Shown in pieces: positions 1 through 64,000 of a DNA stretch of 64,000 nt. The position numbers and the translations under genes were made by a program. Under the pieces are notes generated by a model that had not been told where the DNA came from, made no database searches, and saw only the letters and a list, made by a program, of their open reading frames with translations. Numbering within the stretch: position 1 is the first letter of the stretch; each line of letters starts with the position of its first letter. Location: assembly GCA_039930045.1 (NCBI GenBank), contig JBDSQB010000014.1:62001-126000 (forward strand). The letters run 5' to 3'. This DNA comes from Chthoniobacterales bacterium (lineage in GTDB: Bacteria > Verrucomicrobiota > Verrucomicrobiia > Chthoniobacterales > DASVRZ01).

Positions 1-933
1 ATTTTCCGGAAGTGGTTTGGCAAAGTCATCCCAACCGGAGACAATAAATTCTCCGCATTGAACAGCGCCGTCTTCTCTGGCGGCAGTTTTATTTATGTCC
101 CACCGGGTGTGAAAGTGAAGCACCCGTTGCAGGCGTATTTTCGCATCAACTCCGAAAACTTTGGCCAGTTTGAGCGCACTCTCATTATTGTCGATGAAGG
201 TGCCGAACTAACTTACATGGAAGGCTGCACCGCCCCGAAATTTACCACCGCCACACTGCACAGTGCGGTCGTAGAACTCGTCGCGATGAAGGGCGCGAAG
301 ATTCAATATATCACCGTCCAAAACTGGTCTCCGAATGTTTTCAATCTCGTCACCAAGCGCGGCATCGCCCACGAAGAGGCCGAGGTGAAATGGATCGATT
401 GCAACATCGGCAGTCGGCTCACGATGAAATATCCTGGCGTCGTGATGAAGGGCCGCAAGGCTCGTGGCGAAGTGATTTCCATTGCGCTCGCCAACGACGG
501 ACAGCATCAGGACACCGGCGCAAAAATGATCCACGCAGCCGATGAGACGACTTCCAATGTAATCTCGAAATCGATCAGCGTGGGCAAAGGCCGCTCGACT
601 TACCGCGGGATGGTCCACATTCCCAAGCACCTCAAAGGCTGCAAAAACAACACCGAGTGCGACGCGTTGCTCATCAACAGCACGAGCCGCACGGACACGT
701 ATCCGGCGATCACCGTTCGGGGCACGGGCAACGTCACGCAGCATGAGGCGAGTGTGAGCCAGGTCAGTGCCGAGCAGATTTTTTACATGCAACAGCGCGG
801 CCTCACCGAAGGCCAAGCCATGTCTCTGAGCGTGAATGGATTCGTCAACGACCTCGTCCGTCAGTTCCCGATGGAATACAGCGTCGAACTCAAGCGCCTC
901 ATCGACATGGAGATGGAAGGCTCCGTCGGATAA
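1..933 (+). CDS. sufB: Fe-S cluster assembly protein SufB, 3' part
   Basis: The reading frame is open from base 1 and ends at TAA 931-933, giving the last 310 residues of a protein that is usually about 470, so the start lies outside the window. SufB is the scaffold on which SufBC2D builds Fe-S clusters in the cytoplasm. Visible family motifs are [12 protein letters not shown] near the beginning, [22 protein letters not shown] and the C-terminal [12 protein letters not shown]. The cysteine in NNTECDALL matches the sulfur-accepting Cys405 of E. coli SufB, and the HE of QHEASVS matches the conserved His/Glu pair (family knowledge). sufD follows after 20 bp with no sufC between them. Confidence 0.96.
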
Positions 934-953
934 AACCTAACCACCTGCCGAAG

Positions 954-2273
954 ATGCTCCACGACGCACTCCTAGAAACGCCCATGGCTTCCTTGTTAGA
1001 GACACCATTCATCGACCCGACTGCGCCTGATTGGCTGCAAACGCTCCGCCAGCAAGCTTGGACTGATTTTCAAAACACGCCCGCTCCCAAGCGGAAAGAT
1101 GAGGCGTGGCGTTTTGCAAATCTGAAAATGTTGGAGCTGGATCAGTATCAGCCAGCTTCCAAGATCGATCGCGAAACCGAGCAAAAAATTCTGGCGCAAT
1201 CCACCGGGCTCAGCTCTGTTGCGGGCCGTCTGGTGTTTGCCAACGGCATCCTCCTGGCTAAGCAAAACTTGACTGCAGAACTTATCGCCCAAGGTGTGCA
1301 GTTTCTGAGTTTTGATGAAGCGGTGAATTTTGTTCCCGAGTTGATTCAGCAACATTTCATGACGCAAACTGTGGGACTCGGTTCCGCACGGCTTGCCGCT
1401 TTGCACAAAGCCAAGGTGAGCACTGGGACGGTGATCCATGTTCCGAAAAATGTGGAAATCGCCTTGCCGCTGGAAATTTTTCACTGGCTCGACGGGCAGA
1501 ATTCCACGGTGTTTCCGCACACGCTGATCATCCTCGGCGACAACGCGAAACTTACCGTTTTGGAGCACTATCAATCGACTCAAAGTCAGACGGAAGGTCT
1601 AGCTTGCGCGGTGAATGATTTGATCCTCGGTGCGGGTGCCCGACTCACTTACGTGTCCGTCCAGGATTGGAGCGACCATGCGCGAAGTTTTCAAATCAAC
1701 TCCACGGAACTCGCCCGCGATGCGCACGCGACTAACATGGTAGTGAATCTCGGTTCCAGCTACTCGCGTTACGAAAGCGCCAGCCGCATGCGTGGCCCGG
1801 GTGGTCGCAGCGACATGCTTGCGGTGAACGTGGCCACCGATCATCAGGAATACGACCAGCGCACTTTGCAGGATCACGCGCAGCCGCATTGTACTAGCGA
1901 TCTGCTTTACAAAAACGCGCTGCTGGATTTTTCCCGCACCATTTTTGCAGGTCTCATCAGGGTCGAGGAGCACAGTCACAAAACCGATGCCTACCAGAAA
2001 GTGCGCAACCTCATCCTAAGTGATGACGCGGAGGCGAACTCCATGCCGGGATTGGAAATCCTGGCCGACGACGTGCGTTGCAGTCACGGTGCCACCAGCG
2101 GGCAACTCGAGCAGGACGAGGTTTTTTATCTACTCAGCCGCGGGATTCCAGAAGCGGCGGCCCGCAAATTACTCGTGATGGGATTTCTCAATGAAGCCAT
2201 CAACCGACTTGAGAATGAGTCGATTGAAACTCATCTCAATTCGCTGATCGCGCAAAAATTCGCGACTCTGTAA
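954..2273 (+). CDS. sufD: Fe-S cluster assembly protein SufD
   Basis: 439 residues, typical for SufD, the partner that forms a heterodimer with SufB in the SufBCD scaffold. The C-terminal core is diagnostic: HKTDAYQKVRNLILSDDAEA, RCSHGATSG (the His equivalent to E. coli SufD His360) and DEVFYLLSRGIPEAAARKLL. The N-terminal EAWRFANL segment also fits the family. An in-frame ATG at 984 is a possible alternative start; neither site has a Shine-Dalgarno sequence, and the leader is C-rich (CCTAACCACC). It lies 20 bp after sufB and is almost certainly cotranscribed. It converges on mtgA with only 9 bp between the stops and no terminator hairpin that I can see. Confidence 0.96.
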   Translation: MLHDALLETPMASLLETPFIDPTAPDWLQTLRQQAWTDFQNTPAPKRKDEAWRFANLKMLELDQYQPASKIDRETEQKILAQSTGLSSVAGRLVFANGILLAKQNLTAELIAQGVQFLSFDEAVNFVPELIQQHFMTQTVGLGSARLAALHKAKVSTGTVIHVPKNVEIALPLEIFHWLDGQNSTVFPHTLIILGDNAKLTVLEHYQSTQSQTEGLACAVNDLILGAGARLTYVSVQDWSDHARSFQINSTELARDAHATNMVVNLGSSYSRYESASRMRGPGGRSDMLAVNVATDHQEYDQRTLQDHAQPHCTSDLLYKNALLDFSRTIFAGLIRVEEHSHKTDAYQKVRNLILSDDAEANSMPGLEILADDVRCSHGATSGQLEQDEVFYLLSRGIPEAAARKLLVMGFLNEAINRLENESIETHLNSLIAQKFATL

Positions 2274-2282
2274 AAATCCCAA

Positions 2283-3023
2283 TCATAAGGGCCAGCGGGG
2301 GCTCTGGCGCAGTTTACGAATGATCCGACTTACATAGCGCTGGACCTTGGCCGTCGGGTGCAGCGGCGTGCGATCTCGTGGGTTCGGCAGCATCGCTGTG
2401 ATCAGAGCTGCCTGCGAGGCGTTCAGTTTTTTTGAGGGAATATGCCAGTAATGCTGCGAGGCGGCCTCGATCCCGTAGAGGCCGTCGCCGGTTTCGATGA
2501 CATTTATATAGAGCTCGAAGATACGGCGCTTGGTGAGCATCTTTTCCATGAGGATCGTGTAGTAGGCTTCCAAGGGTTTGCGCACCCAGGAACGACCCTG
2601 CCAGAGAAAGAGTGAGCGGGCGCATTGCATCGTAATCGTTGAAGCACCGCGAGTTGGTTTGCCCAAGCGTTCCGCGTCGGCAACTGCGTGATCGACCTCC
2701 ACCCAGTCGAAGCCCTTGTGGGTAAAAAAACGCGCATCCTCTGTCTGCCAGACTGCTTTTAGAAAATACGGCGAGACGTTTTCCAGCCGCACCCAGCGTA
2801 GCGCAGGCACTGGAGCTGGACCCGAATGACGGCGGCCTTGAACGCGGCGGATGAGCATCAATGGAGTGTAACTCGGATCAAAATAACGCACCGCTAACAC
2901 CTCGATCATCGGAAAGAAAATCAGGAATGCCAGTGTCCAGAGAAGCACGCGGACGATACGGCTCCCGCGTCTGGCAGGAGGCGACGATCGTTTCTCTCGA
3001 GCTGCTACAGAAGTGCGCGCCAC
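2283..3023 (-). CDS. mtgA: Monofunctional biosynthetic peptidoglycan transglycosylase
   Basis: 246 residues. It is a GT51 enzyme that polymerises lipid II into glycan strands at the outer face of the inner membrane. One N-terminal membrane anchor is visible (residues about 22-45, VLLWTLAFLIFFPMIEVLAV). GT51 motifs follow in order: EDARFFTHKGFDW with the catalytic Glu, GASTITMQCARSLFL, and RRIFELYINVIETGDGLYGI. There is no penicillin-binding transpeptidase domain, and the length fits MtgA (about 240) rather than a class A PBP. It starts 3 bp after the pdxJ stop, so it is translated from the purH-pdxJ-mtgA transcript. Confidence 0.95.
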   Translation of the reverse strand: MARTSVAAREKRSSPPARRGSRIVRVLLWTLAFLIFFPMIEVLAVRYFDPSYTPLMLIRRVQGRRHSGPAPVPALRWVRLENVSPYFLKAVWQTEDARFFTHKGFDWVEVDHAVADAERLGKPTRGASTITMQCARSLFLWQGRSWVRKPLEAYYTILMEKMLTKRRIFELYINVIETGDGLYGIEAASQHYWHIPSKKLNASQAALITAMLPNPRDRTPLHPTAKVQRYVSRIIRKLRQSPRWPL

Positions 3024-3026
3024 GAG

Positions 3027-3767
3027 TCAGGACTCGTAGGATTCCATCGCGGTGAGCATCTCGCGCACGGCGGTTTCCAATCCGACGCTGATGCTCCGCG
3101 AAATGATGGAATGGCCGATGTTGAGTTCGTTCAGCCCCGGAATCTGGAGGATGCTAACGATATTCACGTAGTTGATGCCGTGGCCTGCATTGACGATAAG
3201 CTTTTTCTTTTGGGCCAGCCGCGCGGAATCAACCAGGCGTGCGAGTTCCTCTTTCTGCGCCTTGCCGATCGCATTCGCAAACGCACCGGTGTGCAACTCG
3301 ACCATTTCCGCTCCCAACTCCGCAGCGGCCTCGATTTGGCGATGATCTGGATCGATGAAAAGACTGATGCGAATCCCGGCCGACTGCAGCCGTTTGATCG
3401 TTGGCTCCAAGGCCCGGCGATGACGCACCGCGTGGAGCCCGCCTTCTGTGGTGATTTCCTGCCGGTTTTCTGGCACCAGACACACGTCGTCCGGTTGAAT
3501 CCGCAAGGCGATTTCGAGGATCTCCCGAGTGTTGCCCATTTCCAGATTGAGCTTAGTCACGATGCTCTGGCGGAGCTGGCGAACGTCCTCGTCCTGAATG
3601 TGGCGGCGGTCTGCCCGCAGATGCACGGTGATGCCGTGGGCACCGGCGCGTTCGCAGGCGGAGGCGGCTTCGAGCAGGCGCGGCTCGGCGTTGGGGTGCG
3701 TCTGCATTTGCGCGTAACGCGCCTGCCGCAGCGTGGCCACGTGGTCGATGTTGACGCCGAGTTTCAT
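3027..3767 (-). CDS. pdxJ: Pyridoxine 5'-phosphate synthase
   Basis: 246 residues, the usual PdxJ length. The enzyme condenses 1-deoxyxylulose 5-phosphate with 3-amino-2-oxopropyl phosphate to make pyridoxine 5'-phosphate (DXP-dependent vitamin B6 route). Family motifs seen are MKLGVNIDHVATLRQAR at the N-terminus, GITVHLRADRRHIQDEDV (catalytic Glu/His region), EMVELHTGAFA and NAGHGINYVNI near the end. It lies 27 bp downstream of purH and 3 bp upstream of mtgA, so all three are probably one transcript. Confidence 0.97.
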   Translation of the reverse strand: MKLGVNIDHVATLRQARYAQMQTHPNAEPRLLEAASACERAGAHGITVHLRADRRHIQDEDVRQLRQSIVTKLNLEMGNTREILEIALRIQPDDVCLVPENRQEITTEGGLHAVRHRRALEPTIKRLQSAGIRISLFIDPDHRQIEAAAELGAEMVELHTGAFANAIGKAQKEELARLVDSARLAQKKKLIVNAGHGINYVNIVSILQIPGLNELNIGHSIISRSISVGLETAVREMLTAMESYES

Positions 3768-3794
3768 GGAAATGTGACCGCGCTGGCAGAGTTG

Positions 3795-5324
3795 CTAGTG
3801 ACGGAAATGCCGGATGCCGGTGAAGACCATGGAAATTTTCCGCTCGTTGGCGGCAGCGATCACCTCGGCATCGCGGACGGAGCCGCCCGGTTGAATCGCG
3901 CAAGTGGCACCGGCCTCGGCGGCAGCGATCAGGCCGTCTGGGAATGGGAAAAACGCGTCGCTGCAAACGGCGCTGCCCTTCAGCGAAAGCCCGGCCTCGC
4001 CTGCTTTCCAGACCGCGATGCGACTCGAATCTACGCGGGACATTTGCCCGGCGCCGATGCCGAGTGTGCGATCCTTGCTGGTGTAAACAATGGCGTTGGA
4101 TTTGACGTGCTTGACGATTTTCCAGCCAAACGCCATGGCTTTCATTTCGTCGATGGTCGGAGGACGTTCGGTGACGACCTTCTCTTCCATTCCACTGAAA
4201 TTCGCCCGGTCCACATCCTGCACGAGGACGCCGCCCATGACGGCGCGATAGTCGAGTTCGTGCGCTCCGCCCTGAGCCACATCGGCCATGCGCATGAGAC
4301 GAAGATTCTTTTTTTTCTGCAAAAGCGCACGCGCATCCGGCTCAAAGTCCGGTGCGATGATGACCTCGCTGAAAATCTCGCCGATGGCTCGCGCGAGCGC
4401 TTCAGTGAGCGGGCGGTTTGTAATAATAATCCCGCCAAACGGCGCCTGCTTGTCGGTGGCAAACGCCTTCAGCCACGCTTCGCGCAGATCCGGGTCGCTG
4501 CCAACTCCACACGGATTGGTGTGCTTCAAAATGGCAACGGTGGGCTCATTAAATTCCAGAATCAGGCGGCCCGCCGCACTGATGTCGAGGATGTTGTTGT
4601 AGGAAAGTTCCTTACCGTGGAGTTGAGAAAAATGGTCGTTGAAATGGCCGTAAAGCGCGGCTTCCTGATGCGGATTTTCGCCGTAGCGCAGGCGCTGGGT
4701 GAGCGGGAGCGAGAGGGAAAAATTCGTTCCGCATTCCTGCTCGCGATTGAGGAATGTGGAGATCATCTGATCGTAGCGCGCGGTCAGTTGAAAGACTTTG
4801 ATCGCCAGTTTTTCGCGGAGACTGAGGGTGGTCTCGCCATTATTTTCGGCGAGTTCGGCCAAGACAACTTCATAATCCGTGGGATCGGTAACGACGGTGA
4901 CGAAGCGGTAATTTTTCGCCGCGCTGCGGAGCATGGAGGGTCCGCCGATGTCGATCTGCTCAATGGCTTGTTCGAGAGTGACGTCAGGTTTGGCGACCGT
5001 TTCTTCGAAGGGATACAAGTTGACCACGACTAAATCAATGGGCTCGATTCCAGCGGAGGCGGCTTCCTTCACATGCTGCTCGTTGTCACGGACGTAGAGC
5101 AGCCCACCGTGGACGAGGGGATGCAGCGTTTTCACGCGGCCATTCATCATTTCCGGAAATTTGGTGAGATCGGAAACGTCTTTGCAGGCGATGCCTTCCG
5201 CGCGCAGCAAGGTGGCGGTGCCGCCGGTGGATACGAGTTCGATGCCACTCTCCGCAAGCTTTTTGGCAAAGGGCACGAGGCCGGCTTTATCGGACACGGA
5301 GAGAAGGGCACGCTGGATTTTCAT
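3795..5324 (-). CDS. purH: Bifunctional AICAR transformylase / IMP cyclohydrolase
   Basis: 509 residues, close to the family's 510-530. It carries out the last two steps of de novo purine synthesis: formylation of AICAR with 10-formyl-THF, then ring closure to IMP. The N-terminal MGS-like cyclohydrolase domain (about 1-190) has [11 protein letters not shown] and [15 protein letters not shown]. The C-terminal transformylase domain (about 200-509) has the catalytic KH in [14 protein letters not shown], and later the folate-site region [20 protein letters not shown]. It is followed by pdxJ; lpxD ends 54 bp upstream. Confidence 0.97.
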
Positions 5325-5378
5325 AGGGCGGAAAAGATGGAGAATGCCGGTGGAAAAAGCAACAGGATAGGATCGCGC

Positions 5379-6401
5379 TTACTCGGCGCTGGCGCTCTTT
5401 TCGAGTGCTTTCACGCGGGCAAAAAGTTTGGGCAGACGACTTTGGTAAGCCAATTTTTCAGCCATGTCCTTGGCAGGTTCGGCGTAATAACCGATCCATT
5501 TGGTGCCAGCGGGGATGTTTTTGCTGACGCCGGCCTTGGCCCCGATGATGGCTTGGTCGCCGATTTTCACATGACCGACGATACCAGCTCCGCCGGCGAC
5601 GATGACGTAATTACCGAGGTGCGTGCTCCCCGAGATGCCGACTTGGGCAATAATGAGGCAGTGTTTTCCGATGACCACGTTGTGCGCGATCTGGACGAGA
5701 TTGTCAATTTTGGTGCCTGCGCCGATCCACGTGCGACCAAAGCGGGCGCGGTCGATGGTGGTGTTAGCCCCAATCTCCACATCGTCATCCAACTGGACAA
5801 TGCCGATCTGCGGAATCTTCTGGTGACGACCGTCGATCATCTCAAAACCATAGCCATCGGACCCGATGACGGCTCCGCTGTGGATGATGACGCGGCTGCC
5901 GATCTGGGCGCGCTCGCGAATAGTGACGTTCGGATAAATCAGGCAGTTTTCTCCCAGGATGCTGCCGTGGCCAATGTAGGTATTGGCGCCAATGACCGTG
6001 CCCACACCGATTGTGACCCCGGGTTCAATCACGACATTTGGCTGAATGGAAACCGTGGGATCGATTTGACAATTTTCTCCGATGACCGCTCGTGGATGAA
6101 TCCCTTGTGCCCAAACCGGCGGTTCGGGGCGGAATTTTGCCATGATGGTAGTGAAGGCGAGTGAGGGATTTTCCACGGCGATGAGCGCGCCTTGGATCGT
6201 CACCTCTACGTCGGGCCGAACCAGAACTGCCCCAGCCTGGGTGCTCTTTAAGTCCGCCAAATATTTGGGATTGGCGAAGAATGCTATGTCACTCGACTGC
6301 GACTCGACCAGCGAGGCGACGCCTTGAATGGGAGTCGCGCCATCGCCAGATAACAATGTGCCCCCGACGAGTTCGACGATTTCTTGGACGTTCAGAATCA
6401 T
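5379..6401 (-). CDS. lpxD: UDP-3-O-(3-hydroxyacyl)glucosamine N-acyltransferase
   Basis: 340 residues, normal for LpxD, the third step of lipid A synthesis (acyl transfer from acyl-ACP to UDP-3-O-acylglucosamine). The N-terminal uridine-binding domain (about 1-95) leads into a long left-handed beta-helix of hexapeptide repeats (about 100-300). The catalytic histidine lies in [16 protein letters not shown]. The C-terminal helix [14 protein letters not shown] closes the trimer. No Shine-Dalgarno precedes the ATG. A strong terminator (6423-6456) separates it from ompH-bamA upstream, so it needs its own promoter or readthrough. Confidence 0.97.
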
Positions 6402-6422
6402 GGTTTGGGAAAAATGGCTGCG

Positions 6423-6456
6423 AGAAAAAGAAAGGGCAGCCTGTGGAGGCTGCCCT
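6423..6456 (-). terminator. Rho-independent terminator after ompH
   Basis: A perfect 9-bp stem (AGGGCAGCC pairing with GGCTGCCCT, 6433-6456) with a 6-nt loop. On the minus strand it is followed by a U-rich run made from the A-rich bases 6423-6432. It lies 27 bp past the ompH stop and 22 bp before the lpxD start. Confidence 0.8.
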
Positions 6457-6482
6457 AACTGGTTAAAAGATGGAAGTGAGAT

Positions 6483-7115
6483 TTATTTCTTGGCCTTAGG
6501 CGTCTTCTCTGGAGTTGCCGTCGGAGTGGCGCTAGCCGCCGCTGGAGCGGTCTGGCCCTTGTTCAGTGTGTCGATGATCGTCTGGCTGAAGTCGAAGGTG
6601 TCGCGAGCGTAGAGGAGGAATGGAACGCTGTTCAAGCTGGCTCCAGAACGGTCAAAAACGATATCGAAGTTTTCCGCAGTTACCTTGTCCTGAATGAGTT
6701 TGTTGATTTCCTCAACGATGCCATTGCGCATCCGAACGGCTTGTTCCTGAAGTTGTTTTTCGCGAGTCACACGGAAATCGTTGATGTCTTTTTCCATGCC
6801 TTTCGCGTCGTTGATCTTCTCGTCGCGGGTCTTGGCTTTCTGCTCCTTGGTGTCGTTGCTCAACTCGGTTTTCTTGAGCTCATCGTTGAGCTTGTTGATC
6901 TCATCGATCTGCTTTTTGTAGCCTTCGATACGGTCGTCGAGTTCCTTTTTGGCGGCGGCGCGGGCGTCGTTGATCTTGGTCTCGGCGTCCTTGGTTTTAT
7001 AGTAACCTTGGAAGACTTTGTTCATGTCCACAGTGCCGACTTTGAGTTCAGCAGAGGCCGTGGAGGCAAATGCCATGGAGAGTGCAGCGAGGGTGAGGGT
7101 GAGGTATTTTTTCAT
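6483..7115 (-). CDS. skp: OmpH/Skp-family periplasmic chaperone
   Basis: 210 residues. A signal peptide is clear (MKKYLTLTLAALSMAFASTA, cleavage near ASA-EL). The mature protein begins LKVGTVDMNKVF, the standard Skp/OmpH opening, and continues as a highly charged coiled coil (about 45-150) that would form the tentacles of the trimer. An Ala/Thr/Pro/Lys tail of about 25 residues after position 185 is extra to the core family. Skp holds unfolded outer-membrane proteins on their way to BamA, and bamA lies directly upstream (61-bp gap), the order common in diderms. A strong terminator follows. Confidence 0.93.
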   Translation of the reverse strand: MKKYLTLTLAALSMAFASTASAELKVGTVDMNKVFQGYYKTKDAETKINDARAAAKKELDDRIEGYKKQIDEINKLNDELKKTELSNDTKEQKAKTRDEKINDAKGMEKDINDFRVTREKQLQEQAVRMRNGIVEEINKLIQDKVTAENFDIVFDRSGASLNSVPFLLYARDTFDFSQTIIDTLNKGQTAPAAASATPTATPEKTPKAKK

Positions 7116-7176
7116 TAGATGTTAGAGTGGGAGTGTCTTTTTGGTTTGGAATGAGACCTTCTGCAAGCGAATACGT

Positions 7177-9480
7177 TCAAAATTGATAGCCAACATTGAA
7201 GTTAAATTTGCCTGAAGAGTCATTAAAGCGGTCGGATTGGATGGGAATGCCGTAGTCGATGCGGATCGGACCGATCGGAAGATCGAGGCGCACACCGAAG
7301 CCGAAGTCGGAATTCACGTCGCCGCCGAAATCATAGGCGTCTGCGCTGACAAAGCCGGTGTCATAGAAGAAGGCACCGCGGACTTTTTCCACAATCGGGA
7401 AGGTGTATTCAGCGGTCAGATGCGCCATGGTGCGGCCACCGAGTGGGTTACCGAGTTCATCCTTGGGACCGACATCGCGATAATCGAAACCGCGCAAGCT
7501 GTTGGCGCCACCGAGATAGAGCCGGTCGAAGATCGGCACATTGCCGTTGCTCCAGCTATCGATGACTGCAGCCTCGGCATTGATCAGGAAAATCGTATCC
7601 CATGGCAGCGAGAAATACTGGGTGCCTTCGAGGCTGAAACCATAAGTCTCGACGTCGCCACCGAGAATTCCGCCTGCGTAATGAACGCCCGCGTCGATTT
7701 TATGGCCAGTCCGGGTGAGCTTGCCGCTGTCGCGTGTGTCGTTTGTGACAAAGAAGGAGAGTTGGCTCTTCAACTTGTCGCCTTCCTCTGCACGAATGGC
7801 CGAGGTGACATCGGAATCCAGGTTGTAGATGCCGACGTCCTCAATGCGGTATTCCAGACGAGCTTGGGTGAAATTGCCGAGAGGCTTGCGCAGCGTCGTG
7901 GCAAAACCGTAGTTTCGCTGTGAATAGACCGTGCTCTGGTAATCCGCTTCGCGGTAGTAAACCTCACCACCAAGCGAGAGTTTTTTATCCATGAAATATG
8001 GCTCCGTGAGACCGAGGATGAAGTCCTTGCGGCGGGCACCGTATTGCAATTTGAGCCGGAATTTCTGACCGGCGCCGGTAAAATTCGGATAACCCGCGAT
8101 GTCGAAGTTACCCTGGGTGACCTCGGCGAATCCGAGCAACGAATCGATAGAACTGAAGCCGAAGCCGAAGTTCAGTGAGCCGGTGCGTTTTTCGTCCACA
8201 TTGATATTTAAGTCCTTGCGGCCGGGCACCATCGTGTCGGTGGCGTAGGTCTCGACTTTCTCAAAATAATCGAGGCCTTCGAGACGTTTCTTGCTGATGT
8301 CCACGCGGACGGTGTCATAGACGTCGCCCGGAGCCAGAACCAGCTCGCGGCGGAGGACCTTGTCCTTGGTGCGGGTGTTGCCCGTGATGTTGATGCGCTC
8401 AAGGTAGCTTTGCACGCCTTCCTCGATTTTGTATTGCAGATTGACCGCGCCGGGACCGGCTGGAGTCGTGATCAAATCGACTTTCATGTCGGCGTAACCG
8501 AGGCGTCCGTAGGAATCCTCAATGGCCTTGATGTCCTTTTGACTTTGAGTCGGACCAAAAACGGTGCCTTCCTTCATCTGCAAAATGCCGCGGATTTGCT
8601 CCGTGGTGGCCAGTTGATTGCCCTCAATGCCGAGCGAGCGAACGGTGTATTTTGTTCCCTCGGAGATCGAAATGTTCAGGTCCACTTTTTTGCTGCTGAT
8701 GCGGACGACTTGCGAATCAATGATCTTTACGTCGGAATAACCAGCGTCCTGGTAGAGCAGTTTGATTTTTTGAAGATCCTCGTCGAGCTGGGTTGCGCTC
8801 AACTGGCCCGATTTATTGAAGAACGAAAGCAGGTTCTTCGGCTTGGTTTTCATTTCCTGAATGAGCCGCTTTTTCTTGAAAACGGTGTTTCCGGCGAAAT
8901 TGATATCGTTGATCTCCGTCTTCGCGCCTTCGGAAATGGTGAAAGTCACACGCGCTTTGCCGGTCTTGGCATCGACGTCGCTTTTGTATTGGATGCCAAT
9001 GTCGGTGTAGCCTTTTTTCTGATACATCTCGATGATCTTCTGGCGGTCGGCCTCGAGCGTGTCTTCGTTCAGGACGGCGCCCGGTTTGGCTGTGATTTCC
9101 TTGCGAATGCGGGTGGGTTTGATGATTTCGCCGCCGTCGATGACAACTTCGCTGACGGTCGCTTTGCCCTGCACCACGATGAAGACCTTAATGTTGTTTC
9201 CAGAAGGCTCGCCAAACATGCGGACATTGGTCACAGCGCCGGTGCGATAGAGGCTCTTAATATCCTCCTCGACAACGGGTTCCGAATAAGGCTTGCCGAC
9301 CGTGGTGCGGATGTTGGCAAGGATGCGTTCCTTGCTGATCGCGGCTGGACCAGCGTATTGGACCTCAATGGATTGCACAATCGGAGCACTCGGCGCTGTT
9401 TGCGAAAACGCGGGCAACGCGGTGAGCAGGAGCAGAAAGGCAGCGGAAACGATTCTCAAGGTGGTGGGAATGGTGGTCAT
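7177..9480 (-). CDS. bamA: Outer-membrane protein assembly factor BamA
   Basis: 767 residues, near the family norm (about 750-810). A signal peptide (about 1-27, ending ALPAFSQ) is followed by POTRA repeats to roughly residue 430; the repeating signature is visible in GNTVFKKKRLIQEM, GNQLATTEQIRGIL and GNTRTKDKVLRREL. A 16-stranded Omp85 barrel follows. The barrel carries the loop-6 motif SLRGF in LGGANSLRGFDYRD and ends in an aromatic residue (NFNVGYQF), the outer-membrane targeting signal. The protein inserts beta-barrels into the outer membrane. It is cotranscribed with skp. A possible weak terminator for the upstream mqnC lies just before its start. Confidence 0.97.
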   Translation of the reverse strand: MTTIPTTLRIVSAAFLLLLTALPAFSQTAPSAPIVQSIEVQYAGPAAISKERILANIRTTVGKPYSEPVVEEDIKSLYRTGAVTNVRMFGEPSGNNIKVFIVVQGKATVSEVVIDGGEIIKPTRIRKEITAKPGAVLNEDTLEADRQKIIEMYQKKGYTDIGIQYKSDVDAKTGKARVTFTISEGAKTEINDINFAGNTVFKKKRLIQEMKTKPKNLLSFFNKSGQLSATQLDEDLQKIKLLYQDAGYSDVKIIDSQVVRISSKKVDLNISISEGTKYTVRSLGIEGNQLATTEQIRGILQMKEGTVFGPTQSQKDIKAIEDSYGRLGYADMKVDLITTPAGPGAVNLQYKIEEGVQSYLERINITGNTRTKDKVLRRELVLAPGDVYDTVRVDISKKRLEGLDYFEKVETYATDTMVPGRKDLNINVDEKRTGSLNFGFGFSSIDSLLGFAEVTQGNFDIAGYPNFTGAGQKFRLKLQYGARRKDFILGLTEPYFMDKKLSLGGEVYYREADYQSTVYSQRNYGFATTLRKPLGNFTQARLEYRIEDVGIYNLDSDVTSAIRAEEGDKLKSQLSFFVTNDTRDSGKLTRTGHKIDAGVHYAGGILGGDVETYGFSLEGTQYFSLPWDTIFLINAEAAVIDSWSNGNVPIFDRLYLGGANSLRGFDYRDVGPKDELGNPLGGRTMAHLTAEYTFPIVEKVRGAFFYDTGFVSADAYDFGGDVNSDFGFGVRLDLPIGPIRIDYGIPIQSDRFNDSSGKFNFNVGYQF

Positions 9481-9503
9481 AATAAGGTTGGTGCGCGCAC
9501 GGG

Positions 9504-9521
9504 AAAATCCCGCAAAGCGGG
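9504..9521 (-). terminator. Possible weak terminator after mqnC
   Basis: On the minus strand, CCCGC-TTT-GCGGG (9509-9521) is followed by a TTTT run (bases 9504-9507). The stem has only 5 bp and the U-tract is short, so termination may be partial. The position, between mqnC and bamA on the same strand, is right for it. Confidence 0.4.
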
Positions 9522-9617
9522 CTATAGATGGGGGAAAACAGGGGCCAAGGTCAAGCGTTTCTCCAAAAGAAAAGACGCAAGCCGCCGAAATTGAGCCGAG
9601 TTGCAGCGAAATCTGGG

Positions 9618-10709
9618 CTAATCTAGCAGGCGATACCAGTTGTCCCGCGCCCGCGGTTCGTAGCCAGCCTCGATCACCAGTCGGCGAATGTCATCAACCG
9701 CCAGCCGAAACGACGTGCCGGCGTTGCTGACCACATTTTCCTCCATCATCACGGAGCCAAAATCATTCGCGCCATACTTCATTGCGATCTGGCCGATCTT
9801 CGGACCCTGCGTCACCCAGGAGCTTTGCACGTTGTCAAAATTATCCAGAAAAATCCGGGACAACGCCTGCATCCGCAGATACTCCGCGCTGCCGACCGGT
9901 TCGGCTTTCAGCACGGTGTTTTCCGGCTGGAACGTCCAGCAAATGAAAGCCGTGAAACCGCCCGTCGCATCCTGCTGATCGCGCAACCGCTGCAAGTGCT
10001 CGATGCGTTCCCCGACCGTTTCCACGTGGCCAAACATCATCGTCGCGCTCGTGTTCAACCCGAGTTCGTGTGCAATCGCCATCACCTCCAGCCACTGATC
10101 CGAGTTGCATTTCAATGGAGCGATTCGGTTGCGCACGCGATCCACTAGAATCTCGCCGCCCCCGCCCGGAATCGACCCTAACCCGGCTTCTTTGAATTTC
10201 GTAATCACCTCGCGCAGAGGCATTTGGAAGACTTGCGAGAAGTGATTAAACTCCGGCGGGCTGAACGCGTGGATGTTGATATGGGGAAATTTTTCCCGGA
10301 TATGATGCAGCAGTTCGAGGTAATGATCGATCCCGAGCTTGGGATGGTGGCCTCCCTGCATGAGGATTTGGACGCCGCCGATGGCGCTCAGTTCCTCGAT
10401 TTTCTGATCGATCTGCTCATGGGTGAGAACGTAATGGTCCTCGTCTTTTTCGGTGCGGTAAAACGCGCAAAACTTGCAGTAAACATTGCAGACGTTGGTG
10501 TAATTAATGTTGCGATCAATGATGTAAGTGACGACCTCATTACCGCGACCGCCGTAGGCTGCGGCCTTTTTTTGCTGCCGCCGCTGATCCGCCAGCCAGC
10601 CCAACTCCGGGAGCGGCAGCCGATACAATTCCATGGCTTCCGCCGCCGAAATTCGTTCGCCCGCGAGGACTTTTTCAATGGCGGAATCTTCAGAAATCAA
10701 TGCTGTCAT
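9618..10709 (-). CDS. mqnC: Cyclic dehypoxanthinyl futalosine synthase (radical SAM)
   Basis: 363 residues from the ATG at 10709, chosen because AGGA lies 8 nt upstream and the extension to 10787 has no family similarity. MqnC is a radical SAM enzyme of the futalosine menaquinone pathway, cyclising dehypoxanthine futalosine. The Fe4S4 cysteines are in CNVYCKFCAFYR (CxxxCxxC). Other family marks are MQGGHHPKLGIDHYLELL, HAFSPPEFNHF, GLGSIPGGGGEILVDRVR and GANDFGSVMMEENVVS. The GGGGEIL and DFGS-MMEENVV pattern favours MqnC over MqnE or CofH. No other mqn gene is in the window. Confidence 0.93.
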   Translation of the reverse strand: MTALISEDSAIEKVLAGERISAAEAMELYRLPLPELGWLADQRRQQKKAAAYGGRGNEVVTYIIDRNINYTNVCNVYCKFCAFYRTEKDEDHYVLTHEQIDQKIEELSAIGGVQILMQGGHHPKLGIDHYLELLHHIREKFPHINIHAFSPPEFNHFSQVFQMPLREVITKFKEAGLGSIPGGGGEILVDRVRNRIAPLKCNSDQWLEVMAIAHELGLNTSATMMFGHVETVGERIEHLQRLRDQQDATGGFTAFICWTFQPENTVLKAEPVGSAEYLRMQALSRIFLDNFDNVQSSWVTQGPKIGQIAMKYGANDFGSVMMEENVVSNAGTSFRLAVDDIRRLVIEAGYEPRARDNWYRLLD

Positions 10710-10808
10710 AAGTTTTCCTAATGCTTTCCAGATTATCGCTTTTGGAGGAAAATAGCAAGGTGCGGCAGTTGACATCTCCCCCGCCAATCTTTAGGAGGAA
10801 GCTCGTAC

Positions 10809-12452
10809 ATGGAATTCGTTCCCAAAATCTCCGACCCCCCCCTGCCGGGAACTTTGCGCCCAATCACAAAGGAGCTTCGCATCGAAAAAGGAGCCCGGAT
10901 TTTCCAGCGATTTACCCTCATTTCCGAGCTGGGCAAAGGCCGTTGCAGCACGACCTGGCTGGCGGACGATCCACGTTTTCGTCGCGAGGTGGCCCTGAAG
11001 CTTTTCCGCTCGGCCAATGTCGAGCAGACGGAGGAGGAGCGCCTCATCTGGCGTGATTTTTTGCGACGGCTGCGGATTTTAAATCATCCCGACATCGTGA
11101 TCACGATGGAGTTTTTTCACGAGGGACCGTGGCTGGCGCTGTCCAATTCGTATGAAATGGGCCCGTCACTGGCGGCGATGACCCTGCAGGCGGGAAAAAC
11201 CCTCCCACTCCTGCGAACCCTTGAGATTCTGAAAACCACCGGTTGCGCCCTCGCTGCTGCGCACGACAAACATTTCATTCTGCACGGCAATCTGAATGCC
11301 TGGAATATTCTCATCCCCACCCATCGCCGCACGGCCAAGATCACCGATTTCGGGTTTCATCCGCCTCTGACTCCCCCCGGGGAGGACACCGGCAGCCCGG
11401 AGGAAACCTGGAAACTCGCCTGCCTCAGCCCGGAGCGTCTGGCCGGGAGTCCACCGTCACATGCCGACGACATCTATGCATTCGCGACAGTGGCTTTCCA
11501 GCTTTTCACCGGCAAAAATCCACCGCTCAACGCCTCGGGCGACCTCGATCATGCGGCGGCGCAGGCGCTGCTCTCCCAAGCTCCGGCGGAATGGCGCACG
11601 CATCTGCCCATCGGACTTTCAACCAACCCGGCGGATCGCCCGGAGACGCTCACCATTTTCCTCCAGGCGCTGAATATCTACGAGGAGTTTCGTCCGCTGC
11701 AAAAGGAAATTGAGAAGGTCCAGGCGCGCGCACCGAAGACTACCCCTCGCACCAGCCACAGCCCGGATAATCTGAATCGGAAAAAAAAGATTTTGTTCCA
11801 GATTTCCGTTGGCATTTGCGTGATCGCCGCGCCGCTGGCCGTGGGCTGGATTATTTATCACAGCACACAGGTCAGCCATCGGTTGCAAGTCGAGCGGGTG
11901 AAGGCCGAGGTGCGGGAGAGGGAATTGGAAGCAGCAGAAAATGAGCGTGTCCTGAAGCTGAATGATCGTCTCGGCGGCGGTGCCGACCCCTCGAAATCGA
12001 ATCTGGAACTCTATAGCCGCACGATGAACGAGGCCGCTCCCACGCCCAAGCCCACGCCAATCGTGATCAACTCCGGGGCGCGTGATTTTTACAATGAAGG
12101 CCGGGCGAAATTCGCCGCTGGCGATCCGGCGGGCGCGATGGAGAGCTACGAACTCGCCATTGTTCTGCAACCCGACTGGCCCGATCTACTCGAAGCGCGC
12201 GGCCAGGCGTTGCTGGCGAATAAAAAACCCGAGGACGCCATTTTGGAATTCAGCAAAGCGCTCATTATCGATCCATCGCGCCTGAATTCCTTGCTGGGCC
12301 GGGCTGAGGCGCATCTCGCCACGGGCGACAAAACCTCGGCCAAGGCCGACCTTCTGAATGCGCTCAAACTCGACCCTGTTAATGCTGATGCGAAGGCGTT
12401 GATCGACAAAAACAATCTCCCCGTCCAGTCCGAGCCGGGGCTTATTCAATAA
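10809..12452 (+). CDS. Protein kinase-like (pseudokinase) membrane protein with TPR domain
   Basis: 547 residues with a rare clear Shine-Dalgarno (TTAGGAGG, 10791-10798). Residues about 35-300 have the Ser/Thr kinase fold: glycine loop ELGKGRCSTTW (40-50), VALK lysine (K64) and DFG (180-182). The catalytic loop is degenerate: where HRDxKxxN is expected there is H159-G160-N161-L162-N163-A164-W165-N166, so the catalytic Asp and its Lys partner are both Asn. A single membrane segment (about 330-353) follows. Beyond it, a C-terminal domain of about three TPRs (425-535) would lie outside the cytoplasm. It is probably a signalling scaffold rather than an active kinase (inference). It is divergent from mqnC and converges on xylB. 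Confidence 0.85.
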   Translation: MEFVPKISDPPLPGTLRPITKELRIEKGARIFQRFTLISELGKGRCSTTWLADDPRFRREVALKLFRSANVEQTEEERLIWRDFLRRLRILNHPDIVITMEFFHEGPWLALSNSYEMGPSLAAMTLQAGKTLPLLRTLEILKTTGCALAAAHDKHFILHGNLNAWNILIPTHRRTAKITDFGFHPPLTPPGEDTGSPEETWKLACLSPERLAGSPPSHADDIYAFATVAFQLFTGKNPPLNASGDLDHAAAQALLSQAPAEWRTHLPIGLSTNPADRPETLTIFLQALNIYEEFRPLQKEIEKVQARAPKTTPRTSHSPDNLNRKKKILFQISVGICVIAAPLAVGWIIYHSTQVSHRLQVERVKAEVRERELEAAENERVLKLNDRLGGGADPSKSNLELYSRTMNEAAPTPKPTPIVINSGARDFYNEGRAKFAAGDPAGAMESYELAIVLQPDWPDLLEARGQALLANKKPEDAILEFSKALIIDPSRLNSLLGRAEAHLATGDKTSAKADLLNALKLDPVNADAKALIDKNNLPVQSEPGLIQ

Positions 12453-12463
12453 GCGAAGTTCCG

Positions 12464-13963
12464 TTACAAATGCCCGGCCTGATGCAACTGCCGGGTGATT
12501 GAGGTCTGTCTCTTGAGCAGATCGCCATAAAGCTCCTGAAGCGCGCTGTTTGGCTGGCAACGAGTCGCCGGATTGAGCGCGACGGCCTGCTCGCAAAGGC
12601 TGGCCAGGGAAACGCCGCGTCCATTGGTGGTGCCATCGATCCAGACCGCCTGCACCGCCGCGCCGAGCGCCGCGCCCTCGGCTGTAGCCAGGCAAACGAC
12701 TGGAACTCCAAAAACGTCCGCCGCCAGTTGCCGCCAGACGGCGCTCTTGCTTCCGCCGCCGGTGAGTCGAATCTCAGTCGCCTGTACGCCTAGCTGCGCC
12801 AGCCGTTGCAGGCCATAGGCGAGCCCGAGTGTGACGCCTTCCATCGTGGCGCGGGCGATGTTTTGCGGGTTCATATTTTTCGTGGTCAGGCCGTGCAGCA
12901 CACCGGTTCCATTGGGCAGATTCGGGGTCCGCTCGCCATTCAGGTAAGGGAGAAATAGCAGCCCACCCGCTCCGGGCGCGGCCTCAGCGATGGCGGAGTT
13001 TAGCGTGGCGTGATCCCAGTTAAAGAGTTGCCGGACCTGCTCGGTGGCGACGGTCACATTCATCGTGCAAATCAGCGGCAGCCAATGATCTGTGCTGTCG
13101 CAGAAAGCGGCCACATCGCCTTCGAGGTCGATGATCGGTTTGTCGGCGCAGGCGTAGAGCGTGCCCGAAGTTCCAAAACTGGCGGTAACGACTCCGGGCC
13201 GAATGTTGCCCGTGCCGATGGCACCCATCATGTTGTCGCCGCCGCCGGAGGAAACGACCACGTTGGCCGAGAGTCCCCAGCGCTGGCGCAATTCCTCGCG
13301 CAGCAGCCCGGCTGGACTTTGGGACGATTGCAGCTTGGGGAGTTTGTCCACCAGATCGGGGTCAATAAAATCGATCAGTTTCCCGCACCATTCGCGCGTC
13401 CGCACATCGAGCAAACCTGTGCCCGAGGCGTCGCCGTATTCCATGGTTTTGTCGCCGGTCAGCCAGTAATTCAGGTAATCATGCGGGAGCAAAACGGAGT
13501 CGATCGCGGCAAAATGTTTTGGCTCATTTTCCTTCAGCCAGAGTAGTTTGGGCGCAGTGAAGCCGGGTGAAATGACGTTGCCCGCGAGTTTGATAATATT
13601 CCGCTGACTTCCAAATTCCTGCGCAAATGCCTCGCACTGGGACGCGGTCGAGGTGTCGCACCAGAGCTTGGCCGGGCGGATGACGTTTCCATTTCGATCA
13701 AGCACCACCAGCCCGTGCTGCTGGCCGCTGATACCAATGCCGCGCACGGCGTCGCGTCGGCTGCCGAGCTTGTCGAGACAGTCTGCGATGGTCGTTTCTG
13801 TGGCGGTGAGCCAATCCTCGGGATGTTGCTCAAGGTGACCCGGCGGCAGTCCAGCGATAAGACTGTAACCCGACTGAGCCGAGGCAACGATCTCCCAGGT
13901 TTCCGTGTCGAGGACGATGCATTTGGTGCTTTGGGTGCCGCTGTCGATGCCGAGATAGAGCAT
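12464..13963 (-). CDS. xylB: Xylulokinase (FGGY family)
   Basis: 499 residues, typical for xylulokinase, which phosphorylates D-xylulose for entry into the pentose phosphate pathway. The first FGGY domain begins LYLGIDSGTQSTKCIVLD and contains GISGQQHGLVVLD and EYGDASGTGLLDVRTREW. The second ATPase domain has ASFGTSGTLYACAD, LPYLNGERTPNLPNG and EIRLTGGGSKSAVWRQLAADVF. GQQHG and the DASGT motif favour xylulokinase over glycerol or gluconate kinase. No xylose isomerase or transporter lies nearby. Confidence 0.92.
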   Translation of the reverse strand: MLYLGIDSGTQSTKCIVLDTETWEIVASAQSGYSLIAGLPPGHLEQHPEDWLTATETTIADCLDKLGSRRDAVRGIGISGQQHGLVVLDRNGNVIRPAKLWCDTSTASQCEAFAQEFGSQRNIIKLAGNVISPGFTAPKLLWLKENEPKHFAAIDSVLLPHDYLNYWLTGDKTMEYGDASGTGLLDVRTREWCGKLIDFIDPDLVDKLPKLQSSQSPAGLLREELRQRWGLSANVVVSSGGGDNMMGAIGTGNIRPGVVTASFGTSGTLYACADKPIIDLEGDVAAFCDSTDHWLPLICTMNVTVATEQVRQLFNWDHATLNSAIAEAAPGAGGLLFLPYLNGERTPNLPNGTGVLHGLTTKNMNPQNIARATMEGVTLGLAYGLQRLAQLGVQATEIRLTGGGSKSAVWRQLAADVFGVPVVCLATAEGAALGAAVQAVWIDGTTNGRGVSLASLCEQAVALNPATRCQPNSALQELYGDLLKRQTSITRQLHQAGHL

Positions 13964-14087
13964 GGGAATGAGTGGGTAAAAAGGTCGGTTGGGTGGGTTT
14001 GGGCTTTACGCGCCGCGTATAGGGAGTATGAAGGATGAGTCGCTTTTTCCACTACGAAAAGTGCGAAACTTGGATTTCCCCTCAATT

Positions 14088-14468
14088 ATGCTGACACGCC
14101 TGCTTCACACTCGTTATCGCGTCCAGGATTTGGAAAAAACCGTCCATTTCTACAAGGCAGTGCTCGGGCTTGAGGAAACGCGGCGACATACATCCGGACG
14201 TGGCTCGCAACTGGTGTTTTTCAAGGCTCCTGGCAGCGCGGAGGAGATCGAAATTTGTAAATTCGACGAGAGCGGACCCGTCGTAGTGGGTCCAGATCTC
14301 ACCCATCTCGCCTTCGAAGTGGAGGACATGGATGCCTTCGCCAAAGAAGTCGCAGCGAAGGGTTATCCGCTGAGTGATGGTCCGCACACTTCGTCGAACG
14401 GCAGTAAAATCGCCTTCATCGACGCTCCCGAAGGTTACGAAATCGAGCTGATCCAAAGCGCCCGCTAA
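14088..14468 (+). CDS. Glyoxalase/VOC-family protein, lactoylglutathione lyase-like
   Basis: 126 residues from the ATG at 14088; upstream in-frame ATGs at 14028 or 13989 would add residues with no family fit. It looks like glyoxalase I: two beta-alpha-beta-beta-beta modules, with likely metal ligands in LLHTRYRV (His), EEIEICKF (Glu), DLTHLAFEV (His) and GYEIELIQ (Glu). Typical phrases are DLEKTVHFYKAVLGLEE and IAFIDAPEGYEIELI. Known members isomerise the hemithioacetal of methylglyoxal. The substrate here could differ, since VOC proteins are diverse. The next gene starts 15 bp downstream. Confidence 0.8.
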   Translation: MLTRLLHTRYRVQDLEKTVHFYKAVLGLEETRRHTSGRGSQLVFFKAPGSAEEIEICKFDESGPVVVGPDLTHLAFEVEDMDAFAKEVAAKGYPLSDGPHTSSNGSKIAFIDAPEGYEIELIQSAR

Positions 14469-14483
14469 TTTCCCCTCTGACTC

Positions 14484-14765
14484 ATGGATTTTGACTGGCT
14501 TGATGCCCCTTTTGATCTGAAAAAGGTCACTCCGAAAGAGATTGAGGAGTCGTTTGAAGATCCTTTCAGCCTGCGATTTCTGCCGGAGTCGGTCGGCCTG
14601 ACTAGCGAGGCGCGCTATTTCTGCCTCGGAAAATCCATTGGAGGACGCTGCATTTTCAGCGTGTTCTGGACCGACGGGAAACGTTATCGGGTGATCTCCT
14701 CGCGCGAGATGGCTCCCGAGGAGCAAAGTTATTACGACCGGAAAAACGCGGAGTTTGCCCTATGA
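14484..14765 (+). CDS. brnT: BrnT-family toxin (predicted ribonuclease)
   Basis: 93 residues, the right size for BrnT, a RelE-fold RNase toxin of type II toxin-antitoxin systems. It shows the family layout: an N-terminal FDWLDAPFD and K-rich helix, EESFEDPFSLRFLPE, then the strands around GRCIFSVFWTD and the terminal RYRVISSREMAPEEQSYY (canonical RIISAR...E...Y). Its stop overlaps the next gene's start (ATGA at 14762-14765), the usual brnT-brnA arrangement with the toxin first. Members normally are autoregulated by the antitoxin. Confidence 0.78.
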   Translation: MDFDWLDAPFDLKKVTPKEIEESFEDPFSLRFLPESVGLTSEARYFCLGKSIGGRCIFSVFWTDGKRYRVISSREMAPEEQSYYDRKNAEFAL

Positions 14766-15025
14766 AAAGCATTGCCCATTGGTCTGAAGTGCCAGTTTTT
14801 AACTCCGAGGAAGACGAGGCAGCTTTCTGGCAGGAGACGCGCATTGAGCAGCATCTGCTCCAGGCGTCGCTCCAGAAAACAGAGATGCGCGACTCCACCA
14901 CGATCACGTTGCGCTTCGACCCGCGGATGCTCGCCCGCATCAAACGCCTGGCGCGCTCCCGTTACCTCAATTACCAAAGCATGATCAAGCAGTGGCTCAG
15001 CGAGCGTCTGGAGAAAGAAATCTAA
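14762..15025 (+). CDS. brnA: BrnA/CopG-like antitoxin
   Basis: 87 residues, overlapping the toxin gene by 4 bp. The N-terminal half is acidic and would cover the toxin (SEEDEAAFWQETRIEQHLL). The C-terminal half is a ribbon-helix-helix DNA-binding domain: the strand TTITLRFDPRMLARIKRLA, then the helix RYLNYQSMIKQWLSERLEKE. This is the pattern of the CopG antitoxin family that pairs with BrnT. It would bind the promoter of its own operon and neutralise the toxin (family knowledge). Confidence 0.8.
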   Translation: MKSIAHWSEVPVFNSEEDEAAFWQETRIEQHLLQASLQKTEMRDSTTITLRFDPRMLARIKRLARSRYLNYQSMIKQWLSERLEKEI

Positions 15026-15046
15026 CTCGACTCGGCGGCTGCCGGT

Positions 15047-15781
15047 TTAATGGGAAATCACATCCGGGTGCTGGATCTTCGGGGCGATTTTTCCGATGAA
15101 TTTCTCGAGCTCGGCTGAGGTTTGCGCCTCGGTTTTCGCTCCCGGGCGGCTCTGGTCGGGCACCATGCCACTGACGATTACGTAGGCCCAGCGGTGATTC
15201 ACGTTGTGAAAAACGCGATCCCAACTGGTGAGCAAAACGCGTTCGCGATGTTCCGGCGTTGTCTTGTCTTTGCCGACAAACCAATAATAAAAATCGCTGG
15301 TGATCTTGCGTTGGTCGCCCTCGGCCACCTCGACAACCCGAGTGAGGGTGAGTTTCATTACATTCTGCGTCTGGCCATTCTCCAGACGAACGGGCACTTT
15401 TTGAGCCGCGCCAATCGTCCAGCCCTGACCCGGCAGACAGGTTTCTGGACGGTGAATGCTGCGTTTCTCGCCGCCGCTGAGCACGATCTGACAGGTGACG
15501 TATTCACCGTGCAGGGAAGAGTAAAGTTTTTTGGTAATTTGCGTGTCGCCCGGCAGCATAACCTTTTCGGAGAGCGACGCCTCCTGGTCCTGACCCATGA
15601 ATTGATCGAGAAAAATCGGCAGATTCATGTTCACGCCAGCCTCGGTGACGCTGTTGACATTCGGTGTCAAATAACAAAGAACCAGCGTTCCAAAGCCGAT
15701 CACGAGAAGAACAACGGAACGCCAGACGCTGATCTGCAAACCGGTGACGAAGCTGGAAGGTTCGGCGGTGGCGGTGTTCAT
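15047..15781 (-). CDS. epsI: EpsI-domain exosortase-associated protein
   Basis: 244 residues. An N-terminal membrane segment (about 15-38, WRSVVLLVIGFGTLVLCYL) is followed by an exported domain with the EpsI signature RPETCLPGQGW around residue 110. EpsI-type proteins accompany exosortases in exopolysaccharide/protein-sorting clusters; in other bacteria EpsI is fused to the exosortase, whereas here it is a separate gene. The start codon overlaps the exosortase stop by 4 bp (ATGA), so the two are translationally coupled. Its biochemical role is not established. It is the last gene of the seven-gene operon. Confidence 0.88.
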   Translation of the reverse strand: MNTATAEPSSFVTGLQISVWRSVVLLVIGFGTLVLCYLTPNVNSVTEAGVNMNLPIFLDQFMGQDQEASLSEKVMLPGDTQITKKLYSSLHGEYVTCQIVLSGGEKRSIHRPETCLPGQGWTIGAAQKVPVRLENGQTQNVMKLTLTRVVEVAEGDQRKITSDFYYWFVGKDKTTPEHRERVLLTSWDRVFHNVNHRWAYVIVSGMVPDQSRPGAKTEAQTSAELEKFIGKIAPKIQHPDVISH

Positions 15782-16755
15782 GCCTTGCCCTCCAATGCTG
15801 CCGCGGAGGGAAGAACCGGACTCGCCTTATGCCAGTTCCGATCGAGCAGACCAGCCAGCAACACCATGCCGCCCAAGGCGACGATATAAACGAAATAGCC
15901 CGCTCCCGTATGAAACCACGTCGGATGATCCAGCGTGCCGATGGCAAATTCGGAGCCAAAGCCCAATGTGCCAAAAGTGAGCAGCAGAATGCGGACGAAA
16001 TTTCCCGCGATGGCCAGCGGGAACGCCATCAGGAAGAGGATCATTTTTTGCCACGTCTTCGGCAGCGTCAGGTAGCCGTAGAGCGACGTGATCATGGTTA
16101 GCGCAAAGAGCGAGCGAATGCCCGAGCATGGATCGGCGATGTCCACTTGAAACCGCTGGCCCACCGTCAGATGCCGCACGTAATCCGGCGCGGAAACGAG
16201 TGCGGTTCCACTCAGGAGCGTCGGTTCCCCGATCAGGTTCAGGAAATGATAGCAGAGGGCAGACATTTTCATCCGAAGCGGAAACGCGATTTCCGCATCG
16301 AGGAAAATGAACGGCCAGGCAAACGCCAGAAAAGCCCACGGGAAGAGCAGCGTTTTGAAAAATCGCCAGCCAAGGAAGAAAATCAGCACGCCGCCGATGA
16401 AAATTTGCACGCTGACGAAGCCAAAATATTGGACGCTGGTTTTATACCCGATCCAGTAGAGCAGCATGGAAAAAACAATAGGAACGAGGCCCCAGTTGCT
16501 GCCGCGCACGAGGATTTTTGCCAGTGCGACGCGTTTCCACCAAACCAGAGTTGCCGCGATGGGAAAAACCAGAAGGCAATGCCCCCAGCTTCCGTAATCT
16601 GTCGAGAGCGCATAAAAAATGGCGTAGAGACTGCCCAGTTTGTCGCCATAGCCGCTGGCATACGGGAACACAAAGAAGAGCGCCACAAAGATGGCCAGCG
16701 TGGCCAGCACAGGCAAAATCCATGGGAGCCGGGGTGATTTAGGGGCGGAATTCAT
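15778..16755 (-). CDS. xrt: Exosortase/archaeosortase family membrane protease-transpeptidase
   Basis: 325 residues from the ATG at 16755; an ATG at 16803 would add 16 residues with no membrane character. About eight membrane segments are visible. The three expected catalytic residues are present: Cys210 in ADPCSGIRSL, Arg255 in AGNFVRILLL and His282 in TWFHTGAGYF. Exosortases cut C-terminal sorting tails (PEP-CTERM and related) and attach the protein to another molecule at the cell surface. The gene sits between sugar-biosynthesis genes upstream and epsI downstream, the usual setting. I could not recognise a tripartite sorting tail in any protein of this window, so its substrates are elsewhere. 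Confidence 0.92.
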   Translation of the reverse strand: MNSAPKSPRLPWILPVLATLAIFVALFFVFPYASGYGDKLGSLYAIFYALSTDYGSWGHCLLVFPIAATLVWWKRVALAKILVRGSNWGLVPIVFSMLLYWIGYKTSVQYFGFVSVQIFIGGVLIFFLGWRFFKTLLFPWAFLAFAWPFIFLDAEIAFPLRMKMSALCYHFLNLIGEPTLLSGTALVSAPDYVRHLTVGQRFQVDIADPCSGIRSLFALTMITSLYGYLTLPKTWQKMILFLMAFPLAIAGNFVRILLLTFGTLGFGSEFAIGTLDHPTWFHTGAGYFVYIVALGGMVLLAGLLDRNWHKASPVLPSAAALEGKA

Positions 16756-16795
16756 GCAAATAAACTGCGTGGCATTAATCCCACAGCCCGCACAG

Positions 16796-17689
16796 TTAGG
16801 CAAGAACCGGGCGCTGACTGGGGTAATTGAGGTCGAGGAACTGGCTCAATCCATCGCGCCAGTCTATCGGCTGAAACCCCAATTCTTCAGCCAGTTTTGA
16901 GACATCCAGCACGGAATAAAGCGGACGCGAGCCGCTCAAAACGCTCATTTTTTCCAACGGGATTTCCACAAGATTCTGGCACTGCGGAGCCAGACGGCGC
17001 TCTTTTAGCTGCCGCAGACATTCGTGGGCAAAGCCTTCCCAACTCGCCTCGCCGGAATGCACAAGGTTGAATAATCCCGAGCTGCCGTTGCTCACAAGCT
17101 GGCGAATGATCTGCGCGGCATAACCGACGTGCAGACAGGAGCCGCGTTTCCCCGAGGCGACTTCCAATGTACTGTGGTGCATCAAAAGATCGGGCAAGAG
17201 GCTCAAAAAAGTCCTTCCACCGTCGCCAAATAACCAGGCCACCCGCAGCAAAAGATGGCCCGGATACGAGCGGAACGCCGCTTCCACGGCGGCTTTATGG
17301 ATGCCGTAAACGGACAGCGGGTGGGGCGTATCTTCTTCACGGTAAGGAGTTTCCGTCTGCCCATCGAAGATATAATCCGTGCTAAAATGGACGAGCCGGA
17401 TGCCGCGCTCCGCAGTCAGTGCCGCCAGCCGGATGGGGGCATCGCGATTGACCTGCGCGGATTGCTTAGGATGATCCTCGCACTGCTGAAAATGGCAAAG
17501 CGCAGCGCAGTTGATGACGACTTTGGGCCGAATCTTGTCCAGAACGGCGATGATGGTTTTTTCATCGGTGACATCAAGATCCTGGTGCGAGAAGGCGACG
17601 ACGGGCTGGTCTGAGCAAGAATATTCCCGAACGACATGACGCCCCAAGAGGCCGCCGCTGCCTAAAATGAGGATGAGGGAAGGCGACAT
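16796..17689 (-). CDS. rfbD: RmlD-like dTDP-4-dehydrorhamnose reductase / SDR sugar reductase
   Basis: 297 residues, the usual RmlD length. The N-terminal nucleotide-binding loop is LILGSGGLLGRHVV. The strand-helix pattern INCAALCHFQQCEDHP, STDYIFDGQTETPYRE and the catalytic YGIHK (Tyr-x-x-x-Lys) match RmlD substrate-binding proteins. It would reduce a dTDP-4-keto-6-deoxysugar for exopolysaccharide, but rmlA, rmlB and rmlC are not nearby, so the exact sugar is uncertain. It lies between the GT9 gene (9-bp gap) and the exosortase in the minus-strand operon. Confidence 0.85.
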   Translation of the reverse strand: MSPSLILILGSGGLLGRHVVREYSCSDQPVVAFSHQDLDVTDEKTIIAVLDKIRPKVVINCAALCHFQQCEDHPKQSAQVNRDAPIRLAALTAERGIRLVHFSTDYIFDGQTETPYREEDTPHPLSVYGIHKAAVEAAFRSYPGHLLLRVAWLFGDGGRTFLSLLPDLLMHHSTLEVASGKRGSCLHVGYAAQIIRQLVSNGSSGLFNLVHSGEASWEGFAHECLRQLKERRLAPQCQNLVEIPLEKMSVLSGSRPLYSVLDVSKLAEELGFQPIDWRDGLSQFLDLNYPSQRPVLA

Positions 17690-17698
17690 GGCAGATAC

Positions 17699-18751
17699 TT
17701 AGCCCAAGGCTGCATCGCTGGGAAGACTTTGAGCCACTTGTTCGACGCTCACGGCTTCCAGGCAAATAGGGGAGGAATGCACGCAGCGATCGATGCACGG
17801 ACGGTAGGAGCAGACATCGCAAGCGATCACGCGCGCGGCGTTTTCATAAGGCGCAAACCAGCTGGGATTGGCGGATCCAAAGATGGTCCAGACCGGTTTT
17901 CCCAAGGAGGCAGCCAGGTGGGACACGAGGGAATCGTTGCAAAGAACGGCGTCCGCAGCCTGAACGAGAGAGAGCAATTCGTCGAAATCGTGCGCCCGTA
18001 ACGAGAGATGATCAGGGTTGTCAGAAATCAGGGCATGACTATCCGGCGGCTCAATAAGAATGGAAGTCCGCTCTCTAAAAGTGGTGTTTAGGAGATGTTG
18101 AAAACGGTCGAGCGGCCATCTTTTGGTGGCTAGGCGACCGCCAGGATGAATTAGCCAGAGTTTCCGGTTGGGATTGCGAAATGCGCTGGCTTTTACATGT
18201 GGCGTTACTTGGAACCAAGGCGTTGTCGGATTCCATTGGAGACCGGCGGCCACGGTGAGTTGTTGCCAATCCTTGAGGTGCGATTGCTGATAGTCGGCCC
18301 GCTGTAAAGGATGGGTGAGTGGCGCAAAATATCCCAAAAACTGGCCCAGTTTCATACGCCGCCGCCGCCACGGACGTTCGTGGGCGTAGAAGTTTTGCTG
18401 ATTTACCGGAAAGCTGAATGTCTGCGTTGCTCCTGCCTGCCTCATGAGTGCATGAACGCGCGAATCTGCCCACACGCAATAAGCTTGAGCGGGCTTCAAC
18501 TCGTGGAGGGTTTTTCGAAGGGCAATGAGCCGTCGTAGGCTGACGAGTTTCGCGATTCCCTTCAGCTCCCACCACGGCTCCCACGGGTGGATCTGATTGA
18601 GGGGGAGGAATTTACGAAAAATATCCACGGAGCCGTTCCGGCAAATTACATGCAACTCCCGTGTGTTTTCCCGACGCATCGCGCGCACAAATGGAACGCT
18701 CAAAACCGCGTCGCCAAGGTGATGCAACTCAAATAGAAGCACGGAAATCAT
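17699..18751 (-). CDS. Glycosyltransferase family 9 (heptosyltransferase-like)
   Basis: 350 residues from the ATG at 18751, which overlaps the upstream GT2 stop by 4 bp (ATGA). GT9 motifs include FELHHLGDAVLSVPFVRAM at the N-terminus and, in the nucleotide-sugar domain, IHPGGRLATKRWPLDRFQHL and LCNDSLVSHLAASLGKPVW with GSANPSWFAPY. The Cys-rich end CDVCSYRPCIDRC is common in heptosyltransferases. Such enzymes transfer ADP-heptose or another sugar at the inner face of the membrane. In this operon it probably acts on the exopolysaccharide rather than on LPS core (inference). Confidence 0.85.
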   Translation of the reverse strand: MISVLLFELHHLGDAVLSVPFVRAMRRENTRELHVICRNGSVDIFRKFLPLNQIHPWEPWWELKGIAKLVSLRRLIALRKTLHELKPAQAYCVWADSRVHALMRQAGATQTFSFPVNQQNFYAHERPWRRRRMKLGQFLGYFAPLTHPLQRADYQQSHLKDWQQLTVAAGLQWNPTTPWFQVTPHVKASAFRNPNRKLWLIHPGGRLATKRWPLDRFQHLLNTTFRERTSILIEPPDSHALISDNPDHLSLRAHDFDELLSLVQAADAVLCNDSLVSHLAASLGKPVWTIFGSANPSWFAPYENAARVIACDVCSYRPCIDRCVHSSPICLEAVSVEQVAQSLPSDAALG

Positions 18752-19608
18752 CGCAGCCAAGTGAAGCGTTGCCTCCACATCGTCGTTGGGTGAGGAACTG
18801 AAAATGCGGTTCGTTTTTCAGGACTGTCTTTTGTGTAAATCGAATATTCGAAAGGTTGTTGCTGATAAATTCCGCCCAGCCAGCGGCGCAGACGATGATG
18901 GACAGCGATAAGCGGCACGGAGGCGCGCTCCCAAAGCGGAGCCTGATCGCGCAGGCGGTTTCGCTCGCCATTACTGGCGGCAGTCCCCCCAAGATTGCTG
19001 CCGGTATCGACAAAGACTGAGGCGAAATCGGGAATCGCGGCCATTTTCACGCCTTTCCGGAGACAGCGCAAAATCCATTCGGCATCGCCGACCGCCTTCC
19101 ATGCAGGATCAAAATACAAGCCGTGCTCGTCCAACAGTCGCCGTCGAAAAAAGGTCGAGCAGGTAAAAGTGCTAAGATGGCAGACGCGGGTGTGCGCGGG
19201 TAGCGGCGGCAGTACTTTTCGGCTGCAAAGGTAGCGCCCGTGGTCATCCACGACGATGAGACCGGCGAAAAGCATGTCGATGTCCAGGTTTTTGGCGAAA
19301 AAATCGGACACTTTAGCCAATGTGCCGGGCAGATATTGTTCGTCGCAGTTGAGATAGGAAACGATCTCGCCCGTGGTTCGGCGCAACCCGCGATTGATGG
19401 CGTCATACATGCCGTTGTCCTTTTCGATAAACGCCGTGAGATGAGGCTGGCAGGCCAGCATTTCTGCGGTTCCATCGCTTGAGCAGGCATCCTGGATAAC
19501 GTGCTCGATCTGTAGTTCCGACGTTTGCTGATCGGCCACAGAACGAATAGCGAGTTGCAGCCATTCGACTTGCTGAAAACTAGGTGTGACTACTGAGAAA
19601 GTCGTCAT
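18748..19608 (-). CDS. Glycosyltransferase family 2
   Basis: 286 residues. The GT-A fold is shown by FSVVTPSFQQVEWLQLAIRS at the N-terminus, IQDACSSDGTAEML, KDNGMYDAINRGLRRTTGEI and the metal-site region SYLNCDEQYLPGTL. Family 2 enzymes of this type (WcaA-like) add one sugar from a nucleotide donor to the growing repeat unit. It overlaps the upstream fusion gene and the downstream GT9 gene by 4 bp each, so translation is coupled across this part of the operon. Confidence 0.88.
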   Translation of the reverse strand: MTTFSVVTPSFQQVEWLQLAIRSVADQQTSELQIEHVIQDACSSDGTAEMLACQPHLTAFIEKDNGMYDAINRGLRRTTGEIVSYLNCDEQYLPGTLAKVSDFFAKNLDIDMLFAGLIVVDDHGRYLCSRKVLPPLPAHTRVCHLSTFTCSTFFRRRLLDEHGLYFDPAWKAVGDAEWILRCLRKGVKMAAIPDFASVFVDTGSNLGGTAASNGERNRLRDQAPLWERASVPLIAVHHRLRRWLGGIYQQQPFEYSIYTKDSPEKRTAFSVPHPTTMWRQRFTWLR

Positions 19609-21485
19609 AGCGTCACTGTTCTTTCATTCAGCCCGGCAAATAACTGGACATACTGTTCCGCCACACGATCCCAGCTGTAAATGTCTCTTGCTCGCTGCAA
19701 GGCACTCTCCCGCAGTTGTTTACAACGTATTTCATCACCTGCCAGGATGGTGATTTTCTCTGCCAACGTGTTTTCCGCAGTGTCGCCAAAGGCAAATGCC
19801 TCCCCGGAATCGCCGATCACTTCGCGAGTTGCAGGAGATTCTCGGAACAAGATCGCATTGCCGAAACCCATTTGGTCTAAAAGGACGAGACGGGTGGCCT
19901 CAATGGCGGCTGGAAGGACGAAAAACCGGCAGTTTTGGCTCAAGGCCCGGTATCCCTCACCGAAGACGGCGCCGGTAAAAATCATCGTCTCAGTCGCCAG
20001 ACTTTGAAGCTGCGCATAATACTCAGACTCGTATCCGTGCGAGCCCACGATGACCAGCGGTAGCAGAACCCCGGAACGCGCATAGGCTCGCATCAGCAGG
20101 TCAGCGTCGTTTTCGGGCGATAAACGCGATACAAACAAGATGTAATTCCGTGGCTGCAATCCCCATTTTTCCAGCTCAGTCAGCGGCGCCGGGGGAACAT
20201 CGACATTGGCTCCGTAGGCAATGTATTGCGGCTGGTAGATATACTGTTTTCGGTAATGTTCGACGACCGTCAGATTGTCGGCAATCACGCGGTCGCAGAG
20301 TTGCATGGCCCAGCGTTCACTTTCTTGCAGCCACCAGCGGGCGAACCCGCTCCATTTGGGACGCTTGTAATCAATGCCATCGACGTTGATGACCAATTTT
20401 CGACCGCCTAGCCGCAGCAAACCAGCCAGACAGGAATTTCCCACCCCGCAGAGGTAAACAACGTCGTAATCGCAGGTCATGGCGTGCAGCGACGATAGCA
20501 AAGTGTGGAGGATCGTTTCCGTGCTGCGAATTCGGATCGTCGGAATGTAAATCAGGCGCATTCCGCGATGTTCGCGAGGCTTTTCCGGGTAGTAATTCGA
20601 GCGATTGTAAACGGAAACATTGTAGCCGCGTTCGACCAGTCGGCCGCCCAATTCATCGACGACTGTTTCAAACCCCGCATAACGTGCAGGCACGCCGCGG
20701 GAACCGAGAAACGCGATTTTTTTACCCGGTGCAGATTCCCTAACCGGACGGAGCGTATCCTGAATTAAGTATCTCAGGAACAACGAGTTGTACTTAAAAT
20801 AGCGCGGCCAAAGACGGGTGGGTTCCTGATACAGACGGTAGGCCCAAGTGAGGCCGTTATTTTGCATCCAGTCCGGCGCATACGGGCGTCTCCCGGCCAG
20901 GAGTTCGAAGGCATCACCCACGGCAAAAAAGGTTCCTCGACTGAAGTGCGTTTGCTGCTCGATGATCCAGCGTTCCTGCCTTTCTCCACCGAGCGCGACC
21001 CAGATGAAGTCGGCGCCGGACTCCGCAATCAACCGCGCATGTTCACCATGGTCTTCCTCGGTCCAAGTGCGAAAGGGAGGTGAAAACGCACCAGCAATGA
21101 CGATATTGGGTCGGATTTTTTTGGCTGCTTCGACCAATTCCGCCAGACAGGACTCGGTGGAGCCGAAGAAAAAATGCCGCAGCGAAGGAGGTGCGTTTTC
21201 GAGCGCGTAACGCATGAAATACGGGCCGTAAACGCGATCTTTCAGCCCGGCGCCCTCGCGATTCATCATCCAGACAACCGGCATACCGTCAGGCAAAACC
21301 AAGTCGAACGACTGCATGATTGCATTGAAAGTCGTGTCTTTCCGGGCAGCGGCGATGAGGTGCGTGTTGCAGGCGGAAACAGCGGACGGGCGGTTCAATT
21401 GCGCCAGACGCAGGGCCTCGTCCAAGCCAGTTTGATAATCCACGCAAGCGACCGGCACACCCAGCACTGGGACGGTCTTTAGCAT
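19605..21485 (-). CDS. Fusion of WecG/TagA/CpsF glycosyltransferase and DUF1972 GT4 glycosyltransferase
   Basis: 626 residues in two enzymes. Residues about 1-245 are a WecG/TagA/CpsF (GT26) domain: NTHLIAAARKD, the catalytic-Asp motif VLPDGMPVVWMM and WVALGGERQERWI. Residues about 255-626 are a retaining GT4-type enzyme beginning with a DUF1972 domain (IAFLGSRGVPARYAGFETVV, SVYNRSNYYPEK), then the donor-binding half with ILFVSRLSPENDADLLMRAY and FVLPAAIEATRLVLLDQMGFGNAIL. I see no stop codon or frameshift between the halves. Both are usually separate genes of exopolysaccharide clusters. It would add two successive sugars to the lipid-linked unit (inference). A 4-bp overlap couples it to the next GT2 gene. 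Confidence 0.88.
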   Translation of the reverse strand: MLKTVPVLGVPVACVDYQTGLDEALRLAQLNRPSAVSACNTHLIAAARKDTTFNAIMQSFDLVLPDGMPVVWMMNREGAGLKDRVYGPYFMRYALENAPPSLRHFFFGSTESCLAELVEAAKKIRPNIVIAGAFSPPFRTWTEEDHGEHARLIAESGADFIWVALGGERQERWIIEQQTHFSRGTFFAVGDAFELLAGRRPYAPDWMQNNGLTWAYRLYQEPTRLWPRYFKYNSLFLRYLIQDTLRPVRESAPGKKIAFLGSRGVPARYAGFETVVDELGGRLVERGYNVSVYNRSNYYPEKPREHRGMRLIYIPTIRIRSTETILHTLLSSLHAMTCDYDVVYLCGVGNSCLAGLLRLGGRKLVINVDGIDYKRPKWSGFARWWLQESERWAMQLCDRVIADNLTVVEHYRKQYIYQPQYIAYGANVDVPPAPLTELEKWGLQPRNYILFVSRLSPENDADLLMRAYARSGVLLPLVIVGSHGYESEYYAQLQSLATETMIFTGAVFGEGYRALSQNCRFFVLPAAIEATRLVLLDQMGFGNAILFRESPATREVIGDSGEAFAFGDTAENTLAEKITILAGDEIRCKQLRESALQRARDIYSWDRVAEQYVQLFAGLNERTVTL

Positions 21486-21509
21486 GACGGAAAGAGAGGA
21501 AGCATGAGA

Positions 21510-22406
21510 TTATTTGACGCCGGCGGGCTTGCCGCTGATGGCACCTTTCCAGAGACAGACGACTATTCGTGTGAGGGAGGCGAGATTCCACCCAAAAGTT
21601 CGGAAATACCGCCGCGCATTGCCGGGAAGGTAGGACATTAAGTGGTCGCTGCTCGGATGATGAAAGGAAAGATAAGCCAGATTTTGCAGCAGTGAGTCGA
21701 ATTTCTTCCGGTGGGAAGCCGCTGCTGGCTCTGTCGCGATCGGAGGCAAATGAATGACAAAGACATCGGGCAAAAACAGACCGCCGCCAAATGCCGCCAG
21801 CCGCATGGAATATTCCAAGTCCTCCCCCAGCATCCAGAAATCGGTGCGATAAAAGCCTGCGGCATCCACTGCGTCGCGCCGCACCAGTAGACAGGCACCC
21901 GTGCACCAGACGAATGGAAGTGGCTCTTTCCCAAGGAGTTGGGTCGAATCGGACGCGCTCTGGACTTGGCGGATTTTTTTCCGCAATTGGACCTTCTTCG
22001 GCTCTGGAAACGCCCAAATTTTTGCATTTGAGTCCAATAGCATTGGGCAGGTGATCACCGCCTTGGCGGAGGCTTGGACTAGTTTTTCGATGGCTTCCAC
22101 GGGAAGAACGACATCGTCGTCGAGAACCAGAAAATGGGTGGTGCCGGGCAGCCGGACGAGGGCGGCCTGCATCCCGCGCTTCCAACCAGTACCTGGTCCC
22201 GGGTTATCCGGTGAGGCCATGTAAAACGTGTTCAGGGATGACTCCGCGACGACGGTTTCCGTGGCCGCGCTGGCCGCGTTATCGACGATAACAATCAAAG
22301 TCGGCTGCCGCGTGGAAGCCTCCAGCGATTGTAAAAGCCGCACCAGCTCCGGGTCGCGTCGAAACGTCACCACGACGGCGGCGATCTGGGTGGAAGACGT
22401 GGACAT
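21510..22406 (-). CDS. Glycosyltransferase family 2 (galactofuranosyltransferase-like)
   Basis: 298 residues. The GT-A domain begins AAVVVTFRRDPELVRLLQSL, continues with IVIVDNAASAATETVV and DNPGPGTGWKRGMQAAL, and has the DxD-type motif in FLVLDDDVVLPVEAIE. A later CTGACLLVRRDAVDAAGFYR and FWMLGEDLEYSMRLA are typical of rhamnosyl/galactofuranosyl GT2 enzymes. It is the first gene of the minus-strand exopolysaccharide operon, 24 bp upstream of the WecG fusion. It is divergent from the YfhO-like gene. Confidence 0.87.
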   Translation of the reverse strand: MSTSSTQIAAVVVTFRRDPELVRLLQSLEASTRQPTLIVIVDNAASAATETVVAESSLNTFYMASPDNPGPGTGWKRGMQAALVRLPGTTHFLVLDDDVVLPVEAIEKLVQASAKAVITCPMLLDSNAKIWAFPEPKKVQLRKKIRQVQSASDSTQLLGKEPLPFVWCTGACLLVRRDAVDAAGFYRTDFWMLGEDLEYSMRLAAFGGGLFLPDVFVIHLPPIATEPAAASHRKKFDSLLQNLAYLSFHHPSSDHLMSYLPGNARRYFRTFGWNLASLTRIVVCLWKGAISGKPAGVK

Positions 22407-22453
22407 GGCGGGGAAGATTACATGGCGATCACAAGTCTTCTCAAGCGCCGTTA

Positions 22454-24826
22454 ATGCTTTCAGTAGCCCGCCTAAACCGGAGAATAATCTCGACGCTTTT
22501 CCTTAAACCGGCGAAGACATCGCCAGCCGCTATGCAGGATTTCACTCCAAACCTTGCCAGCGAACGGCTTCAGACTCGACTGGGAATTTTATTACTCACC
22601 CTCGTGGTTACCATCTGGTTTTCACCTTGGTGGCTTGGCGGACGGGTGCTGGCTCCATTGGATTTGCCGGGCGGTGTAATGCAGCCGTGGGCAAAGGTTT
22701 CCGACAGTCCCGCCGTACATAATCACTTCGTCACGGACGCTGTCACTCAGTATCTGCCATACCGATTGTTTGCTGAAAAAAGCTACCGCGAGGATGGATA
22801 CATCGGGTGGTGCTCGCTCACTTTTCAAGGATTTCCCCAAGACGCAAACACCATGGGGCTGTTCAGCGATTGGACCATGCAACTGCATCGCGGGCTGCCA
22901 TTCTGGACGGCCTGGCACTTGGGTTTGGCGGGGCAATTTCTCATAGCGGGTTGCGGGATGCTCTATTTTCTAAGGCAGCGCGGAGCCAGCGCGCCAGCGG
23001 CCTGGGCAGGAGCCATGGCTTGGATGGGAAATGCGCAATTCGTCATCTGGATCTATCACCGCTGGGCGCTAAGTGCGTTCTGCTGGCTGCCGTGGGTGTT
23101 GTGGTCGCTGGATCGTGCGGTCAGATCGAAGAAAATGAACGTGAGTCCCGCCATTTTTCTGTCTCTGGCGTTTTGTGGAGGCACGCTGCAACACGCCGCT
23201 TTTATCTCACTGGCGTATGGAATCATCGCGCTGGGTCTGGTCATCGAGGGGTACGACGCGCCGCTGAGAAGAATCCAACTCCTGCGGCTCACGCTCTGGT
23301 TTGTTGCCGGTCTTGGGCTGGCGGCATTTTACCTTATTCCAGCGACTGGTGCCTTTTGGCAAAACCTTCAGCTTGGCAATCTGCGCGGGCAACTCGGGTA
23401 TGCCGGAGGGTGGCGACAGCCGTTTCTTAACCTGGTGAGCTATCCCATGACCATCTTCCCGTGGGTTCTGGGCCGGGTCAGCACCTTGGATCTTTGGAAA
23501 CTCGGCCAGATGAGTCTGATCGATCTCGGCTGGTTTGGTTTTGGCCCGACTTTGATCGCCGTGCTGGCCATTTTCTGGAAAAAAACGCCGCTCACACCGC
23601 GACTTCTGATGATCGCCGGCTGGGTCATTCCGCTCACTCCACTAGTCGGTCCGCTCTATCATCGTGTGATTCTTCTGAGCGTTTTAGGCGGCGTCTGGAG
23701 CTTCTGCTGTTTTCTGGAAAATGACAGGTCGGATGGAAAATTCTCCCGCTGGAGTTGGAAAATAGCCGGCATCGCTGTGCTTCTCTGGCTCGCTGCCAGT
23801 ATCGGCATCGCCAGTTATGGCGAGCAGATTTACCGCCGGATTCTGCCAGCCGTTCTCCATGCCTCCACCGGCAGCCAATTCGGGATTTTCACCGATTGGA
23901 CTGCTGACCGCACCCGGCGGTTTCTCCTAGAATCGGTCATTTGGAGTGGAACCAAAATCCCCTGGGTGGCCTCGGCGCTGATCACGCTGGCACTCGTGCA
24001 AAAATGGAGCCGCTTAAACCATCTTCGCTGGTTGCTGGGAATGATCATCGCGATGGAAGTCAGTCTCTTTTTCATGGATTGGACCACTTGGAGCCCGATG
24101 CCGGCCACGCCTGCAAATCTTCTGCCATATTCCAAACTCGTGGACAGACTCTCGCAGGAGGTGAGGCCGGGCCAGTTGCTCTATCAAGCAGAGGTCGGGC
24201 CGCTTTATTTATCAGGTGCGTATATTTCCAAACTGCTGCTGCCGCCCAATTCACTCATGCCTCGTGGCATTCCGGTGCTCACGGGTTACGAAAGTATCAT
24301 GCCACCACGCATCTGGCAAAACCGCCAGTTTGTGACGAGTCCCGAAGTGCTCAGTGAGATCGGGGTGACTCATGTTTTACTGCCCGCAGACCAAGCCGCT
24401 CCCTTGGGCTGGAGTTTCATCTTTATGGAAGAGGGGCGCAGTCTTTGGCGAAATCCATCCGCCCAGCCGTATTATTCAGCGTGGGCAGAAGGTGTGACTT
24501 CGCCAGTGACCATTGAGCCGAGTCTGCAAACTGAGAATCATCGGCTGCTTCCAGTCGGGCCACATACGACTCAGATTCATATCTTGGAAAACTGGAACTC
24601 TGGCTGGCGCTATCGCGTGGCGTCAGGGAATTGGATCCCGGTTCAGAAAGGTTCGGATGGAAGTCAGGTCCTCCGGCTCCCTAAATTGGACTCCGCAACC
24701 ACAGTGGAAATGCGATATTTTCCCCAGTGGTTTGGCTGGCCGGGAATCGTTAGCGCCTGCACAGCGGGCTGGCTGATACTACTTAAAGTCCTGCGGCGTG
24801 AGCCAAGAAAAAAGGCGCAGAATTGA
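22454..24826 (+). CDS. YfhO-like polytopic membrane protein (probable GT-C glycosyltransferase)
   Basis: 790 residues (ATG at 22532 is an alternative start giving 764; neither has a Shine-Dalgarno). A first membrane span (LGILLLTLVVTIWFSPWWL) is followed by an extracytoplasmic loop with acidic residues and TDAVTQYLPYR. Ten or more further spans follow, with HRWALSAFCWLPWVLWSLDR between the middle ones. A C-terminal soluble domain (about 560-760) precedes a last span. This is the YfhO architecture, thought to use lipid-linked sugars outside the membrane. It sits back-to-back with the exopolysaccharide operon, so a role in modifying that polymer is plausible (inference). Its stop codon lies inside the loop of a terminator. 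Confidence 0.78.
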   Translation: MLSVARLNRRIISTLFLKPAKTSPAAMQDFTPNLASERLQTRLGILLLTLVVTIWFSPWWLGGRVLAPLDLPGGVMQPWAKVSDSPAVHNHFVTDAVTQYLPYRLFAEKSYREDGYIGWCSLTFQGFPQDANTMGLFSDWTMQLHRGLPFWTAWHLGLAGQFLIAGCGMLYFLRQRGASAPAAWAGAMAWMGNAQFVIWIYHRWALSAFCWLPWVLWSLDRAVRSKKMNVSPAIFLSLAFCGGTLQHAAFISLAYGIIALGLVIEGYDAPLRRIQLLRLTLWFVAGLGLAAFYLIPATGAFWQNLQLGNLRGQLGYAGGWRQPFLNLVSYPMTIFPWVLGRVSTLDLWKLGQMSLIDLGWFGFGPTLIAVLAIFWKKTPLTPRLLMIAGWVIPLTPLVGPLYHRVILLSVLGGVWSFCCFLENDRSDGKFSRWSWKIAGIAVLLWLAASIGIASYGEQIYRRILPAVLHASTGSQFGIFTDWTADRTRRFLLESVIWSGTKIPWVASALITLALVQKWSRLNHLRWLLGMIIAMEVSLFFMDWTTWSPMPATPANLLPYSKLVDRLSQEVRPGQLLYQAEVGPLYLSGAYISKLLLPPNSLMPRGIPVLTGYESIMPPRIWQNRQFVTSPEVLSEIGVTHVLLPADQAAPLGWSFIFMEEGRSLWRNPSAQPYYSAWAEGVTSPVTIEPSLQTENHRLLPVGPHTTQIHILENWNSGWRYRVASGNWIPVQKGSDGSQVLRLPKLDSATTVEMRYFPQWFGWPGIVSACTAGWLILLKVLRREPRKKAQN

Positions 24827-24840
24827 ATCTGCGCCTTTTC
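24808..24840. terminator. Bidirectional Rho-independent terminator
   Basis: The stem AAAAGGCGCAG (24810-24820) pairs with CTGCGCCTTTT (24829-24839) around an 8-nt loop, with A-runs on the left and T-runs on the right. It can therefore end both the YfhO-like gene (plus strand) and the secreted-protein gene at 24863-25633 (minus strand). The TGA stop of the plus-strand gene (24824-24826) lies inside the loop. Confidence 0.85.
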
Positions 24841-24862
24841 TGATAAAGATCTGACTTGCCGA

Positions 24863-25633
24863 TTAGTTCACCGGGGTCGTGTCGGGGACAATGCCGCCGT
24901 TGGTTGCTGGCGGGAAGACGAAGGGAGCTGGAACTGGACGGCCGGTTGGGCTGAAGACCACTTCGTCAGAGGGTGCGCTGGTGTCGTTGCCGCCGGCACT
25001 GGCACCGGCTTCGGCAATGGCGCTGGCAAATTGGGGAGCCGCCTCAGACGCGGCGCTCACGATTCGATCGGCGCAACGGCCGTTCAGAGTACGAATGACA
25101 TCGGTGACAATGTCGGTGACAAGCCTCTGCGATGGATCAGTGCCGAGAGCTTCGATGGCCACGCGAGTGAAGGCCGCGGCGCAATCGCAGTTGAAGCCAT
25201 ATTCCCCACGACGATCATCAACATCATTTCTGTTACGGCCATCGCGGCGGTTCTCAGCCGTTGAGCAAGTGGAGCAGGTGACCGCCGAATGGACGATCGC
25301 GACAATGAGGTCGCGGGGAGCTGTCTTTGGATCGCCCAATGCGGTGATCGCGGTGCGGACGATTTCTTTGTGAATGGCCAGACCGCGTGTGCGGGACATG
25401 GCGGCGCAGACGATTTCAGGAGCTTGTTTCTTGTGTTCGCCCACGGATTTGTAAACGGCCCGCAGAATCACATCGTCTTTGATGACGCTTTTGTTCATCG
25501 CCGAGGCGGGAAGCGCGGCCACTAGCAACTCGTCTCCAGTGGCGGCTTGGAGCGATGTCGCCATCAGGCTCAAAGTCAAAACAGCTAGGAAAGAATAAAG
25601 AACTTTAGCGAACGGACGAGATGTGATGTTCAT
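24863..25633 (-). CDS. Secreted protein of unknown function with Cys motifs
   Basis: 256 residues; I do not recognise a family. A signal peptide is clear (about 1-31, KVLYSFLAVLTLSLMATSLQA). The mature part is mainly helical and Ala-rich, with repeating patterns such as KEIVRTAITALGDPKTAPRD and TRVAIEALGTDPSQRLVTDI, suggesting two related helical modules. Between them is a CSTCS motif, a charged Arg/Asp/Asn-rich loop, and CDC, four cysteines that could bind a metal or form disulfides. The tail is Pro-rich (RPVPAPFVFPPATNGG) without a membrane span, so it is not an exosortase substrate. It is flanked by the terminator at 24808-24840 and by tRNA-Gly. Confidence 0.7.
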   Translation of the reverse strand: MNITSRPFAKVLYSFLAVLTLSLMATSLQAATGDELLVAALPASAMNKSVIKDDVILRAVYKSVGEHKKQAPEIVCAAMSRTRGLAIHKEIVRTAITALGDPKTAPRDLIVAIVHSAVTCSTCSTAENRRDGRNRNDVDDRRGEYGFNCDCAAAFTRVAIEALGTDPSQRLVTDIVTDVIRTLNGRCADRIVSAASEAAPQFASAIAEAGASAGGNDTSAPSDEVVFSPTGRPVPAPFVFPPATNGGIVPDTTPVN

Positions 25634-25692
25634 AATGGCAGGTGAGAAATGGGGGATCGTGGAATGAGTGCCGGACTGAGTGAACTGAGTTT

Positions 25693-25766
25693 TGGAGCGG
25701 GTAGCGGGAATCGAACCCGCATGGCTAGTTTGGAAGACTAGAACTTTACCACTAAGCTATACCCGC
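25693..25766 (-). tRNA. tRNA-Gly (anticodon UCC)
   Basis: A 74-nt cloverleaf on the minus strand including the encoded CCA (25693-25695). The 7-bp acceptor stem GCGGGTA/TACCCGC is perfect. The anticodon stem CTAGT/ACTAG encloses the loop CTTCCAA (anticodon TCC), and the T-arm GCGGG-TTCGATT-CCCGC is perfect. No intron is present. Confidence 0.97.
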
Positions 25767-25856
25767 TTGTATTTCGGAGTATTCTGCCGGTGAAAACGCT
25801 TTTAGCAAGTACTTTAGTGCTTTTCGAGACAATGTCCGACAGATTGCCTCGCCAAA

Positions 25857-26753
25857 ATGGGTCCTGCCATTCTCACAGCATTTCTTTTTGCCTTGTCGGC
25901 CATCTTCGGTAGTCGTTCCGCGCGGGTTTTTGGCTCCACCACGGCCAATCTGGGCCGCGTGATCGTCGCGCTGGCGATGCTGGGACTGTGGGCGTTTACG
26001 TTTGGGAAAGGATTACATGGAGCTGGCATTTACTGGCTGATGTTCAGCGGCTGCATCGGGTTTGGCTTTGGCGACATGGCTTTGTTTGGAGCCCTGCCGA
26101 GAATCGGGCCGCGGCTGTCACTTTTGCTCACCCAGTGCCTGGCCGGTCCGGTGGCGGGATTGGTCGAATGGGTCTGGCTAAAGCAAAAAATTTCTTTTCC
26201 CGAGGGAATTTGCGGGGCTGTCATACTGATCGGAGTCGCCGTCGCGCTGTTTCCCAGTGGCAAAACCCCGGTTCATCGCTTCTTCTGGAGCGGAGTCGGT
26301 TTCGGGGTTCTCTCCGCGTTGGGGCAGGGGACCGGCGCTGTCCTGAGTCGCAAGGCCAATTGGATCAACCTCGCCGCCGCCACGCCCATTGACGGTGGCA
26401 CAGCGGCCTTTCAGCGCATGCTCGGTGGCTTCCTCATCACCGCGATTTTGATCCTCAGCCTCAAGCGCGGCGGCAGGATAGGCTTTCTCGCCCCTGAAAC
26501 TGGCCAGCTTCGCCGCGGCTGGCATTACATTCTGATCAACGGCCTCGTCGGTCCGTCGATCGGCGTCGGCTTCTACCAATTCGCCCTCTCCACCACCCCG
26601 AGCGCCATCGTTTTGGCCATTGTCGCAACCAGCCCGGTCATCGTTATGCTCCTGCAATACTTCATGGGAGAGGAAAAACCCGGCGCACTCTCCATCGCTG
26701 GCGCTTTCGTGGCTGTGGGCGGGGCCATCGTGCTGGCGACGATGAAAAGCTAA
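25857..26753 (+). CDS. EamA/DMT-family transporter
   Basis: 298 residues with ten predicted membrane spans in two EamA repeats (about 1-135 and 150-298). The pattern is typical of the drug/metabolite transporter superfamily: LTAFLFALSAIFGSRSARVF at the start, FGFGDMALFGALPRIGPRLS and GLVGPSIGVGFYQFALSTTP near matching repeat ends, and a last span ALSIAGAFVAVGGAIVLATM. Substrates of such transporters cannot be predicted from sequence; amino acids and metabolites are common. It is separated from the downstream rhodanese by 80 bp. Confidence 0.85.
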   Translation: MGPAILTAFLFALSAIFGSRSARVFGSTTANLGRVIVALAMLGLWAFTFGKGLHGAGIYWLMFSGCIGFGFGDMALFGALPRIGPRLSLLLTQCLAGPVAGLVEWVWLKQKISFPEGICGAVILIGVAVALFPSGKTPVHRFFWSGVGFGVLSALGQGTGAVLSRKANWINLAAATPIDGGTAAFQRMLGGFLITAILILSLKRGGRIGFLAPETGQLRRGWHYILINGLVGPSIGVGFYQFALSTTPSAIVLAIVATSPVIVMLLQYFMGEEKPGALSIAGAFVAVGGAIVLATMKS

Positions 26754-26833
26754 AGGAAATCCATCCGCCGCGCTTGCTCCGTTCTTTCGCCGACCTTATT
26801 ATTGGCCCGCCACCCATTTAGCTCCTCAATTTT

Positions 26834-27691
26834 ATGTCCACCGAATACGCCCATCCCGAAGCCCTTGTCAGCACCGATTGGCTGGCTGCGCACCTCACCG
26901 ACCCGAGCATTCGCATCGTGGAAAGCAACGAGGACGTGCTCCTTTATGCCACTGGCCACATTCCTGGCGCGGTCCACATCGACTGGCGTAGCGACCTGCA
27001 GGACAATCTCATCCGCGACTACATTTCCCCGGAGAAATTTGCCGAAGTCGCCTCAAAAAACGGCATCACGCCCGAGACGACAGTCGTTTTCTACGGAGAC
27101 AAATCCAACTGGTGGGCCACCTACGCGCTCTGGGCCTTCCGTCTTTTCGGCCATGAAAAAGTGAAAGTCCTCAACGGCGGCCGCGACAAATGGATCGCCG
27201 AAGGCCGCGACCTCACCCGCGAAAAACCAGCTCACGCTCCGACGAATTACCCTGTACCCGCCAAGCGGCTCGACCAGGAAATTCGCGCCTTCTACGAGGA
27301 CGCCCTAGGCCATAGCAAAAATCATTTGCCCCTGATCGACGTCCGCTCGCCCGGCGAATTCAAGGGCGACATCACCCACATGCCCGAGTATCCGCAGGAA
27401 GGCGTCCTGCGCGGCGGCCACATTCCCGGTGCCAACAGCATTCCCTGGAAAACCGCCGCCAATGACGACGGCACCTTCAAATCCGCCGAGGAACTCACCA
27501 AAATTTACACCGAAGGAGTCGGCTTAAAGTCCGATGACGACATCATCGCCTACTGCCGGATCGGCGAACGGTCGAGTCACACCTGGTTCGTGCTCACCTA
27601 TTTGCTCGGCTACGAAAAAGTCCGCAACTACGACGGCTCCTGGACCGAATGGGGCAATCGCGTCGGCTCGCCGATCGTGAGAGGAATCTAA
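26834..27691 (+). CDS. sseA: Thiosulfate/3-mercaptopyruvate sulfurtransferase (two-domain rhodanese)
   Basis: 285 residues, the usual length of tandem rhodaneses. The inactive N-terminal domain (about 10-135) contains [13 protein letters not shown] and [19 protein letters not shown]. The C-terminal catalytic domain has Cys241 in [14 protein letters not shown]; the CRxGxR loop favours thiosulfate over mercaptopyruvate as sulfur donor (family knowledge). The enzyme carries persulfide sulfur. The SufE gene starts 11 bp after its stop, so the pair may feed sulfur to Fe-S cluster assembly (inference). Confidence 0.93.
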
Positions 27692-27702
27692 CTCGAATCC
27701 TC

Positions 27703-28167
27703 GTGAGCCATTACCCGCCCAAACTCACTGAAATCGTCGAGCTTTTCGAGTATTTGCCCGATGAGGAAAAGGTGGACGCCCTCATTTCCTACGCCGACCA
27801 GGCGAAAAATCAGGCTCCGCATGAAGGCGAGATATTCGATCTCGAAGACGTTCGCAAGGACGAGGAATGCACCGACACCGTGGGCGTTTTCCTCCGTGTC
27901 GATGAACATCAGGGCGCACACTTTCGCATCAGCCTCGGGCCGCAAGTCCAGACGCTGACCAAAGCCATGACGGCCATTCTTTGCAAAGGTCTGGAAGGCG
28001 TTCCCGCGCAGGAAATCCTTGACGTCGAAAGCGATTTCGTGCCCAAACTCGTCGGTGGCGAACTCGTCCGCGTCCGCAGTCAGACCGTCTATTACATTCT
28101 CACCCGCATGAAAAGCGCCTGCAAAGTCTGGCTCAACCGACAGCGCGCCGCCGCCCACGCGAGTTAG
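27703..28167 (+). CDS. sufE: SufE-family sulfur acceptor protein
   Basis: 154 residues from GTG at 27703 (MSHYPPKLTEIVELFEYL). An ATG at 27649 would overlap the rhodanese by 43 bp with no family similarity. SufE takes persulfide from the desulfurase SufS and passes it to SufB. The active cysteine is Cys56 in KDEECTDTVGVFLRV. The core FRISLGPQVQTLTKAMTAIL and GVPAQEILDVESDFVPKL matches SufE topology, though the usual GCxSxVW is altered to ECTDTVG. It lies directly behind the rhodanese and is 27 kb from sufBD in this window. Confidence 0.85.
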   Translation: MSHYPPKLTEIVELFEYLPDEEKVDALISYADQAKNQAPHEGEIFDLEDVRKDEECTDTVGVFLRVDEHQGAHFRISLGPQVQTLTKAMTAILCKGLEGVPAQEILDVESDFVPKLVGGELVRVRSQTVYYILTRMKSACKVWLNRQRAAAHAS

Positions 28168-28224
28168 ATCGTATTCACCAAAATACATTCACCGCCAACC
28201 CCACAGCCGTTAGCCTAGAATCTT

Positions 28225-29103
28225 ATGAAACTCGCCTCACTTTTCACCCTGCTCCTTTCGACCGCCGCTTTCGCCGGTCCCGCTCCGCTGAATGATGGGA
28301 AATCCATCGAAGTTTCTACCGTGACTCCAGATCGCACCCAGATCAATTTCCGTTTCGGGACTGATTACGTCGGCTCTGGCGATTTCCGTTACCGGCCCGC
28401 GGGCGACCAGGATGCCTACCACGCCAATGCTCAGGTTGGCGTCAGTGTTCCTTTTCGCCCAGCGACGTATTTTACGGTGAATGCATTCTACGATCGCTAC
28501 GATTTCGGCACTTCTCTCGCGCCTGTGCCCACGACGCTGCACAAAGTCGGTGCCGACATCGGCGTCGAATACCACGCCGAGGGCGAAGTGGCCCTCACGC
28601 TCTACGCCAGCCCGGGAATTTATGGCAGCGAGATCAATAGCGACGACTTTAATGTTCCCATCACCGGCTACGTCAGTTATCGGCTGACACCGAGCCTCGT
28701 GGCAGTCGTCGGCGCGCGCTACAACGAGTGGAGCATGTATCAAATTCTGCCCTCCGGCGGCCTCATCTGGACTATCAACGACCAATGGAAAGTCCGCGCC
28801 ATCGCCACCGCACCCAAAGTTGAATACACGCCCAATTCCGATCTCACGATCAGCTTTGGCGGTGAACTGACCGGCGGCACCTACACGACTGCGAAAAACG
28901 AGCAGAATTACCCCGATAAACACCTCGATTACTACGACATCCGCGCGGGAGTTGGCGCGACGTATCGCGGCTGGAAACCACTCGACTTGAGCCTCACCGC
29001 CGGTTGGTCCTTCGAGCGTAACTTCCGCTACGACGACATCGACACCGAGTATCGCGTCAAAGGCGCCCCCTACGTCGCCTTCGGAGCACGGGCTTCGTTC
29101 TAA
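28225..29103 (+). CDS. Predicted outer-membrane beta-barrel protein
   Basis: 292 residues; no named function recognised. It has a signal peptide (MKLASLFTLLLSTAAFAGPA). After it come alternating aromatic/hydrophobic beta-strands through the whole length, such as TYFTVNAFYDRYDFG, VALTLYASPGIYGSE, LVAVVGARYNEWSMYQ and LDYYDIRAGVGATYRG. It ends VAFGARASF with a terminal Phe, the outer-membrane insertion signal. It resembles DUF6268-type outer-membrane proteins of this phylum (weak recall). It converges on the L,D-transpeptidase with a 6-bp gap. Confidence 0.72.
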   Translation: MKLASLFTLLLSTAAFAGPAPLNDGKSIEVSTVTPDRTQINFRFGTDYVGSGDFRYRPAGDQDAYHANAQVGVSVPFRPATYFTVNAFYDRYDFGTSLAPVPTTLHKVGADIGVEYHAEGEVALTLYASPGIYGSEINSDDFNVPITGYVSYRLTPSLVAVVGARYNEWSMYQILPSGGLIWTINDQWKVRAIATAPKVEYTPNSDLTISFGGELTGGTYTTAKNEQNYPDKHLDYYDIRAGVGATYRGWKPLDLSLTAGWSFERNFRYDDIDTEYRVKGAPYVAFGARASF

Positions 29104-29109
29104 GTCTGG

Positions 29110-29622
29110 CTACGGCCTGATTTCGATGGAAGTCCCATCGGGGACGGCGTTCCAGATTTCCTGAATTTCCTCATTGGTCACGGCGATGCAGCCGACGGTC
29201 CAATTCGTCAACCGATGGGCCGCACCGAGCGCTCCCATGCCGTTGGGCAGACCGTGGATCATGATGTCGCCGCCGGGTGAGACGCCCTGCTTTTTGGCGC
29301 GAGTGACATCTTTTTCATCCGGGTAGGAAATGTGCAGCGAGAGATGGTATTGACTCTGCGGATTGCGCCAGTCGATCCGGTAAACGCCCTCCGGCGTCTT
29401 GCCGTCGCCTTCTTTTTCCTTGGGACCAACCGGGTTCGGCCCGAGCGCGACCTGATACGTCTTCAGCACTTTTCCACCGCGCATTAGACTCAAAGTCCGC
29501 TTCGCCTTTTCCACGAGAATGTGGTCGGCCTTTGGCAAATCGGCTGCGGGCGTGCTCATCAGCAAAAATAGAAGGACGCCTACAAAAAAGAGCCGCGATA
29601 TTTGGTCGCGGCTCTTTTTCAA
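29110..29622 (-). CDS. L,D-transpeptidase (YkuD domain)
   Basis: 170 residues. An N-terminal signal or anchor sequence (about 8-25, SRLFFVGVLLFLLMSTPA) precedes one YkuD domain. The domain runs from KADHILVEKAKRTLSLM, through PEGVYRIDWRNPQSQYHLSL, to the catalytic motif with His in DIMIHGLPNG and Cys145 in NWTVGCIAVTNEEI. These enzymes make 3-3 crosslinks in peptidoglycan or attach proteins to it, in the periplasm. The first 13 codons coincide with the terminator hairpin of the upstream tsf gene. Confidence 0.9.
   Translation of the reverse strand: MKKSRDQISRLFFVGVLLFLLMSTPAADLPKADHILVEKAKRTLSLMRGGKVLKTYQVALGPNPVGPKEKEGDGKTPEGVYRIDWRNPQSQYHLSLHISYPDEKDVTRAKKQGVSPGGDIMIHGLPNGMGALGAAHRLTNWTVGCIAVTNEEIQEIWNAVPDGTSIEIRP
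29585..29619 (-). terminator. Rho-independent terminator after tsf, overlapping the ldt start
   Basis: The stem AGCCGCGA/TCGCGGCT, extended by A/T pairs to about 14 bp (29585-29598 with 29606-29619), has a 7-nt loop and A/T runs on both sides. It sits 27 bp past the tsf stop on the same strand. The same bases encode codons 1-13 of the L,D-transpeptidase. Confidence 0.85.
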
Positions 29623-29645
29623 TGGGAGTGAGAGTGAAATGAGGC

Positions 29646-30275
29646 TTATTCGGCCGCTTCCACGGGAGTTTCACCCAAATCTTCACCCACGGTGTAGCGG
29701 GTGAATCGACGAAGAACGATGTTTTCGCCCAGCTCGACGATCTTCGTTTTCACGTAATCGCCAATCGTCTGGTCGGGGTTCTTGATGAATGCCTGATCGA
29801 CCAGGCAAATCGTGCTGTAGAATTTCTCGATTTTACCATCAACGATCTTCTCGATGATGTTCTCGGGCTTGCCTTTCACCTGGCTGGCGGCGATGTCGCG
29901 CTCCTTGGCGATCAAGTCGGCAGGCACTTGCTCGCGAGTGACATAGCTCGGGCTGGCGGCGGCGATGTGCAACGTAATGTCCTTCACGAAATCGCGGAAA
30001 GTGTCGTTCTTGGCGACGAAATCGGTCTCGCAGTTGATCTCAACGAGCACGCCGACTTTGCCCTGCATGTGAATGTAAGAGGCGACGATGCCTTCCTTGG
30101 CGGCGCGACCGGTTTTTTTGCCGGCCTGTGAGAGACCTTTCTTGCGGAGAACGACCTCGGCCTGCTCCAGATCGCCATTCGCCTCGGTGAGGGCGCGCTT
30201 GCAATCCATCATGCCCGCGTTGGTTTTGTCGCGGAGTTGTTTGACGAGTTGGGAATTGATTTCGACGGCTGACAT
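29646..30275 (-). CDS. tsf: Elongation factor Ts
   Basis: 209 residues, the short form of EF-Ts (E. coli has about 283, Thermus about 196). It recycles EF-Tu by GDP release. The N-terminal UBA-like domain is complete: LVKQLRDKTNAGMMDCKRAL, ANGDLEQAEVVLRKKGL. The core motif is EINCETDFVAKNDTFRDFV, followed by VTREQVPADLIAKERDIA. The C-terminal part ends VGEDLGETPVEAAE. It follows rpsB by 94 bp containing two hairpins, and a conserved leader motif lies just before the ATG. A strong terminator follows. Confidence 0.97.
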   Translation of the reverse strand: MSAVEINSQLVKQLRDKTNAGMMDCKRALTEANGDLEQAEVVLRKKGLSQAGKKTGRAAKEGIVASYIHMQGKVGVLVEINCETDFVAKNDTFRDFVKDITLHIAAASPSYVTREQVPADLIAKERDIAASQVKGKPENIIEKIVDGKIEKFYSTICLVDQAFIKNPDQTIGDYVKTKIVELGENIVLRRFTRYTVGEDLGETPVEAAE

Positions 30276-30277
30276 TG

Positions 30278-30297
30278 GGAGTTAGGGTGAAGTGTTA
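30278..30297 (-). promoter_or_regulatory. Leader motif upstream of tsf
   Basis: On the minus strand TAACACTTCACCCTAACTCC ends 2 nt before the tsf ATG. It differs by one base from the motif before efp (32231-32250), and the flanking TTTTAA and CCCTAACTC also occur before rpsB. No Shine-Dalgarno is present, so the motif may take part in initiation or regulation (inference). Confidence 0.5.
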
Positions 30298-30305
30298 AAA
30301 TGGTT

Positions 30306-30360
30306 TGCCCCGGATTTTTGTGGAACCCGGGGCAGCAACTCCAGCTACGAAAAGCTGGAG
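30306..30360 (-). promoter_or_regulatory. Tandem stem-loops in the rpsB-tsf intercistronic region
   Basis: Two perfect hairpins on the minus strand: CTCCAGCT/AGCTGGAG (8 bp, 30339-30360, 6-nt loop) directly after the rpsB stop, then TGCCCCGG/CCGGGGCA (8 bp, 30306-30334, 13-nt loop). Neither is followed by a long U-tract (only ATTTTA comes later), so they look like an attenuator or mRNA-processing element rather than a full terminator. E. coli also has a structured rpsB-tsf spacer. Confidence 0.6.
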
Positions 30361-30369
30361 AAAAAGACG

Positions 30370-31098
30370 TTATTCGGCGACGCCGGAAAGAGCAGCCTGC
30401 TCCTTCTTCGCGGAAGCGCCGCTGCCGGAGACGATGGCATCGACCAATTTCTGGAGAACGATGCGAATCGCACGAATGGCGTCGTCGTTGCCGGCAATCG
30501 GGTAATTGATTAACTCGGGATCGGCGTTGGTATCGACCACGGCCACGGTTGGAATCTTCAAGCGGCGAGCCTCGGCGACGGCAATGCCTTCGCGGGTGGT
30601 GTCGATAATAACAATCGCGTCAGGAAGTTTGTCCATGTCGCGGATGCCGTCGAGATTGCGGGCGAGCTTCACGCCTTCGCGGTTGAGGGCGGCGAGTTCC
30701 TGCTTGCCCATCATGTTGTATTCGGGAGCCTTTTCGATGGTCTCGATGTATTTCAAACGGCCAATGCTTTTGCGAATGGTCTGCAAATTGGTCAGCGTGC
30801 CGCCGAGCCAGCGCTGATTCACATAATATTGGCCGCAGGCAACAGCCGCTTCCTTGATCGCTTCCTGAGCCTGCTTTTTGCAGCCGATGAAAAGGATTTT
30901 GCCGCCACGAGCGGCCACGTCCGAGAGAAATTGAGTCGCTGCATCGAGCTGGCGAACCGTCTGGCCGAGGTCGATGACGTAAATGGCATTACGTTTTTCG
31001 TAAATGAATGGCTTCATCTTGGGATTCCAACGCTTGGTTTGATGGCCAAAGTGGACTCCGGCTTCGAGCAGCTCGGTCATTAGTTCGATAGAAGACAT
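30370..31098 (-). CDS. rpsB: 30S ribosomal protein S2
   Basis: 242 residues, normal for S2. The start MTELLEAGVHFGHQTKRWNPKM (seen here after MSSIEL) is diagnostic. Other marks are YVINLGQTV-like YVIDLGQTVRQL, NQRWLGGTLTNLQTI, DAIVIIDTTREGIAVAEA and the end VDTNADPELINYPIAGNDDA. The tail is Ala/Ser-rich (SGSGASAKKEQAALSG). It is a primary small-subunit protein and the first gene of rpsB-tsf, with its own likely promoter at 31139-31166. kdsD is divergent. Confidence 0.98.
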   Translation of the reverse strand: MSSIELMTELLEAGVHFGHQTKRWNPKMKPFIYEKRNAIYVIDLGQTVRQLDAATQFLSDVAARGGKILFIGCKKQAQEAIKEAAVACGQYYVNQRWLGGTLTNLQTIRKSIGRLKYIETIEKAPEYNMMGKQELAALNREGVKLARNLDGIRDMDKLPDAIVIIDTTREGIAVAEARRLKIPTVAVVDTNADPELINYPIAGNDDAIRAIRIVLQKLVDAIVSGSGASAKKEQAALSGVAE

Positions 31099-31104
31099 AG
31101 ATTT

Positions 31105-31126
31105 GAGTTAGGGCGTATTCTTAAAA
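31105..31126 (-). promoter_or_regulatory. Leader motif upstream of rpsB
   Basis: On the minus strand the 22 nt begin TTTTAA and end CCCTAACTC, stopping 6 nt before the rpsB ATG. Aligned with the tsf leader, 18 of 22 positions agree. There is no Shine-Dalgarno between it and the start. Confidence 0.45.
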
Positions 31127-31138
31127 TGCGGGAGTGGA

Positions 31139-31166
31139 CTTATAGCGGTCTCTCTCGTTGAATCAA
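31139..31166 (-). promoter_or_regulatory. Likely sigma-70-type promoter of rpsB-tsf
   Basis: On the minus strand, TTGATT (31161-31166) and TATAAG (31139-31144) are separated by 16 bp. Transcription would start near 31131, leaving a leader of about 33 nt that contains the motif shared with tsf and efp. This is a consensus match only. Confidence 0.45.
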
Positions 31167-31230
31167 GTAATTTTTTCCAAGTGACTCCGGGCATTTCGTC
31201 CATGTAGGCTCTCCAATCCCAAACCCAGCC

Positions 31231-32226
31231 ATGAGTCACCCAGCCAACGCCCCCCAGACCTTCCTCAGTCAGGCGCGGCGCGTGTTGCAGATCGAGATCG
31301 CCGAATTGCAACGCCTCGAGGCGCGGCTCGACGAGTCGTTTGTCGCTGCGCTCGGGCTTTTTCAAAAAGCCACCGCCGCCGGCAAAAAAATCGTTGTCAT
31401 CGGCGTCGGCAAATCCGGCCACATCGCCGAAAAAATCTCCGCCACCCTCACCAGCACCGGCTCCCTCTCCGTCGTGCTCCATTCCGTCAACGCCATCCAC
31501 GGGGACCTCGGCGTCGTCTCCGATGGCGACGTCATCCTCATCCTCTCCGCATCCGGCGAGACGGAGGAAATAGTCGGCCTCCTTCCCGCCTTGCGGCGTT
31601 TCTCCGTCGAGATCGTCTCCATCACCGGCAACGCCCAATCGCTCCTCGCAAAAAACTCCGCCGTCCACCTCGACGCCTCCGTCGAACAAGAAGCCTGCCC
31701 GCTCCAGCTCGCGCCCACCTCCAGCACCACCGTCATGCTCGTCCTCGGCGACGCGCTCGCGATGGTCCTGCTCGAAGCCCGCGGCTTCACTCCGGCTGAC
31801 TTCGCCAAATTCCACCCCGGCGGCAACCTCGGACGCCGCCTCCTGCTCAAAGTCACCGACATCATGCGCGGCCGCGAACGCCTCGCCCTCGTCGAACGCA
31901 CCACCACCATTCGCCAGGTCCTCCACGAAATGCGCGCCCGCCGTAGTGGCGCCGCCGTCGTCACCGAACCCGACGGCACCCTCGCTGGCATCTTCACCCA
32001 CGGCGATTTTGCGCGCCATTTCGAGACCGACCCCACCCTCGGCGCCCACCCCGTCGAGCGTTATATGACTGCCAGTCCCATCACGATTTCCTCCGAAAAA
32101 CTCGCCGTCGCCGTCCTCGAAATCCTCGAAACCCACAACATCGACGACCTCGTCGTCCTCGACCCCGCCGGCCAGCCGATTGGGATTGTGGATTCGCAAG
32201 ACCTCGCTAAGTTCAAACTCCTTTAA
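31231..32226 (+). CDS. kdsD: Arabinose-5-phosphate isomerase (SIS + CBS domains)
   Basis: 331 residues, the usual KdsD length. The enzyme converts ribulose 5-phosphate to arabinose 5-phosphate, the first step to KDO of LPS. The SIS domain (about 40-180) has VVIGVGKSGHIAEKISATL, DLGVVSDGDVILILSASGET and SSTTVMLVLGDALAMVLLEA. Then FAKFHPGGNLGRRLL leads into two CBS modules (about 210-325) ending DDLVVLDPAGQPIGIVDSQD. Codon use is strongly C-ending. A long open frame on the opposite strand is only a by-product of this. Confidence 0.95.
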   Translation: MSHPANAPQTFLSQARRVLQIEIAELQRLEARLDESFVAALGLFQKATAAGKKIVVIGVGKSGHIAEKISATLTSTGSLSVVLHSVNAIHGDLGVVSDGDVILILSASGETEEIVGLLPALRRFSVEIVSITGNAQSLLAKNSAVHLDASVEQEACPLQLAPTSSTTVMLVLGDALAMVLLEARGFTPADFAKFHPGGNLGRRLLLKVTDIMRGRERLALVERTTTIRQVLHEMRARRSGAAVVTEPDGTLAGIFTHGDFARHFETDPTLGAHPVERYMTASPITISSEKLAVAVLEILETHNIDDLVVLDPAGQPIGIVDSQDLAKFKLL

Positions 32227-32230
32227 TCCC

Positions 32231-32250
32231 TAACATTTCACCCTAACTCC
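32231..32250 (+). promoter_or_regulatory. Leader motif upstream of efp
   Basis: TAACATTTCACCCTAACTCC, 9 nt before the efp ATG, identical to the tsf leader at 19 of 20 positions. It begins 4 nt after the kdsD stop. No Shine-Dalgarno is visible in the following ACCCACTTT. Confidence 0.5.
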
Positions 32251-32259
32251 ACCCACTTT

Positions 32260-32817
32260 ATGCCAGCAGCCAACGACCTCCGCAAAGGACAAGCCATCCG
32301 TTACAACGGCAACGTCGCCATCGTCCTCGAAGTCATGCACCGCACCCCGGGCAACCTCCGCGCCTTCGTCCAGGCCATCATCCGCTACATCGGCACCGGC
32401 AAAAGCGCTGACGTCCGCTTCGGCTCCACCGACAAGATCGAACTCATCGACGTCAGCCGCCAGCAACTCGAGTATTCCTATAAAGACGGCAGCGACTTCG
32501 TCTTCATCGACCCCGCCACCTACGACACCGTCACTCTTTCCGGCGAACTCCTCGCCGACACCAAAGACTACCTCATCGAAAACCTCCAGGTCGAAGTCCT
32601 CTTCGTCGAAGACAAACCCGTCCAGGTCGAAATGCCCGCCAGCGTCAACATCCGCGTCGTCGAAAGCGCCGAAGGCGTCCGCGGCGACACCGCGAGCAAC
32701 GTCCAAAAACCCGCGACATTAGAGACCGGCAAAGTCGTCAACGTCCCCCTCTTCATCAAAGAAGGCGAACTCATCAAAATCGACACCCGCAACGGCCACT
32801 ACATGGGCCGGGCGTAA
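32260..32817 (+). CDS. efp: Elongation factor P
   Basis: 185 residues with the three EF-P beta-barrel domains: N-terminal KOW-like (about 1-65), OB1 (66-125, DFVFIDPATYDTVTLS) and OB2 (130-185, LETGKVVNVPLFIKEGELIK, ending GHYMGRA). It binds between P and E sites and relieves stalling at prolines. The tip loop that is modified in other bacteria reads RTPGNLRAF here: the Lys of PGKG (K34 in E. coli) is Asn32. Neither the EpmA-lysine nor the EarP-arginine modification can apply. It lies 33 bp behind kdsD and shares a leader motif with tsf. Confidence 0.96.
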   Translation: MPAANDLRKGQAIRYNGNVAIVLEVMHRTPGNLRAFVQAIIRYIGTGKSADVRFGSTDKIELIDVSRQQLEYSYKDGSDFVFIDPATYDTVTLSGELLADTKDYLIENLQVEVLFVEDKPVQVEMPASVNIRVVESAEGVRGDTASNVQKPATLETGKVVNVPLFIKEGELIKIDTRNGHYMGRA

Positions 32818-32861
32818 GCCCTCACAAGTGAGGAGAGCCTTAGAGCTCTTTGGTAGTGGGA

Positions 32862-33623
32862 TTATGACAAGCCGGGCATCCGTACTAACAGAGTCGGATC
32901 GGTCTCGCAGCTAGCAACAATCTCATTATATCGGGCCAGGAGCTTTGATAGAGTCACCTTGCATTCGGCGGCTTTGAAGAAGCTACGCTCATAGACATTG
33001 GCAGTCAGAAATTGCCCTGCGTCCAGCACGTCCACTCTGTCAGCTAGATCAGAATTCTTCAAAAGAAACGCCGCCCCGCTGACCCCGTCTCCGATGCTGA
33101 TAATTAGGGGTTTCAACCCCGCCTTTAGATTCGCAGCACATTTCCTAACAAGAGCTTCACTTGGGTGAGTCGTGACATGAATGGCGACCTCCTCCACTTG
33201 GAAGTCACCTTTGCGCTCAGTCGAATGATCCGCCACAGAAGCGCCGTGGTGCTTGAGTTTCCCTGCTCCCATTACTAAATCCAACTTGGCACCCACGAGA
33301 TGCTGCAGCATTGCTCCGACATAGTTTGTACCTCCTGCATTTGCCTGAACTTCCTGGGCCTGCTGCAATAAGTCGTCAATGTTAGCCCGAAGAGATTTGC
33401 CACTGTCGAATTCAAAAATGACACGTGATCGCAGGCGAAGGTCTTGCCTCTCGTGAGCCGAGAATAAAGAACGATTGATTCCATGTTCCTTCAGAATGCC
33501 GTCAGCAATCTCTACAACTCTTTCAATGCCGCCTAGTGCATCAATCGATCCTTGCTCCTCGTTTGACAAAGAAAATCTCGTTCTAGTTAACTGCATCGTA
33601 TTTTTTATACCGAAGTTAACCAT
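32862..33623 (-). CDS. DUF4928-family restriction-associated protein
   Basis: 253 residues. It matches the DUF4928 family, which is encoded next to C5-cytosine methyltransferases. Shared phrases are YVGAMLQHLVGAKLDLVMG, GDFQVEEVAIHVTTHPSEAL, VRKCAANLKAGLKPLIISI and the end ARYNEIVASCETDPTLL. Members are believed to be restriction endonucleases or their partners, but no biochemical role is proven to my knowledge. The gene overlaps the upstream nuclease gene by 19 bp. Base composition is visibly more AT-rich than kdsD or efp next door, which suggests horizontal acquisition. An ATG at 33593 (MQLTRTRFSL) is an alternative start that would remove the overlap. Confidence 0.78.
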   Translation of the reverse strand: MVNFGIKNTMQLTRTRFSLSNEEQGSIDALGGIERVVEIADGILKEHGINRSLFSAHERQDLRLRSRVIFEFDSGKSLRANIDDLLQQAQEVQANAGGTNYVGAMLQHLVGAKLDLVMGAGKLKHHGASVADHSTERKGDFQVEEVAIHVTTHPSEALVRKCAANLKAGLKPLIISIGDGVSGAAFLLKNSDLADRVDVLDAGQFLTANVYERSFFKAAECKVTLSKLLARYNEIVASCETDPTLLVRMPGLS

Positions 33624-34372
33624 GACACTTGAATGATGGCTCTTTCCTTCTTAGCGAATTGCAGGCTAGACGAAATGGGATTCTGATAAATCTCGTGAAA
33701 TGGAGTTTCCCTAAAATTCTTCACGACGAATAAGAAGAAACGAGGGCCAAGAGCTGCAGCTAGATCGTGTTCTTTAGGCGTCATGTACAAGCTTCCATTT
33801 CGTTCCTTCAATCCTTTCACCTCGACAGCCAAGAAGTCTGCCGAATTGTCACGCAAACGGAAATCATATCCGCAGCCAAGCCGAGAAGTGTTCTCAACTC
33901 GGTAGCCATTGAATTCTGGGATCTTTGGTTGAATCGCTTCGAAATAATTCTCTGCCGCTAAACCTGTGATAAGTCGTTTCGCAAATTGAGAATCACCATC
34001 GGCTTCTTCCTCACTATACGACAAGTTGCTAAGAACATTTTCGTCGTATCCGAAGAACGACTGGACTAAGCCAGTGAAGGATTCGTAATCGAGATTTTCA
34101 TATTGCCTGAGCACTTTGAGGCAATAGTCACGTATAGGTCTTTTGTGCCATCCTGCACGGGGGTTCGGAAAAAAAGGATCGAATTCATCGCGATAATTTT
34201 TGATGGATGCCGGCCTGCCGCCAAGTCCATACCCAATCACATTAAATGCCTCTGTGAAGTTCTCGAAGCCGAGAGATTTCAGACCGGCAACGTCGTATTT
34301 TGCCAGATAGAGACCAGCGAGAATCGATTTCTCTCTCTTTGCGATGCTTTGTGGAATGATCAGCATAGTCAC
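33605..34372 (-). CDS. DUF3883-type PD-(D/E)XK nuclease, probable restriction endonuclease
   Basis: 255 residues from GTG 34372 (ATG 34366 is equally possible). The N-terminal half has GLGGRPASIKNYRDEFDPFF and GWHKRPIRDYCLKVL, common in restriction-linked nucleases. The C-terminal DUF3883 domain (about 155-240) has the nuclease core: Asp in RLGCGYDFRLR and the ExK in FLAVEVKGLKE, then LYMTPKEHDLAAALGPRFFL. It would cut DNA. The catalytic residues look intact although the neighbouring methyltransferase is broken. It follows the methyltransferase remnant by 15 bp in the same frame, separated by two stop codons. Confidence 0.72.
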   Translation of the reverse strand: MTMLIIPQSIAKREKSILAGLYLAKYDVAGLKSLGFENFTEAFNVIGYGLGGRPASIKNYRDEFDPFFPNPRAGWHKRPIRDYCLKVLRQYENLDYESFTGLVQSFFGYDENVLSNLSYSEEEADGDSQFAKRLITGLAAENYFEAIQPKIPEFNGYRVENTSRLGCGYDFRLRDNSADFLAVEVKGLKERNGSLYMTPKEHDLAAALGPRFFLFVVKNFRETPFHEIYQNPISSSLQFAKKERAIIQVSWLTSV

Positions 34373-34387
34373 AGAGACGTATTATTC

Positions 34388-34573
34388 CTACCGACCAAAC
34401 TCCCCTGCGTCGCCGAAATGGTCCCGATACATCTGCCATTTGTCCTCATCCATGTCATTGGCAAAAGCGATTTGCCACCCGCACCTCTCCAGACCCATTC
34501 TCACAAGACCGATTCCTGCGAAGAACTCAGCAAAATTTTTAGTCAGAAGCAGTTCCATGGGACGAGACGGCAC
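34388..34573 (-). pseudogene. dcm: Truncated C5-cytosine DNA methyltransferase (N-terminal fragment)
   Basis: 61 residues only (typical enzymes have 300-450). The fragment reads FAEFFAGIGLVRMGLERCGW, which is motif I (FxGxG, AdoMet binding) and the following helix, then AFANDMDEDKWQMYRDHFG, the motif II region. It ends abruptly at EFGR-stop. The catalytic PCQ, the ENV motif and the target-recognition domain are absent, and I cannot find them in the other frames before the next gene. An internal deletion joining the 5' end to the nuclease gene explains this. It is the first gene of the former restriction-modification operon. Confidence 0.82.
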
Positions 34574-34651
34574 ACCATATAAAACGAATCCTCGCGCTGC
34601 ATCTTAAATCGAATCGAATGTCGGATAAGGTGGGGAACGCTTCGGCAAAAT

Positions 34652-34871
34652 TCCTACGGCCTTCGGTCTGCCTCCTACGGGTCTGGGCGGTGCTCCTACA
34701 GGGTTCGGCGGGCCTCCTACGGACTTGGTGGGGGCTCCTACGGAGTTGGGAGGCTCTCCTACGGTCCTGGGTGGGGCTCCTACAGCCTTGGGAACCTCTC
34801 CTACGGGTGTGGCCAGGCCTCCTACGGACATTGCCGGGGCTCCTACGGAGTTGGGAAGGGCTCCTACGGCC
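34652..34871. repeat. 21-bp tandem repeat array, 10 full units plus a partial unit
   Basis: The octamer TCCTACGG (A for the first G in two units) starts at 34652, 34673, 34694, 34715, 34736, 34757, 34778, 34799, 34820, 34841 and 34862, exactly 21 bp apart. The rest of the unit is variable but biased to nnTTGGGnGGnnC. No spacers are present, so it is not CRISPR. The period is a multiple of three, so both strands stay open in some frames (plus: LLRxWxG heptads; minus: VGAPPxx heptads), but third codon positions are as conserved as the others. Confidence 0.95.
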
Positions 34872-34882
34872 TAAAACGCCGA

Positions 34883-34966
34883 ATCAGGAGCGTTTCTGGC
34901 TCAAACAGGGCTGTCGGAGGTGAAATCAGGGGCGTTGAAACAGAAAACAGGGCTGTTTTCGCCTGT
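34883..34966. repeat. Two imperfect 42-bp direct repeats following the array
   Basis: ATCAGG(A/G)GCGTT begins at 34883 and 34925 and AAACAGGGCTGT at 34903 and 34945, both 42 bp apart, which is twice the period of the preceding array. The sequence between these blocks has diverged. No gene is visible here; the stretch 34574-35158 holds only the repeat array, this pair and the palindromes. Confidence 0.6.
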
Positions 34967-35063
34967 CCGATGTCGTTTTTCACGCTCCCAAGGCCGTTTT
35001 TTGGAATCCCAGCGGAGTTGCAGTCGATTCTGAGGCGTCGAATCGCGTCCGAACGACGGGTAG

Positions 35064-35120
35064 GGACATGCGGCCCGCATGTCCGTTGTCCCTTCCTGCG
35101 GACGAGTCGGCGACTCGTCC
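35064..35120. repeat. Two perfect 21-nt palindromes (REP/BIME-like)
   Basis: The first (35064-35084) has 10-nt arms GGACATGCGG/CCGCATGTCC around one base. The second (35100-35120) has arms GGACGAGTCG/CGACTCGTCC around one base. They share the outer GGAC...GTCC and are 15 bp apart. The whole is flanked by inverted copies of GTAGGGAC (GGTAGGGAC on the left, GTCCCTACC on the right). This is the layout of a repetitive extragenic palindrome pair. Confidence 0.8.
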
Positions 35121-35158
35121 CTACCTTCGGAAGTTGCATCCGGCTCTGGGTCGTTGGT

Positions 35159-35908
35159 TTACGCCGGAGGATTGTTGGCGGGAGCCGCCGGGGTGCCGGT
35201 CCCTGCGGCAGGCGCAGCAGTCGGCGGGTTGTAAACGGTGGGAATCTGGCCGCGAATGAGGTCGCCGTTCGTCGTGCCCTCGGGGAAGACGGCGCAGGCC
35301 TCGGCATACCACTGGATGCACTCGTTTTCGAGCCGGTTGATGAGGGCGTTATACAGACCCTCGGCACGGCGGGCGCGGGTGCGGGCTTCCTTGTAATCGC
35401 TTTTCAATTTGCGCAACGTCGGCACAGTGGCCGAGCCCTCAAACAGCTCTTTGAAAGCAAGATAGGTGTTGCCGTCGGCAGGCACGAAGTCTTCGCCGAA
35501 CTCCAGCGACCACGCGGCCAGCAACTCCTCGCCCTCCTCCTCGATGGCGCGGTTGGAGTCGCCACGGGCGCTGAGTTCATCCACCACGGGACGCAGGGTG
35601 GAGTCGGCCAGCGCGCGGGAACGCATCACGCCCACAGCCTGCAAAGTGCGGGCGTGCAGCGTTTTGTAGCGGGTGTCGAGCGCGGAGAAAGTCTGTTGTT
35701 TTTCCGTGCCTGCGACAGTGGCCACTTGCGCGAGGGAACCGGGCTTGGCACCGTCGAGGTTCTCATCGTCCGCAGCCCATTCGGCTACGGTTTTCAACGG
35801 CCAAACCCAGGCACCCGTTGGCAGGGCGGCGAGAGTGGCCTGAACGGCGGCGGTCTTGGCAGTGCGGTCTTTGACGAAGTCGATGCTGGTGCTGATGTCT
35901 AGGTTCAT
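35159..35908 (-). CDS. Hypothetical protein, helical with Pro/Ala tail
   Basis: 249 residues; family not recognised. There is no signal peptide or membrane span. Residues about 1-205 look all-alpha and acidic, with segments such as GTEKQQTFSALDTRYKTLHA, NRAIEEEGEELLAAWSLEFG and LRKLKSDYKEARTRARRAEG. The last 25 residues are a low-complexity Pro/Ala/Thr tail (PTAAPAAGTGTPAAPANN). It lies alone between the palindromes and a divergent membrane-protein gene, in the accessory patch. GC content is again high, unlike the restriction genes. It could be a structural or phage-derived protein, but nothing in the sequence decides that. Confidence 0.65.
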   Translation of the reverse strand: MNLDISTSIDFVKDRTAKTAAVQATLAALPTGAWVWPLKTVAEWAADDENLDGAKPGSLAQVATVAGTEKQQTFSALDTRYKTLHARTLQAVGVMRSRALADSTLRPVVDELSARGDSNRAIEEEGEELLAAWSLEFGEDFVPADGNTYLAFKELFEGSATVPTLRKLKSDYKEARTRARRAEGLYNALINRLENECIQWYAEACAVFPEGTTNGDLIRGQIPTVYNPPTAAPAAGTGTPAAPANNPPA

Positions 35909-36096
35909 AATGTGGAAACGGCCTGAGTTTGATTGGTTACCTTCCCACTCCCCGAACGACCTGCCCGGAGGAATGAAGAAGCGGGAAATTTATTTTCAGG
36001 TAAAGAGGAAAACGGCAAGCGAAATGTGCGGCCAGCGTGATTGAAACATTCGCCGGCTTTGACTTTCCTTGCGGATTTCCTACTCTCCTCACGCAC

Positions 36097-36879
36097 ATGG
36101 CCACTGGCAATCGACGACGCAAGATCCGACCTCGGGAGAAATCCACGTTGTTGCGGAGTTCCATCGCTCTGGAACAGCGCGCGCCGCTGACGATTCCGTC
36201 GCGCTGGTTGAAATTCGTCATCGCGCTCTTTCTCCTGCCCATCGCCTGGATCGCGACCGAGGCGTTTTTTAACTGCTTCTCGGCGGCCACCCTGCAGCAT
36301 CGTTTCTGGGCCACGGAGGAGTTCTGGTTCTTTGGGTTGGGCGTGGTCTTGTGGATGATCGCGTTTCTGGGGTTGCCGAAGCCATTGCTGGTCTATGTCT
36401 ATGGCCACGAGCTGACGCACGCCGTCTGGGTCTGGATCATGGGCGGTCGCGTGAGCCACTTCGAGGCGACCAGCGAGGGCGGGCACATCATCACGGACAA
36501 GAGCAATTTCCTCATCGCGCTCGCGCCGTATTTCTTCCCGATCTACAGCCTGCTAACCATCGCCGTCTGGGGCGCGGTCTCGCTCTTTCATCCGATCCAC
36601 AACTACCACGAATACCTCTTCGCCCTGATCGGAATGACCTGGGGGTTTCATCTAACCTTTACGCTTTGGATGATTCCGAAAGGTCAGTCGGATCTAACCG
36701 AGCACGGGACGTTTTTTTCGCTGGTCGTGATCTACTTGATGAACCTCCTGTTGCTAGCCACGTTTCTCATCGTCGCGTCGCCGCATGTCGGGTTGCACGA
36801 CTATCTGCGCGAGAGTCTGCGCAGCACGGTGGACTTCTCTGTGAGTGTGCGGACGCTCGTCCTGCGCTTCTTGCGGTAG
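36097..36879 (+). CDS. Membrane protein with HExxH motif (M50-like zinc metalloprotease)
   Basis: 260 residues from ATG 36097; a GTG at 36037 would add 20. After a basic N-terminus (GNRRRKIRPREKS) there are about six membrane spans. The first is KFVIALFLLPIAWIATEAFF, and the next carries VYVYGHELTHAVWVWIMGG, with the zinc motif H104-E-L-T-H. This placement of HExxH inside a span is that of site-2 intramembrane proteases, and GGRVSHFEATSEGGHI after it resembles their short beta region. The second zinc ligand (usually NxxPxxxxDG) is not obvious, so activity is unproven. It is 12 bp upstream of plsY and probably cotranscribed. Confidence 0.65.
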   Translation: MATGNRRRKIRPREKSTLLRSSIALEQRAPLTIPSRWLKFVIALFLLPIAWIATEAFFNCFSAATLQHRFWATEEFWFFGLGVVLWMIAFLGLPKPLLVYVYGHELTHAVWVWIMGGRVSHFEATSEGGHIITDKSNFLIALAPYFFPIYSLLTIAVWGAVSLFHPIHNYHEYLFALIGMTWGFHLTFTLWMIPKGQSDLTEHGTFFSLVVIYLMNLLLLATFLIVASPHVGLHDYLRESLRSTVDFSVSVRTLVLRFLR

Positions 36880-36891
36880 TCGGGAAACTGG

Positions 36892-37542
36892 ATGATTCTT
36901 TCGCCCGCCATGTTAGCCGTCCCACTCATCGTCACCGCTGTTAGCGCGTTTTTGTTAGGATCCATTCCGAACGGATTCCTTGTGGCCAAGGCGAAGGGCA
37001 TCGACATCCGCGAGCACGGCAGCAAAAACATCGGCGCCACCAACGTCCTGCGCGTGCTGGGAAAAGGGCCGGGTTACACCGTGTTCGCGCTCGATGCGCT
37101 GAAGGGAATCGGAGCCGTTTTGTTAGGAAGATGGCTGGCACCTTCACCAGATCAGCTCGGTGAGATTATAGGGGGAATCAGTTGCATCTTTGGTCATAGC
37201 TATACGCCGTGGCTCGGCTTCAAGGGCGGCAAGGGCGTGGCGACGACGGCGGGCATTTTGCTAACCTTGTTTCCGCCGCCGATTCTCCTGATCGTGCTCG
37301 CGGTCTGGCTGATTTTCTTCTATAGCACGCGCTATGTGTCCGTCGCCTCGCTGGCAGCGGCGGTGTCGATCCCGATCTGCGTCTGGCTCCTCGTGGTGCG
37401 CGGCAATAGCCATGGAACTCCCCTGTTAGTATTCGGCCTCACCGTCTGCCTGCTGGTGGTGCTCCGGCACAAAACTAACATCGCCCGTCTGCTCAACGGC
37501 ACGGAAACCCGCTTCGCCAAGAAAGTGAAAGCCGAGAAATGA
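36892..37542 (+). CDS. plsY: Acyl-phosphate:glycerol-3-phosphate acyltransferase
   Basis: 216 residues with five membrane spans. PlsY acylates glycerol 3-phosphate at position 1 using acyl phosphate, the first step of phospholipid synthesis. All three motifs are present: GSIPNGFLVAK with HGSKNIGATNVLR, then FGHSYTPWLGFKGGKGVATT, then RYVSVASLAAA. The C-terminal KKVKAEK is cytoplasmic. Its stop overlaps the gpsA start by 4 bp (ATGA), which couples acyltransfer to supply of its substrate glycerol 3-phosphate. Confidence 0.96.
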   Translation: MILSPAMLAVPLIVTAVSAFLLGSIPNGFLVAKAKGIDIREHGSKNIGATNVLRVLGKGPGYTVFALDALKGIGAVLLGRWLAPSPDQLGEIIGGISCIFGHSYTPWLGFKGGKGVATTAGILLTLFPPPILLIVLAVWLIFFYSTRYVSVASLAAAVSIPICVWLLVVRGNSHGTPLLVFGLTVCLLVVLRHKTNIARLLNGTETRFAKKVKAEK

Positions 37543-38540
37543 AAACCGCCGTCATCGGAGCCGGAAGCTGGGGCACCGCTCTCGCGCTAGTACTAGCACG
37601 CGAGGGACACGAAGTCGCGCTCTGGGCGAGGGGCGAGGAATTTACCGCGCAACTCCGCCGCGACCGCGAGAACACGACCTATCTCCCGGGCACGCCGTTG
37701 CCCGACTTGATTCGGCCCACCCACGAATTCGCCGATTGCGCGGACGCGGAGATCGTTTTGCTAGTATTGCCGAGCGTCGCGTTGCGCGGCATTGTTAGTC
37801 AAATGGCGGAGGTGGGATTTGCCAGGACGAGCATTCTCGCGAGCTGCACGAAGGGAATCGAATTTGACTCCGGAAAACGCATGACGCAGATCGTCGGCGA
37901 GTATTTTCCCAGCAACCCCATCGCGGTTCTTTCCGGTCCGTCGCACGCCGAGGAAGTAGCGCGGCAACGTCCGACTTGCGTCGTGCTCGGGTCGGAGAAC
38001 CATGACGTCGCGGTCGAGTTGCAGGACGCCCTGAGCGGCTGCGCCTTCCGCGCCTACACGAGCGACGACGTGGCCGGAATCGAGTTAGGTGGTGCTCTGA
38101 AAAACATTTTCGCCCTCGCCGCCGGCGTCTCCGACGGCCTCGGCATGGGCGACAACACCAAGGCGGCGCTCGTCACCCGCGCGCTCGCCGAGATGGTGCG
38201 CCTCGGTATTTCCCTCGGCGGACGCAGGGAAACTTTCCAGGGCTTGAGCGGCATCGGCGATCTCATGGTGACCTGCTTTAGCCGTCTCAGTCGCAACCGT
38301 GGCTTCGGCGAACGCATCGCACGGGGCGAGACGCTGGCCACGATTTCCAGTTCCACAAAAATGATTGCCGAAGGCGTGCCGACTACGCGCAGCGGCCATC
38401 AATGCGCCCGCGCGGCCAACATCGAAACGCCGATCGTGGACGAGATTTTTTCCATTCTCTATGAGGACGCCCGCCCCGCCGAGGCGATGCGCCGCCTGCT
38501 CGCCCGCGATCCACGGCCCGAGTGCGACGGACTCTGCTAA
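37539..38540 (+). CDS. gpsA: Glycerol-3-phosphate dehydrogenase [NAD(P)+]
   Basis: 333 residues, the usual GpsA length. It reduces dihydroxyacetone phosphate to sn-glycerol 3-phosphate for phospholipids. The Rossmann loop is VIGAGSWGTALALVLA. Other marks are SCTKGIEFDSGKRM, AVLSGPSHAEEVARQRPT, the catalytic-Lys region GIELGGALKNIFALAAGVSD, GDNTKAALVTRALAEM and GLSGIGDLMVTCFSRLSRN. It is translationally coupled to plsY. Codons 16-22 contain an inverted repeat centred on GCTAGTACTAGC (37586-37597). Confidence 0.97.
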   Translation: MKTAVIGAGSWGTALALVLAREGHEVALWARGEEFTAQLRRDRENTTYLPGTPLPDLIRPTHEFADCADAEIVLLVLPSVALRGIVSQMAEVGFARTSILASCTKGIEFDSGKRMTQIVGEYFPSNPIAVLSGPSHAEEVARQRPTCVVLGSENHDVAVELQDALSGCAFRAYTSDDVAGIELGGALKNIFALAAGVSDGLGMGDNTKAALVTRALAEMVRLGISLGGRRETFQGLSGIGDLMVTCFSRLSRNRGFGERIARGETLATISSSTKMIAEGVPTTRSGHQCARAANIETPIVDEIFSILYEDARPAEAMRRLLARDPRPECDGLC

Positions 38541-38626
38541 TAAACCGTCCCGGTTTATTTCGCTTGGCGGTCAGTGAAATTTCTGACTAACTGCACCTGC
38601 GTTCCTCGACGCGACACCATTCCTTC

Positions 38627-39070
38627 ATGCGCCTCCCTTCCCTGCTTCTGCTCGCCAACATCGCTTGGCTCTCCGTTGCTCCCGCGCAGATGTTTTCCTC
38701 GGTGCAGGACTGCGATGCTATCTATGGCAAACCGGTCTCGCCGACCGACCAGACGAGCGACGTGCGCTTCTACAAGCACGACGGACTAACCATTAAAATT
38801 CTCTTCGTCGAAAACAAGGCGGCGGTCATTACGTTCAACTCGCTAACCAGTTTAAAGATCCCCACCGAAGTGCAGACGAAACTGCTCAACGCCAGCGCGG
38901 CCGGCAATCACTGGGAGGAAGTCTCCGGCGAGGGCGCGAAGACCTGGCAGCGTTCCGACGGACAAGCCTTTGCGATCTACGACAACACGACGGGCGAGTT
39001 AAATATTTTCAGCACGGACTACATCGAGAAATCGAAGGCCGAAGTCCAGACGGCGATTAACAAGCAATAG
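38627..39070 (+). CDS. Small secreted protein of unknown function
   Basis: 147 residues; family not recognised. A signal peptide is likely (MRLPSLLLLANIAWLSVAPA-QMF). The mature part alternates short beta-strands (DVRFYKHDGLTIKILFVENK, AAVITFNS) with a helix (PTEVQTKLLNASAAG), a WEEVSGEGAKTWQRSDGQ strand pair, and a C-terminal helix. The size and the start FSSVQDCDAIYGKPV suggest a periplasmic binding or assembly fold. It stands 86 bp after gpsA and ends exactly beside the minus-strand acyltransferase gene. Confidence 0.72.
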   Translation: MRLPSLLLLANIAWLSVAPAQMFSSVQDCDAIYGKPVSPTDQTSDVRFYKHDGLTIKILFVENKAAVITFNSLTSLKIPTEVQTKLLNASAAGNHWEEVSGEGAKTWQRSDGQAFAIYDNTTGELNIFSTDYIEKSKAEVQTAINKQ

Positions 39071-39751
39071 TTAGCTGCGGCGTGCGATCACGTCGATCTG
39101 CTGACGCAGCCGCGCGATGGAGTCCGCCGGTAGAACCCCGCGCCATTGCGTGCCGGGATAGATCAGGCTGCGGCGTCCGATGATTGAGCCAGGACTGAGC
39201 ACGGCATTGCAGCCGATCTCGGCATGGTCACCAATGACCGCGCCAAACTTGCGGAGTTGTGTATCGATCACGCCATGGTTAGTCGCGATGGAAACCGGCC
39301 TCTGATCCAGTCGCATGTTAGAAAGAATCACACCCGCCGCGAGGTGCGCCTTGTAGCCGACAATGGAGTCACCGACGTAGGAAAAATGAGGGATCTGCGC
39401 GCCGTTGAAGATGATGCAGTTCTTAAACTCGCAGGAATTTCCCAGCACCACATTGTCACCGACAATGACGTTTTCGCGAATGTAGCAGCCGGGGCGAATC
39501 TCGCAGTTCTCGCCGATCCAGGCGGGTCCGATAATGGCCGCCCCGTGACCGATCGTGGTGCCTTTGCCGATGCGGGCCTGAGAGCTAACAAACGGAGTTC
39601 CAATGCAATCAGCGTCATTCTGCGGCACGAGGTTAGTCATGAGATAGGGCGCAATCAGCGGCAGCACCAGCCAGGAATTTTCCAATCCGGCGAAGAGTTC
39701 CGAATGAGCCGTCTGGGCGAGATCGAGAAAGTCAGTGGGAGGGAAGTTCAT
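39071..39751 (-). CDS. Left-handed beta-helix nucleotidyl/acyltransferase-like protein
   Basis: 226 residues. An N-terminal helical segment (FLDLAQTAHSELFAGLENSW) precedes a left-handed beta-helix of hexapeptide repeats (about 55-205), for example GKGTTIGHGAAIIGPAWIGE, NCEIRPGCYIRENVIVGDNV and ACNAVLSPGSIIGRRSLIYP-type turns. It resembles the C-terminal helix of GlmU and sugar-1-phosphate thymidylyltransferases without the nucleotidyltransferase domain. The likely role is acetyl or other acyl transfer in sugar-nucleotide metabolism, but the substrate cannot be read from sequence. It is 31 bp downstream of cysS on the same strand. Confidence 0.75.
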   Translation of the reverse strand: MNFPPTDFLDLAQTAHSELFAGLENSWLVLPLIAPYLMTNLVPQNDADCIGTPFVSSQARIGKGTTIGHGAAIIGPAWIGENCEIRPGCYIRENVIVGDNVVLGNSCEFKNCIIFNGAQIPHFSYVGDSIVGYKAHLAAGVILSNMRLDQRPVSIATNHGVIDTQLRKFGAVIGDHAEIGCNAVLSPGSIIGRRSLIYPGTQWRGVLPADSIARLRQQIDVIARRS

Positions 39752-39782
39752 GTTTGTGCGCTCCCGAAGATGGATGACACCT

Positions 39783-41177
39783 TCATAACTTGGTGAGCTT
39801 GGTTCCCGCCTTGGAATCTTTCACGGCCCAGCCTTTGGATTGAATGAGGTCGCGCAGTCGGTCGCTTTCGGGCCAGTTTTTTTCCAGTCGAGCCGCATTG
39901 CGTTCTGCTAACAGCTCGGCGATCTCTTGCGGCAGCTCGTCGCTGGGTTTCGTAATGGCTAGAACCCGGTTCATCGACTCCCAGGCTTGCAGCAAACTCG
40001 CGGCGGCTGACGATGTTAGTTGGCCGGCGTCCATCCGGGCGTTGCTCTCGTTAATGAGCACGAAGAGATGCCCAAGTGCACCGGAAATGTTCAGGTCGTG
40101 GTCCAGAGTCGAATGGAACTCGACTGCGTTTTTCCAGATCGTTTCGTCGGCGGGAGCGATGGCTAGTTCCTCCACGCGGCGCACCCAGTTGTCAATGCGC
40201 TGGAGCGTTTTGCGGGCGGCTTCCAGTCCTTCGCAAGTGAAATTGAGCGGCAGCAGATAGTTAACGCTCAGCAACGCGTATCTAACCTCGCGGCCGGTCC
40301 AGCCTTTCTCTAACAAATCGCGCAGCGTGTAGAAATTTCCGGCGGACTTCGACATCTTTTGGCCCTCGACCATGAGGTGCGTGCAGTGCATCCAGTATTT
40401 GGAAAACGTCTGGCCGGTGCAGCATTCGCTCTGCGCGATCTCGGCTTCGTGATGGGGAAAAATGTTGTCCACACCACCGCAATGAATATCCAACTCCGGT
40501 CCCAGCAATGAGATCGCCATCGCGCTGCATTCGATGTGCCAGCCGGGTCGTCCGGGACCCCACGGGCTCTCCCATTTCACGTCGCCGTCCTCGGCGTCCC
40601 AAGCTTTCCAGAGGGCGAAATCTCCGATGCTTTCTTTCTCGTACTCGTCGTTCTGGATGCGACCTGTTGGACGCAGTTCTTCGAGGTTGAGATGAGCTAG
40701 TTTTCCGTAGTTAGGAAACTTGGAGAGCCGAAAATAAATGGAGCGATCATCCGCTTGATAGGCGATTCCTTTGGCTAGAAGCTCGCCGATCATCTCGATC
40801 ATTTTCGCGATGTAGCGCGGCTCGGTGGCGGAGGGATTGTAAGTCGCGGGCTCGATGTTGAGCGTGGCGAGATCTTCGAGGAAGGCTTGTTTATAGACGG
40901 CGGTGAAATCAGCCAGCGGCACACCGGCGGCGCGGGAGTTGCGGATCGTTTTATCGTCCACATCGGTCATATTCAGGACGCGGAGAACGTCGTAGCCGCG
41001 ATTCTCCAGATGGCGCTGGAGCAGATCCTCGAAAACGTAGGCGCGGCAATTTCCGATGTGCGCGTAGGAGTAAACGGTCGGCCCGCAGGTGTAGATGCGG
41101 ACGGTTTTTCCCGCCGGATCGAGCGGGCTAAAGGTCTCCAGCGAACGGGAAAGCGTGTTGGTAAACTGGATCGGCAT
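39783..41177 (-). CDS. cysS: Cysteinyl-tRNA synthetase
   Basis: 464 residues from the ATG at 41177. The open frame extends further to 41360, but that part lies over ispF and has no similarity. It charges tRNA-Cys. Class I signatures are TCGPTVYSYAHIGN (HIGH motif, with a zinc-ligand Cys) and KMSKSAGNFYTLRDLL (KMSKS). Zinc-site residues continue in GWHIECSAMA and DNIFPHHEAEIAQSE. The DALR-like C-terminal domain ends KAGTKLTKL. It lies 7 bp after ispF, so the two are cotranscribed. Confidence 0.97.
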   Translation of the reverse strand: MPIQFTNTLSRSLETFSPLDPAGKTVRIYTCGPTVYSYAHIGNCRAYVFEDLLQRHLENRGYDVLRVLNMTDVDDKTIRNSRAAGVPLADFTAVYKQAFLEDLATLNIEPATYNPSATEPRYIAKMIEMIGELLAKGIAYQADDRSIYFRLSKFPNYGKLAHLNLEELRPTGRIQNDEYEKESIGDFALWKAWDAEDGDVKWESPWGPGRPGWHIECSAMAISLLGPELDIHCGGVDNIFPHHEAEIAQSECCTGQTFSKYWMHCTHLMVEGQKMSKSAGNFYTLRDLLEKGWTGREVRYALLSVNYLLPLNFTCEGLEAARKTLQRIDNWVRRVEELAIAPADETIWKNAVEFHSTLDHDLNISGALGHLFVLINESNARMDAGQLTSSAAASLLQAWESMNRVLAITKPSDELPQEIAELLAERNAARLEKNWPESDRLRDLIQSKGWAVKDSKAGTKLTKL

Positions 41178-41184
41178 TGCGATG

Positions 41185-41691
41185 TTAGGCGATGGCGATG
41201 GGCTCTGCTTTTTCCGGGACGGTTTCCACGCTGGCGACGGCCATGGCGGCGATGCCTTCTTTGCGTCCGAGGAAGCCGAGCATTTCGTTGGTGGTGGCCT
41301 TGATTCCGATGCGTTCCTTGGGCAAAAAAAGGACGCGGGAAATGGCTTCCTGCATGGCATCGAGATGCGGCGCGATCTTGGGCGCCTCGGCGATGAGGGT
41401 GGCGTCGATGTTGATGATCCGTCGGTGTTGCGTGGCTAATAACACTTGAACTCGACTGAGAATTTCCAGGCTGCTGATTCCACGAATGGATTCGTCGGTG
41501 TTAGGAAAATGATGCCCGATGTCGCGCATTCCGGCAGCTCCGAGGATGGCGTCGGCGATGGCGTGGCAAAGCACATCCGCGTCCGAGTGCCCCTCGAGCC
41601 CGAGCGCGTAGGGTATTTCCACGCCGCCGAGGACGAGGCGGCGCCCTTCGACGAGGCGGTGAACGTCATATCCGATTCCAACAGTTTGCAT
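41185..41691 (-). CDS. ispF: 2-C-methyl-D-erythritol 2,4-cyclodiphosphate synthase
   Basis: 168 residues from the ATG at 41689-41691; the frame runs on to 42264 but the family begins at MQTVGIGYDVHRL. It is a step of the MEP isoprenoid pathway, releasing CMP to form MEcPP. Metal ligands Asp9 and His11 are in GYDVHRL and His43 in DVLCHAIADAILG. Other marks are GLEGHSDAD, GHHFPNTDESIRG, KIAPHLDAM and IGIKATTNEMLGFLGRKEGI. The trimer-forming family is 155-170 residues, so it is full length. ispD is not fused or adjacent. Confidence 0.97.
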   Translation of the reverse strand: MQTVGIGYDVHRLVEGRRLVLGGVEIPYALGLEGHSDADVLCHAIADAILGAAGMRDIGHHFPNTDESIRGISSLEILSRVQVLLATQHRRIINIDATLIAEAPKIAPHLDAMQEAISRVLFLPKERIGIKATTNEMLGFLGRKEGIAAMAVASVETVPEKAEPIAIA

Positions 41692-41793
41692 CCGGCTATC
41701 CTTTGCGGAGCCCGCAGCGAAGATCAACCCCTCATTTACCAGTCCGATTCCCCAGACTTGACCGTAACTCGAATGGAACCTAGAAAAAATCCC

Positions 41794-42375
41794 ATGCACA
41801 CTCGCACCACGCCACGGCTTCTCGTTCTTTCGCTGCTTTTCCTGCCCGTTCTCGCGCAGGCACATCCGGGGTTTCATGCCGCTGGGTTTGCCCACGGTGT
41901 GGCGCATCCGCTGACTGGGCTCGACCACATTTGCGCGATGATCGCCGTCGGCCTGTGGGCAGCGCAACGAGGCGGTCGAGCCGTCTGGATGGTGCCGCTG
42001 GCTTTTGTGACGATGATGCTGGGTGGCGGGTTGCTGGGAATGAGCGGTGTGCATCTTCCGCAGGTGGAAACGGGCATCCTGACCTCGGTGCTGGTGCTCG
42101 GCCTGCTGGTGGCGGCCGCAGTGAGGCTGCCACTGTGGTTGAGCGCGGTGGTCGTGGGCGTTTTTGCGGTTTTCCACGGTTACGCCCATACGATTGAAAC
42201 TCCCATGAATGTTTCGGCGCTGACTTACAATCTCGGTTTCCTGTTTTCCACGGCGCTGCTCCATGTGATCGGCATTGGCTTTGGTCTCGCGGTCGTTCGA
42301 CTGGGAAAAGTGTCGCTGGTGCGTTTCGCGGGTGGAGCGATCGCGGTTTGCGGCGTGGTTCTGCTCGCCAGCTAG
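41794..42375 (+). CDS. hupE: HupE/UreJ-family membrane protein
   Basis: 193 residues from ATG 41794 (ATG 41773 is an alternative). A signal-like first span (LLVLSLLFLPVLAQA) is followed by the family hallmark HPGFHAAGFAHGVAHPLTGL with DH, then about five spans. A further His lies in FHGYAHTIETP. HupE proteins are metal (nickel or cobalt) permeases linked to hydrogenase or urease. Neither enzyme is encoded here, so it may serve another metal enzyme (inference). The next gene starts 3 bp after its stop. Confidence 0.9.
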   Translation: MHTRTTPRLLVLSLLFLPVLAQAHPGFHAAGFAHGVAHPLTGLDHICAMIAVGLWAAQRGGRAVWMVPLAFVTMMLGGGLLGMSGVHLPQVETGILTSVLVLGLLVAAAVRLPLWLSAVVVGVFAVFHGYAHTIETPMNVSALTYNLGFLFSTALLHVIGIGFGLAVVRLGKVSLVRFAGGAIAVCGVVLLAS

Positions 42376-42378
42376 TCG

Positions 42379-42906
42379 ATGCAGGACGGCTGGACTCCAA
42401 AAAAACTCGTGCTCGTCTCTGTCGGCGTGGCAGTTTTATCCTCGGCTTTGACCGGCGGCATCATGGTCTGGCTGCTCACCGGGCAGAAGCCGCCCGAGCC
42501 CGTTTTCCAGCCTCATACGGCTGTAACTCCGATGGTGGCACCCGCCGAAACGCCGCCCGCTGGCGTGCTGGAATCGGCCAATTGGCTCTACGATCACCAG
42601 CGCTGGAGCGAGGCGATTGCCGCTTATGAAAAGGCGCTCACCGCTGGATTCGACAATCCCGATGTGCGGACGGACCTGGGAAATTGCTATCGTTTTTCCA
42701 ATCGGCCTGAAGCTGCCCTGGAGCAGTATCAACTCGCTCAAAAACAGGGCGCCAATCACGAGCACAGCCTTTATAACCAGGCGAGTTTGTATTCCGAAGT
42801 CATGAAAAATCCAGCGAAGGCCGACGAGGTCGCGCGGCAGTTTATCGCGCGTTTTCCGGGCAGTGAAAGCAGTGTGACGATCAAAAAATATCTGGCCGCG
42901 CCCTGA
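42379..42906 (+). CDS. Membrane-anchored TPR protein
   Basis: 175 residues. An N-terminal membrane anchor (about 9-34, LVLVSVGVAVLSSALTGGIM) and a Pro-rich linker lead to about two and a half TPRs (65-150): ANWLYDHQRWSEAIAAYEKA, DVRTDLGNCYRFSNRPEAAL, EHSLYNQASLYSEVMKNPAK. The TPRs would face the periplasm. TPR proteins are scaffolds for protein contacts; the partner is unknown. It is 3 bp from hupE and 61 bp from mnmA. Confidence 0.75.
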   Translation: MQDGWTPKKLVLVSVGVAVLSSALTGGIMVWLLTGQKPPEPVFQPHTAVTPMVAPAETPPAGVLESANWLYDHQRWSEAIAAYEKALTAGFDNPDVRTDLGNCYRFSNRPEAALEQYQLAQKQGANHEHSLYNQASLYSEVMKNPAKADEVARQFIARFPGSESSVTIKKYLAAP

Positions 42907-42967
42907 AATCCCCGGAGAGAGTCGCATGTGACTCGACTCAGTTTTTGTGCTAATCTGGCCGTTCGAT

Positions 42968-44068
42968 ATGGAAAAAAAGCGCGTTCTATTAGGCATGAGT
43001 GGCGGAGTGGATAGCTCCGTCTGCGGCCATTTGCTCAAGGAACAAGGCTACGAAGTCATCGGCGTGACCATGAAAGTCTGGCCGCAGGATTGCATGTCGC
43101 GCGCCGAGGATAAATGCTGCGGACCGTCGGCGATTGCGGACGCACGGGGCGTGGCGCACGCGCTGGGAATTCCGCATTATGTCGTCGATGAATCGAACCA
43201 GTTTGAGCAGCTCGTGATCGATTATTTTTCCAGCGAATATCAGGCTGGCCGCACGCCAAATCCGTGTGTGATGTGCAATGAGAAGCTGAAATTTGGCAAT
43301 CTCTGGACCAAGGCTAAGGCGCTCGGCTGCGATTACATTGCGACCGGCCATTATACGATCATTGAGCACAATGCCGACCGCGCCGTCCTGCGAAAAGGCG
43401 CCGATCCGAAGAAGGACCAGTCGTATTTTCTCTTCAGCCTGAACCAGGACCAGCTCTCCCACGCGCTCACGCCGCTCGGCGGAATGTCGAAGCCGGAGAT
43501 TCGCGCCATCGCCCGGCAGCTCGGTCTGCGCGTGGCCGACAAAGTGGACAGCCAGGAGATTTGTTTTGTGCCGGGGAATGATTACAAAGCCTTCCTGCGC
43601 AGTCATTTGGGCGAGAAGGGGTTTCATCGCGGAGGCATCTACGACAAGGCGGGAAATTTCATCGCCGAACACGAGGGCATCGAGATGTTTACCATCGGCC
43701 AGCGCAAGGGGCTTCCCGGCGGCTCGCCGCGTCCGATCTACGTGATCGATATCGATCCCGAGACGAACAGCGTGATCGTCGGCGAGGCGGAGGACTTGGT
43801 CGCATCCGAGTTTGAGCTGGATCGCGTGAACTGGGTCAGCCGGGGCGAAATCACCGAGCCCATCGAGGTGAATGTGAAAATCCGTTACGCGCATCCTGGT
43901 GCGGACGCGACCGTTTATCCGAACGGCGATGGCACGGCCCGCGTCGTCTTGCACGAGCCGCAAAAAGCCGTCACGCCCGGTCAGGCGGCAGTGTTTTACC
44001 AAGGCGACGTCTGCATCGGCGGCGGATGGATTTGCCGTCAGCCGGCGGCGGTTTCGCTGGCGAGTTAG
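42968..44068 (+). CDS. mnmA: tRNA 2-thiouridine synthase (tRNA-specific 2-thiouridylase)
   Basis: 366 residues from the ATG at 42968 (MEKKRVLLGMSGGVDSSV); an upstream ATG at 42947 adds seven unrelated residues. It thiolates U34 of tRNA-Lys, -Glu and -Gln using sulfur relayed from cysteine. The PP-loop is GMSGGVDSSV. The catalytic cysteine pair is Cys103 in CVMCNEKLKFG and Cys199 in SQEICFVPGNDY. GHYTIIEHN, DQSYFLFSLNQDQL and FTIGQRKGLPGG are also family marks. cutA follows after 6 bp. Confidence 0.97.
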   Translation: MEKKRVLLGMSGGVDSSVCGHLLKEQGYEVIGVTMKVWPQDCMSRAEDKCCGPSAIADARGVAHALGIPHYVVDESNQFEQLVIDYFSSEYQAGRTPNPCVMCNEKLKFGNLWTKAKALGCDYIATGHYTIIEHNADRAVLRKGADPKKDQSYFLFSLNQDQLSHALTPLGGMSKPEIRAIARQLGLRVADKVDSQEICFVPGNDYKAFLRSHLGEKGFHRGGIYDKAGNFIAEHEGIEMFTIGQRKGLPGGSPRPIYVIDIDPETNSVIVGEAEDLVASEFELDRVNWVSRGEITEPIEVNVKIRYAHPGADATVYPNGDGTARVVLHEPQKAVTPGQAAVFYQGDVCIGGGWICRQPAAVSLAS

Positions 44069-44074
44069 GGTTTT

Positions 44075-44422
44075 ATGAGCGGAGTCGTCGTGGCTTTGGC
44101 CACGTTCCCAGACATGGAAACGGCGCGAACGATTTCCCGAACTTTGGTCGAGGAACACCTCGCGGCCTGCGTGAATTTGCTGCCCGGCGCACAATCGATC
44201 TATCGCTGGGAAGGCCAGATCGTCGAGGAGACGGAAATCGTGGCGATTTTCAAAACCACCACCATTCACCGAGGGAAATTTCAGCAGCGACTGATCGAGT
44301 TGCATCCGGCTCAGGTCGCGGAATGCATTTTCTTGGACGTGCTCGATGGCTCGCCCGCCTATCTGAATTGGGTGCGTTCGGAAGTGGTTTTCGGCAACTG
44401 GCGCAAACCGCTGGAATCCTAG
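44075..44422 (+). CDS. cutA: CutA divalent-cation tolerance protein
   Basis: 115 residues, a ferredoxin-like fold that forms trimers. Typical segments are VVVALATFPDMETARTISRT, LVEEHLAACVNLLPGAQSIY with RWEGQIVEETEI, then AIFKTTTIHRGKFQQRLIEL and SPAYLNWVRSEV. CutA is linked to copper tolerance in E. coli, but its molecular function is still unclear. It is probably cotranscribed with mnmA. The stop overlaps the stop of the opposing transporter gene by 4 bp. Confidence 0.94.
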   Translation: MSGVVVALATFPDMETARTISRTLVEEHLAACVNLLPGAQSIYRWEGQIVEETEIVAIFKTTTIHRGKFQQRLIELHPAQVAECIFLDVLDGSPAYLNWVRSEVVFGNWRKPLES

Positions 44423-45333
44423 AGCAACGCGATCGCCGCCACGAGCAGCACGGCTCCGATCAGGCGGCGAATGAGGATGACTTTTCCGACATGGCGTTCG
44501 TCATTTCCGAACCAATGACCGACGATCCAGACGAGCGCAATCGTCCAGACGCCGCGGCAGCTATAAACGATATTAATGGCAGTCGCATGGCCATAAATGC
44601 CGATGGCGCAGGCCATGACGAGCGCCTGGGCGCAGAGCAGGAATGAGCCGCCGAGGAGCCATTTCCAGCCATCGCGCGGGATTTGGTGCAGCGGATGATT
44701 AAAGATCGGAATGAGCGTGAACGAGAGCAGCGCCACTGTGGCGAACATGATCGGAATAAAAAAACCGGCGCTCCAAATTGGCGTCCAACGTTGGACCATG
44801 ACGTCGGTGACGGAGAAAGCTGAGGCGCTGATGAATGCGAGCAACACCGTGGCCTGGACAGCTTTGATTCGAGTCGGAGTCCGATCTGCGAGCAGTGCGA
44901 CGGCGATGACGCTCAAAGCCGAGGCCAGCCACCAGCCGGGCGGAATATTTTCCCGCAAAATCACGGCGCAAATCACCGCGATGAGCATGGATTTCAACCC
45001 GAGAACGGGCGTCACGATGGAGACGTCGCCACGAGCGATGGCTCGGAAAGTGAAGATTTGCCCGATGAAAAATCCCAGTCCCGCCAGCAGCGGTTGGTGA
45101 ATATTTTCCCAGCCCGGCCAGTGTTTGCCCCACGCCAGCATCGGGAGAAAAAGCAGCCCGGCCATGACGTTGACCACGAACGTCGTGCGCCACGGGCCGA
45201 TGCCGTAATCGAGGCAGCGTTTCAGCCCGAGGCTGGCCAATGCGTAGCCGAGCGACGCGATGAGCGGGAGCAGGATGAGCGGCAAAACTAGGGCAGGGAA
45301 TCGATCACGCGGCGGAGTTCGCTGGCGGGCCAT
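44419..45333 (-). CDS. EamA/DMT-family transporter
   Basis: 304 residues with about ten membrane spans. The first is VLPLILLPLIASLGYALASL. The EamA character shows in GLGFFIGQIFTFRAIARGDV with SIVTPVLGLKSMLIAVICAV, and in the end WIVGHWFGNDERHVGKVILI with RRLIGAVLLVAAIALL. The ATG at 45333 overlaps aroD by 46 bp, so the true start may lie a few codons later, though no better start codon is evident. Substrate unknown. Expression is likely coupled to aroD just upstream. Confidence 0.82.
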   Translation of the reverse strand: MARQRTPPRDRFPALVLPLILLPLIASLGYALASLGLKRCLDYGIGPWRTTFVVNVMAGLLFLPMLAWGKHWPGWENIHQPLLAGLGFFIGQIFTFRAIARGDVSIVTPVLGLKSMLIAVICAVILRENIPPGWWLASALSVIAVALLADRTPTRIKAVQATVLLAFISASAFSVTDVMVQRWTPIWSAGFFIPIMFATVALLSFTLIPIFNHPLHQIPRDGWKWLLGGSFLLCAQALVMACAIGIYGHATAINIVYSCRGVWTIALVWIVGHWFGNDERHVGKVILIRRLIGAVLLVAAIALL

Positions 45334-45980
45334 TGACCGGGCACGACGGGGGCGTCGAGGTAGCCGTAGTTGAGTTGCGATCCGATCTGCGCGAGGAGCG
45401 GGCGGGAGATTTTGCCGAGCCGGCCCATGCCCATCGCGGCGAGCGGGAGACGGGACTCAGACTCGACCCAAGCGAGCAGAGTGGAAAGCTGCGCGACGTC
45501 GTCGGTGGTGGTGGCGACTTTGAAAAGATTCGCACCTAAGTGGGCGGCGATTTGCGTCATTGCCCGAAGCTCGGTCAGCGACGGAGTGTCGGTGAAATCG
45601 TGATGCGAAAAAATACAGGCGAGTCCCATTTTTCTTGCTTCTGAGATGAGTGAGGAAAGCTCCGGCACAGAGGCGAGTTCGATATCAATGGCGACGGCGT
45701 TTTTCCAATGGCGCTGGTAGATTGCGATGCGACTCGCCGCGTCCGCCGGACCGCGCCCGCCCTCGGACGGATGGCGCACGGTGAGAATGACGGGCAGCGG
45801 AAGCCGGGAAAGATCGATGATGTTTTCCGGCAATAAATCAGCGCGGACTTCCAGTAAATCGGGAGCCAAGTCGGAGCCGGGAATGATTTTTTCGGCCTTG
45901 GTCCAGCCCGCCGCGCTGCTGATGGTGGCGACGACGTGAGGATGTCTATTCCGGAAAAGGCTTGAACTATCGTCGGGCAT
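45288..45980 (-). CDS. aroD: 3-dehydroquinate dehydratase, type I
   Basis: 230 residues from the ATG at 45980; an ATG at 46043 would add 21 residues with no similarity. The enzyme is a TIM barrel that dehydrates 3-dehydroquinate via a Schiff base (shikimate pathway). Seen are DLLEVRADLLPENI, PVILTVRHPSEGGRGPADAA, the catalytic His in ACIFSHHDFTDTP, the Schiff-base Lys in ANLFKVATTTDDV, and LPLAAMGMGRLGKISRPLLA. It is divergent from the sugar transferase gene with a 45-bp gap. Confidence 0.94.
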   Translation of the reverse strand: MPDDSSSLFRNRHPHVVATISSAAGWTKAEKIIPGSDLAPDLLEVRADLLPENIIDLSRLPLPVILTVRHPSEGGRGPADAASRIAIYQRHWKNAVAIDIELASVPELSSLISEARKMGLACIFSHHDFTDTPSLTELRAMTQIAAHLGANLFKVATTTDDVAQLSTLLAWVESESRLPLAAMGMGRLGKISRPLLAQIGSQLNYGYLDAPVVPGQWPASELRRVIDSLP

Positions 45981-46025
45981 GGTAGTGTTTATTTCCCGCT
46001 TTCGCAGTATAGATAAGCCCCCACC

Positions 46026-47414
46026 ATGACCGGACGCCGACAAGAAATCAATCTACAGATGAACCAGCTGAGCGACGCTGGCATCCTGGTTTTGTCGCTC
46101 TGGCTGGCCCATTGGCTGCGCTATTGGGCGACGCTGTATTTCGATATTTATCCGATCCCGCCGTTTCGGCAATTTCTCTGGCTGATCGTGCTGATCATGC
46201 CCTTTGGCCCGCTGCTGCTCGAGACCCAAGGCTACTACCGGCGGCTGCTACAGAAGAACATCGGCCATGCCATGAGCGAGATTGCGCGGGCCGGCCTCTG
46301 GATGGCGGTCTTGGTGGCGGGGTGCGTGATTTTTTTCCACCTAGAAGTGCCGAGCCGCGCGGTGTTTCTGGGTTTTGGAGTCATCGGAACGATCCTCTTG
46401 CTGGCGAAGCGGGCGTTCATTGTTAGAAAGCTGAAAGGCGGCAGCGAGGAGGGGAGATATCGCGAAAAAATCCTCCTCGTCGGCGTGCCTTACGACATGA
46501 AGCAACTCATGGAGCGATTTGCCCCGGAGCAAGCGGCGCGAATCGAAGTCGTCGAGCAAATCGACATCGAAAAACAACCCATTAGCGACCTCGTCGAGAG
46601 CCTGCATCGTCATTCTGTGGGGCGCGTCCTCTTCGCGGGCGGCCACGTTCACATGAACCGCATCGAGGAGGCCATCATGGCCTGCGAAGCCGAAGGTGTG
46701 GAGGCGTGGCTGCTGGCGAATTTCATCAAAACCTCGATCGCGCGTCCGGCCTTCGACCTGTTTGGCGAACAGCCGATGCTGGTTTTCCGGACGACGCCCG
46801 ATCTTTCGTGGGCGTTGATCATGAAGGCGTTTGTGGATTTTTTGGGTGCCTTGCTAGGGATCATCGTGCTTACGCCGTTGCTGCTGCTCATTGCACTGGC
46901 GGTGCGGCTGACCTCGCCCGGAGTGGTGATTTTCCGGCAGATGCGCGGTGGGCGGCACGGGGCGCCGTTTGCGATGTATAAATTTCGCTCGATGTATTCC
47001 GACGCAGAGCAGCGCAAGGCGGAACTCGAGGCGATGAATCAAATGAGCGGCCCCGTTTTCAAGATGGATCAGGACCCGCGGATCACGCCGCTCGGGCGGT
47101 TTTTGCGCAAGTACAGCCTAGATGAGTTGCCCCAGCTTCTGAACGTCCTGATGGGCGACATGAGCTTGGTCGGGCCGCGTCCGCTGCCCTTGTATGAGGT
47201 CGCCCGATTTGAAACGGCCGCGCATCGCCGCCGATTGAGCGTAAAGCCAGGTCTGACCTGTCTCTGGCAGATTTCCGGCCGCAACGAGGTGCAAAATTTC
47301 CACGACTGGGTGCGGCTCGATCTCGCTTACATCGACAACTGGTCTCTCTGGCTCGACTTCAAAATCCTTCTAAAAACCATCCCCGCCGTCTTCATGGGCT
47401 CTGGCGCCCGGTAA
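46026..47414 (+). CDS. Polyprenyl-phosphate sugar-1-phosphate transferase (exopolysaccharide priming)
   Basis: 462 residues. The N-terminal part has about four spans (DAGILVLSLWLAHWLRYW, FLWLIVLIMPFGPLLL and two more) and a soluble Rossmann-like region (about 145-250). One further span (DFLGALLGIIVLTPLLLLIA, about 275-295) leads into the catalytic Bac_transf domain: KFRSMYSDAEQR, QDPRITPLGRFLRKYSLDEL, LMGDMSLVGPRPLP and LTCLWQISGRNEV. Such WbaP/WcaJ-type enzymes put the first sugar phosphate on undecaprenyl phosphate. It is the natural priming enzyme for the exosortase-linked polysaccharide operon, and UXS follows after 78 bp. Confidence 0.92.
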   Translation: MTGRRQEINLQMNQLSDAGILVLSLWLAHWLRYWATLYFDIYPIPPFRQFLWLIVLIMPFGPLLLETQGYYRRLLQKNIGHAMSEIARAGLWMAVLVAGCVIFFHLEVPSRAVFLGFGVIGTILLLAKRAFIVRKLKGGSEEGRYREKILLVGVPYDMKQLMERFAPEQAARIEVVEQIDIEKQPISDLVESLHRHSVGRVLFAGGHVHMNRIEEAIMACEAEGVEAWLLANFIKTSIARPAFDLFGEQPMLVFRTTPDLSWALIMKAFVDFLGALLGIIVLTPLLLLIALAVRLTSPGVVIFRQMRGGRHGAPFAMYKFRSMYSDAEQRKAELEAMNQMSGPVFKMDQDPRITPLGRFLRKYSLDELPQLLNVLMGDMSLVGPRPLPLYEVARFETAAHRRRLSVKPGLTCLWQISGRNEVQNFHDWVRLDLAYIDNWSLWLDFKILLKTIPAVFMGSGAR

Positions 47415-47492
47415 AGTCGTTGAGGGAAAATAGAGGGAAAACCTCGCCAACGGGCCGTTCCCTCCCTACATCTTCATTTCTCTCTTCAAATT

Positions 47493-48464
47493 ATGGCCGC
47501 CAATACTCAGAAAAAAACAGTCGTCGTCACCGGTGGTTCAGGATTTCTCGGGTCGCATCTCACCGACCTGCTCCTCTCCAAAGACTACAAAGTCATCGGG
47601 ATCGACAACCTCCTCACGGGCAATCTCGCCAACATTGCGCACCTCGCTGGCAACCCCGATTACAAATTCATCCGTCAGGACGTCACCCAATACATTTACC
47701 TGGCTGAGGACGTCGATCTCATCTTCCATTTCGCCTCGCCAGCCAGCCCGATCGATTATCTGGAACATCCGATTCCCACGCTAAAAGTCGGGGCGCTCGG
47801 CACTCACAATGTGCTCGGACTCGCCAAGGCCAAAAAAGCCACCATTCTTCTCGCTTCCACCTCCGAGTGCTACGGCGATCCGCTGGTTCATCCGCAAAAG
47901 GAAGACTATTGGGGCAACGTCAATCCCATCGGGCCACGCGGCGTCTATGACGAAGCGAAACGTTTCGCCGAGGCCATGACGATGGCCTACCACCGCTACC
48001 ACGGCGTCGATACAAAGATCGTCCGCATCTTCAATACCTATGGACCTCGCATGCGTCTGCGCGACGGGCGCGTCGTCCCGGCCTTCATCGGTCAGGCGCT
48101 GACGAACACACCGCTCAGCATCTTCGGCGACGGCAGCCAGACCCGGAGTTTTTGCTACGTCTCGGACTTGATCGAAGGCATTTATCGCCTCTCCCAATCC
48201 GACTTCCACGAGCCGGTGAACATCGGCAATCCGGGTGAAATGACGATCAAGCAGTTCGCGGAGAAAATCATCGCCTACACCGGCACCGAGTCGCAGATCA
48301 GCTATCATCCGCTGCCCGTGGACGACCCAAAAGTGCGCCAGCCCGACATTACTCGGGCCAGAACCATTCTCGGCTGGGAGCCGCAGGTTTCTTTCGAGGA
48401 TGGAATCAAGAAAACCATTGAATTTTTCCGTGGCCACCCCGACCTTGCCTCCTTCGCAAAATAA
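47493..48464 (+). CDS. uxs: UDP-glucuronate decarboxylase (UDP-xylose synthase), SDR family
   Basis: 323 residues, an extended short-chain dehydrogenase. NAD binding is shown by [18 protein letters not shown]. The UXS type is shown by [20 protein letters not shown], the catalytic Ser region [20 protein letters not shown] with [19 protein letters not shown] (YxxxK), [10 protein letters not shown] and [16 protein letters not shown]. It converts UDP-glucuronate to UDP-xylose. It probably supplies a pentose for the exopolysaccharide started by the preceding transferase. Confidence 0.93.
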
Positions 48465-48536
48465 AGAGTGGATTCGGCTTTGACAAAACCACCCGTAAAC
48501 AACTAGCTGTATCTTCCGTAACCCCCCTGCTTTCTC

Positions 48537-49121
48537 ATGAGAGTTCATCAACAGAACAAAATCCTCGTCCTCCTGCTGCTATTGCAGGCATTTTTCACCG
48601 TCGGCGTCATGGCTCAGGGCCGGGCGACGGATTACGTGGTTAAAAAGGTGAATGTGGAATTCATCAACACGCCAGAGTACCAATTCACTGGAACCCAGCG
48701 TCGCTCCGACAACCGCGAGAAATGGATGGAGATCGAGACCGAGTTTGATGCGACTCCAGAGTTCACCGAGGAACTCACCTTCAAATACTACGTGCAGATT
48801 AACAAAAATGTTTACACTGGCGAAGTCACCCACGTCGATATCGCCGGCGGCAAGGGGCTTTTTTCCGTCATGTATATTTCGCCGCGCGCCATTAGCCGCA
48901 TCTTGGAAGGCAAGCCAATGAATGGAGCGGCCATTGAAAAAGTCAGTGTCGAGATTACCAAGCAAGGCGCGACCGTTGGCTTCGGCTCATGGAAAAATGA
49001 GAAAACGGGCTGGTGGGCTTCATCGCCCCAAAAGCCTGGGTTCCTGCGCAATAAGAATGAAACTCCTTTCGCGCCACTTTATTGGGAGCGTTACGAGGCG
49101 ATCAAAACCAACGTTCGCTAA
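48537..49121 (+). CDS. Amuc_1102-like exported protein of the pilus-like locus
   Basis: 194 residues. A signal peptide (about 9-27, ILVLLLLLQAFFTVGVMAQG) is followed by a beta-rich domain: DYVVKKVNVEFINTPEYQFT, WMEIETEFDATPEFTEELTF, KYYVQINKNVYTGEVTHVDI, then VEITKQGATVGFGSWKNEKT. By position and character it corresponds to Akkermansia Amuc_1102, an immunoglobulin-like-fold protein at the head of the Amuc_1102-1098 cluster (recalled knowledge). Its role is unknown, possibly a periplasmic structural part. The pilM-like gene starts 8 bp after its stop. Confidence 0.8.
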   Translation: MRVHQQNKILVLLLLLQAFFTVGVMAQGRATDYVVKKVNVEFINTPEYQFTGTQRRSDNREKWMEIETEFDATPEFTEELTFKYYVQINKNVYTGEVTHVDIAGGKGLFSVMYISPRAISRILEGKPMNGAAIEKVSVEITKQGATVGFGSWKNEKTGWWASSPQKPGFLRNKNETPFAPLYWERYEAIKTNVR

Positions 49122-49129
49122 CTCTCCGA

Positions 49130-50878
49130 ATGGCTTCCACTCGATTGCTAAGTCTAAATCTTGGCACGCAAACCATCGGTCTGGGAGAGTTTCTCACCGC
49201 AGATAATGGCGGATTGATTCTCAATGGTTACCTCACCCGCGAGCTCGCGGTCGATGCGACCAGCGACAGTGCCCGCGGCTACCACATTTCCGAGGCGATC
49301 AAGGAATTGCTGAGTCAAATGAAACTCCGCCCTGGCGCAGTCAATACCTGCATTCCGGCGCAATCGGTTTTCACCCGCTTCGTGAAATTGCCCACGGTCG
49401 ATGAAGACAAAATCGACCAAATTATCGGCTTCGAAGCCCAGCAAAACGTCCCATTTCCAATCAATGAAGTCGTTTGGGATTATCAACTCGTCGCCACGAA
49501 CGACACCTCCAAGCTGGGCGTGGTTTTAGTGGCGATCAAATCAGACCTGCTCGGCGAAATGGATCACGCCGTCACCACGACGGGCTTGCGCACCAGCATC
49601 GTGGATGTGGCACCGATGGCTCTCTACAACGCCTTTCGCTACAATTATTCCGAAAACAAGGGCTGTTCTTTGATCGTGGATATCGGAGCCCGAACGACGA
49701 ATCTGGTCTTTATCGAGCCGCAAAAAGTCTTCAGCCGCAGCATTCCGATTGGCGGAAGCTCGATCACCAGTGCCATTGCCAAAGATTTCGACGAACCATT
49801 GGCTGTCGCCGAGGCGCGCAAGAAAACGGATGGTTTCGTCGGCCTCGGTGGCGCTTATGCGGAACCCGGCGATCCGGCCGTGGCCCGTGTCTCAAAGATC
49901 ATTCGCAACACCATGACCCGTCTCCACGCGGAGATCACGCGTTCGGTCAGCTTTTACCGCGCCCAGCAGCAGGGCAATGCGCCGGTGCGCGTTTACCTCT
50001 GTGGCGGCACCGTCGCGCTGCCTTACATGCGCGAGTTTTTCCAGGAGAAAATGCAGTTGCCGGTGGAATATTTCAATCCGCTGCGCAACGTCACGGTCTC
50101 GCAAAATGTGAATGTCGAGAAAGTCGTCAGCGAGGCGCATCTGCTCGGGGAATTGGTCGGGACCGCGCTGCGTTCGCTGGGTGGCTGCCCAATAGAGTTG
50201 AATTTGCTCCCGCCGGAAGTGTTGCAACGGCAGGAATTTTCTCGCCGCCAGCCGTATATCATCACCGCCGGACTCTGTGTTCTCCTGGCGCTAGCCGGAT
50301 GGTGGCTCTATTTCCAGCGTTCCACCGAGGCAGCGATCGCGGTCACGGAAAAAGTGAATGCCGAGGCGGGCCAATTGGAGGGAGTCGACTTAAAATTTAA
50401 GGCTGCCGATCAGCAAATCAAAGCCGTTGGAGTCGAAGCCGCTCCACTTTTGGACGCCATCAGCCAGCGCGAGTCTTGGGTTCGATTGATTGATGACCTC
50501 AATCAGCGCATTCCCAATAACAAAATTTGGGTGACTATTTTCGAGCCGCTGCAAGACGCGAAACCGATCTCCTTTAACGACGTGAAATCACTCGAAGTGA
50601 AGCCCGCGCCGACTCCAACCGGACCGACGCGTCCTGCGGCAGGAGCCACGCCTCCGCCGGGGCCGCGCATCACCGCAATTAGCATCAAGGGCCTTTATCT
50701 GGAAGATCCGAAAGTGGTGGACCAGTTTCTGACCAACCTTTCCCAGTCTCCTTATTACGTTTTGGATCTGAACAAAATGAAGGAGATCAACCCGGTTCGC
50801 CAGCAGCCCAATCAGGACACCTGGGCGTTTGACTACGAGCTGCGTCTGCCTTTGAAACAGCCCATCCCCCTGAAATGA
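49130..50878 (+). CDS. PilM-PilN-type fusion protein (Amuc_1101-like)
   Basis: 582 residues from the ATG at 49130; the ATG at 49082 overlaps the upstream gene and adds no family sequence. Residues about 1-350 are an actin-like PilM ATPase: STRLLSLNLGTQTIGLGEF, DKIDQIIGFEAQQNVPFPIN with EVVWDYQLV, SLIVDIGARTTNLVFIE and VRVYLCGGTVALPYMREFF. One membrane span (about 376-396, YIITAGLCVLLALAGWWLYF) follows. A periplasmic part then has a coiled coil (400-445) and a PilN-like domain (about 455-582) with a Pro-rich insert. In other bacteria PilM and PilN are separate and bind each other. The next gene overlaps by 4 bp. Confidence 0.88.
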   Translation: MASTRLLSLNLGTQTIGLGEFLTADNGGLILNGYLTRELAVDATSDSARGYHISEAIKELLSQMKLRPGAVNTCIPAQSVFTRFVKLPTVDEDKIDQIIGFEAQQNVPFPINEVVWDYQLVATNDTSKLGVVLVAIKSDLLGEMDHAVTTTGLRTSIVDVAPMALYNAFRYNYSENKGCSLIVDIGARTTNLVFIEPQKVFSRSIPIGGSSITSAIAKDFDEPLAVAEARKKTDGFVGLGGAYAEPGDPAVARVSKIIRNTMTRLHAEITRSVSFYRAQQQGNAPVRVYLCGGTVALPYMREFFQEKMQLPVEYFNPLRNVTVSQNVNVEKVVSEAHLLGELVGTALRSLGGCPIELNLLPPEVLQRQEFSRRQPYIITAGLCVLLALAGWWLYFQRSTEAAIAVTEKVNAEAGQLEGVDLKFKAADQQIKAVGVEAAPLLDAISQRESWVRLIDDLNQRIPNNKIWVTIFEPLQDAKPISFNDVKSLEVKPAPTPTGPTRPAAGATPPPGPRITAISIKGLYLEDPKVVDQFLTNLSQSPYYVLDLNKMKEINPVRQQPNQDTWAFDYELRLPLKQPIPLK

Positions 50879-51738
50879 ACTGGTTCACCGAAAATAAAAT
50901 CTTCACCAGTGTGCTGATGGTCATCGTTGTGGCTGCGCTCGCTCTCGGCTATCTGACTTTTGCAGCCAGCGGCAAATACGATGAGGCCGTGCAAAGTTAT
51001 CAAACTGGCATGGCAAAACTCACCCAACTGCGTTCCCTGGCTCCCTACCGGAACACGGAGAACCTGAAAAAGGTTCAGGCCCAAGTCACGGAATACAAAG
51101 GGCAGACGGAGGAATTGCACGCGGAATTGATTCAACGCCAGGGAATGATCGCGCCGATCGATCCCTCGGCTTTCCAAGGTCATCTGCGGGAGCTGGTTTC
51201 CAAAACCATCGAGCATTCCACTCAGCGTGGAGTGGAGTTGCCGCCGAAGTTTTATCTTGGGTTTGAGCGGTATGAAAGTGAGCTGCCGCGGAATGACATT
51301 ACGGGTTTGCTGAACTGGCAGCTCGCGGCCATCGATGCGGTGGTCAATCGCTTGATTGATCTCAAAGTCGCCAAGATCAGCAGCGTCCTGCGACCTGCGC
51401 TGCCGGGCGAACTGGTTGCGGAGCCCTCTTCCAAGGACGTGCCGCTCTTTAAGAAATATCCCTTTGAAGTGGTTTTCGTAGGCTATCCTGGAAACGTGCA
51501 GACGCTTCTGAACGACTTGGACAGCTTTCCTCAATTCACCATTGCCCGTGCCGTCCGCATCGAAAACGAGCAACTGAAAAGTCCATCGCGCACGGCTGCT
51601 GCGCCGGTTTCGACCGGCGATCCGAGCGCCACGCCGGAGCCGCTCGTGGATAAAATCATCATTGGCAAGGAGCGGGTGACGGCCAGCATCATTGTCGATC
51701 TCGTGCAGTTCACCCCCAAACAAATCTCGAAGAAGTAG
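50875..51738 (+). CDS. Amuc_1100-like PilO-type inner-membrane protein
   Basis: 287 residues. A short cytoplasmic start MNWFTENK, one span (about 10-30), a coiled coil (35-90) and a periplasmic alpha/beta domain. Start and end match the Akkermansia protein Amuc_1100 in pattern (there MSNWITDNK and a GKEQVFVQVSLNLVHF end; here GKERVTASIIVDLVQF). Conserved inner phrases include GLLNWQLAAIDAVVNRLIDL and FEVVFVGYPGNVQTLLNDLD. Amuc_1100 is known for TLR2 signalling in the gut, but its structure is PilO/GspM-like, so here it should be a pilus or secretion alignment protein. ATGA overlap with the fusion gene; the next gene follows after 5 bp. Confidence 0.9.
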   Translation: MNWFTENKIFTSVLMVIVVAALALGYLTFAASGKYDEAVQSYQTGMAKLTQLRSLAPYRNTENLKKVQAQVTEYKGQTEELHAELIQRQGMIAPIDPSAFQGHLRELVSKTIEHSTQRGVELPPKFYLGFERYESELPRNDITGLLNWQLAAIDAVVNRLIDLKVAKISSVLRPALPGELVAEPSSKDVPLFKKYPFEVVFVGYPGNVQTLLNDLDSFPQFTIARAVRIENEQLKSPSRTAAAPVSTGDPSATPEPLVDKIIIGKERVTASIIVDLVQFTPKQISKK

Positions 51739-51743
51739 ATCGT

Positions 51744-52685
51744 ATGGATTGGATTAAAACCAAATATGATCGGGCCATTTTGCTCGTTGCGACGGCGCTC
51801 TTGCTTGCCTCGGCGGCATTTGTGTTTTTGAAGACACGCAGTGTGGGAGATACTTTCGCGGCTTATTTTTCCAAGCCTAGTATTAGTAATGCCATCAAGC
51901 CCCTCAATATCGACCCCATCAATGAGGCGCGTGAGACGCTGGCTAATCCGGCGAAATGGAAAAAACAGGATAAAACCATCTTTGTGGCTGTGCCATACGT
52001 GCTCAGAAAATCTGGCGTGTTAGAGATTTTTGGCAATGAGGGGATCGAATATGTTCCTGGAATTCCGAACAAATGGTTTGTGGACAACGGCCTTGATCTG
52101 CTGGTCCCTGGTATCGAGGACCAAGATCCAGATGGCGACCGGTTCAGCAACCGGGAAGAATATGCGGGCGGCGTTAATAGCACCAATCCCAACGACCCCA
52201 ACTCACACCCGCCTTTCACCAACAAGTTAAAGCTCGCGAGATATATTCAGATTCCGTTCCGCTTGATTTTCAAAGTCCGCGATGGAGAGATCATGCAAAT
52301 CAACACGGTTGACCTGAAGCAGCCGTCCCAGTTCCTCAAAGTGGGAGATCGCATCGGCGGCACCAAGTTTGAAATCACCAAGCTGGAGAAAAAGGAAGGC
52401 GTGGATTCTTTGGGCACCAAGACGGATGTTTCCGAGGCCACCGTTCGCAATGTTGAAACCAAGGCCGAAATCATCCTCGTGCTCGGCGTCATCGCCAATT
52501 CGCCTGACACTTACGCGCTCTTCAAATACCTTTACGACGACTCGGAGTTTAAGGTGAAACGCGATGGCGAGTTTCATTTAAAGCCCGATGACAAAACAAC
52601 TTACAAACTCGTTGACATCAATAACAACGAGGCAGTAATCACTATCCCGGCCACGGGGGAAAAAATAACTGTTCCCAAACTCTAA
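51744..52685 (+). CDS. Amuc_1099-like (PilP-position) protein with Ca-binding-type repeat
   Basis: 313 residues. One N-terminal span (about 9-30, RAILLVATALLLASAAFVFL) anchors a periplasmic protein. Residues about 125-150 carry EDQDPDGDRFSNREEYAGG and NSTNPNDPNSHP, the DxDxDG pattern of thrombospondin type-3/dockerin-like calcium loops. The C-terminal half has two similar beta modules (FKVRDGEIMQINTVDL... and VKRDGEFHLKPDDKTTYKLV), like the beta-sandwich of PilP/GspC. Its place between PilO-like and secretin genes matches PilP, which links the inner-membrane complex to the secretin (inference). Confidence 0.8.
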   Translation: MDWIKTKYDRAILLVATALLLASAAFVFLKTRSVGDTFAAYFSKPSISNAIKPLNIDPINEARETLANPAKWKKQDKTIFVAVPYVLRKSGVLEIFGNEGIEYVPGIPNKWFVDNGLDLLVPGIEDQDPDGDRFSNREEYAGGVNSTNPNDPNSHPPFTNKLKLARYIQIPFRLIFKVRDGEIMQINTVDLKQPSQFLKVGDRIGGTKFEITKLEKKEGVDSLGTKTDVSEATVRNVETKAEIILVLGVIANSPDTYALFKYLYDDSEFKVKRDGEFHLKPDDKTTYKLVDINNNEAVITIPATGEKITVPKL

Positions 52686-52743
52686 TTTCGCTCTTACGAC
52701 TCACCCCAGACAACTTACCCAGCTTCTCTTGACGCCCTAGACT

Positions 52744-55362
52744 ATGATCCACAAAAATACTGTTCCCGCCCTCCTGATTGCCGCTTGTGCCGCCGCGATC
52801 AGTTCCCTCCCGTCTCCAGCTCATGCTGGCAACAATTACGATGGAGGAGGCCAGGTCTCTGGCGTAGCAGAACGCGAAATCGCCCGCCGACAGGACCGTG
52901 CCACCCAAGCCGATGCCGCCATTCAGGCTGGCGATGAGCTGATGGAGAACGATCAATACGATCAGGCTGCCGCCCAATATAAACTAGCAGTCGATCTGCT
53001 GCCGGACTCGCTTGCAACTGGTTCTGCCCGCTCCAAGGCGCTGGCCAAGTTCAGCCGTGCCAGCATCAAGCTCGCCGAGCAGCGCATCAACGAAGGCCGC
53101 TTCGCCGACGCTCAAGCTGTGATCGCTCGCGTGGTGGAATACGATCCCGAAAATGACAGCGCGAAGACGATGCTGAAGCATTTGGGCGAGCCTGATTATT
53201 ACAACAAGACTGTCGGTCCCAAGTTTGTGGCCAATGTCGAGCAAGTCAAAAAGCTGCTCGGTGAGGCGGAAGGTTATTACGACAGTGGCCGCTACGACAT
53301 GTCCGTCAAACGTTGCGAGCAAGTCCTGAATATCGACCCCTACAATGTGGCCGCCCGTCGCATGGAGGAGAAGATCACCAAGGCCAAAACCCAATATTCT
53401 CACGCCGCTTATGATCAGGCCCGCGGCCAGGCGATCTGGGAGGTGGATTCTAAATGGGAGCGCCCGATTACCAAATATGGTTTGGGCTCAGCCGTGATTG
53501 TGCAAAGCCCGTCTGACGACCTACGAGGCACGGCTTCCATCACTGCCAAGCTGAATAAGATCATCATCCCAAGAATTGAATTTAAGGATGCCACCATTCG
53601 TGAGGCCATCGATTATCTGAAGGCGAAGAGCCGTGATATCGATGACGATCCCAATCCAGAAAAACGTGGTGTAAACATCGTTCTGAAGCTGGAATCATCT
53701 TACCGCACCCCATCATCCCCCGCAGCGGCAGCTGCCGCTCCGGTGATTCCCGGCTTGGAAACACCTGCCGCTTCTGTGGATGCGACCGCAGCTGCTCCGT
53801 CGGCTGAGCCGGGTTCCACTCCAATCACACTTTCATTGACGAATGTGCCTTTGATTGAGGCCCTCAGATACATCACCAGCCTGGCCAATCTGAAGTTTAA
53901 GATTGAACCCTATGCCGTTTCCGTCGTGCCGCTGTCGCAGCCCACGGAAGATCTGATCACGAAGCAATATCAGGTCTCGCCTGGTTTCATTAGCGGAGCT
54001 GCTGCTGCCTCTGGCGAGGCCGCCGCTGCTCCTGCGGCTGGCACTGCGGATGCGGCTGGCACTGGCAATGCCATCGCCAAGAAGCAAGGTGCTAGGGAAT
54101 ACCTCGAAGGTCAGGGAGTGCCATTTCCTCCGGGTGCCAGTGCCACCTATCAGGCAGGCAGCAGCCGTTTGATTGTTAAAAATACTCAGGAAGCGTTGGA
54201 CTTGATCGATACCTTGGTTTCCATCGATAGCGAAAATGCGCCTAAGCAAGTGGAGATCGAATCGAAGTTCGTGGAAATTACCCAGAACAACAGCAAGGAA
54301 CTCAGCTTTGACTGGTTGCTGGGTCAGTTTGATTTAAGCAGCAGCAACGGAATCGTTGGTTCTGGTGGTACTCAGGGCACGGCTCCATCGCTTGACAACG
54401 GCGATTACCCCTTTGTCAGAAATGGAAGCCCTGTAGGCACCAATCCTATTACGGGTGGCAATCGCAGTGGCGGAACGGCTATTAGCGCGAACGCCATCGA
54501 TGCGCTGCTCTTCGGATTATCGGGTAACTCTTTAAGGGCGCCAGCCGCGTTTGGTATTGCCGGCATCTTCACCGATCCTCAATTTCAGCTAGTCATCCGT
54601 GCCTTGGACCAGAAAAAAGGCGTGGATTTGCTTTCTTCTCCTCGTGTTACCACCAAGAGCGGCATGAGGGCTGTCATCGAAATCATTCGCGAATTCCGTT
54701 ATCCAACAGAATTTGATCCGCCACAGATTCCGCAGACTGTTGGCAGCACGACGGTGACTGGAACCGGCGTTGGTACCGGCGGGGGCTCATCAGGCGGCGG
54801 AGCTTTTCCGGTTACTCCCACTACACCAACCTCCTTTGAGACTCGCAACACGGGTGTCACATTGGAAGTGGAGCCCCAGGTGGGTCCCGATGGACAGACC
54901 ATCGATCTCACGCTGGCTCCTTCAGTGACTGAATTTGAGGGCTTCATCAACTATGGCAGCCCCATTCAGACCACCAGTACCAACCTTCTGGGAGTCACAA
55001 CGACTAACGTTTTGACGGCGAACGTCATCAATCAACCGATCTTCAGCACCCGCAAAGTCACTACCCAAGTCAGCATCTGGGACGGCCAGACGGTGGTCGT
55101 AGGCGGGCTGATTCGTGAAGACGTGCAAAAGGTGGAGGATAAAACCCCACTCTTGGGCGACATCCCGATTCTGGGACGTTTGTTCCGCTCCAACGTGGAT
55201 CAGCATATAAAACGCAACTTGGTGGTCTTCGTGACCGCCCGTTTGATGAACCCCGCCGGCCAGCCGATTCTGAATGCGGAATTGGAGGAAGAAACGGTCG
55301 AGCCATTGCCTCTGACCGAATTGAATCCGCCCGCGCAGCCGCTGCCAAACTACGCGAAGTAA
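52744..55362 (+). CDS. Secretin (PilQ/GspD-type, Amuc_1098-like) with N-terminal TPR region
   Basis: 872 residues. Signal peptide about 1-28 (TVPALLIAACAAAISSLPSP). Residues 55-215 are helical TPR-like repeats (QAGDELMENDQYDQAAAQYK, YDSGRYDMSVKRCEQVLNID). Secretin N-domains follow (about 270-400) with IIPRIEFKDATIREAIDYLK, interrupted by Ala-rich linkers. The secretin channel domain (about 495-835) starts KQVEIESKFVEITQNN and has the conserved TPLLGDIPILGRLFR (802-816), plus a Gly/Thr-rich insert. It forms the outer-membrane ring of a type IV pilus or type II secretion-like machine. No ATPase, prepilin or prepilin peptidase gene is in the window. Confidence 0.93.
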   Translation: MIHKNTVPALLIAACAAAISSLPSPAHAGNNYDGGGQVSGVAEREIARRQDRATQADAAIQAGDELMENDQYDQAAAQYKLAVDLLPDSLATGSARSKALAKFSRASIKLAEQRINEGRFADAQAVIARVVEYDPENDSAKTMLKHLGEPDYYNKTVGPKFVANVEQVKKLLGEAEGYYDSGRYDMSVKRCEQVLNIDPYNVAARRMEEKITKAKTQYSHAAYDQARGQAIWEVDSKWERPITKYGLGSAVIVQSPSDDLRGTASITAKLNKIIIPRIEFKDATIREAIDYLKAKSRDIDDDPNPEKRGVNIVLKLESSYRTPSSPAAAAAAPVIPGLETPAASVDATAAAPSAEPGSTPITLSLTNVPLIEALRYITSLANLKFKIEPYAVSVVPLSQPTEDLITKQYQVSPGFISGAAAASGEAAAAPAAGTADAAGTGNAIAKKQGAREYLEGQGVPFPPGASATYQAGSSRLIVKNTQEALDLIDTLVSIDSENAPKQVEIESKFVEITQNNSKELSFDWLLGQFDLSSSNGIVGSGGTQGTAPSLDNGDYPFVRNGSPVGTNPITGGNRSGGTAISANAIDALLFGLSGNSLRAPAAFGIAGIFTDPQFQLVIRALDQKKGVDLLSSPRVTTKSGMRAVIEIIREFRYPTEFDPPQIPQTVGSTTVTGTGVGTGGGSSGGGAFPVTPTTPTSFETRNTGVTLEVEPQVGPDGQTIDLTLAPSVTEFEGFINYGSPIQTTSTNLLGVTTTNVLTANVINQPIFSTRKVTTQVSIWDGQTVVVGGLIREDVQKVEDKTPLLGDIPILGRLFRSNVDQHIKRNLVVFVTARLMNPAGQPILNAELEEETVEPLPLTELNPPAQPLPNYAK

Positions 55363-55370
55363 GTTTACAA

Positions 55371-55991
55371 ATGCCCGTCATAGGGATTACAGGTGGGATT
55401 GCCTCTGGTAAGAGCACTGTAACTCGACTGCTAGCGGAAAATCTGAGAAACGGCCAAGCCGAAAAGGTCCAATCCTTTTCGGCAGATGAATATGGGCATG
55501 AACTATTGGAGAACGATCCAGTGGTTCGGAGCCAGATTCACGAGCAATTTGGAAATGACGTGATCGGAGTTGACAGAGCGTTAGATCGCGCCCGATTGCG
55601 GCAATTAGTCTTTGCCAACGCAGATCGGCGGAAAGCGTTGGAAGCCATCCTTCACCCGAAAATTCACCAAAGTTGGAGGGACACCGCCGAACATTTTCAC
55701 TTAAAAGGGCACTATTTTGTTGCAGAAATTCCCCTTCTATACGAAACAGACAGTTCTCCTTACTTTGACTGCATTGTCGTAGTCGAAGCGGACGTTCAGG
55801 TTCAACTTGAACGTCTCTCGTCCAAGCGGGGCTGGTCCTTGGAAACGGCGCGTCGAGTAATCGAAGCGCAAATGCCTGCCGAGGAAAAAACCCGGCGCGC
55901 GAATATCCTGATTTTGAATCATTACACCGAAAAGCTGCTGCACTGCCAGATCGAACTGGCGGCCCAAGCTTTGTTAACGCGATATGCTTGA
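55371..55991 (+). CDS. coaE: Dephospho-CoA kinase
   Basis: 206 residues, the usual CoaE length. It phosphorylates dephospho-CoA, the last step of CoA synthesis. Walker A is GITGGIASGKSTVTRLL at the N-terminus. Other marks are FSADEYGHELLENDPVVRSQ (the D of the substrate site), ALEAILHPKIHQSWRDT, FVAEIPLLYETDSSPYFDCI and RLSSKRGWSLETARRVIEAQ, with the end TRRANILILNHYTEKLL. It starts 8 bp after the secretin stop and overlaps rho by 8 bp, so it may be expressed from the same transcript. Confidence 0.95.
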   Translation: MPVIGITGGIASGKSTVTRLLAENLRNGQAEKVQSFSADEYGHELLENDPVVRSQIHEQFGNDVIGVDRALDRARLRQLVFANADRRKALEAILHPKIHQSWRDTAEHFHLKGHYFVAEIPLLYETDSSPYFDCIVVVEADVQVQLERLSSKRGWSLETARRVIEAQMPAEEKTRRANILILNHYTEKLLHCQIELAAQALLTRYA

Positions 55992-57381
55992 AGAAAACAT
56001 CCCGCCTTCCCCGGAAGGATCGGAGTCCCATTTGCCTTCTGGGAGTGCGGAAAATATCCCGCCCCAGCCGCCTGCCGAGGAACCGCAGCGGCTCATTCTG
56101 AAGCTCGGCGACCGAGTCATCGAAGATAAGATCGCCATGGCCGACCTCCATGCGGCCACACTTCATCAATTGATCGAACTCGGACGCGCGGCACGCATTC
56201 GTTTCACCCAGGAACGTTCCCGGCATCACATCACGCTCGACATCGTGCGTTACCTCCTCGGCCACGGCATCCCCATTCGGGTCGAAGGCATGCTCGATCT
56301 CACCAACGACGCCTACGGATTGCTGCGCTGGGCGCGCTACAGTTTCCAGCCCTGCCCGGAGGACATTTACGTTTCCCTCCAACTCATCAAGCGCCACAGC
56401 CTGCGCGCTGGAAACAAGATTTCGGGCTGGATTCGGCCCTCACGCGACAAGGAAAAATATGTCGCCTTGGAAATCATCGACGCCATCGAAGACATCCCAG
56501 CGGACGACTGGAAGGAGACCAAGTTCTTCGACAACCTGACCCCGCTTTTCCCGGATAAACGCATCATCCTCGAAAATGAAACGACGAAATCCGTCACCGC
56601 GCGGGTTATTGACTTGATTTCGCCGCTTGGTCGCGGTCAGCGCGCACTCATTGTTGCTCCGCCGCGCGCAGGCAAAACGATCATGCTCAAGGAAATCGCC
56701 AAGGCGATTCGCGTGACCGCACCGGAGATACACCTCATCCTTTTGCTCGTCGACGAACGCCCCGAGGAAGTCACCGATTTCCAGCAAACCGTCGATGCGG
56801 AAATTTACAGTTCCACCTTCGATGAAAACGCCCAGCGCCACACGCAGGTTGCCGATTTGGTGATCGAACGCGCCAAACGCCTGGTCGAACTCGGCCAGCA
56901 CGTTGTCATCATGCTCGACAGCATTACCCGGCTCGCTCGCGGCTACAATAACCTGCAACCCGGCAAGGGACGCACCATGTCGGGCGGCATCGACGCCGCC
57001 GCGCTCATGAAACCGCGCCGCTTTTTTGGCGCGGCCCGCAATGTGGAAGAAGGCGGCAGCCTCACCATCGTCGCCACGGCTCTGGTCGAGACCGGCAGCC
57101 GGATGGATGACGCCATTTTTGAGGAATTCAAAGGCACGGGAAACATGGAACTCCACTTGGACCGCGCGTTAGTCGAGAAACGTGTTTATCCCGCGATTCA
57201 CGTCTTGAAATCTGGCACCCGGCGCGACGAATTGCTTTATCATCCTGAGGAATTTATGCGTATCGGCACCATTCGTAAGCAACTCGCCTCCATTCCGCCG
57301 ATCGAGGCCATGGAAGTGCTCATCGCCAACGTCAAGGCAACGAAGACGAACGCGGAACTTTTACTGCGGAGTTTCCGGTGA
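55984..57381 (+). CDS. rho: Transcription termination factor Rho
   Basis: 465 residues with a Pro/Glu-rich N-terminal extension (about 1-33). The N-terminal RNA-binding region follows (to about 175), then the hexameric ATPase. Walker A is APPRAGKT (225-232). Further motifs are [57 protein letters not shown], the Q-loop [11 protein letters not shown] and [20 protein letters not shown] with the [15 protein letters not shown] region. The RNP part reads [17 protein letters not shown], a divergent form of the usual primary RNA site. The gene overlaps coaE by 8 bp and rnd by 4 bp (GTGA). Confidence 0.97.
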
Positions 57382-58496
57382 GCGATAATGATCTGACTCG
57401 CAGCGACTTGCATACTTTGCCGGTCGTTATTGAAACGGATTCCGTCCTCGCGGAATTCTCCGCCGAACTGGCCAAGGCCGATCTCATCGCCATCGATACC
57501 GAGGCGGACAGCCTGCATTGTTTCCGCGAAAAACTTTGCCTCATCCAGATTAGCATTCCGGGTTACGATGAAATCATCGACCCGCTGGCTCCCATTTCGA
57601 TGGAACCGCTGGCCGCCGCATTGCGCGACAAGGAAATGATTGTGCAAGGCGCCGACTTCGACCTGCGCATGTTGCGTCGGGCAAACATCACCGTCGCGGG
57701 CGTTTTCGACACCTTAATTGCCTCCAAATTGATTGGCGAAACCGATGTCGGTTACGGTGCCTTGGTAAAAAACTTCCTCGGCATCGAACTCGCCAAGGGT
57801 TCCCAGAAAGCCAACTGGGCCCAGCGCCCGCTGCCACCGATCATGCTGGATTATGCGCGCAACGACACGCGTTACCTGTTGCCGCTGAGAGATTTGCTAC
57901 TCACTCGACTGCGGGAACTGGGGCGCGAGGATTGGTTTCGTCAAAGCTGCCGTCAAGCCTGGCAACAGGCTTCAGTGGACCGCGAGCGCAATCCCGATGA
58001 GCAGTGGCGCATCTCCGGCAGTGGCGCTTTGCGCGGACGCGCGGCGGCGGTTTTGCGGGCGCTCTGGTATTGGCGCGACAAGGAAGCCGAGGCGCGCGAC
58101 AAGCCGACTTTCCATATTTTGCAAAACAGCAAAATGATCGAAACCGCAGTCGCCATCGACGCGGGACGAACGATTTACCTCTCGGAATTGCGCGGTTCGC
58201 GAGGGCAGCGCTTCGATGCCGCCGTGCGGGAGGCTCTGGATTTGCCAGAGTCCGAGTGGCCGCAGCGCATCGTCGCTCAGCGCCATCGCTGGACCGAAGC
58301 GCAGGAGAAGGAATTTGACCGGCTCAAGGAGATTCGCGACAAAGTCGCTGCCGAATTACGGCTCGATCCGTCGCTGCTCGGGTCGCGAGTCGCCCTCGAA
58401 ACCATCGCCCGCTCACCCGAATCTGCCGCCCAGACTCTGCTCCCGTGGCAGCTCGAACTTTTGGGGATCAACGCCCCTGCAACTCCCACACCATGA
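57378..58496 (+). CDS. rnd: Ribonuclease D
   Basis: 372 residues starting at GTG 57378, which overlaps the rho stop. It is a 3'-5' exoribonuclease that trims tRNA and other RNA 3' ends. DEDDy motifs are [16 protein letters not shown] (Asp, Glu), [15 protein letters not shown] (Asp) and [20 protein letters not shown] (Tyr and Asp). Two HRDC-type helical domains follow: [20 protein letters not shown] and a C-terminal one with [20 protein letters not shown]. The next gene starts inside its stop (ATGA at 58493), so rho, rnd and the DAHP synthase are translationally coupled. Confidence 0.95.
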
Positions 58497-59509
58497 TCAT
58501 TGTCACCAAACCCGGCGCCACGAACGCCGAGATCGAACACATCGTCGAACGCATTCACGATTGGGGCCTGAAAACCGAGGTCAGCCATGGAGCTCAGCGC
58601 GTGGTCATCGGTGTTATCGGCGCGGAAGACATCATCCGCGAGAAACCGATTGCCGCGATTCCCGGAGTGGAATCCGTCACGCCCGTGCTCAAGCCCTACA
58701 AGCTGGTCGCCCGTGAATTCCGTGGAACTCCGTCGAAAATTTCCATCGGCAAAGTTGTCATCGGCGGCCCGGAGATCGTCATCATGTCGGGTCCCTGCTC
58801 GGTCGAAAGCAAAAGCCAGATCACCGAAATCGCCCAGATCGTGAAGAATGCCGGAGCCACGGTTCTGCGCGGCGGTGCTTTCAAACCACGAACTTCGCCT
58901 TACAGTTTCCAAGGGCTCGGAATCGAGGGATTGAAGCTCCTCGCCGAAGCGCGCGAGTCGTCCGGTTTGCCTGTGATCACCGAAATCATGGACACGAAGG
59001 ACCTCGAAGCGGTGGAGCAATATGCCGATTGTTTACAGGTCGGCGCGCGCAACATGCAGAACTTTTCCCTGCTCAAGGAAGTCGGTCGCAGCAAACTGCC
59101 CGTTATGCTGAAGCGCGGCATGAGCGCCACCATCAAGGACCTCCTCATGTCCGCCGAATACATCCTCAGCGAGGGAAATTTTAACGTCATCCTTTGCGAA
59201 CGCGGCATCCGCACCTTTGAGACCATGACGCGAAACACATTGGACTTAAATGCTGTTCCGGTGCTCAAAGCCGAGACGCATCTGCCGGTCGTTGTCGATC
59301 CGACGCACGGCGTGGGCGTTCGCGAATACGTCCCGGCGATGGCTCTCGCTGCCGTGGCTGCAGGCGCGGATGGCCTCATGCTCGAAGTTCACAACGACCC
59401 GGAACACGCCAAAAGCGACGGCGAGCAAGCCCTCCTCGGTCACGAATTTGCCGAACTCGTCATGCAGATCCGCAAAGTCGCAGAGGCGGTTGGCCGCAGC
59501 GTTGCTTAG
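58493..59509 (+). CDS. aroF: 3-deoxy-7-phosphoheptulonate synthase (type I-beta with N-terminal ferredoxin-like domain)
   Basis: 338 residues from the ATG at 58493. It condenses phosphoenolpyruvate and erythrose 4-phosphate, the first step of the shikimate pathway. The N-terminal ferredoxin-like domain (1-75, [20 protein letters not shown]) is like that of Thermotoga DAHP synthase, where it mediates feedback inhibition by aromatic amino acids. The TIM barrel (about 95-338) has [74 protein letters not shown] and [15 protein letters not shown]. aroD lies elsewhere in this window, so the pathway is not one operon. Confidence 0.96.
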
Positions 59510-60183
59510 CCGTTCCACCAGCCAGAGAGCCGTGCGCCGGGCTTCGTGGGAACGGACAGTCCAGTTTGATCGTAATGCGACGTGTCGTTAAACAACATCA
59601 GACGCGCCCGCGTCGGGTCCTTGAAATCGATCACGTTCAACGCAGCGGGACTTTGATCCAAATTGTCGCGATAACGCCGCGGGTCGAAGCCCAAAAGTGA
59701 GCTGAGTAAAAGTCGGATCGTTGCTTTGTGCGACACGACGAGGACATTTTCTCCCGGATGCGAGCGGACGATTTCGATCAACTCCGGCAGGGCGCGCGCG
59801 GTCACTTGCAATCCGCTTTCGCCGCCAATCGGGGCGAACGTGTAAGGATCGCGGTCCCAGTTTTCCAGCTCCTCGGGAAATTTTGCGGCGACTTGCATTC
59901 GAGTCTGCTGCTCCCAGCGTCCATGGGAAATTTCCTTCAACGCCTCGCGCGCATTCACCGACAACCCGTGCGATTCCACGACGATGGACGCCGTCTCCAT
60001 CGTGCGGCCCATGGGCGACGCGTAAACGGCGGCGAGCTTGTCATCCGCCAGCCGCCGCGCCAGACCGCGCGCCTGCTCTCGGCCCTCGTCGGAAAGCGGC
60101 ACATCGGTTGCGCCTGCGAAACGATCTTCCGCTGTGAGAACGGTCGCTCCGTGGCGAACCAGAAAAATGCGAGTGCATGACAT
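59506..60183 (-). CDS. Histidine phosphatase family protein (phosphoglycerate mutase-like)
   Basis: 225 residues from the ATG at 60183 ([12 protein letters not shown]); 60198 is an alternative start. The phosphohistidine is the His of [16 protein letters not shown]; other active-site residues are in [31 protein letters not shown] (Glu) and [19 protein letters not shown] (second His). The family covers cofactor-dependent phosphoglycerate mutases, alpha-ribazole phosphatase and broad phosphatases; the sequence does not settle which. A 4-bp stop overlap with the DAHP synthase gene makes them convergent. recA is divergent upstream. Confidence 0.87.
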
Positions 60184-60285
60184 GCCGAATCTTTTCACAG
60201 CCGCCGACTTTTTCGCAATAATCTTTAGCGGAAAAGAGGCGGGCCTGATACGGTCCTAACTCCAACCAAAACCGCATCTATTTCC

Positions 60286-61314
60286 ATGGCCAAATCCGAC
60301 GAATCTCCGACTGACAAAGCAACCATTGCCCGCAACAAAAACCTCGATCTCGCCATTCAGCAGATCGCCAAAGATTACGGTGAAGGCGCCATCATCCGCC
60401 TCGGCGACAAAGCCATCACCGACATCGAAGTCATTCCCACGGGCAACATCCTCATCGACCGCGCGCTCGGCACTGGCGGCTTTCCGAAGGGACGCATCGT
60501 GGAGGTTTATGGCCCCGAATCCTCAGGAAAAACCACGCTGACTTTGACTGTCATCGCGCAGGCCCAGAAACGCGGCGGACTCGCCGGGTTCATCGACGTC
60601 GAGCACGCGCTCGACGCGCAATACGCTCGTAAGCTGGGCGTGAATCTTGACGAATTGCTCGTTTCCCAGCCCAGCTCGGGCGAGGAAGCCCTGCGGATTT
60701 GCGAGACGCTCGTTCGCTCAAACGCGCTAGACGTCATCGTACTCGACTCCGTTGCCGCGCTCGTCACCAAGCAGGAGCTCGAGGGCGAGATCGGCGATTC
60801 CACCGTCGGCGCCCAGGCCCGTCTGATGAGCGCCGCGTTGCGCAAACTCACCGCTCTGATTTCCAAGGCCAACACGGTCGTCATTTTCACCAACCAGATC
60901 CGCGAAAAAATCGGCGTCATGTTTGGCAATCCCGAGACCACGCCCGGCGGCAAGGCGCTCAAATTTTACGCCAGCGTCCGCGTGGACATTCGCCGCATCG
61001 GCGCGATCAAATCGAGCGACGGCACCGTCACCGGCAACCGCACCAAGGTGAAAATCGTCAAAAACAAAGTCGCGCCGCCCTTCACCGAGGCTGAATTCGA
61101 CATCATGTATAACGAAGGCATCTCCGGCACCGGCTCGCTCCTCGACCTCGCCTTGGAGAAAGGCATCGTCGAAAAACGCGGCAGTTGGATGAGCTACAGA
61201 GGCAACCAACTCGCCCAAGGCCGCGACGCTGCGAAAGAGATTTTGAAGCACGACCAGGCGCTCTACGACGAGATCGAGACACTGGTCAAAGCCAAGCTCG
61301 AAGAGGAAAAATAG
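60286..61314 (+). CDS. recA: Recombinase RecA
   Basis: 342 residues, the normal bacterial length. Walker A is GPESSGKTT (76-84). Diagnostic segments are [58 protein letters not shown] with [19 protein letters not shown], then [20 protein letters not shown] and [20 protein letters not shown]. It polymerises on single-stranded DNA for strand exchange and SOS induction. No LexA-type box is recognisable in the 100 bp upstream. The leader contains TCCTAACTCCAACC, similar to the rpsB/tsf/efp motif. The porin gene starts 10 bp after the stop. Confidence 0.99.
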
Positions 61315-61324
61315 CCGCCACACC

Positions 61325-62599
61325 ATGCGTTGGAAGTCGCTTGGTATTCGGCTCGCACTAGCGCTCCTGCTTTTTCGCGTCAGCGCGGTTGCTGAGCAAA
61401 AACCGCTCTTCGACAGTACCGCGCTCTCTGGCGAATGGGGCGGAATCCGTTCTCCCGGCAGCGGGATCACGATCGAACTCGGCTACACCCAGGAATATCT
61501 CGGCGTCGTCTCCGGCGGCATCCGGCGCACGGGCGAATACGACGCGCTGGCATCGCTCGACCTGGAGTTTGATCTGGAAAAACTTGCCGGCTGGACGGGA
61601 GCCAGTCTGCACGCGACAGGTTTTTCCATCGTCGGCTCCAGCCTTTCCGCCGAGGCGATTGGCGACGACAGCAACGTCAGCAACATCAACGCGCGCAACA
61701 GCGTTCGACTCTTCGAGCTGTTTCTCGAACAGAACTTGTTCGCAGGCCGCGCGTCGATCCGGGCTGGTCAACTGGCGGTCGATTCGGAGTTTTTCGGGAG
61801 CGAAATTGGCGACATCCCCGGCGGCGGCCTCTTCATCAACAGCGACTTCGGAGTGCCGCCCATCGCCTCGTTTAACGCACCGCTGCCCATTTATTATATC
61901 GCCGCGCCCGGCCTGCGATTTCGGGTGAAACCGACTGAGTCGACTTCCATTCAAATCGGAGTTTACGACGGCAACCCCGCTCCCGACGCGCTCGGCGAGC
62001 CGGGGCCGGGATTCATCGCGGGCCGCCAGCTCAACGACCATGGGACCGACTTCCATCTCGCAGCCTCCGAGGGCGCGCTGTTCATCGGCGAGGCCAGCGT
62101 GGTGGGTAAAAACGGCAGCTACAAGCTCGGCGGCTACCTCCATTCCGCCGAGTTCACCCGCTGGTCCGATGACGGCGCGATTTCTGGTTTGTGGGCGGTG
62201 TATGCGATTGGCGCGCAGCAAATCTGGAGCGAAAACGCCACCGACACGCAAGGGCTTTACGTGTTTGCCCGGGCTGGTTTTGCCCCGCCGGACCGGGCTA
62301 GAATCGACTGGAGCTCCGATGTCGGCGTGAATTATGTCGGACTCGTCCCTGGTCGCGCCGCAGACATCTGCGGCCTCGGTTTCAGCCACAAACATTACAG
62401 CCGCGACCTCAGCGACGCCCTCGAGCGGACGGGCGAAAACGGAGTCGAGTCCGAGTCGATTCTGGAGCTGACGTATCAGGTAAAACTCGCGCCGTGCCTG
62501 ACGGTGCAGCCCGATTTCCAATACGTCTTCCAGCCCGGCGGCCATGCCGGAGCGTCGAATGCCGCCGTGCTCGGCCTGCGCGTGAGCACGCTTTTCTAA
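61325..62599 (+). CDS. oprB: OprB-family carbohydrate-selective porin
   Basis: 424 residues. A signal peptide (about 1-23, LALALLLFRVSAVAE) is followed by a typical OprB barrel: LSGEWGGIRSPGSGITIELG with YTQEYLGVVSGG, GEYDALASLDLEFDLEKLAG and WTGASLHATGF, NSVRLFELFLEQNLFAGRAS with IRAGQLAVDSEFFGSEIG, and the end ESILELTYQVKLAPCLTVQP with DFQYVFQPGGH. It ends GLRVSTLF with terminal Phe. OprB porins let sugars such as glucose through the outer membrane. It lies 10 bp from recA, an unusual neighbour, and may be read from the recA promoter. Confidence 0.93.
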   Translation: MRWKSLGIRLALALLLFRVSAVAEQKPLFDSTALSGEWGGIRSPGSGITIELGYTQEYLGVVSGGIRRTGEYDALASLDLEFDLEKLAGWTGASLHATGFSIVGSSLSAEAIGDDSNVSNINARNSVRLFELFLEQNLFAGRASIRAGQLAVDSEFFGSEIGDIPGGGLFINSDFGVPPIASFNAPLPIYYIAAPGLRFRVKPTESTSIQIGVYDGNPAPDALGEPGPGFIAGRQLNDHGTDFHLAASEGALFIGEASVVGKNGSYKLGGYLHSAEFTRWSDDGAISGLWAVYAIGAQQIWSENATDTQGLYVFARAGFAPPDRARIDWSSDVGVNYVGLVPGRAADICGLGFSHKHYSRDLSDALERTGENGVESESILELTYQVKLAPCLTVQPDFQYVFQPGGHAGASNAAVLGLRVSTLF

Positions 62600-62658
62600 G
62601 CCCGAACAAAATGCGGACGGCCAGCGAGGAAAAAGCGTTGATGGGAGAGAACACGCGC

Positions 62659-63051
62659 ATGAGCCAGGTCCATAAATTCCCCGTGACGGACGCGAAAGTC
62701 GCCGATCTCTACCGGCGCATGGATGCCATGGGGTTGCGCGAGGCGGATTTGACCGAGACCTATTTCAAGACGGTGAAAAGTGGCGGCAAAGCGGGTCTGA
62801 TCGGAGTCATGATTTACCATGCGCTGAGTGGACTGCGAGTGCGCTGCAACCGCGAGCGCAGCCAGGGGATCAATCGTTTCCTGGCGCGCCGGACGCTGGT
62901 GGAATTGCTGGAAAAGAAAGCCCGCCGGACGGCTGCGATTCCACTGAAAGTCGAATCCAACCCGACTCCAGCCCAGCCGCCACAAGTTATGCTACTGCCG
63001 TTACCGCCGACGCATTGGGGATTGGATTCGCCCATCGAGCAGGAGCAATAG
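62659..63051 (+). CDS. Peptide chain release factor-like protein lacking GGQ
   Basis: 130 residues from ATG 62659, chosen for the Shine-Dalgarno GGGAGAG (62643-62649); ATGs at 62611 and 62641 are alternatives. It resembles the small release-factor-like proteins that hold one RF-1 domain. The DLTETYFKTVKSGGKAGLI segment aligns with their helix and catalytic loop, and LSGLRVRCNRERSQGINRFL with the conserved TGIxVxCQxxRSQxxNR. The catalytic GGQ is replaced by GGK (42-44), and about three residues are missing before His54. Peptidyl-tRNA hydrolysis by the usual mechanism is therefore unlikely. The C-terminal tail is Pro-rich. Confidence 0.72.
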   Translation: MSQVHKFPVTDAKVADLYRRMDAMGLREADLTETYFKTVKSGGKAGLIGVMIYHALSGLRVRCNRERSQGINRFLARRTLVELLEKKARRTAAIPLKVESNPTPAQPPQVMLLPLPPTHWGLDSPIEQEQ

Positions 63052-63097
63052 CTTGCTTGCCGCGAGGTCCATTCCCAGCTAGTTTGCGCGTCCCGCA

Positions 63098-64000
63098 ATG
63101 GCAAAAATTTTCCTGAAAACCTACGGCTGCCAGATGAATGAGCGCGACTCTGAACAGGTCGCCCAGATGCTCGTGGCGCGGGGTCATGCGATGACGAAAG
63201 CCGAGTTCGAGGCCGATGTGGTGCTGCTGAACACGTGCAGCGTGCGCGACATGGCGGAGCAAAAAGCCATCGGGAAAATGGGGATGCTGCGCGGGTTGAG
63301 CGCCGAAAAACCGGTGGTTTATGGCCTGCTCGGCTGCATGGCGCAGAGCCGGGGAGGGGATCTTTTCCGCGATTTGCCGCACCTCGATCTCGTCGTCGGG
63401 ACGCAGAAATTTCACACCGTGGCCGATCATGTGGAGACGTTGCTGGAGAAAAAACGCAGTGCGCTCCATCGCCATGAAACTCGACTCATGGACGATCCGC
63501 GTTTCACGATTGTCGATGTGGAGGAAGAGGCGGATTCGCAAAGCACGATCCGCGATCACATTTTGAAAGACGGCCAGGCGACGGCGTTTGTTTCGATCAT
63601 GCAGGGATGCAACATGCACTGCACGTTTTGCATCGTCCCGGCAACGCGCGGGGCGGAACGCAGCCGGACCATCGCCGACATTGTACTGGAAGTCCGCTCA
63701 CTGGTGGCGCGCGGCGTGAAGGAAGTGACCCTGCTCGGCCAGATCGTGAATCTTTTTGGGCGTCACGAGTTTCCCAAAGTGGACGGGAAAAGCCCGTTCG
63801 TGCAACTGCTCGAGGCCGTCCACGAGGTCGATGGTCTGGAGCGGATTCGGTTCACCTCGCCGCATCCGATTGGCTACAAAGACGACCTCATCAACGCCTT
63901 TACCTACCTGCCGAAGCTGGTCGAACACGTGCATTTGCCGCTGCAATCCGGGTCAGATCGCATTCTCAAGGCGATGCATCGCACTTACACCGGCGAGAAA
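63098..64000 (+). CDS. miaB: tRNA-2-methylthio-N6-dimethylallyladenosine synthase MiaB, 5' part
   Basis: The frame is open from ATG 63098 to the window end (301 codons of about 450). MiaB adds the methylthio group to i6A37 of tRNAs. The N-terminal UPF0004 domain has the three cluster cysteines: Cys11 in KTYGCQMNERDSE, Cys47 in LLNTCSVRDMAEQK and Cys80 in GLLGCMAQSRGGD. The radical SAM cysteines are C171, C175 and C178 in MQGCNMHCTFCIVPATRG. HVHLPLQSGSDRILKAMHR confirms the family. One small difference is GQIVNLFG, where most MiaB proteins have GQNVNSY. The TRAM domain lies outside the window. Confidence 0.97.
   Translation, partial: MAKIFLKTYGCQMNERDSEQVAQMLVARGHAMTKAEFEADVVLLNTCSVRDMAEQKAIGKMGMLRGLSAEKPVVYGLLGCMAQSRGGDLFRDLPHLDLVVGTQKFHTVADHVETLLEKKRSALHRHETRLMDDPRFTIVDVEEEADSQSTIRDHILKDGQATAFVSIMQGCNMHCTFCIVPATRGAERSRTIADIVLEVRSLVARGVKEVTLLGQIVNLFGRHEFPKVDGKSPFVQLLEAVHEVDGLERIRFTSPHPIGYKDDLINAFTYLPKLVEHVHLPLQSGSDRILKAMHRTYTGEK

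Follow-up and report, generated by a model that had tools for sequence, protein, structure and literature searches.

A putatively mobile NOV_C nuclease gene in the remains of a C5 restriction-modification operon of a Chthoniobacterales bacterium

How can a bacterium keep an apparently intact restriction-type nuclease gene when the methyltransferase that should accompany it is gone from the locus? The question is raised by a small island in the window, as we call the whole stretch of 64,000 nucleotides analysed here. An earlier, sequence-only reading had described this island as a restriction-modification (R-M) operon whose methylase was deleted and whose nuclease genes were intact. It consists of the following features:

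34388 to 34573, minus strand: 5' stub of a C5-cytosine methyltransferase gene (61 codons, motif I and the next helix)
34366 to 34387, minus strand: short leader from the stub stop to the NOV start (stub stop 21 nt before the ATG)
33605 to 34372, minus strand: NOV gene, encoding a DUF3883/NOV_C PD-(D/E)XK nuclease (253-255 aa, likely start ATG 34366)
32862 to 33623, minus strand: DUF4928 gene, short form (likely start ATG 33596)

Read 5' to 3' on the minus strand, the order is methylase stub, NOV, DUF4928 gene, and the stub and NOV share one frame with two stop codons in between. Coordinates, strand, three-gene layout and common frame had all been read correctly, as confirmed by the open reading frames and the matches to PF00145, PF13020 and PF16280. 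In a profile search the stub matches positions 2-43 of the 324 of PF00145 (E 1.6e-7), without the catalytic motifs IV, VI, VIII, IX and X and without the target recognition domain; the methylase is indeed gone from the locus. The GC content of the island is 47.6% versus 56.6% for the window, a value as low being found in 1 of 623 same-size windows, which bears out the impression of an AT-richer, acquired patch. The island is bordered on one side by efp (32260-32817, plus strand) and on the other by a 21-bp minisatellite (34672-34869, 9.4 copies, CTCCTACGG-type unit), which lies directly upstream of the methylase stub. NOV was found in none of the 56 order relatives searched, nearly all of which carry efp.

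A type II R-M system combines a functional cognate DNA methyltransferase with a full-length restriction endonuclease (REase) of the resident family. Here the former is reduced to the 61-codon stub, and a whole-genome search (assembly 99.88% complete) returned this stub as the sole PF00145 match, so that the missing part is not supplied from elsewhere, as had been considered. The DUF4928 protein matches PF16280 well (E 1.3e-37), but over profile positions 122-305 of 306 only, and the alignment shows that it is devoid of the N-terminal block carried by the DUF4928 proteins of all intact R-M operons compared. The description of the nuclease genes as intact therefore stands for NOV, which can be aligned with its relatives over its full length and has every invariant residue (D168, E182-V-K184, E199), and fails for DUF4928.

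NOV loci in other genomes

We scanned 84,980 genomes for NOV and took the best 80 of 114 relatives (43-69% identity), a biased sample whose genomes are mostly metagenome assemblies. These best 80 of 114 come from at least nine phyla; hosts are found in Verrucomicrobia, Lentisphaerae/Kiritimatiellae, Acidobacteria, Elusimicrobia, Planctomycetes, Desulfobacterota, Proteobacteria, Nitrospirae, Bacteroidetes, Omnitrophota and several Patescibacteria. A C5-methylase profile of 361 positions, built from 18 full-length methylases of order relatives, was run over the loci, and the junction positions given below derive from this profile, not from exact empty sites.

A methylase 5' fragment ends close to NOV in 41 of these 80 loci (best 80 of 114), 12 carry other R-M remnants only (Vsr, REase 3' pieces, a methylase 3' piece), and in 27 no R-M remnant was detected with the profiles used. 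Not one of the 80 loci, which together cover 836 kb, holds a full-length methylase, and no methylase match lies away from NOV in these 836 kb. The fragments stop at varied profile positions, from 35 to 243, and the short methylase ORF before NOV varies by locus from about 25 to 290 codons. In three loci (L044, L047, L048) the 3' part of the methylase, from profile position 287-288, comes directly after NOV. Otherwise NOV, often together with one small subfamily-specific gene, is followed by REases that are 5'-trimmed to different degrees and belong to the HinP1I and HaeII families (both named by Pfam), to DUF4928 and to an unnamed (SGRN) type. NOV itself is stop-free over its aligned length in 74 of the 80 relatives (best 80 of 114).

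The same anatomy occurs in the isolates Mariniflexile (L051) and Rufibacter (L064), and is thus not a metagenome artefact; repeated in dozens of independent assemblies, isolates included, it rules out chance or an assembly gap at the window locus and disposes of the assembly collapse that had been considered. It had also been proposed beforehand to see whether the short gene is conserved as such in relatives. This turned out half true: a short ORF before NOV is kept, but its length differs each time, so that it is to be seen as a remnant, probably a translated leader, and not as a conserved gene. As judged by sequence comparison, the loci show NOV lying between the 5' remains of a methylase and the 3' remains of a REase, and staying intact while the methylase is always broken. 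The missing methylase is a rule for the NOV family, not an accident.

Flanking direct repeats or target duplications are not general around NOV loci, and NOV does not have the terminal repeats or target-site duplication of a transposon; the exception is L020, where NOV is flanked by a 113-bp direct repeat (97%; copies around 2648-2759 and 751-863 nt after NOV), the sole clear flanking duplication among the loci. In two Polaribacter genomes (L073, L074) NOV lies at the same place, downstream of an opposite-strand CTP-synthase-like gene, with no R-M remnant visible. A search of phage records and 2.9 million viral contigs found no relative, and we rejected an origin from phages or plasmids, the latter having yielded just two distant proteins (27-30% identity). 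These DUF3883 relatives on plasmids NZ_CP043645 (L198, 5996-6799) and NZ_CP008877 (L199, 5980-6768) sit with Z1-domain and AIPR proteins, and in L198 also with an ATPase, a PD-(D/E)XK protein, an annotated full-length C5-methylase and Vsr.

NOV as an incomer into methylase genes

Had the island been one R-M operon minus its methylase, as initially proposed, NOV should belong to intact operons; in those of the phylum a full DUF4928 gene comes immediately after the methylase, with NOV absent between them (L132-L137, L139, L141). Intact methylase-REase-Vsr operons without NOV are also present in the class of L072 (L217-L222). In a tree of the N-terminal methylase part, stubs are scattered among intact genes: the state switches 8 times, and well supported branches force at least 5 of these switches. 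A single origin of the stubs was obtained in 0% of bootstrap trees. In L026 and L028, stub and DUF4928 C-terminal part are 86% and 80% identical, respectively, to the intact operon L146/L141, with which their DUF4928 groups (100/98), apart from the window and the other NOV loci.

The strongest sequence evidence pointing to NOV as an incomer is the contrast in dS between NOV and the methylase parts around it. NOV genes 95-98% identical in DNA lie inside methylases that are just 74% identical. Between L072 and L076, NOV is 95% identical with a dS of 0.21, while the methylase parts (74% at the nucleotide level) show saturated dS and low dN, and are cut at different profile points, 164 and 135. 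Likewise, dS amounts to 0.24 for NOV versus 2.26 for the methylase part between L044 and L048, and to 0.075 for the NOV start versus 2.92 for the methylase part between G618 (L216) and L076, values above 1 being saturated and readable only as "much larger". Such near-identical NOV genes in diverged methylases imply that NOV entered different methylase genes repeatedly; the comparison shows, for the relatives, that NOV moves between genomes without its flanks and that its insertions into several methylase lineages and R-M families were independent of one another.

One insertion can be traced more closely. The methylase of G618 extends as far as position 306, ending in ...LQGFPDTYKIAA, whereas intact genes have ...LQGFPDSFKIVCNYSQ there. 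The DxYKI and the leader of G618 recur in L076, and in both the YKI of motif X stands next to the same leader. This suggests insertion at the same motif X codon in this one traceable case, which lies at a contig end, with NOV frameshifted or cut after about 98 codons in G618. The alternative of an ancestral methylase-NOV-DUF4928 operon with later methylase loss is disfavoured by the NOV-free intact operons, the interleaving in the tree and the dS contrast.

The methylases around recent insertions display low dN/dS (e.g. 81% identity in amino acids and 74% in nucleotides), and were therefore functional until the insertion. Two pairs of loci (L040/L042, L063/L069) have equal dS in NOV and methylase parts, yet their stub lengths differ, which indicates later erosion. 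For 32 of 41 stubs, the methylase frame stops between -40 and +20 nt relative to the start of NOV; the other two frames do so in 37 of 82 cases (Fisher p 4e-4; the null consists of the other frames at the same junctions, with related loci included unthinned, and the p-value is indicative). We infer that the stub serves NOV as a translated leader and is retained, the remainder being lost; this role would explain why a short methylase ORF persists despite its non-conserved length. In the window, where the stub stops 21 nt before the ATG, translational coupling of stub and NOV is likely.

The closest relative of the window NOV is 69% identical in amino acids (none closer; among the best 80 of 114), so that its own move is not datable, and its history is taken from the NOV family as a whole. 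Seen against this family, the window copy is one old, worn-down instance of NOV displacing a methylase.

The nuclease and its partner genes

NOV matches NOV_C/PF13020 with an E-value of 2.9e-11 and 43.7 bits (Pfam gathering cut-off 22.1). Its AlphaFold model (pLDDT 88, pTM 0.85) consists of a helical region (residues 1-110) and a nuclease fold (128-241). D168, E182 and K184 are invariant across a 75-sequence alignment that includes the window copy, and NOV thus displays the conserved D...E-x-K on a core fold that characterizes PD-(D/E)XK nucleases. From its sequence, the window copy looks active. In fold comparisons, residues 128-241 resemble Hjc (Z 8.7, 93 residues, rmsd 2.9). The matches to I-Ssp6803I and to Eco15I (8q5o), both at Z 7.1, do not rise above the background rows; matches below Z 8 are near background and support the PD-(D/E)XK fold only. 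The helical N-terminal half carries an invariant KNYRDEFDP motif; when the whole model was compared with known folds, nothing aligned to this half. We recognised no domain in NOV that would sense modified bases. Sequence searches found no solved structural relative of NOV, DUF4928 or the SGRN REase.

The DUF4928 protein of the window belongs to a short form in which an N-terminus of ~50 residues (LGGIxRVxxIADxILxxHGIxRSL) is joined to the catalytic C-terminal part, instead of the about 150 residues with an EEGGRTSRGS block found in full-length DUF4928. This form is known from the window and six relatives, all in NOV loci, to which its N-terminus is confined. A fresh truncation of the window gene was rejected in part, as the short N-terminus is common to these seven NOV loci. 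The C-terminal domain is a PD-(D/E)XK-type catalytic domain: the AlphaFold model of the short form (pLDDT 78) matches the catalytic part of EcoT38I (7edb) with Z 10.2 over residues 63-239. The short DUF4928 protein may be a working partner of NOV.

Other partner genes are diverse. Four unrelated families of small proteins (about 60-100 aa) are encoded after NOV in L072, L037, L043, L003 and their relatives, namely a GNYHPLCxxCA zinc-finger-like, a KNKIYS, an LDQKGT and an MLDLAI type. Each is tied to one NOV subfamily, and none matched Pfam, NCBIfam or PADLOC. In L192 (5653-7458, G260), a NOV-like gene (41% identity) is followed directly by a full-length DUF4928 gene, and a methylase is absent in 14 kb.

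Possible roles of NOV and rival explanations

We favour, at about even odds with everything else, the view that the island is a ruined type II C5 R-M operon invaded by a mobile NOV gene, which is likeliest a modification-dependent nuclease. The starting state would be a type II C5 operon with a methylase followed by a DUF4928 REase, into whose methylase a mobile, solitary NOV_C gene would enter near motif IX/X. The useless methylase would then erode by deletion towards NOV, its 5' end remaining as a translated leader. NOV would cut DNA without a protecting methylase and spare ordinary, unmodified host DNA, most likely as a 5mC-reading nuclease similar to types IIM and IV; its substrate would include the methylation made by the displaced system, and cells would keep NOV only once the methylase of that system was destroyed. 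The partner gene, in the window the short DUF4928 protein, would probably work with NOV.

The conserved active site and the loss of every adjacent methylase imply that NOV needs no methylase; type IIM and IV enzymes work without a companion methylase, and none of the 80 loci (best 80 of 114) has an intact one as a neighbor. The dependence on 5mC is an inference. PF00145 matches are present in 44 of 50 NOV genomes, and about 31 of the 50 have a full-length match elsewhere in the genome. NOV is therefore not hostile to all 5mC, and we rejected a general incompatibility with any C5-methylase; a site-specific modification-dependent nuclease would fit this coexistence. HinP1I and HaeII both cut GCGC-core sites, and methylated GCGC-core sites are GlaI-type substrates, which makes the sites of these displaced systems a lead to the substrate of NOV. 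GCGC is not avoided in the window (observed/expected 0.96), and a footprint of an active GCGC cutter was rejected there. GTAC is strongly under-represented in the whole window (25 observed versus 80.7 expected, ratio 0.31, second-order Markov), possibly as the footprint of another restriction activity. Against a modification-dependent NOV we count its E-V-K, which differs from the Q-x-K reported for BisI, the 27 of 80 loci (best 80 of 114) without visible R-M remnant, the lack of a recognised sensor domain, the lack of a close relative of the window copy and the mostly metagenomic hosts.

BisI is the nearest functional parallel in gene context. In Bacillus subtilis T30 the gene of this Gm5CNGC-specific enzyme adjoins that of an inactive C5-methylase. 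BisI also coexists with a second, active C5-methylase that has a different specificity, and most of its homologs are without companion methylase; the same study noted that no gene had yet been identified for GlaI (R5mCGY) (PMC4926085). Like NOV, BisI is a small PD-(D/E)XK-superfamily nuclease encoded beside a dead C5-methylase, with a C5-methylase of other specificity allowed elsewhere. Unlike NOV, it belongs to the PD-QXK (Mrr-like) subgroup, whereas NOV is a DUF3883 protein with an invariant E-V-K and an extra helical N-terminal half, and does not qualify as a member of the BisI family, defined by a PD-QXK active site and similarity to BisI. BisI is 5mC-dependent, a property that NOV is only predicted to share, and no recurrent insertion is reported for BisI (PMC4926085). 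McrBC is a modification-dependent nuclease that competes with certain methylases and is frequently transferred horizontally (Fukuda et al., 2008, PMC2614495), but it does not lie inside a methylase gene and represents a different protein family. DUF3883 is a recognised REase domain (PMC3710099, PMC10609329).

The main rival to a modification-dependent nuclease is a homing-like selfish gene, an explanation we consider possible but improbable: NOV would cut the methylase at motif IX/X and be copied into the break, the methylase being a casualty and loss of the REase a requirement. Slightly less credible still is the bolder version of a "methylase-hunting" NOV that recognises, cuts and enters motif IX/X, and so cures genomes of R-M systems across phyla. 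Free-standing homing endonuclease genes share with NOV minimal flanks, conserved host genes, flank-independent transfer and empty alleles, and those for enzymes such as I-Ssp6803I also the PD-(D/E)XK fold. NOV is a discrete unit from its start codon to its stop or past one small gene, and empty sites exist. Near-identical copies reside in diverged methylases (L072/L076, L044/L048, G618/L076), once traced to the same motif X codon (FPDxYKI|), and the junctions that are uneroded or residual fall close together, at model positions 287-306 (L216, L063, L044, L047, L048). The nuclease domain has a fold near Hjc (Z 8.7) and I-Ssp6803I (Z 7.1), but the latter score is not above background rows. Homing genes normally spare their host gene, whereas the methylase is truncated in all NOV cases and goes on eroding, its 3' half being found after NOV in three loci only; motif X is conserved in protein and less so in DNA, and cleavage of empty alleles by NOV is only hypothetical. 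Moreover, NOV has long been held under strong purifying selection and comes with partner genes particular to its subfamilies, unlike a gene that only homes.

R-M loci are known sites of rearrangement, and NOV could be defence-island cargo landing there by illegitimate recombination, with methylase loss as the neutral decay of a dead system. The absence of general target duplications and terminal repeats would agree with this, as would the precedent of hrgC, which in Helicobacter pylori replaces the middle of the PabI R-M unit, leaving 78 bp of M and 88 bp of R (PMC4615327). We nevertheless find it doubtful, given the low dN/dS of methylases that were functional until insertion and given the bias to the 5' side of C5-methylases (41 of 80, best 80 of 114) with zero intact methylases, which is unexpected from random landing. 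A conventional R-M operon with a deleted methylase and silent or inactive nucleases would account for the truncation and for a genome without other PF00145 match; it is very improbable, since NOV is missing from intact operons, appears conserved with intact catalytic residues across phyla, and is accompanied by methylase loss throughout the family (best 80 of 114). That the methylase of another gene protects against NOV is the least credible option: several NOV genomes do hold other C5-methylases, but the window genome has none by PF00145, a search that covered the C5 type.

Whichever nuclease activity NOV has, a single gene replacing the middle of an R-M pair and leaving the M 5' end and R 3' end is shared with hrgC. 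This pattern is seen in the window as stub and C-terminal DUF4928, and in relatives with HinP1I, HaeII, SGRN and DUF4928 remnants. Yet hrgC is not a nuclease of the NOV family and is local to one genus, while the replacement by NOV, one nuclease family, spans nine or more phyla and four or more REase families. Ershova et al. (2012) listed 74 solitary REs with methylase pseudogenes nearby, viewed as decayed or separated R-M systems (PMC3488263); these resemble NOV as nucleases near a corrupted methylase, but NOV is an incomer absent from intact operons. We found no published report, in the open-access literature, of a nuclease family recurrently displacing C5-methylases: gene replacement inside R-M pairs is known, and the scale, recurrence and methylase bias of the NOV case are new.

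If the proposed reading is true, NOV would be a single gene, widespread in bacteria, that clears genomes of cytosine methylation systems, and this would explain why a nuclease without methylase is not lethal. A NOV that reads 5mC would stand for a large and unexplored family of enzymes dependent on methylation; a NOV that homes would be a homing gene that destroys its own target. The NOV loci are a ready source of cases of a dead methylase next to a nuclease, in which the displaced system would predict the substrate.
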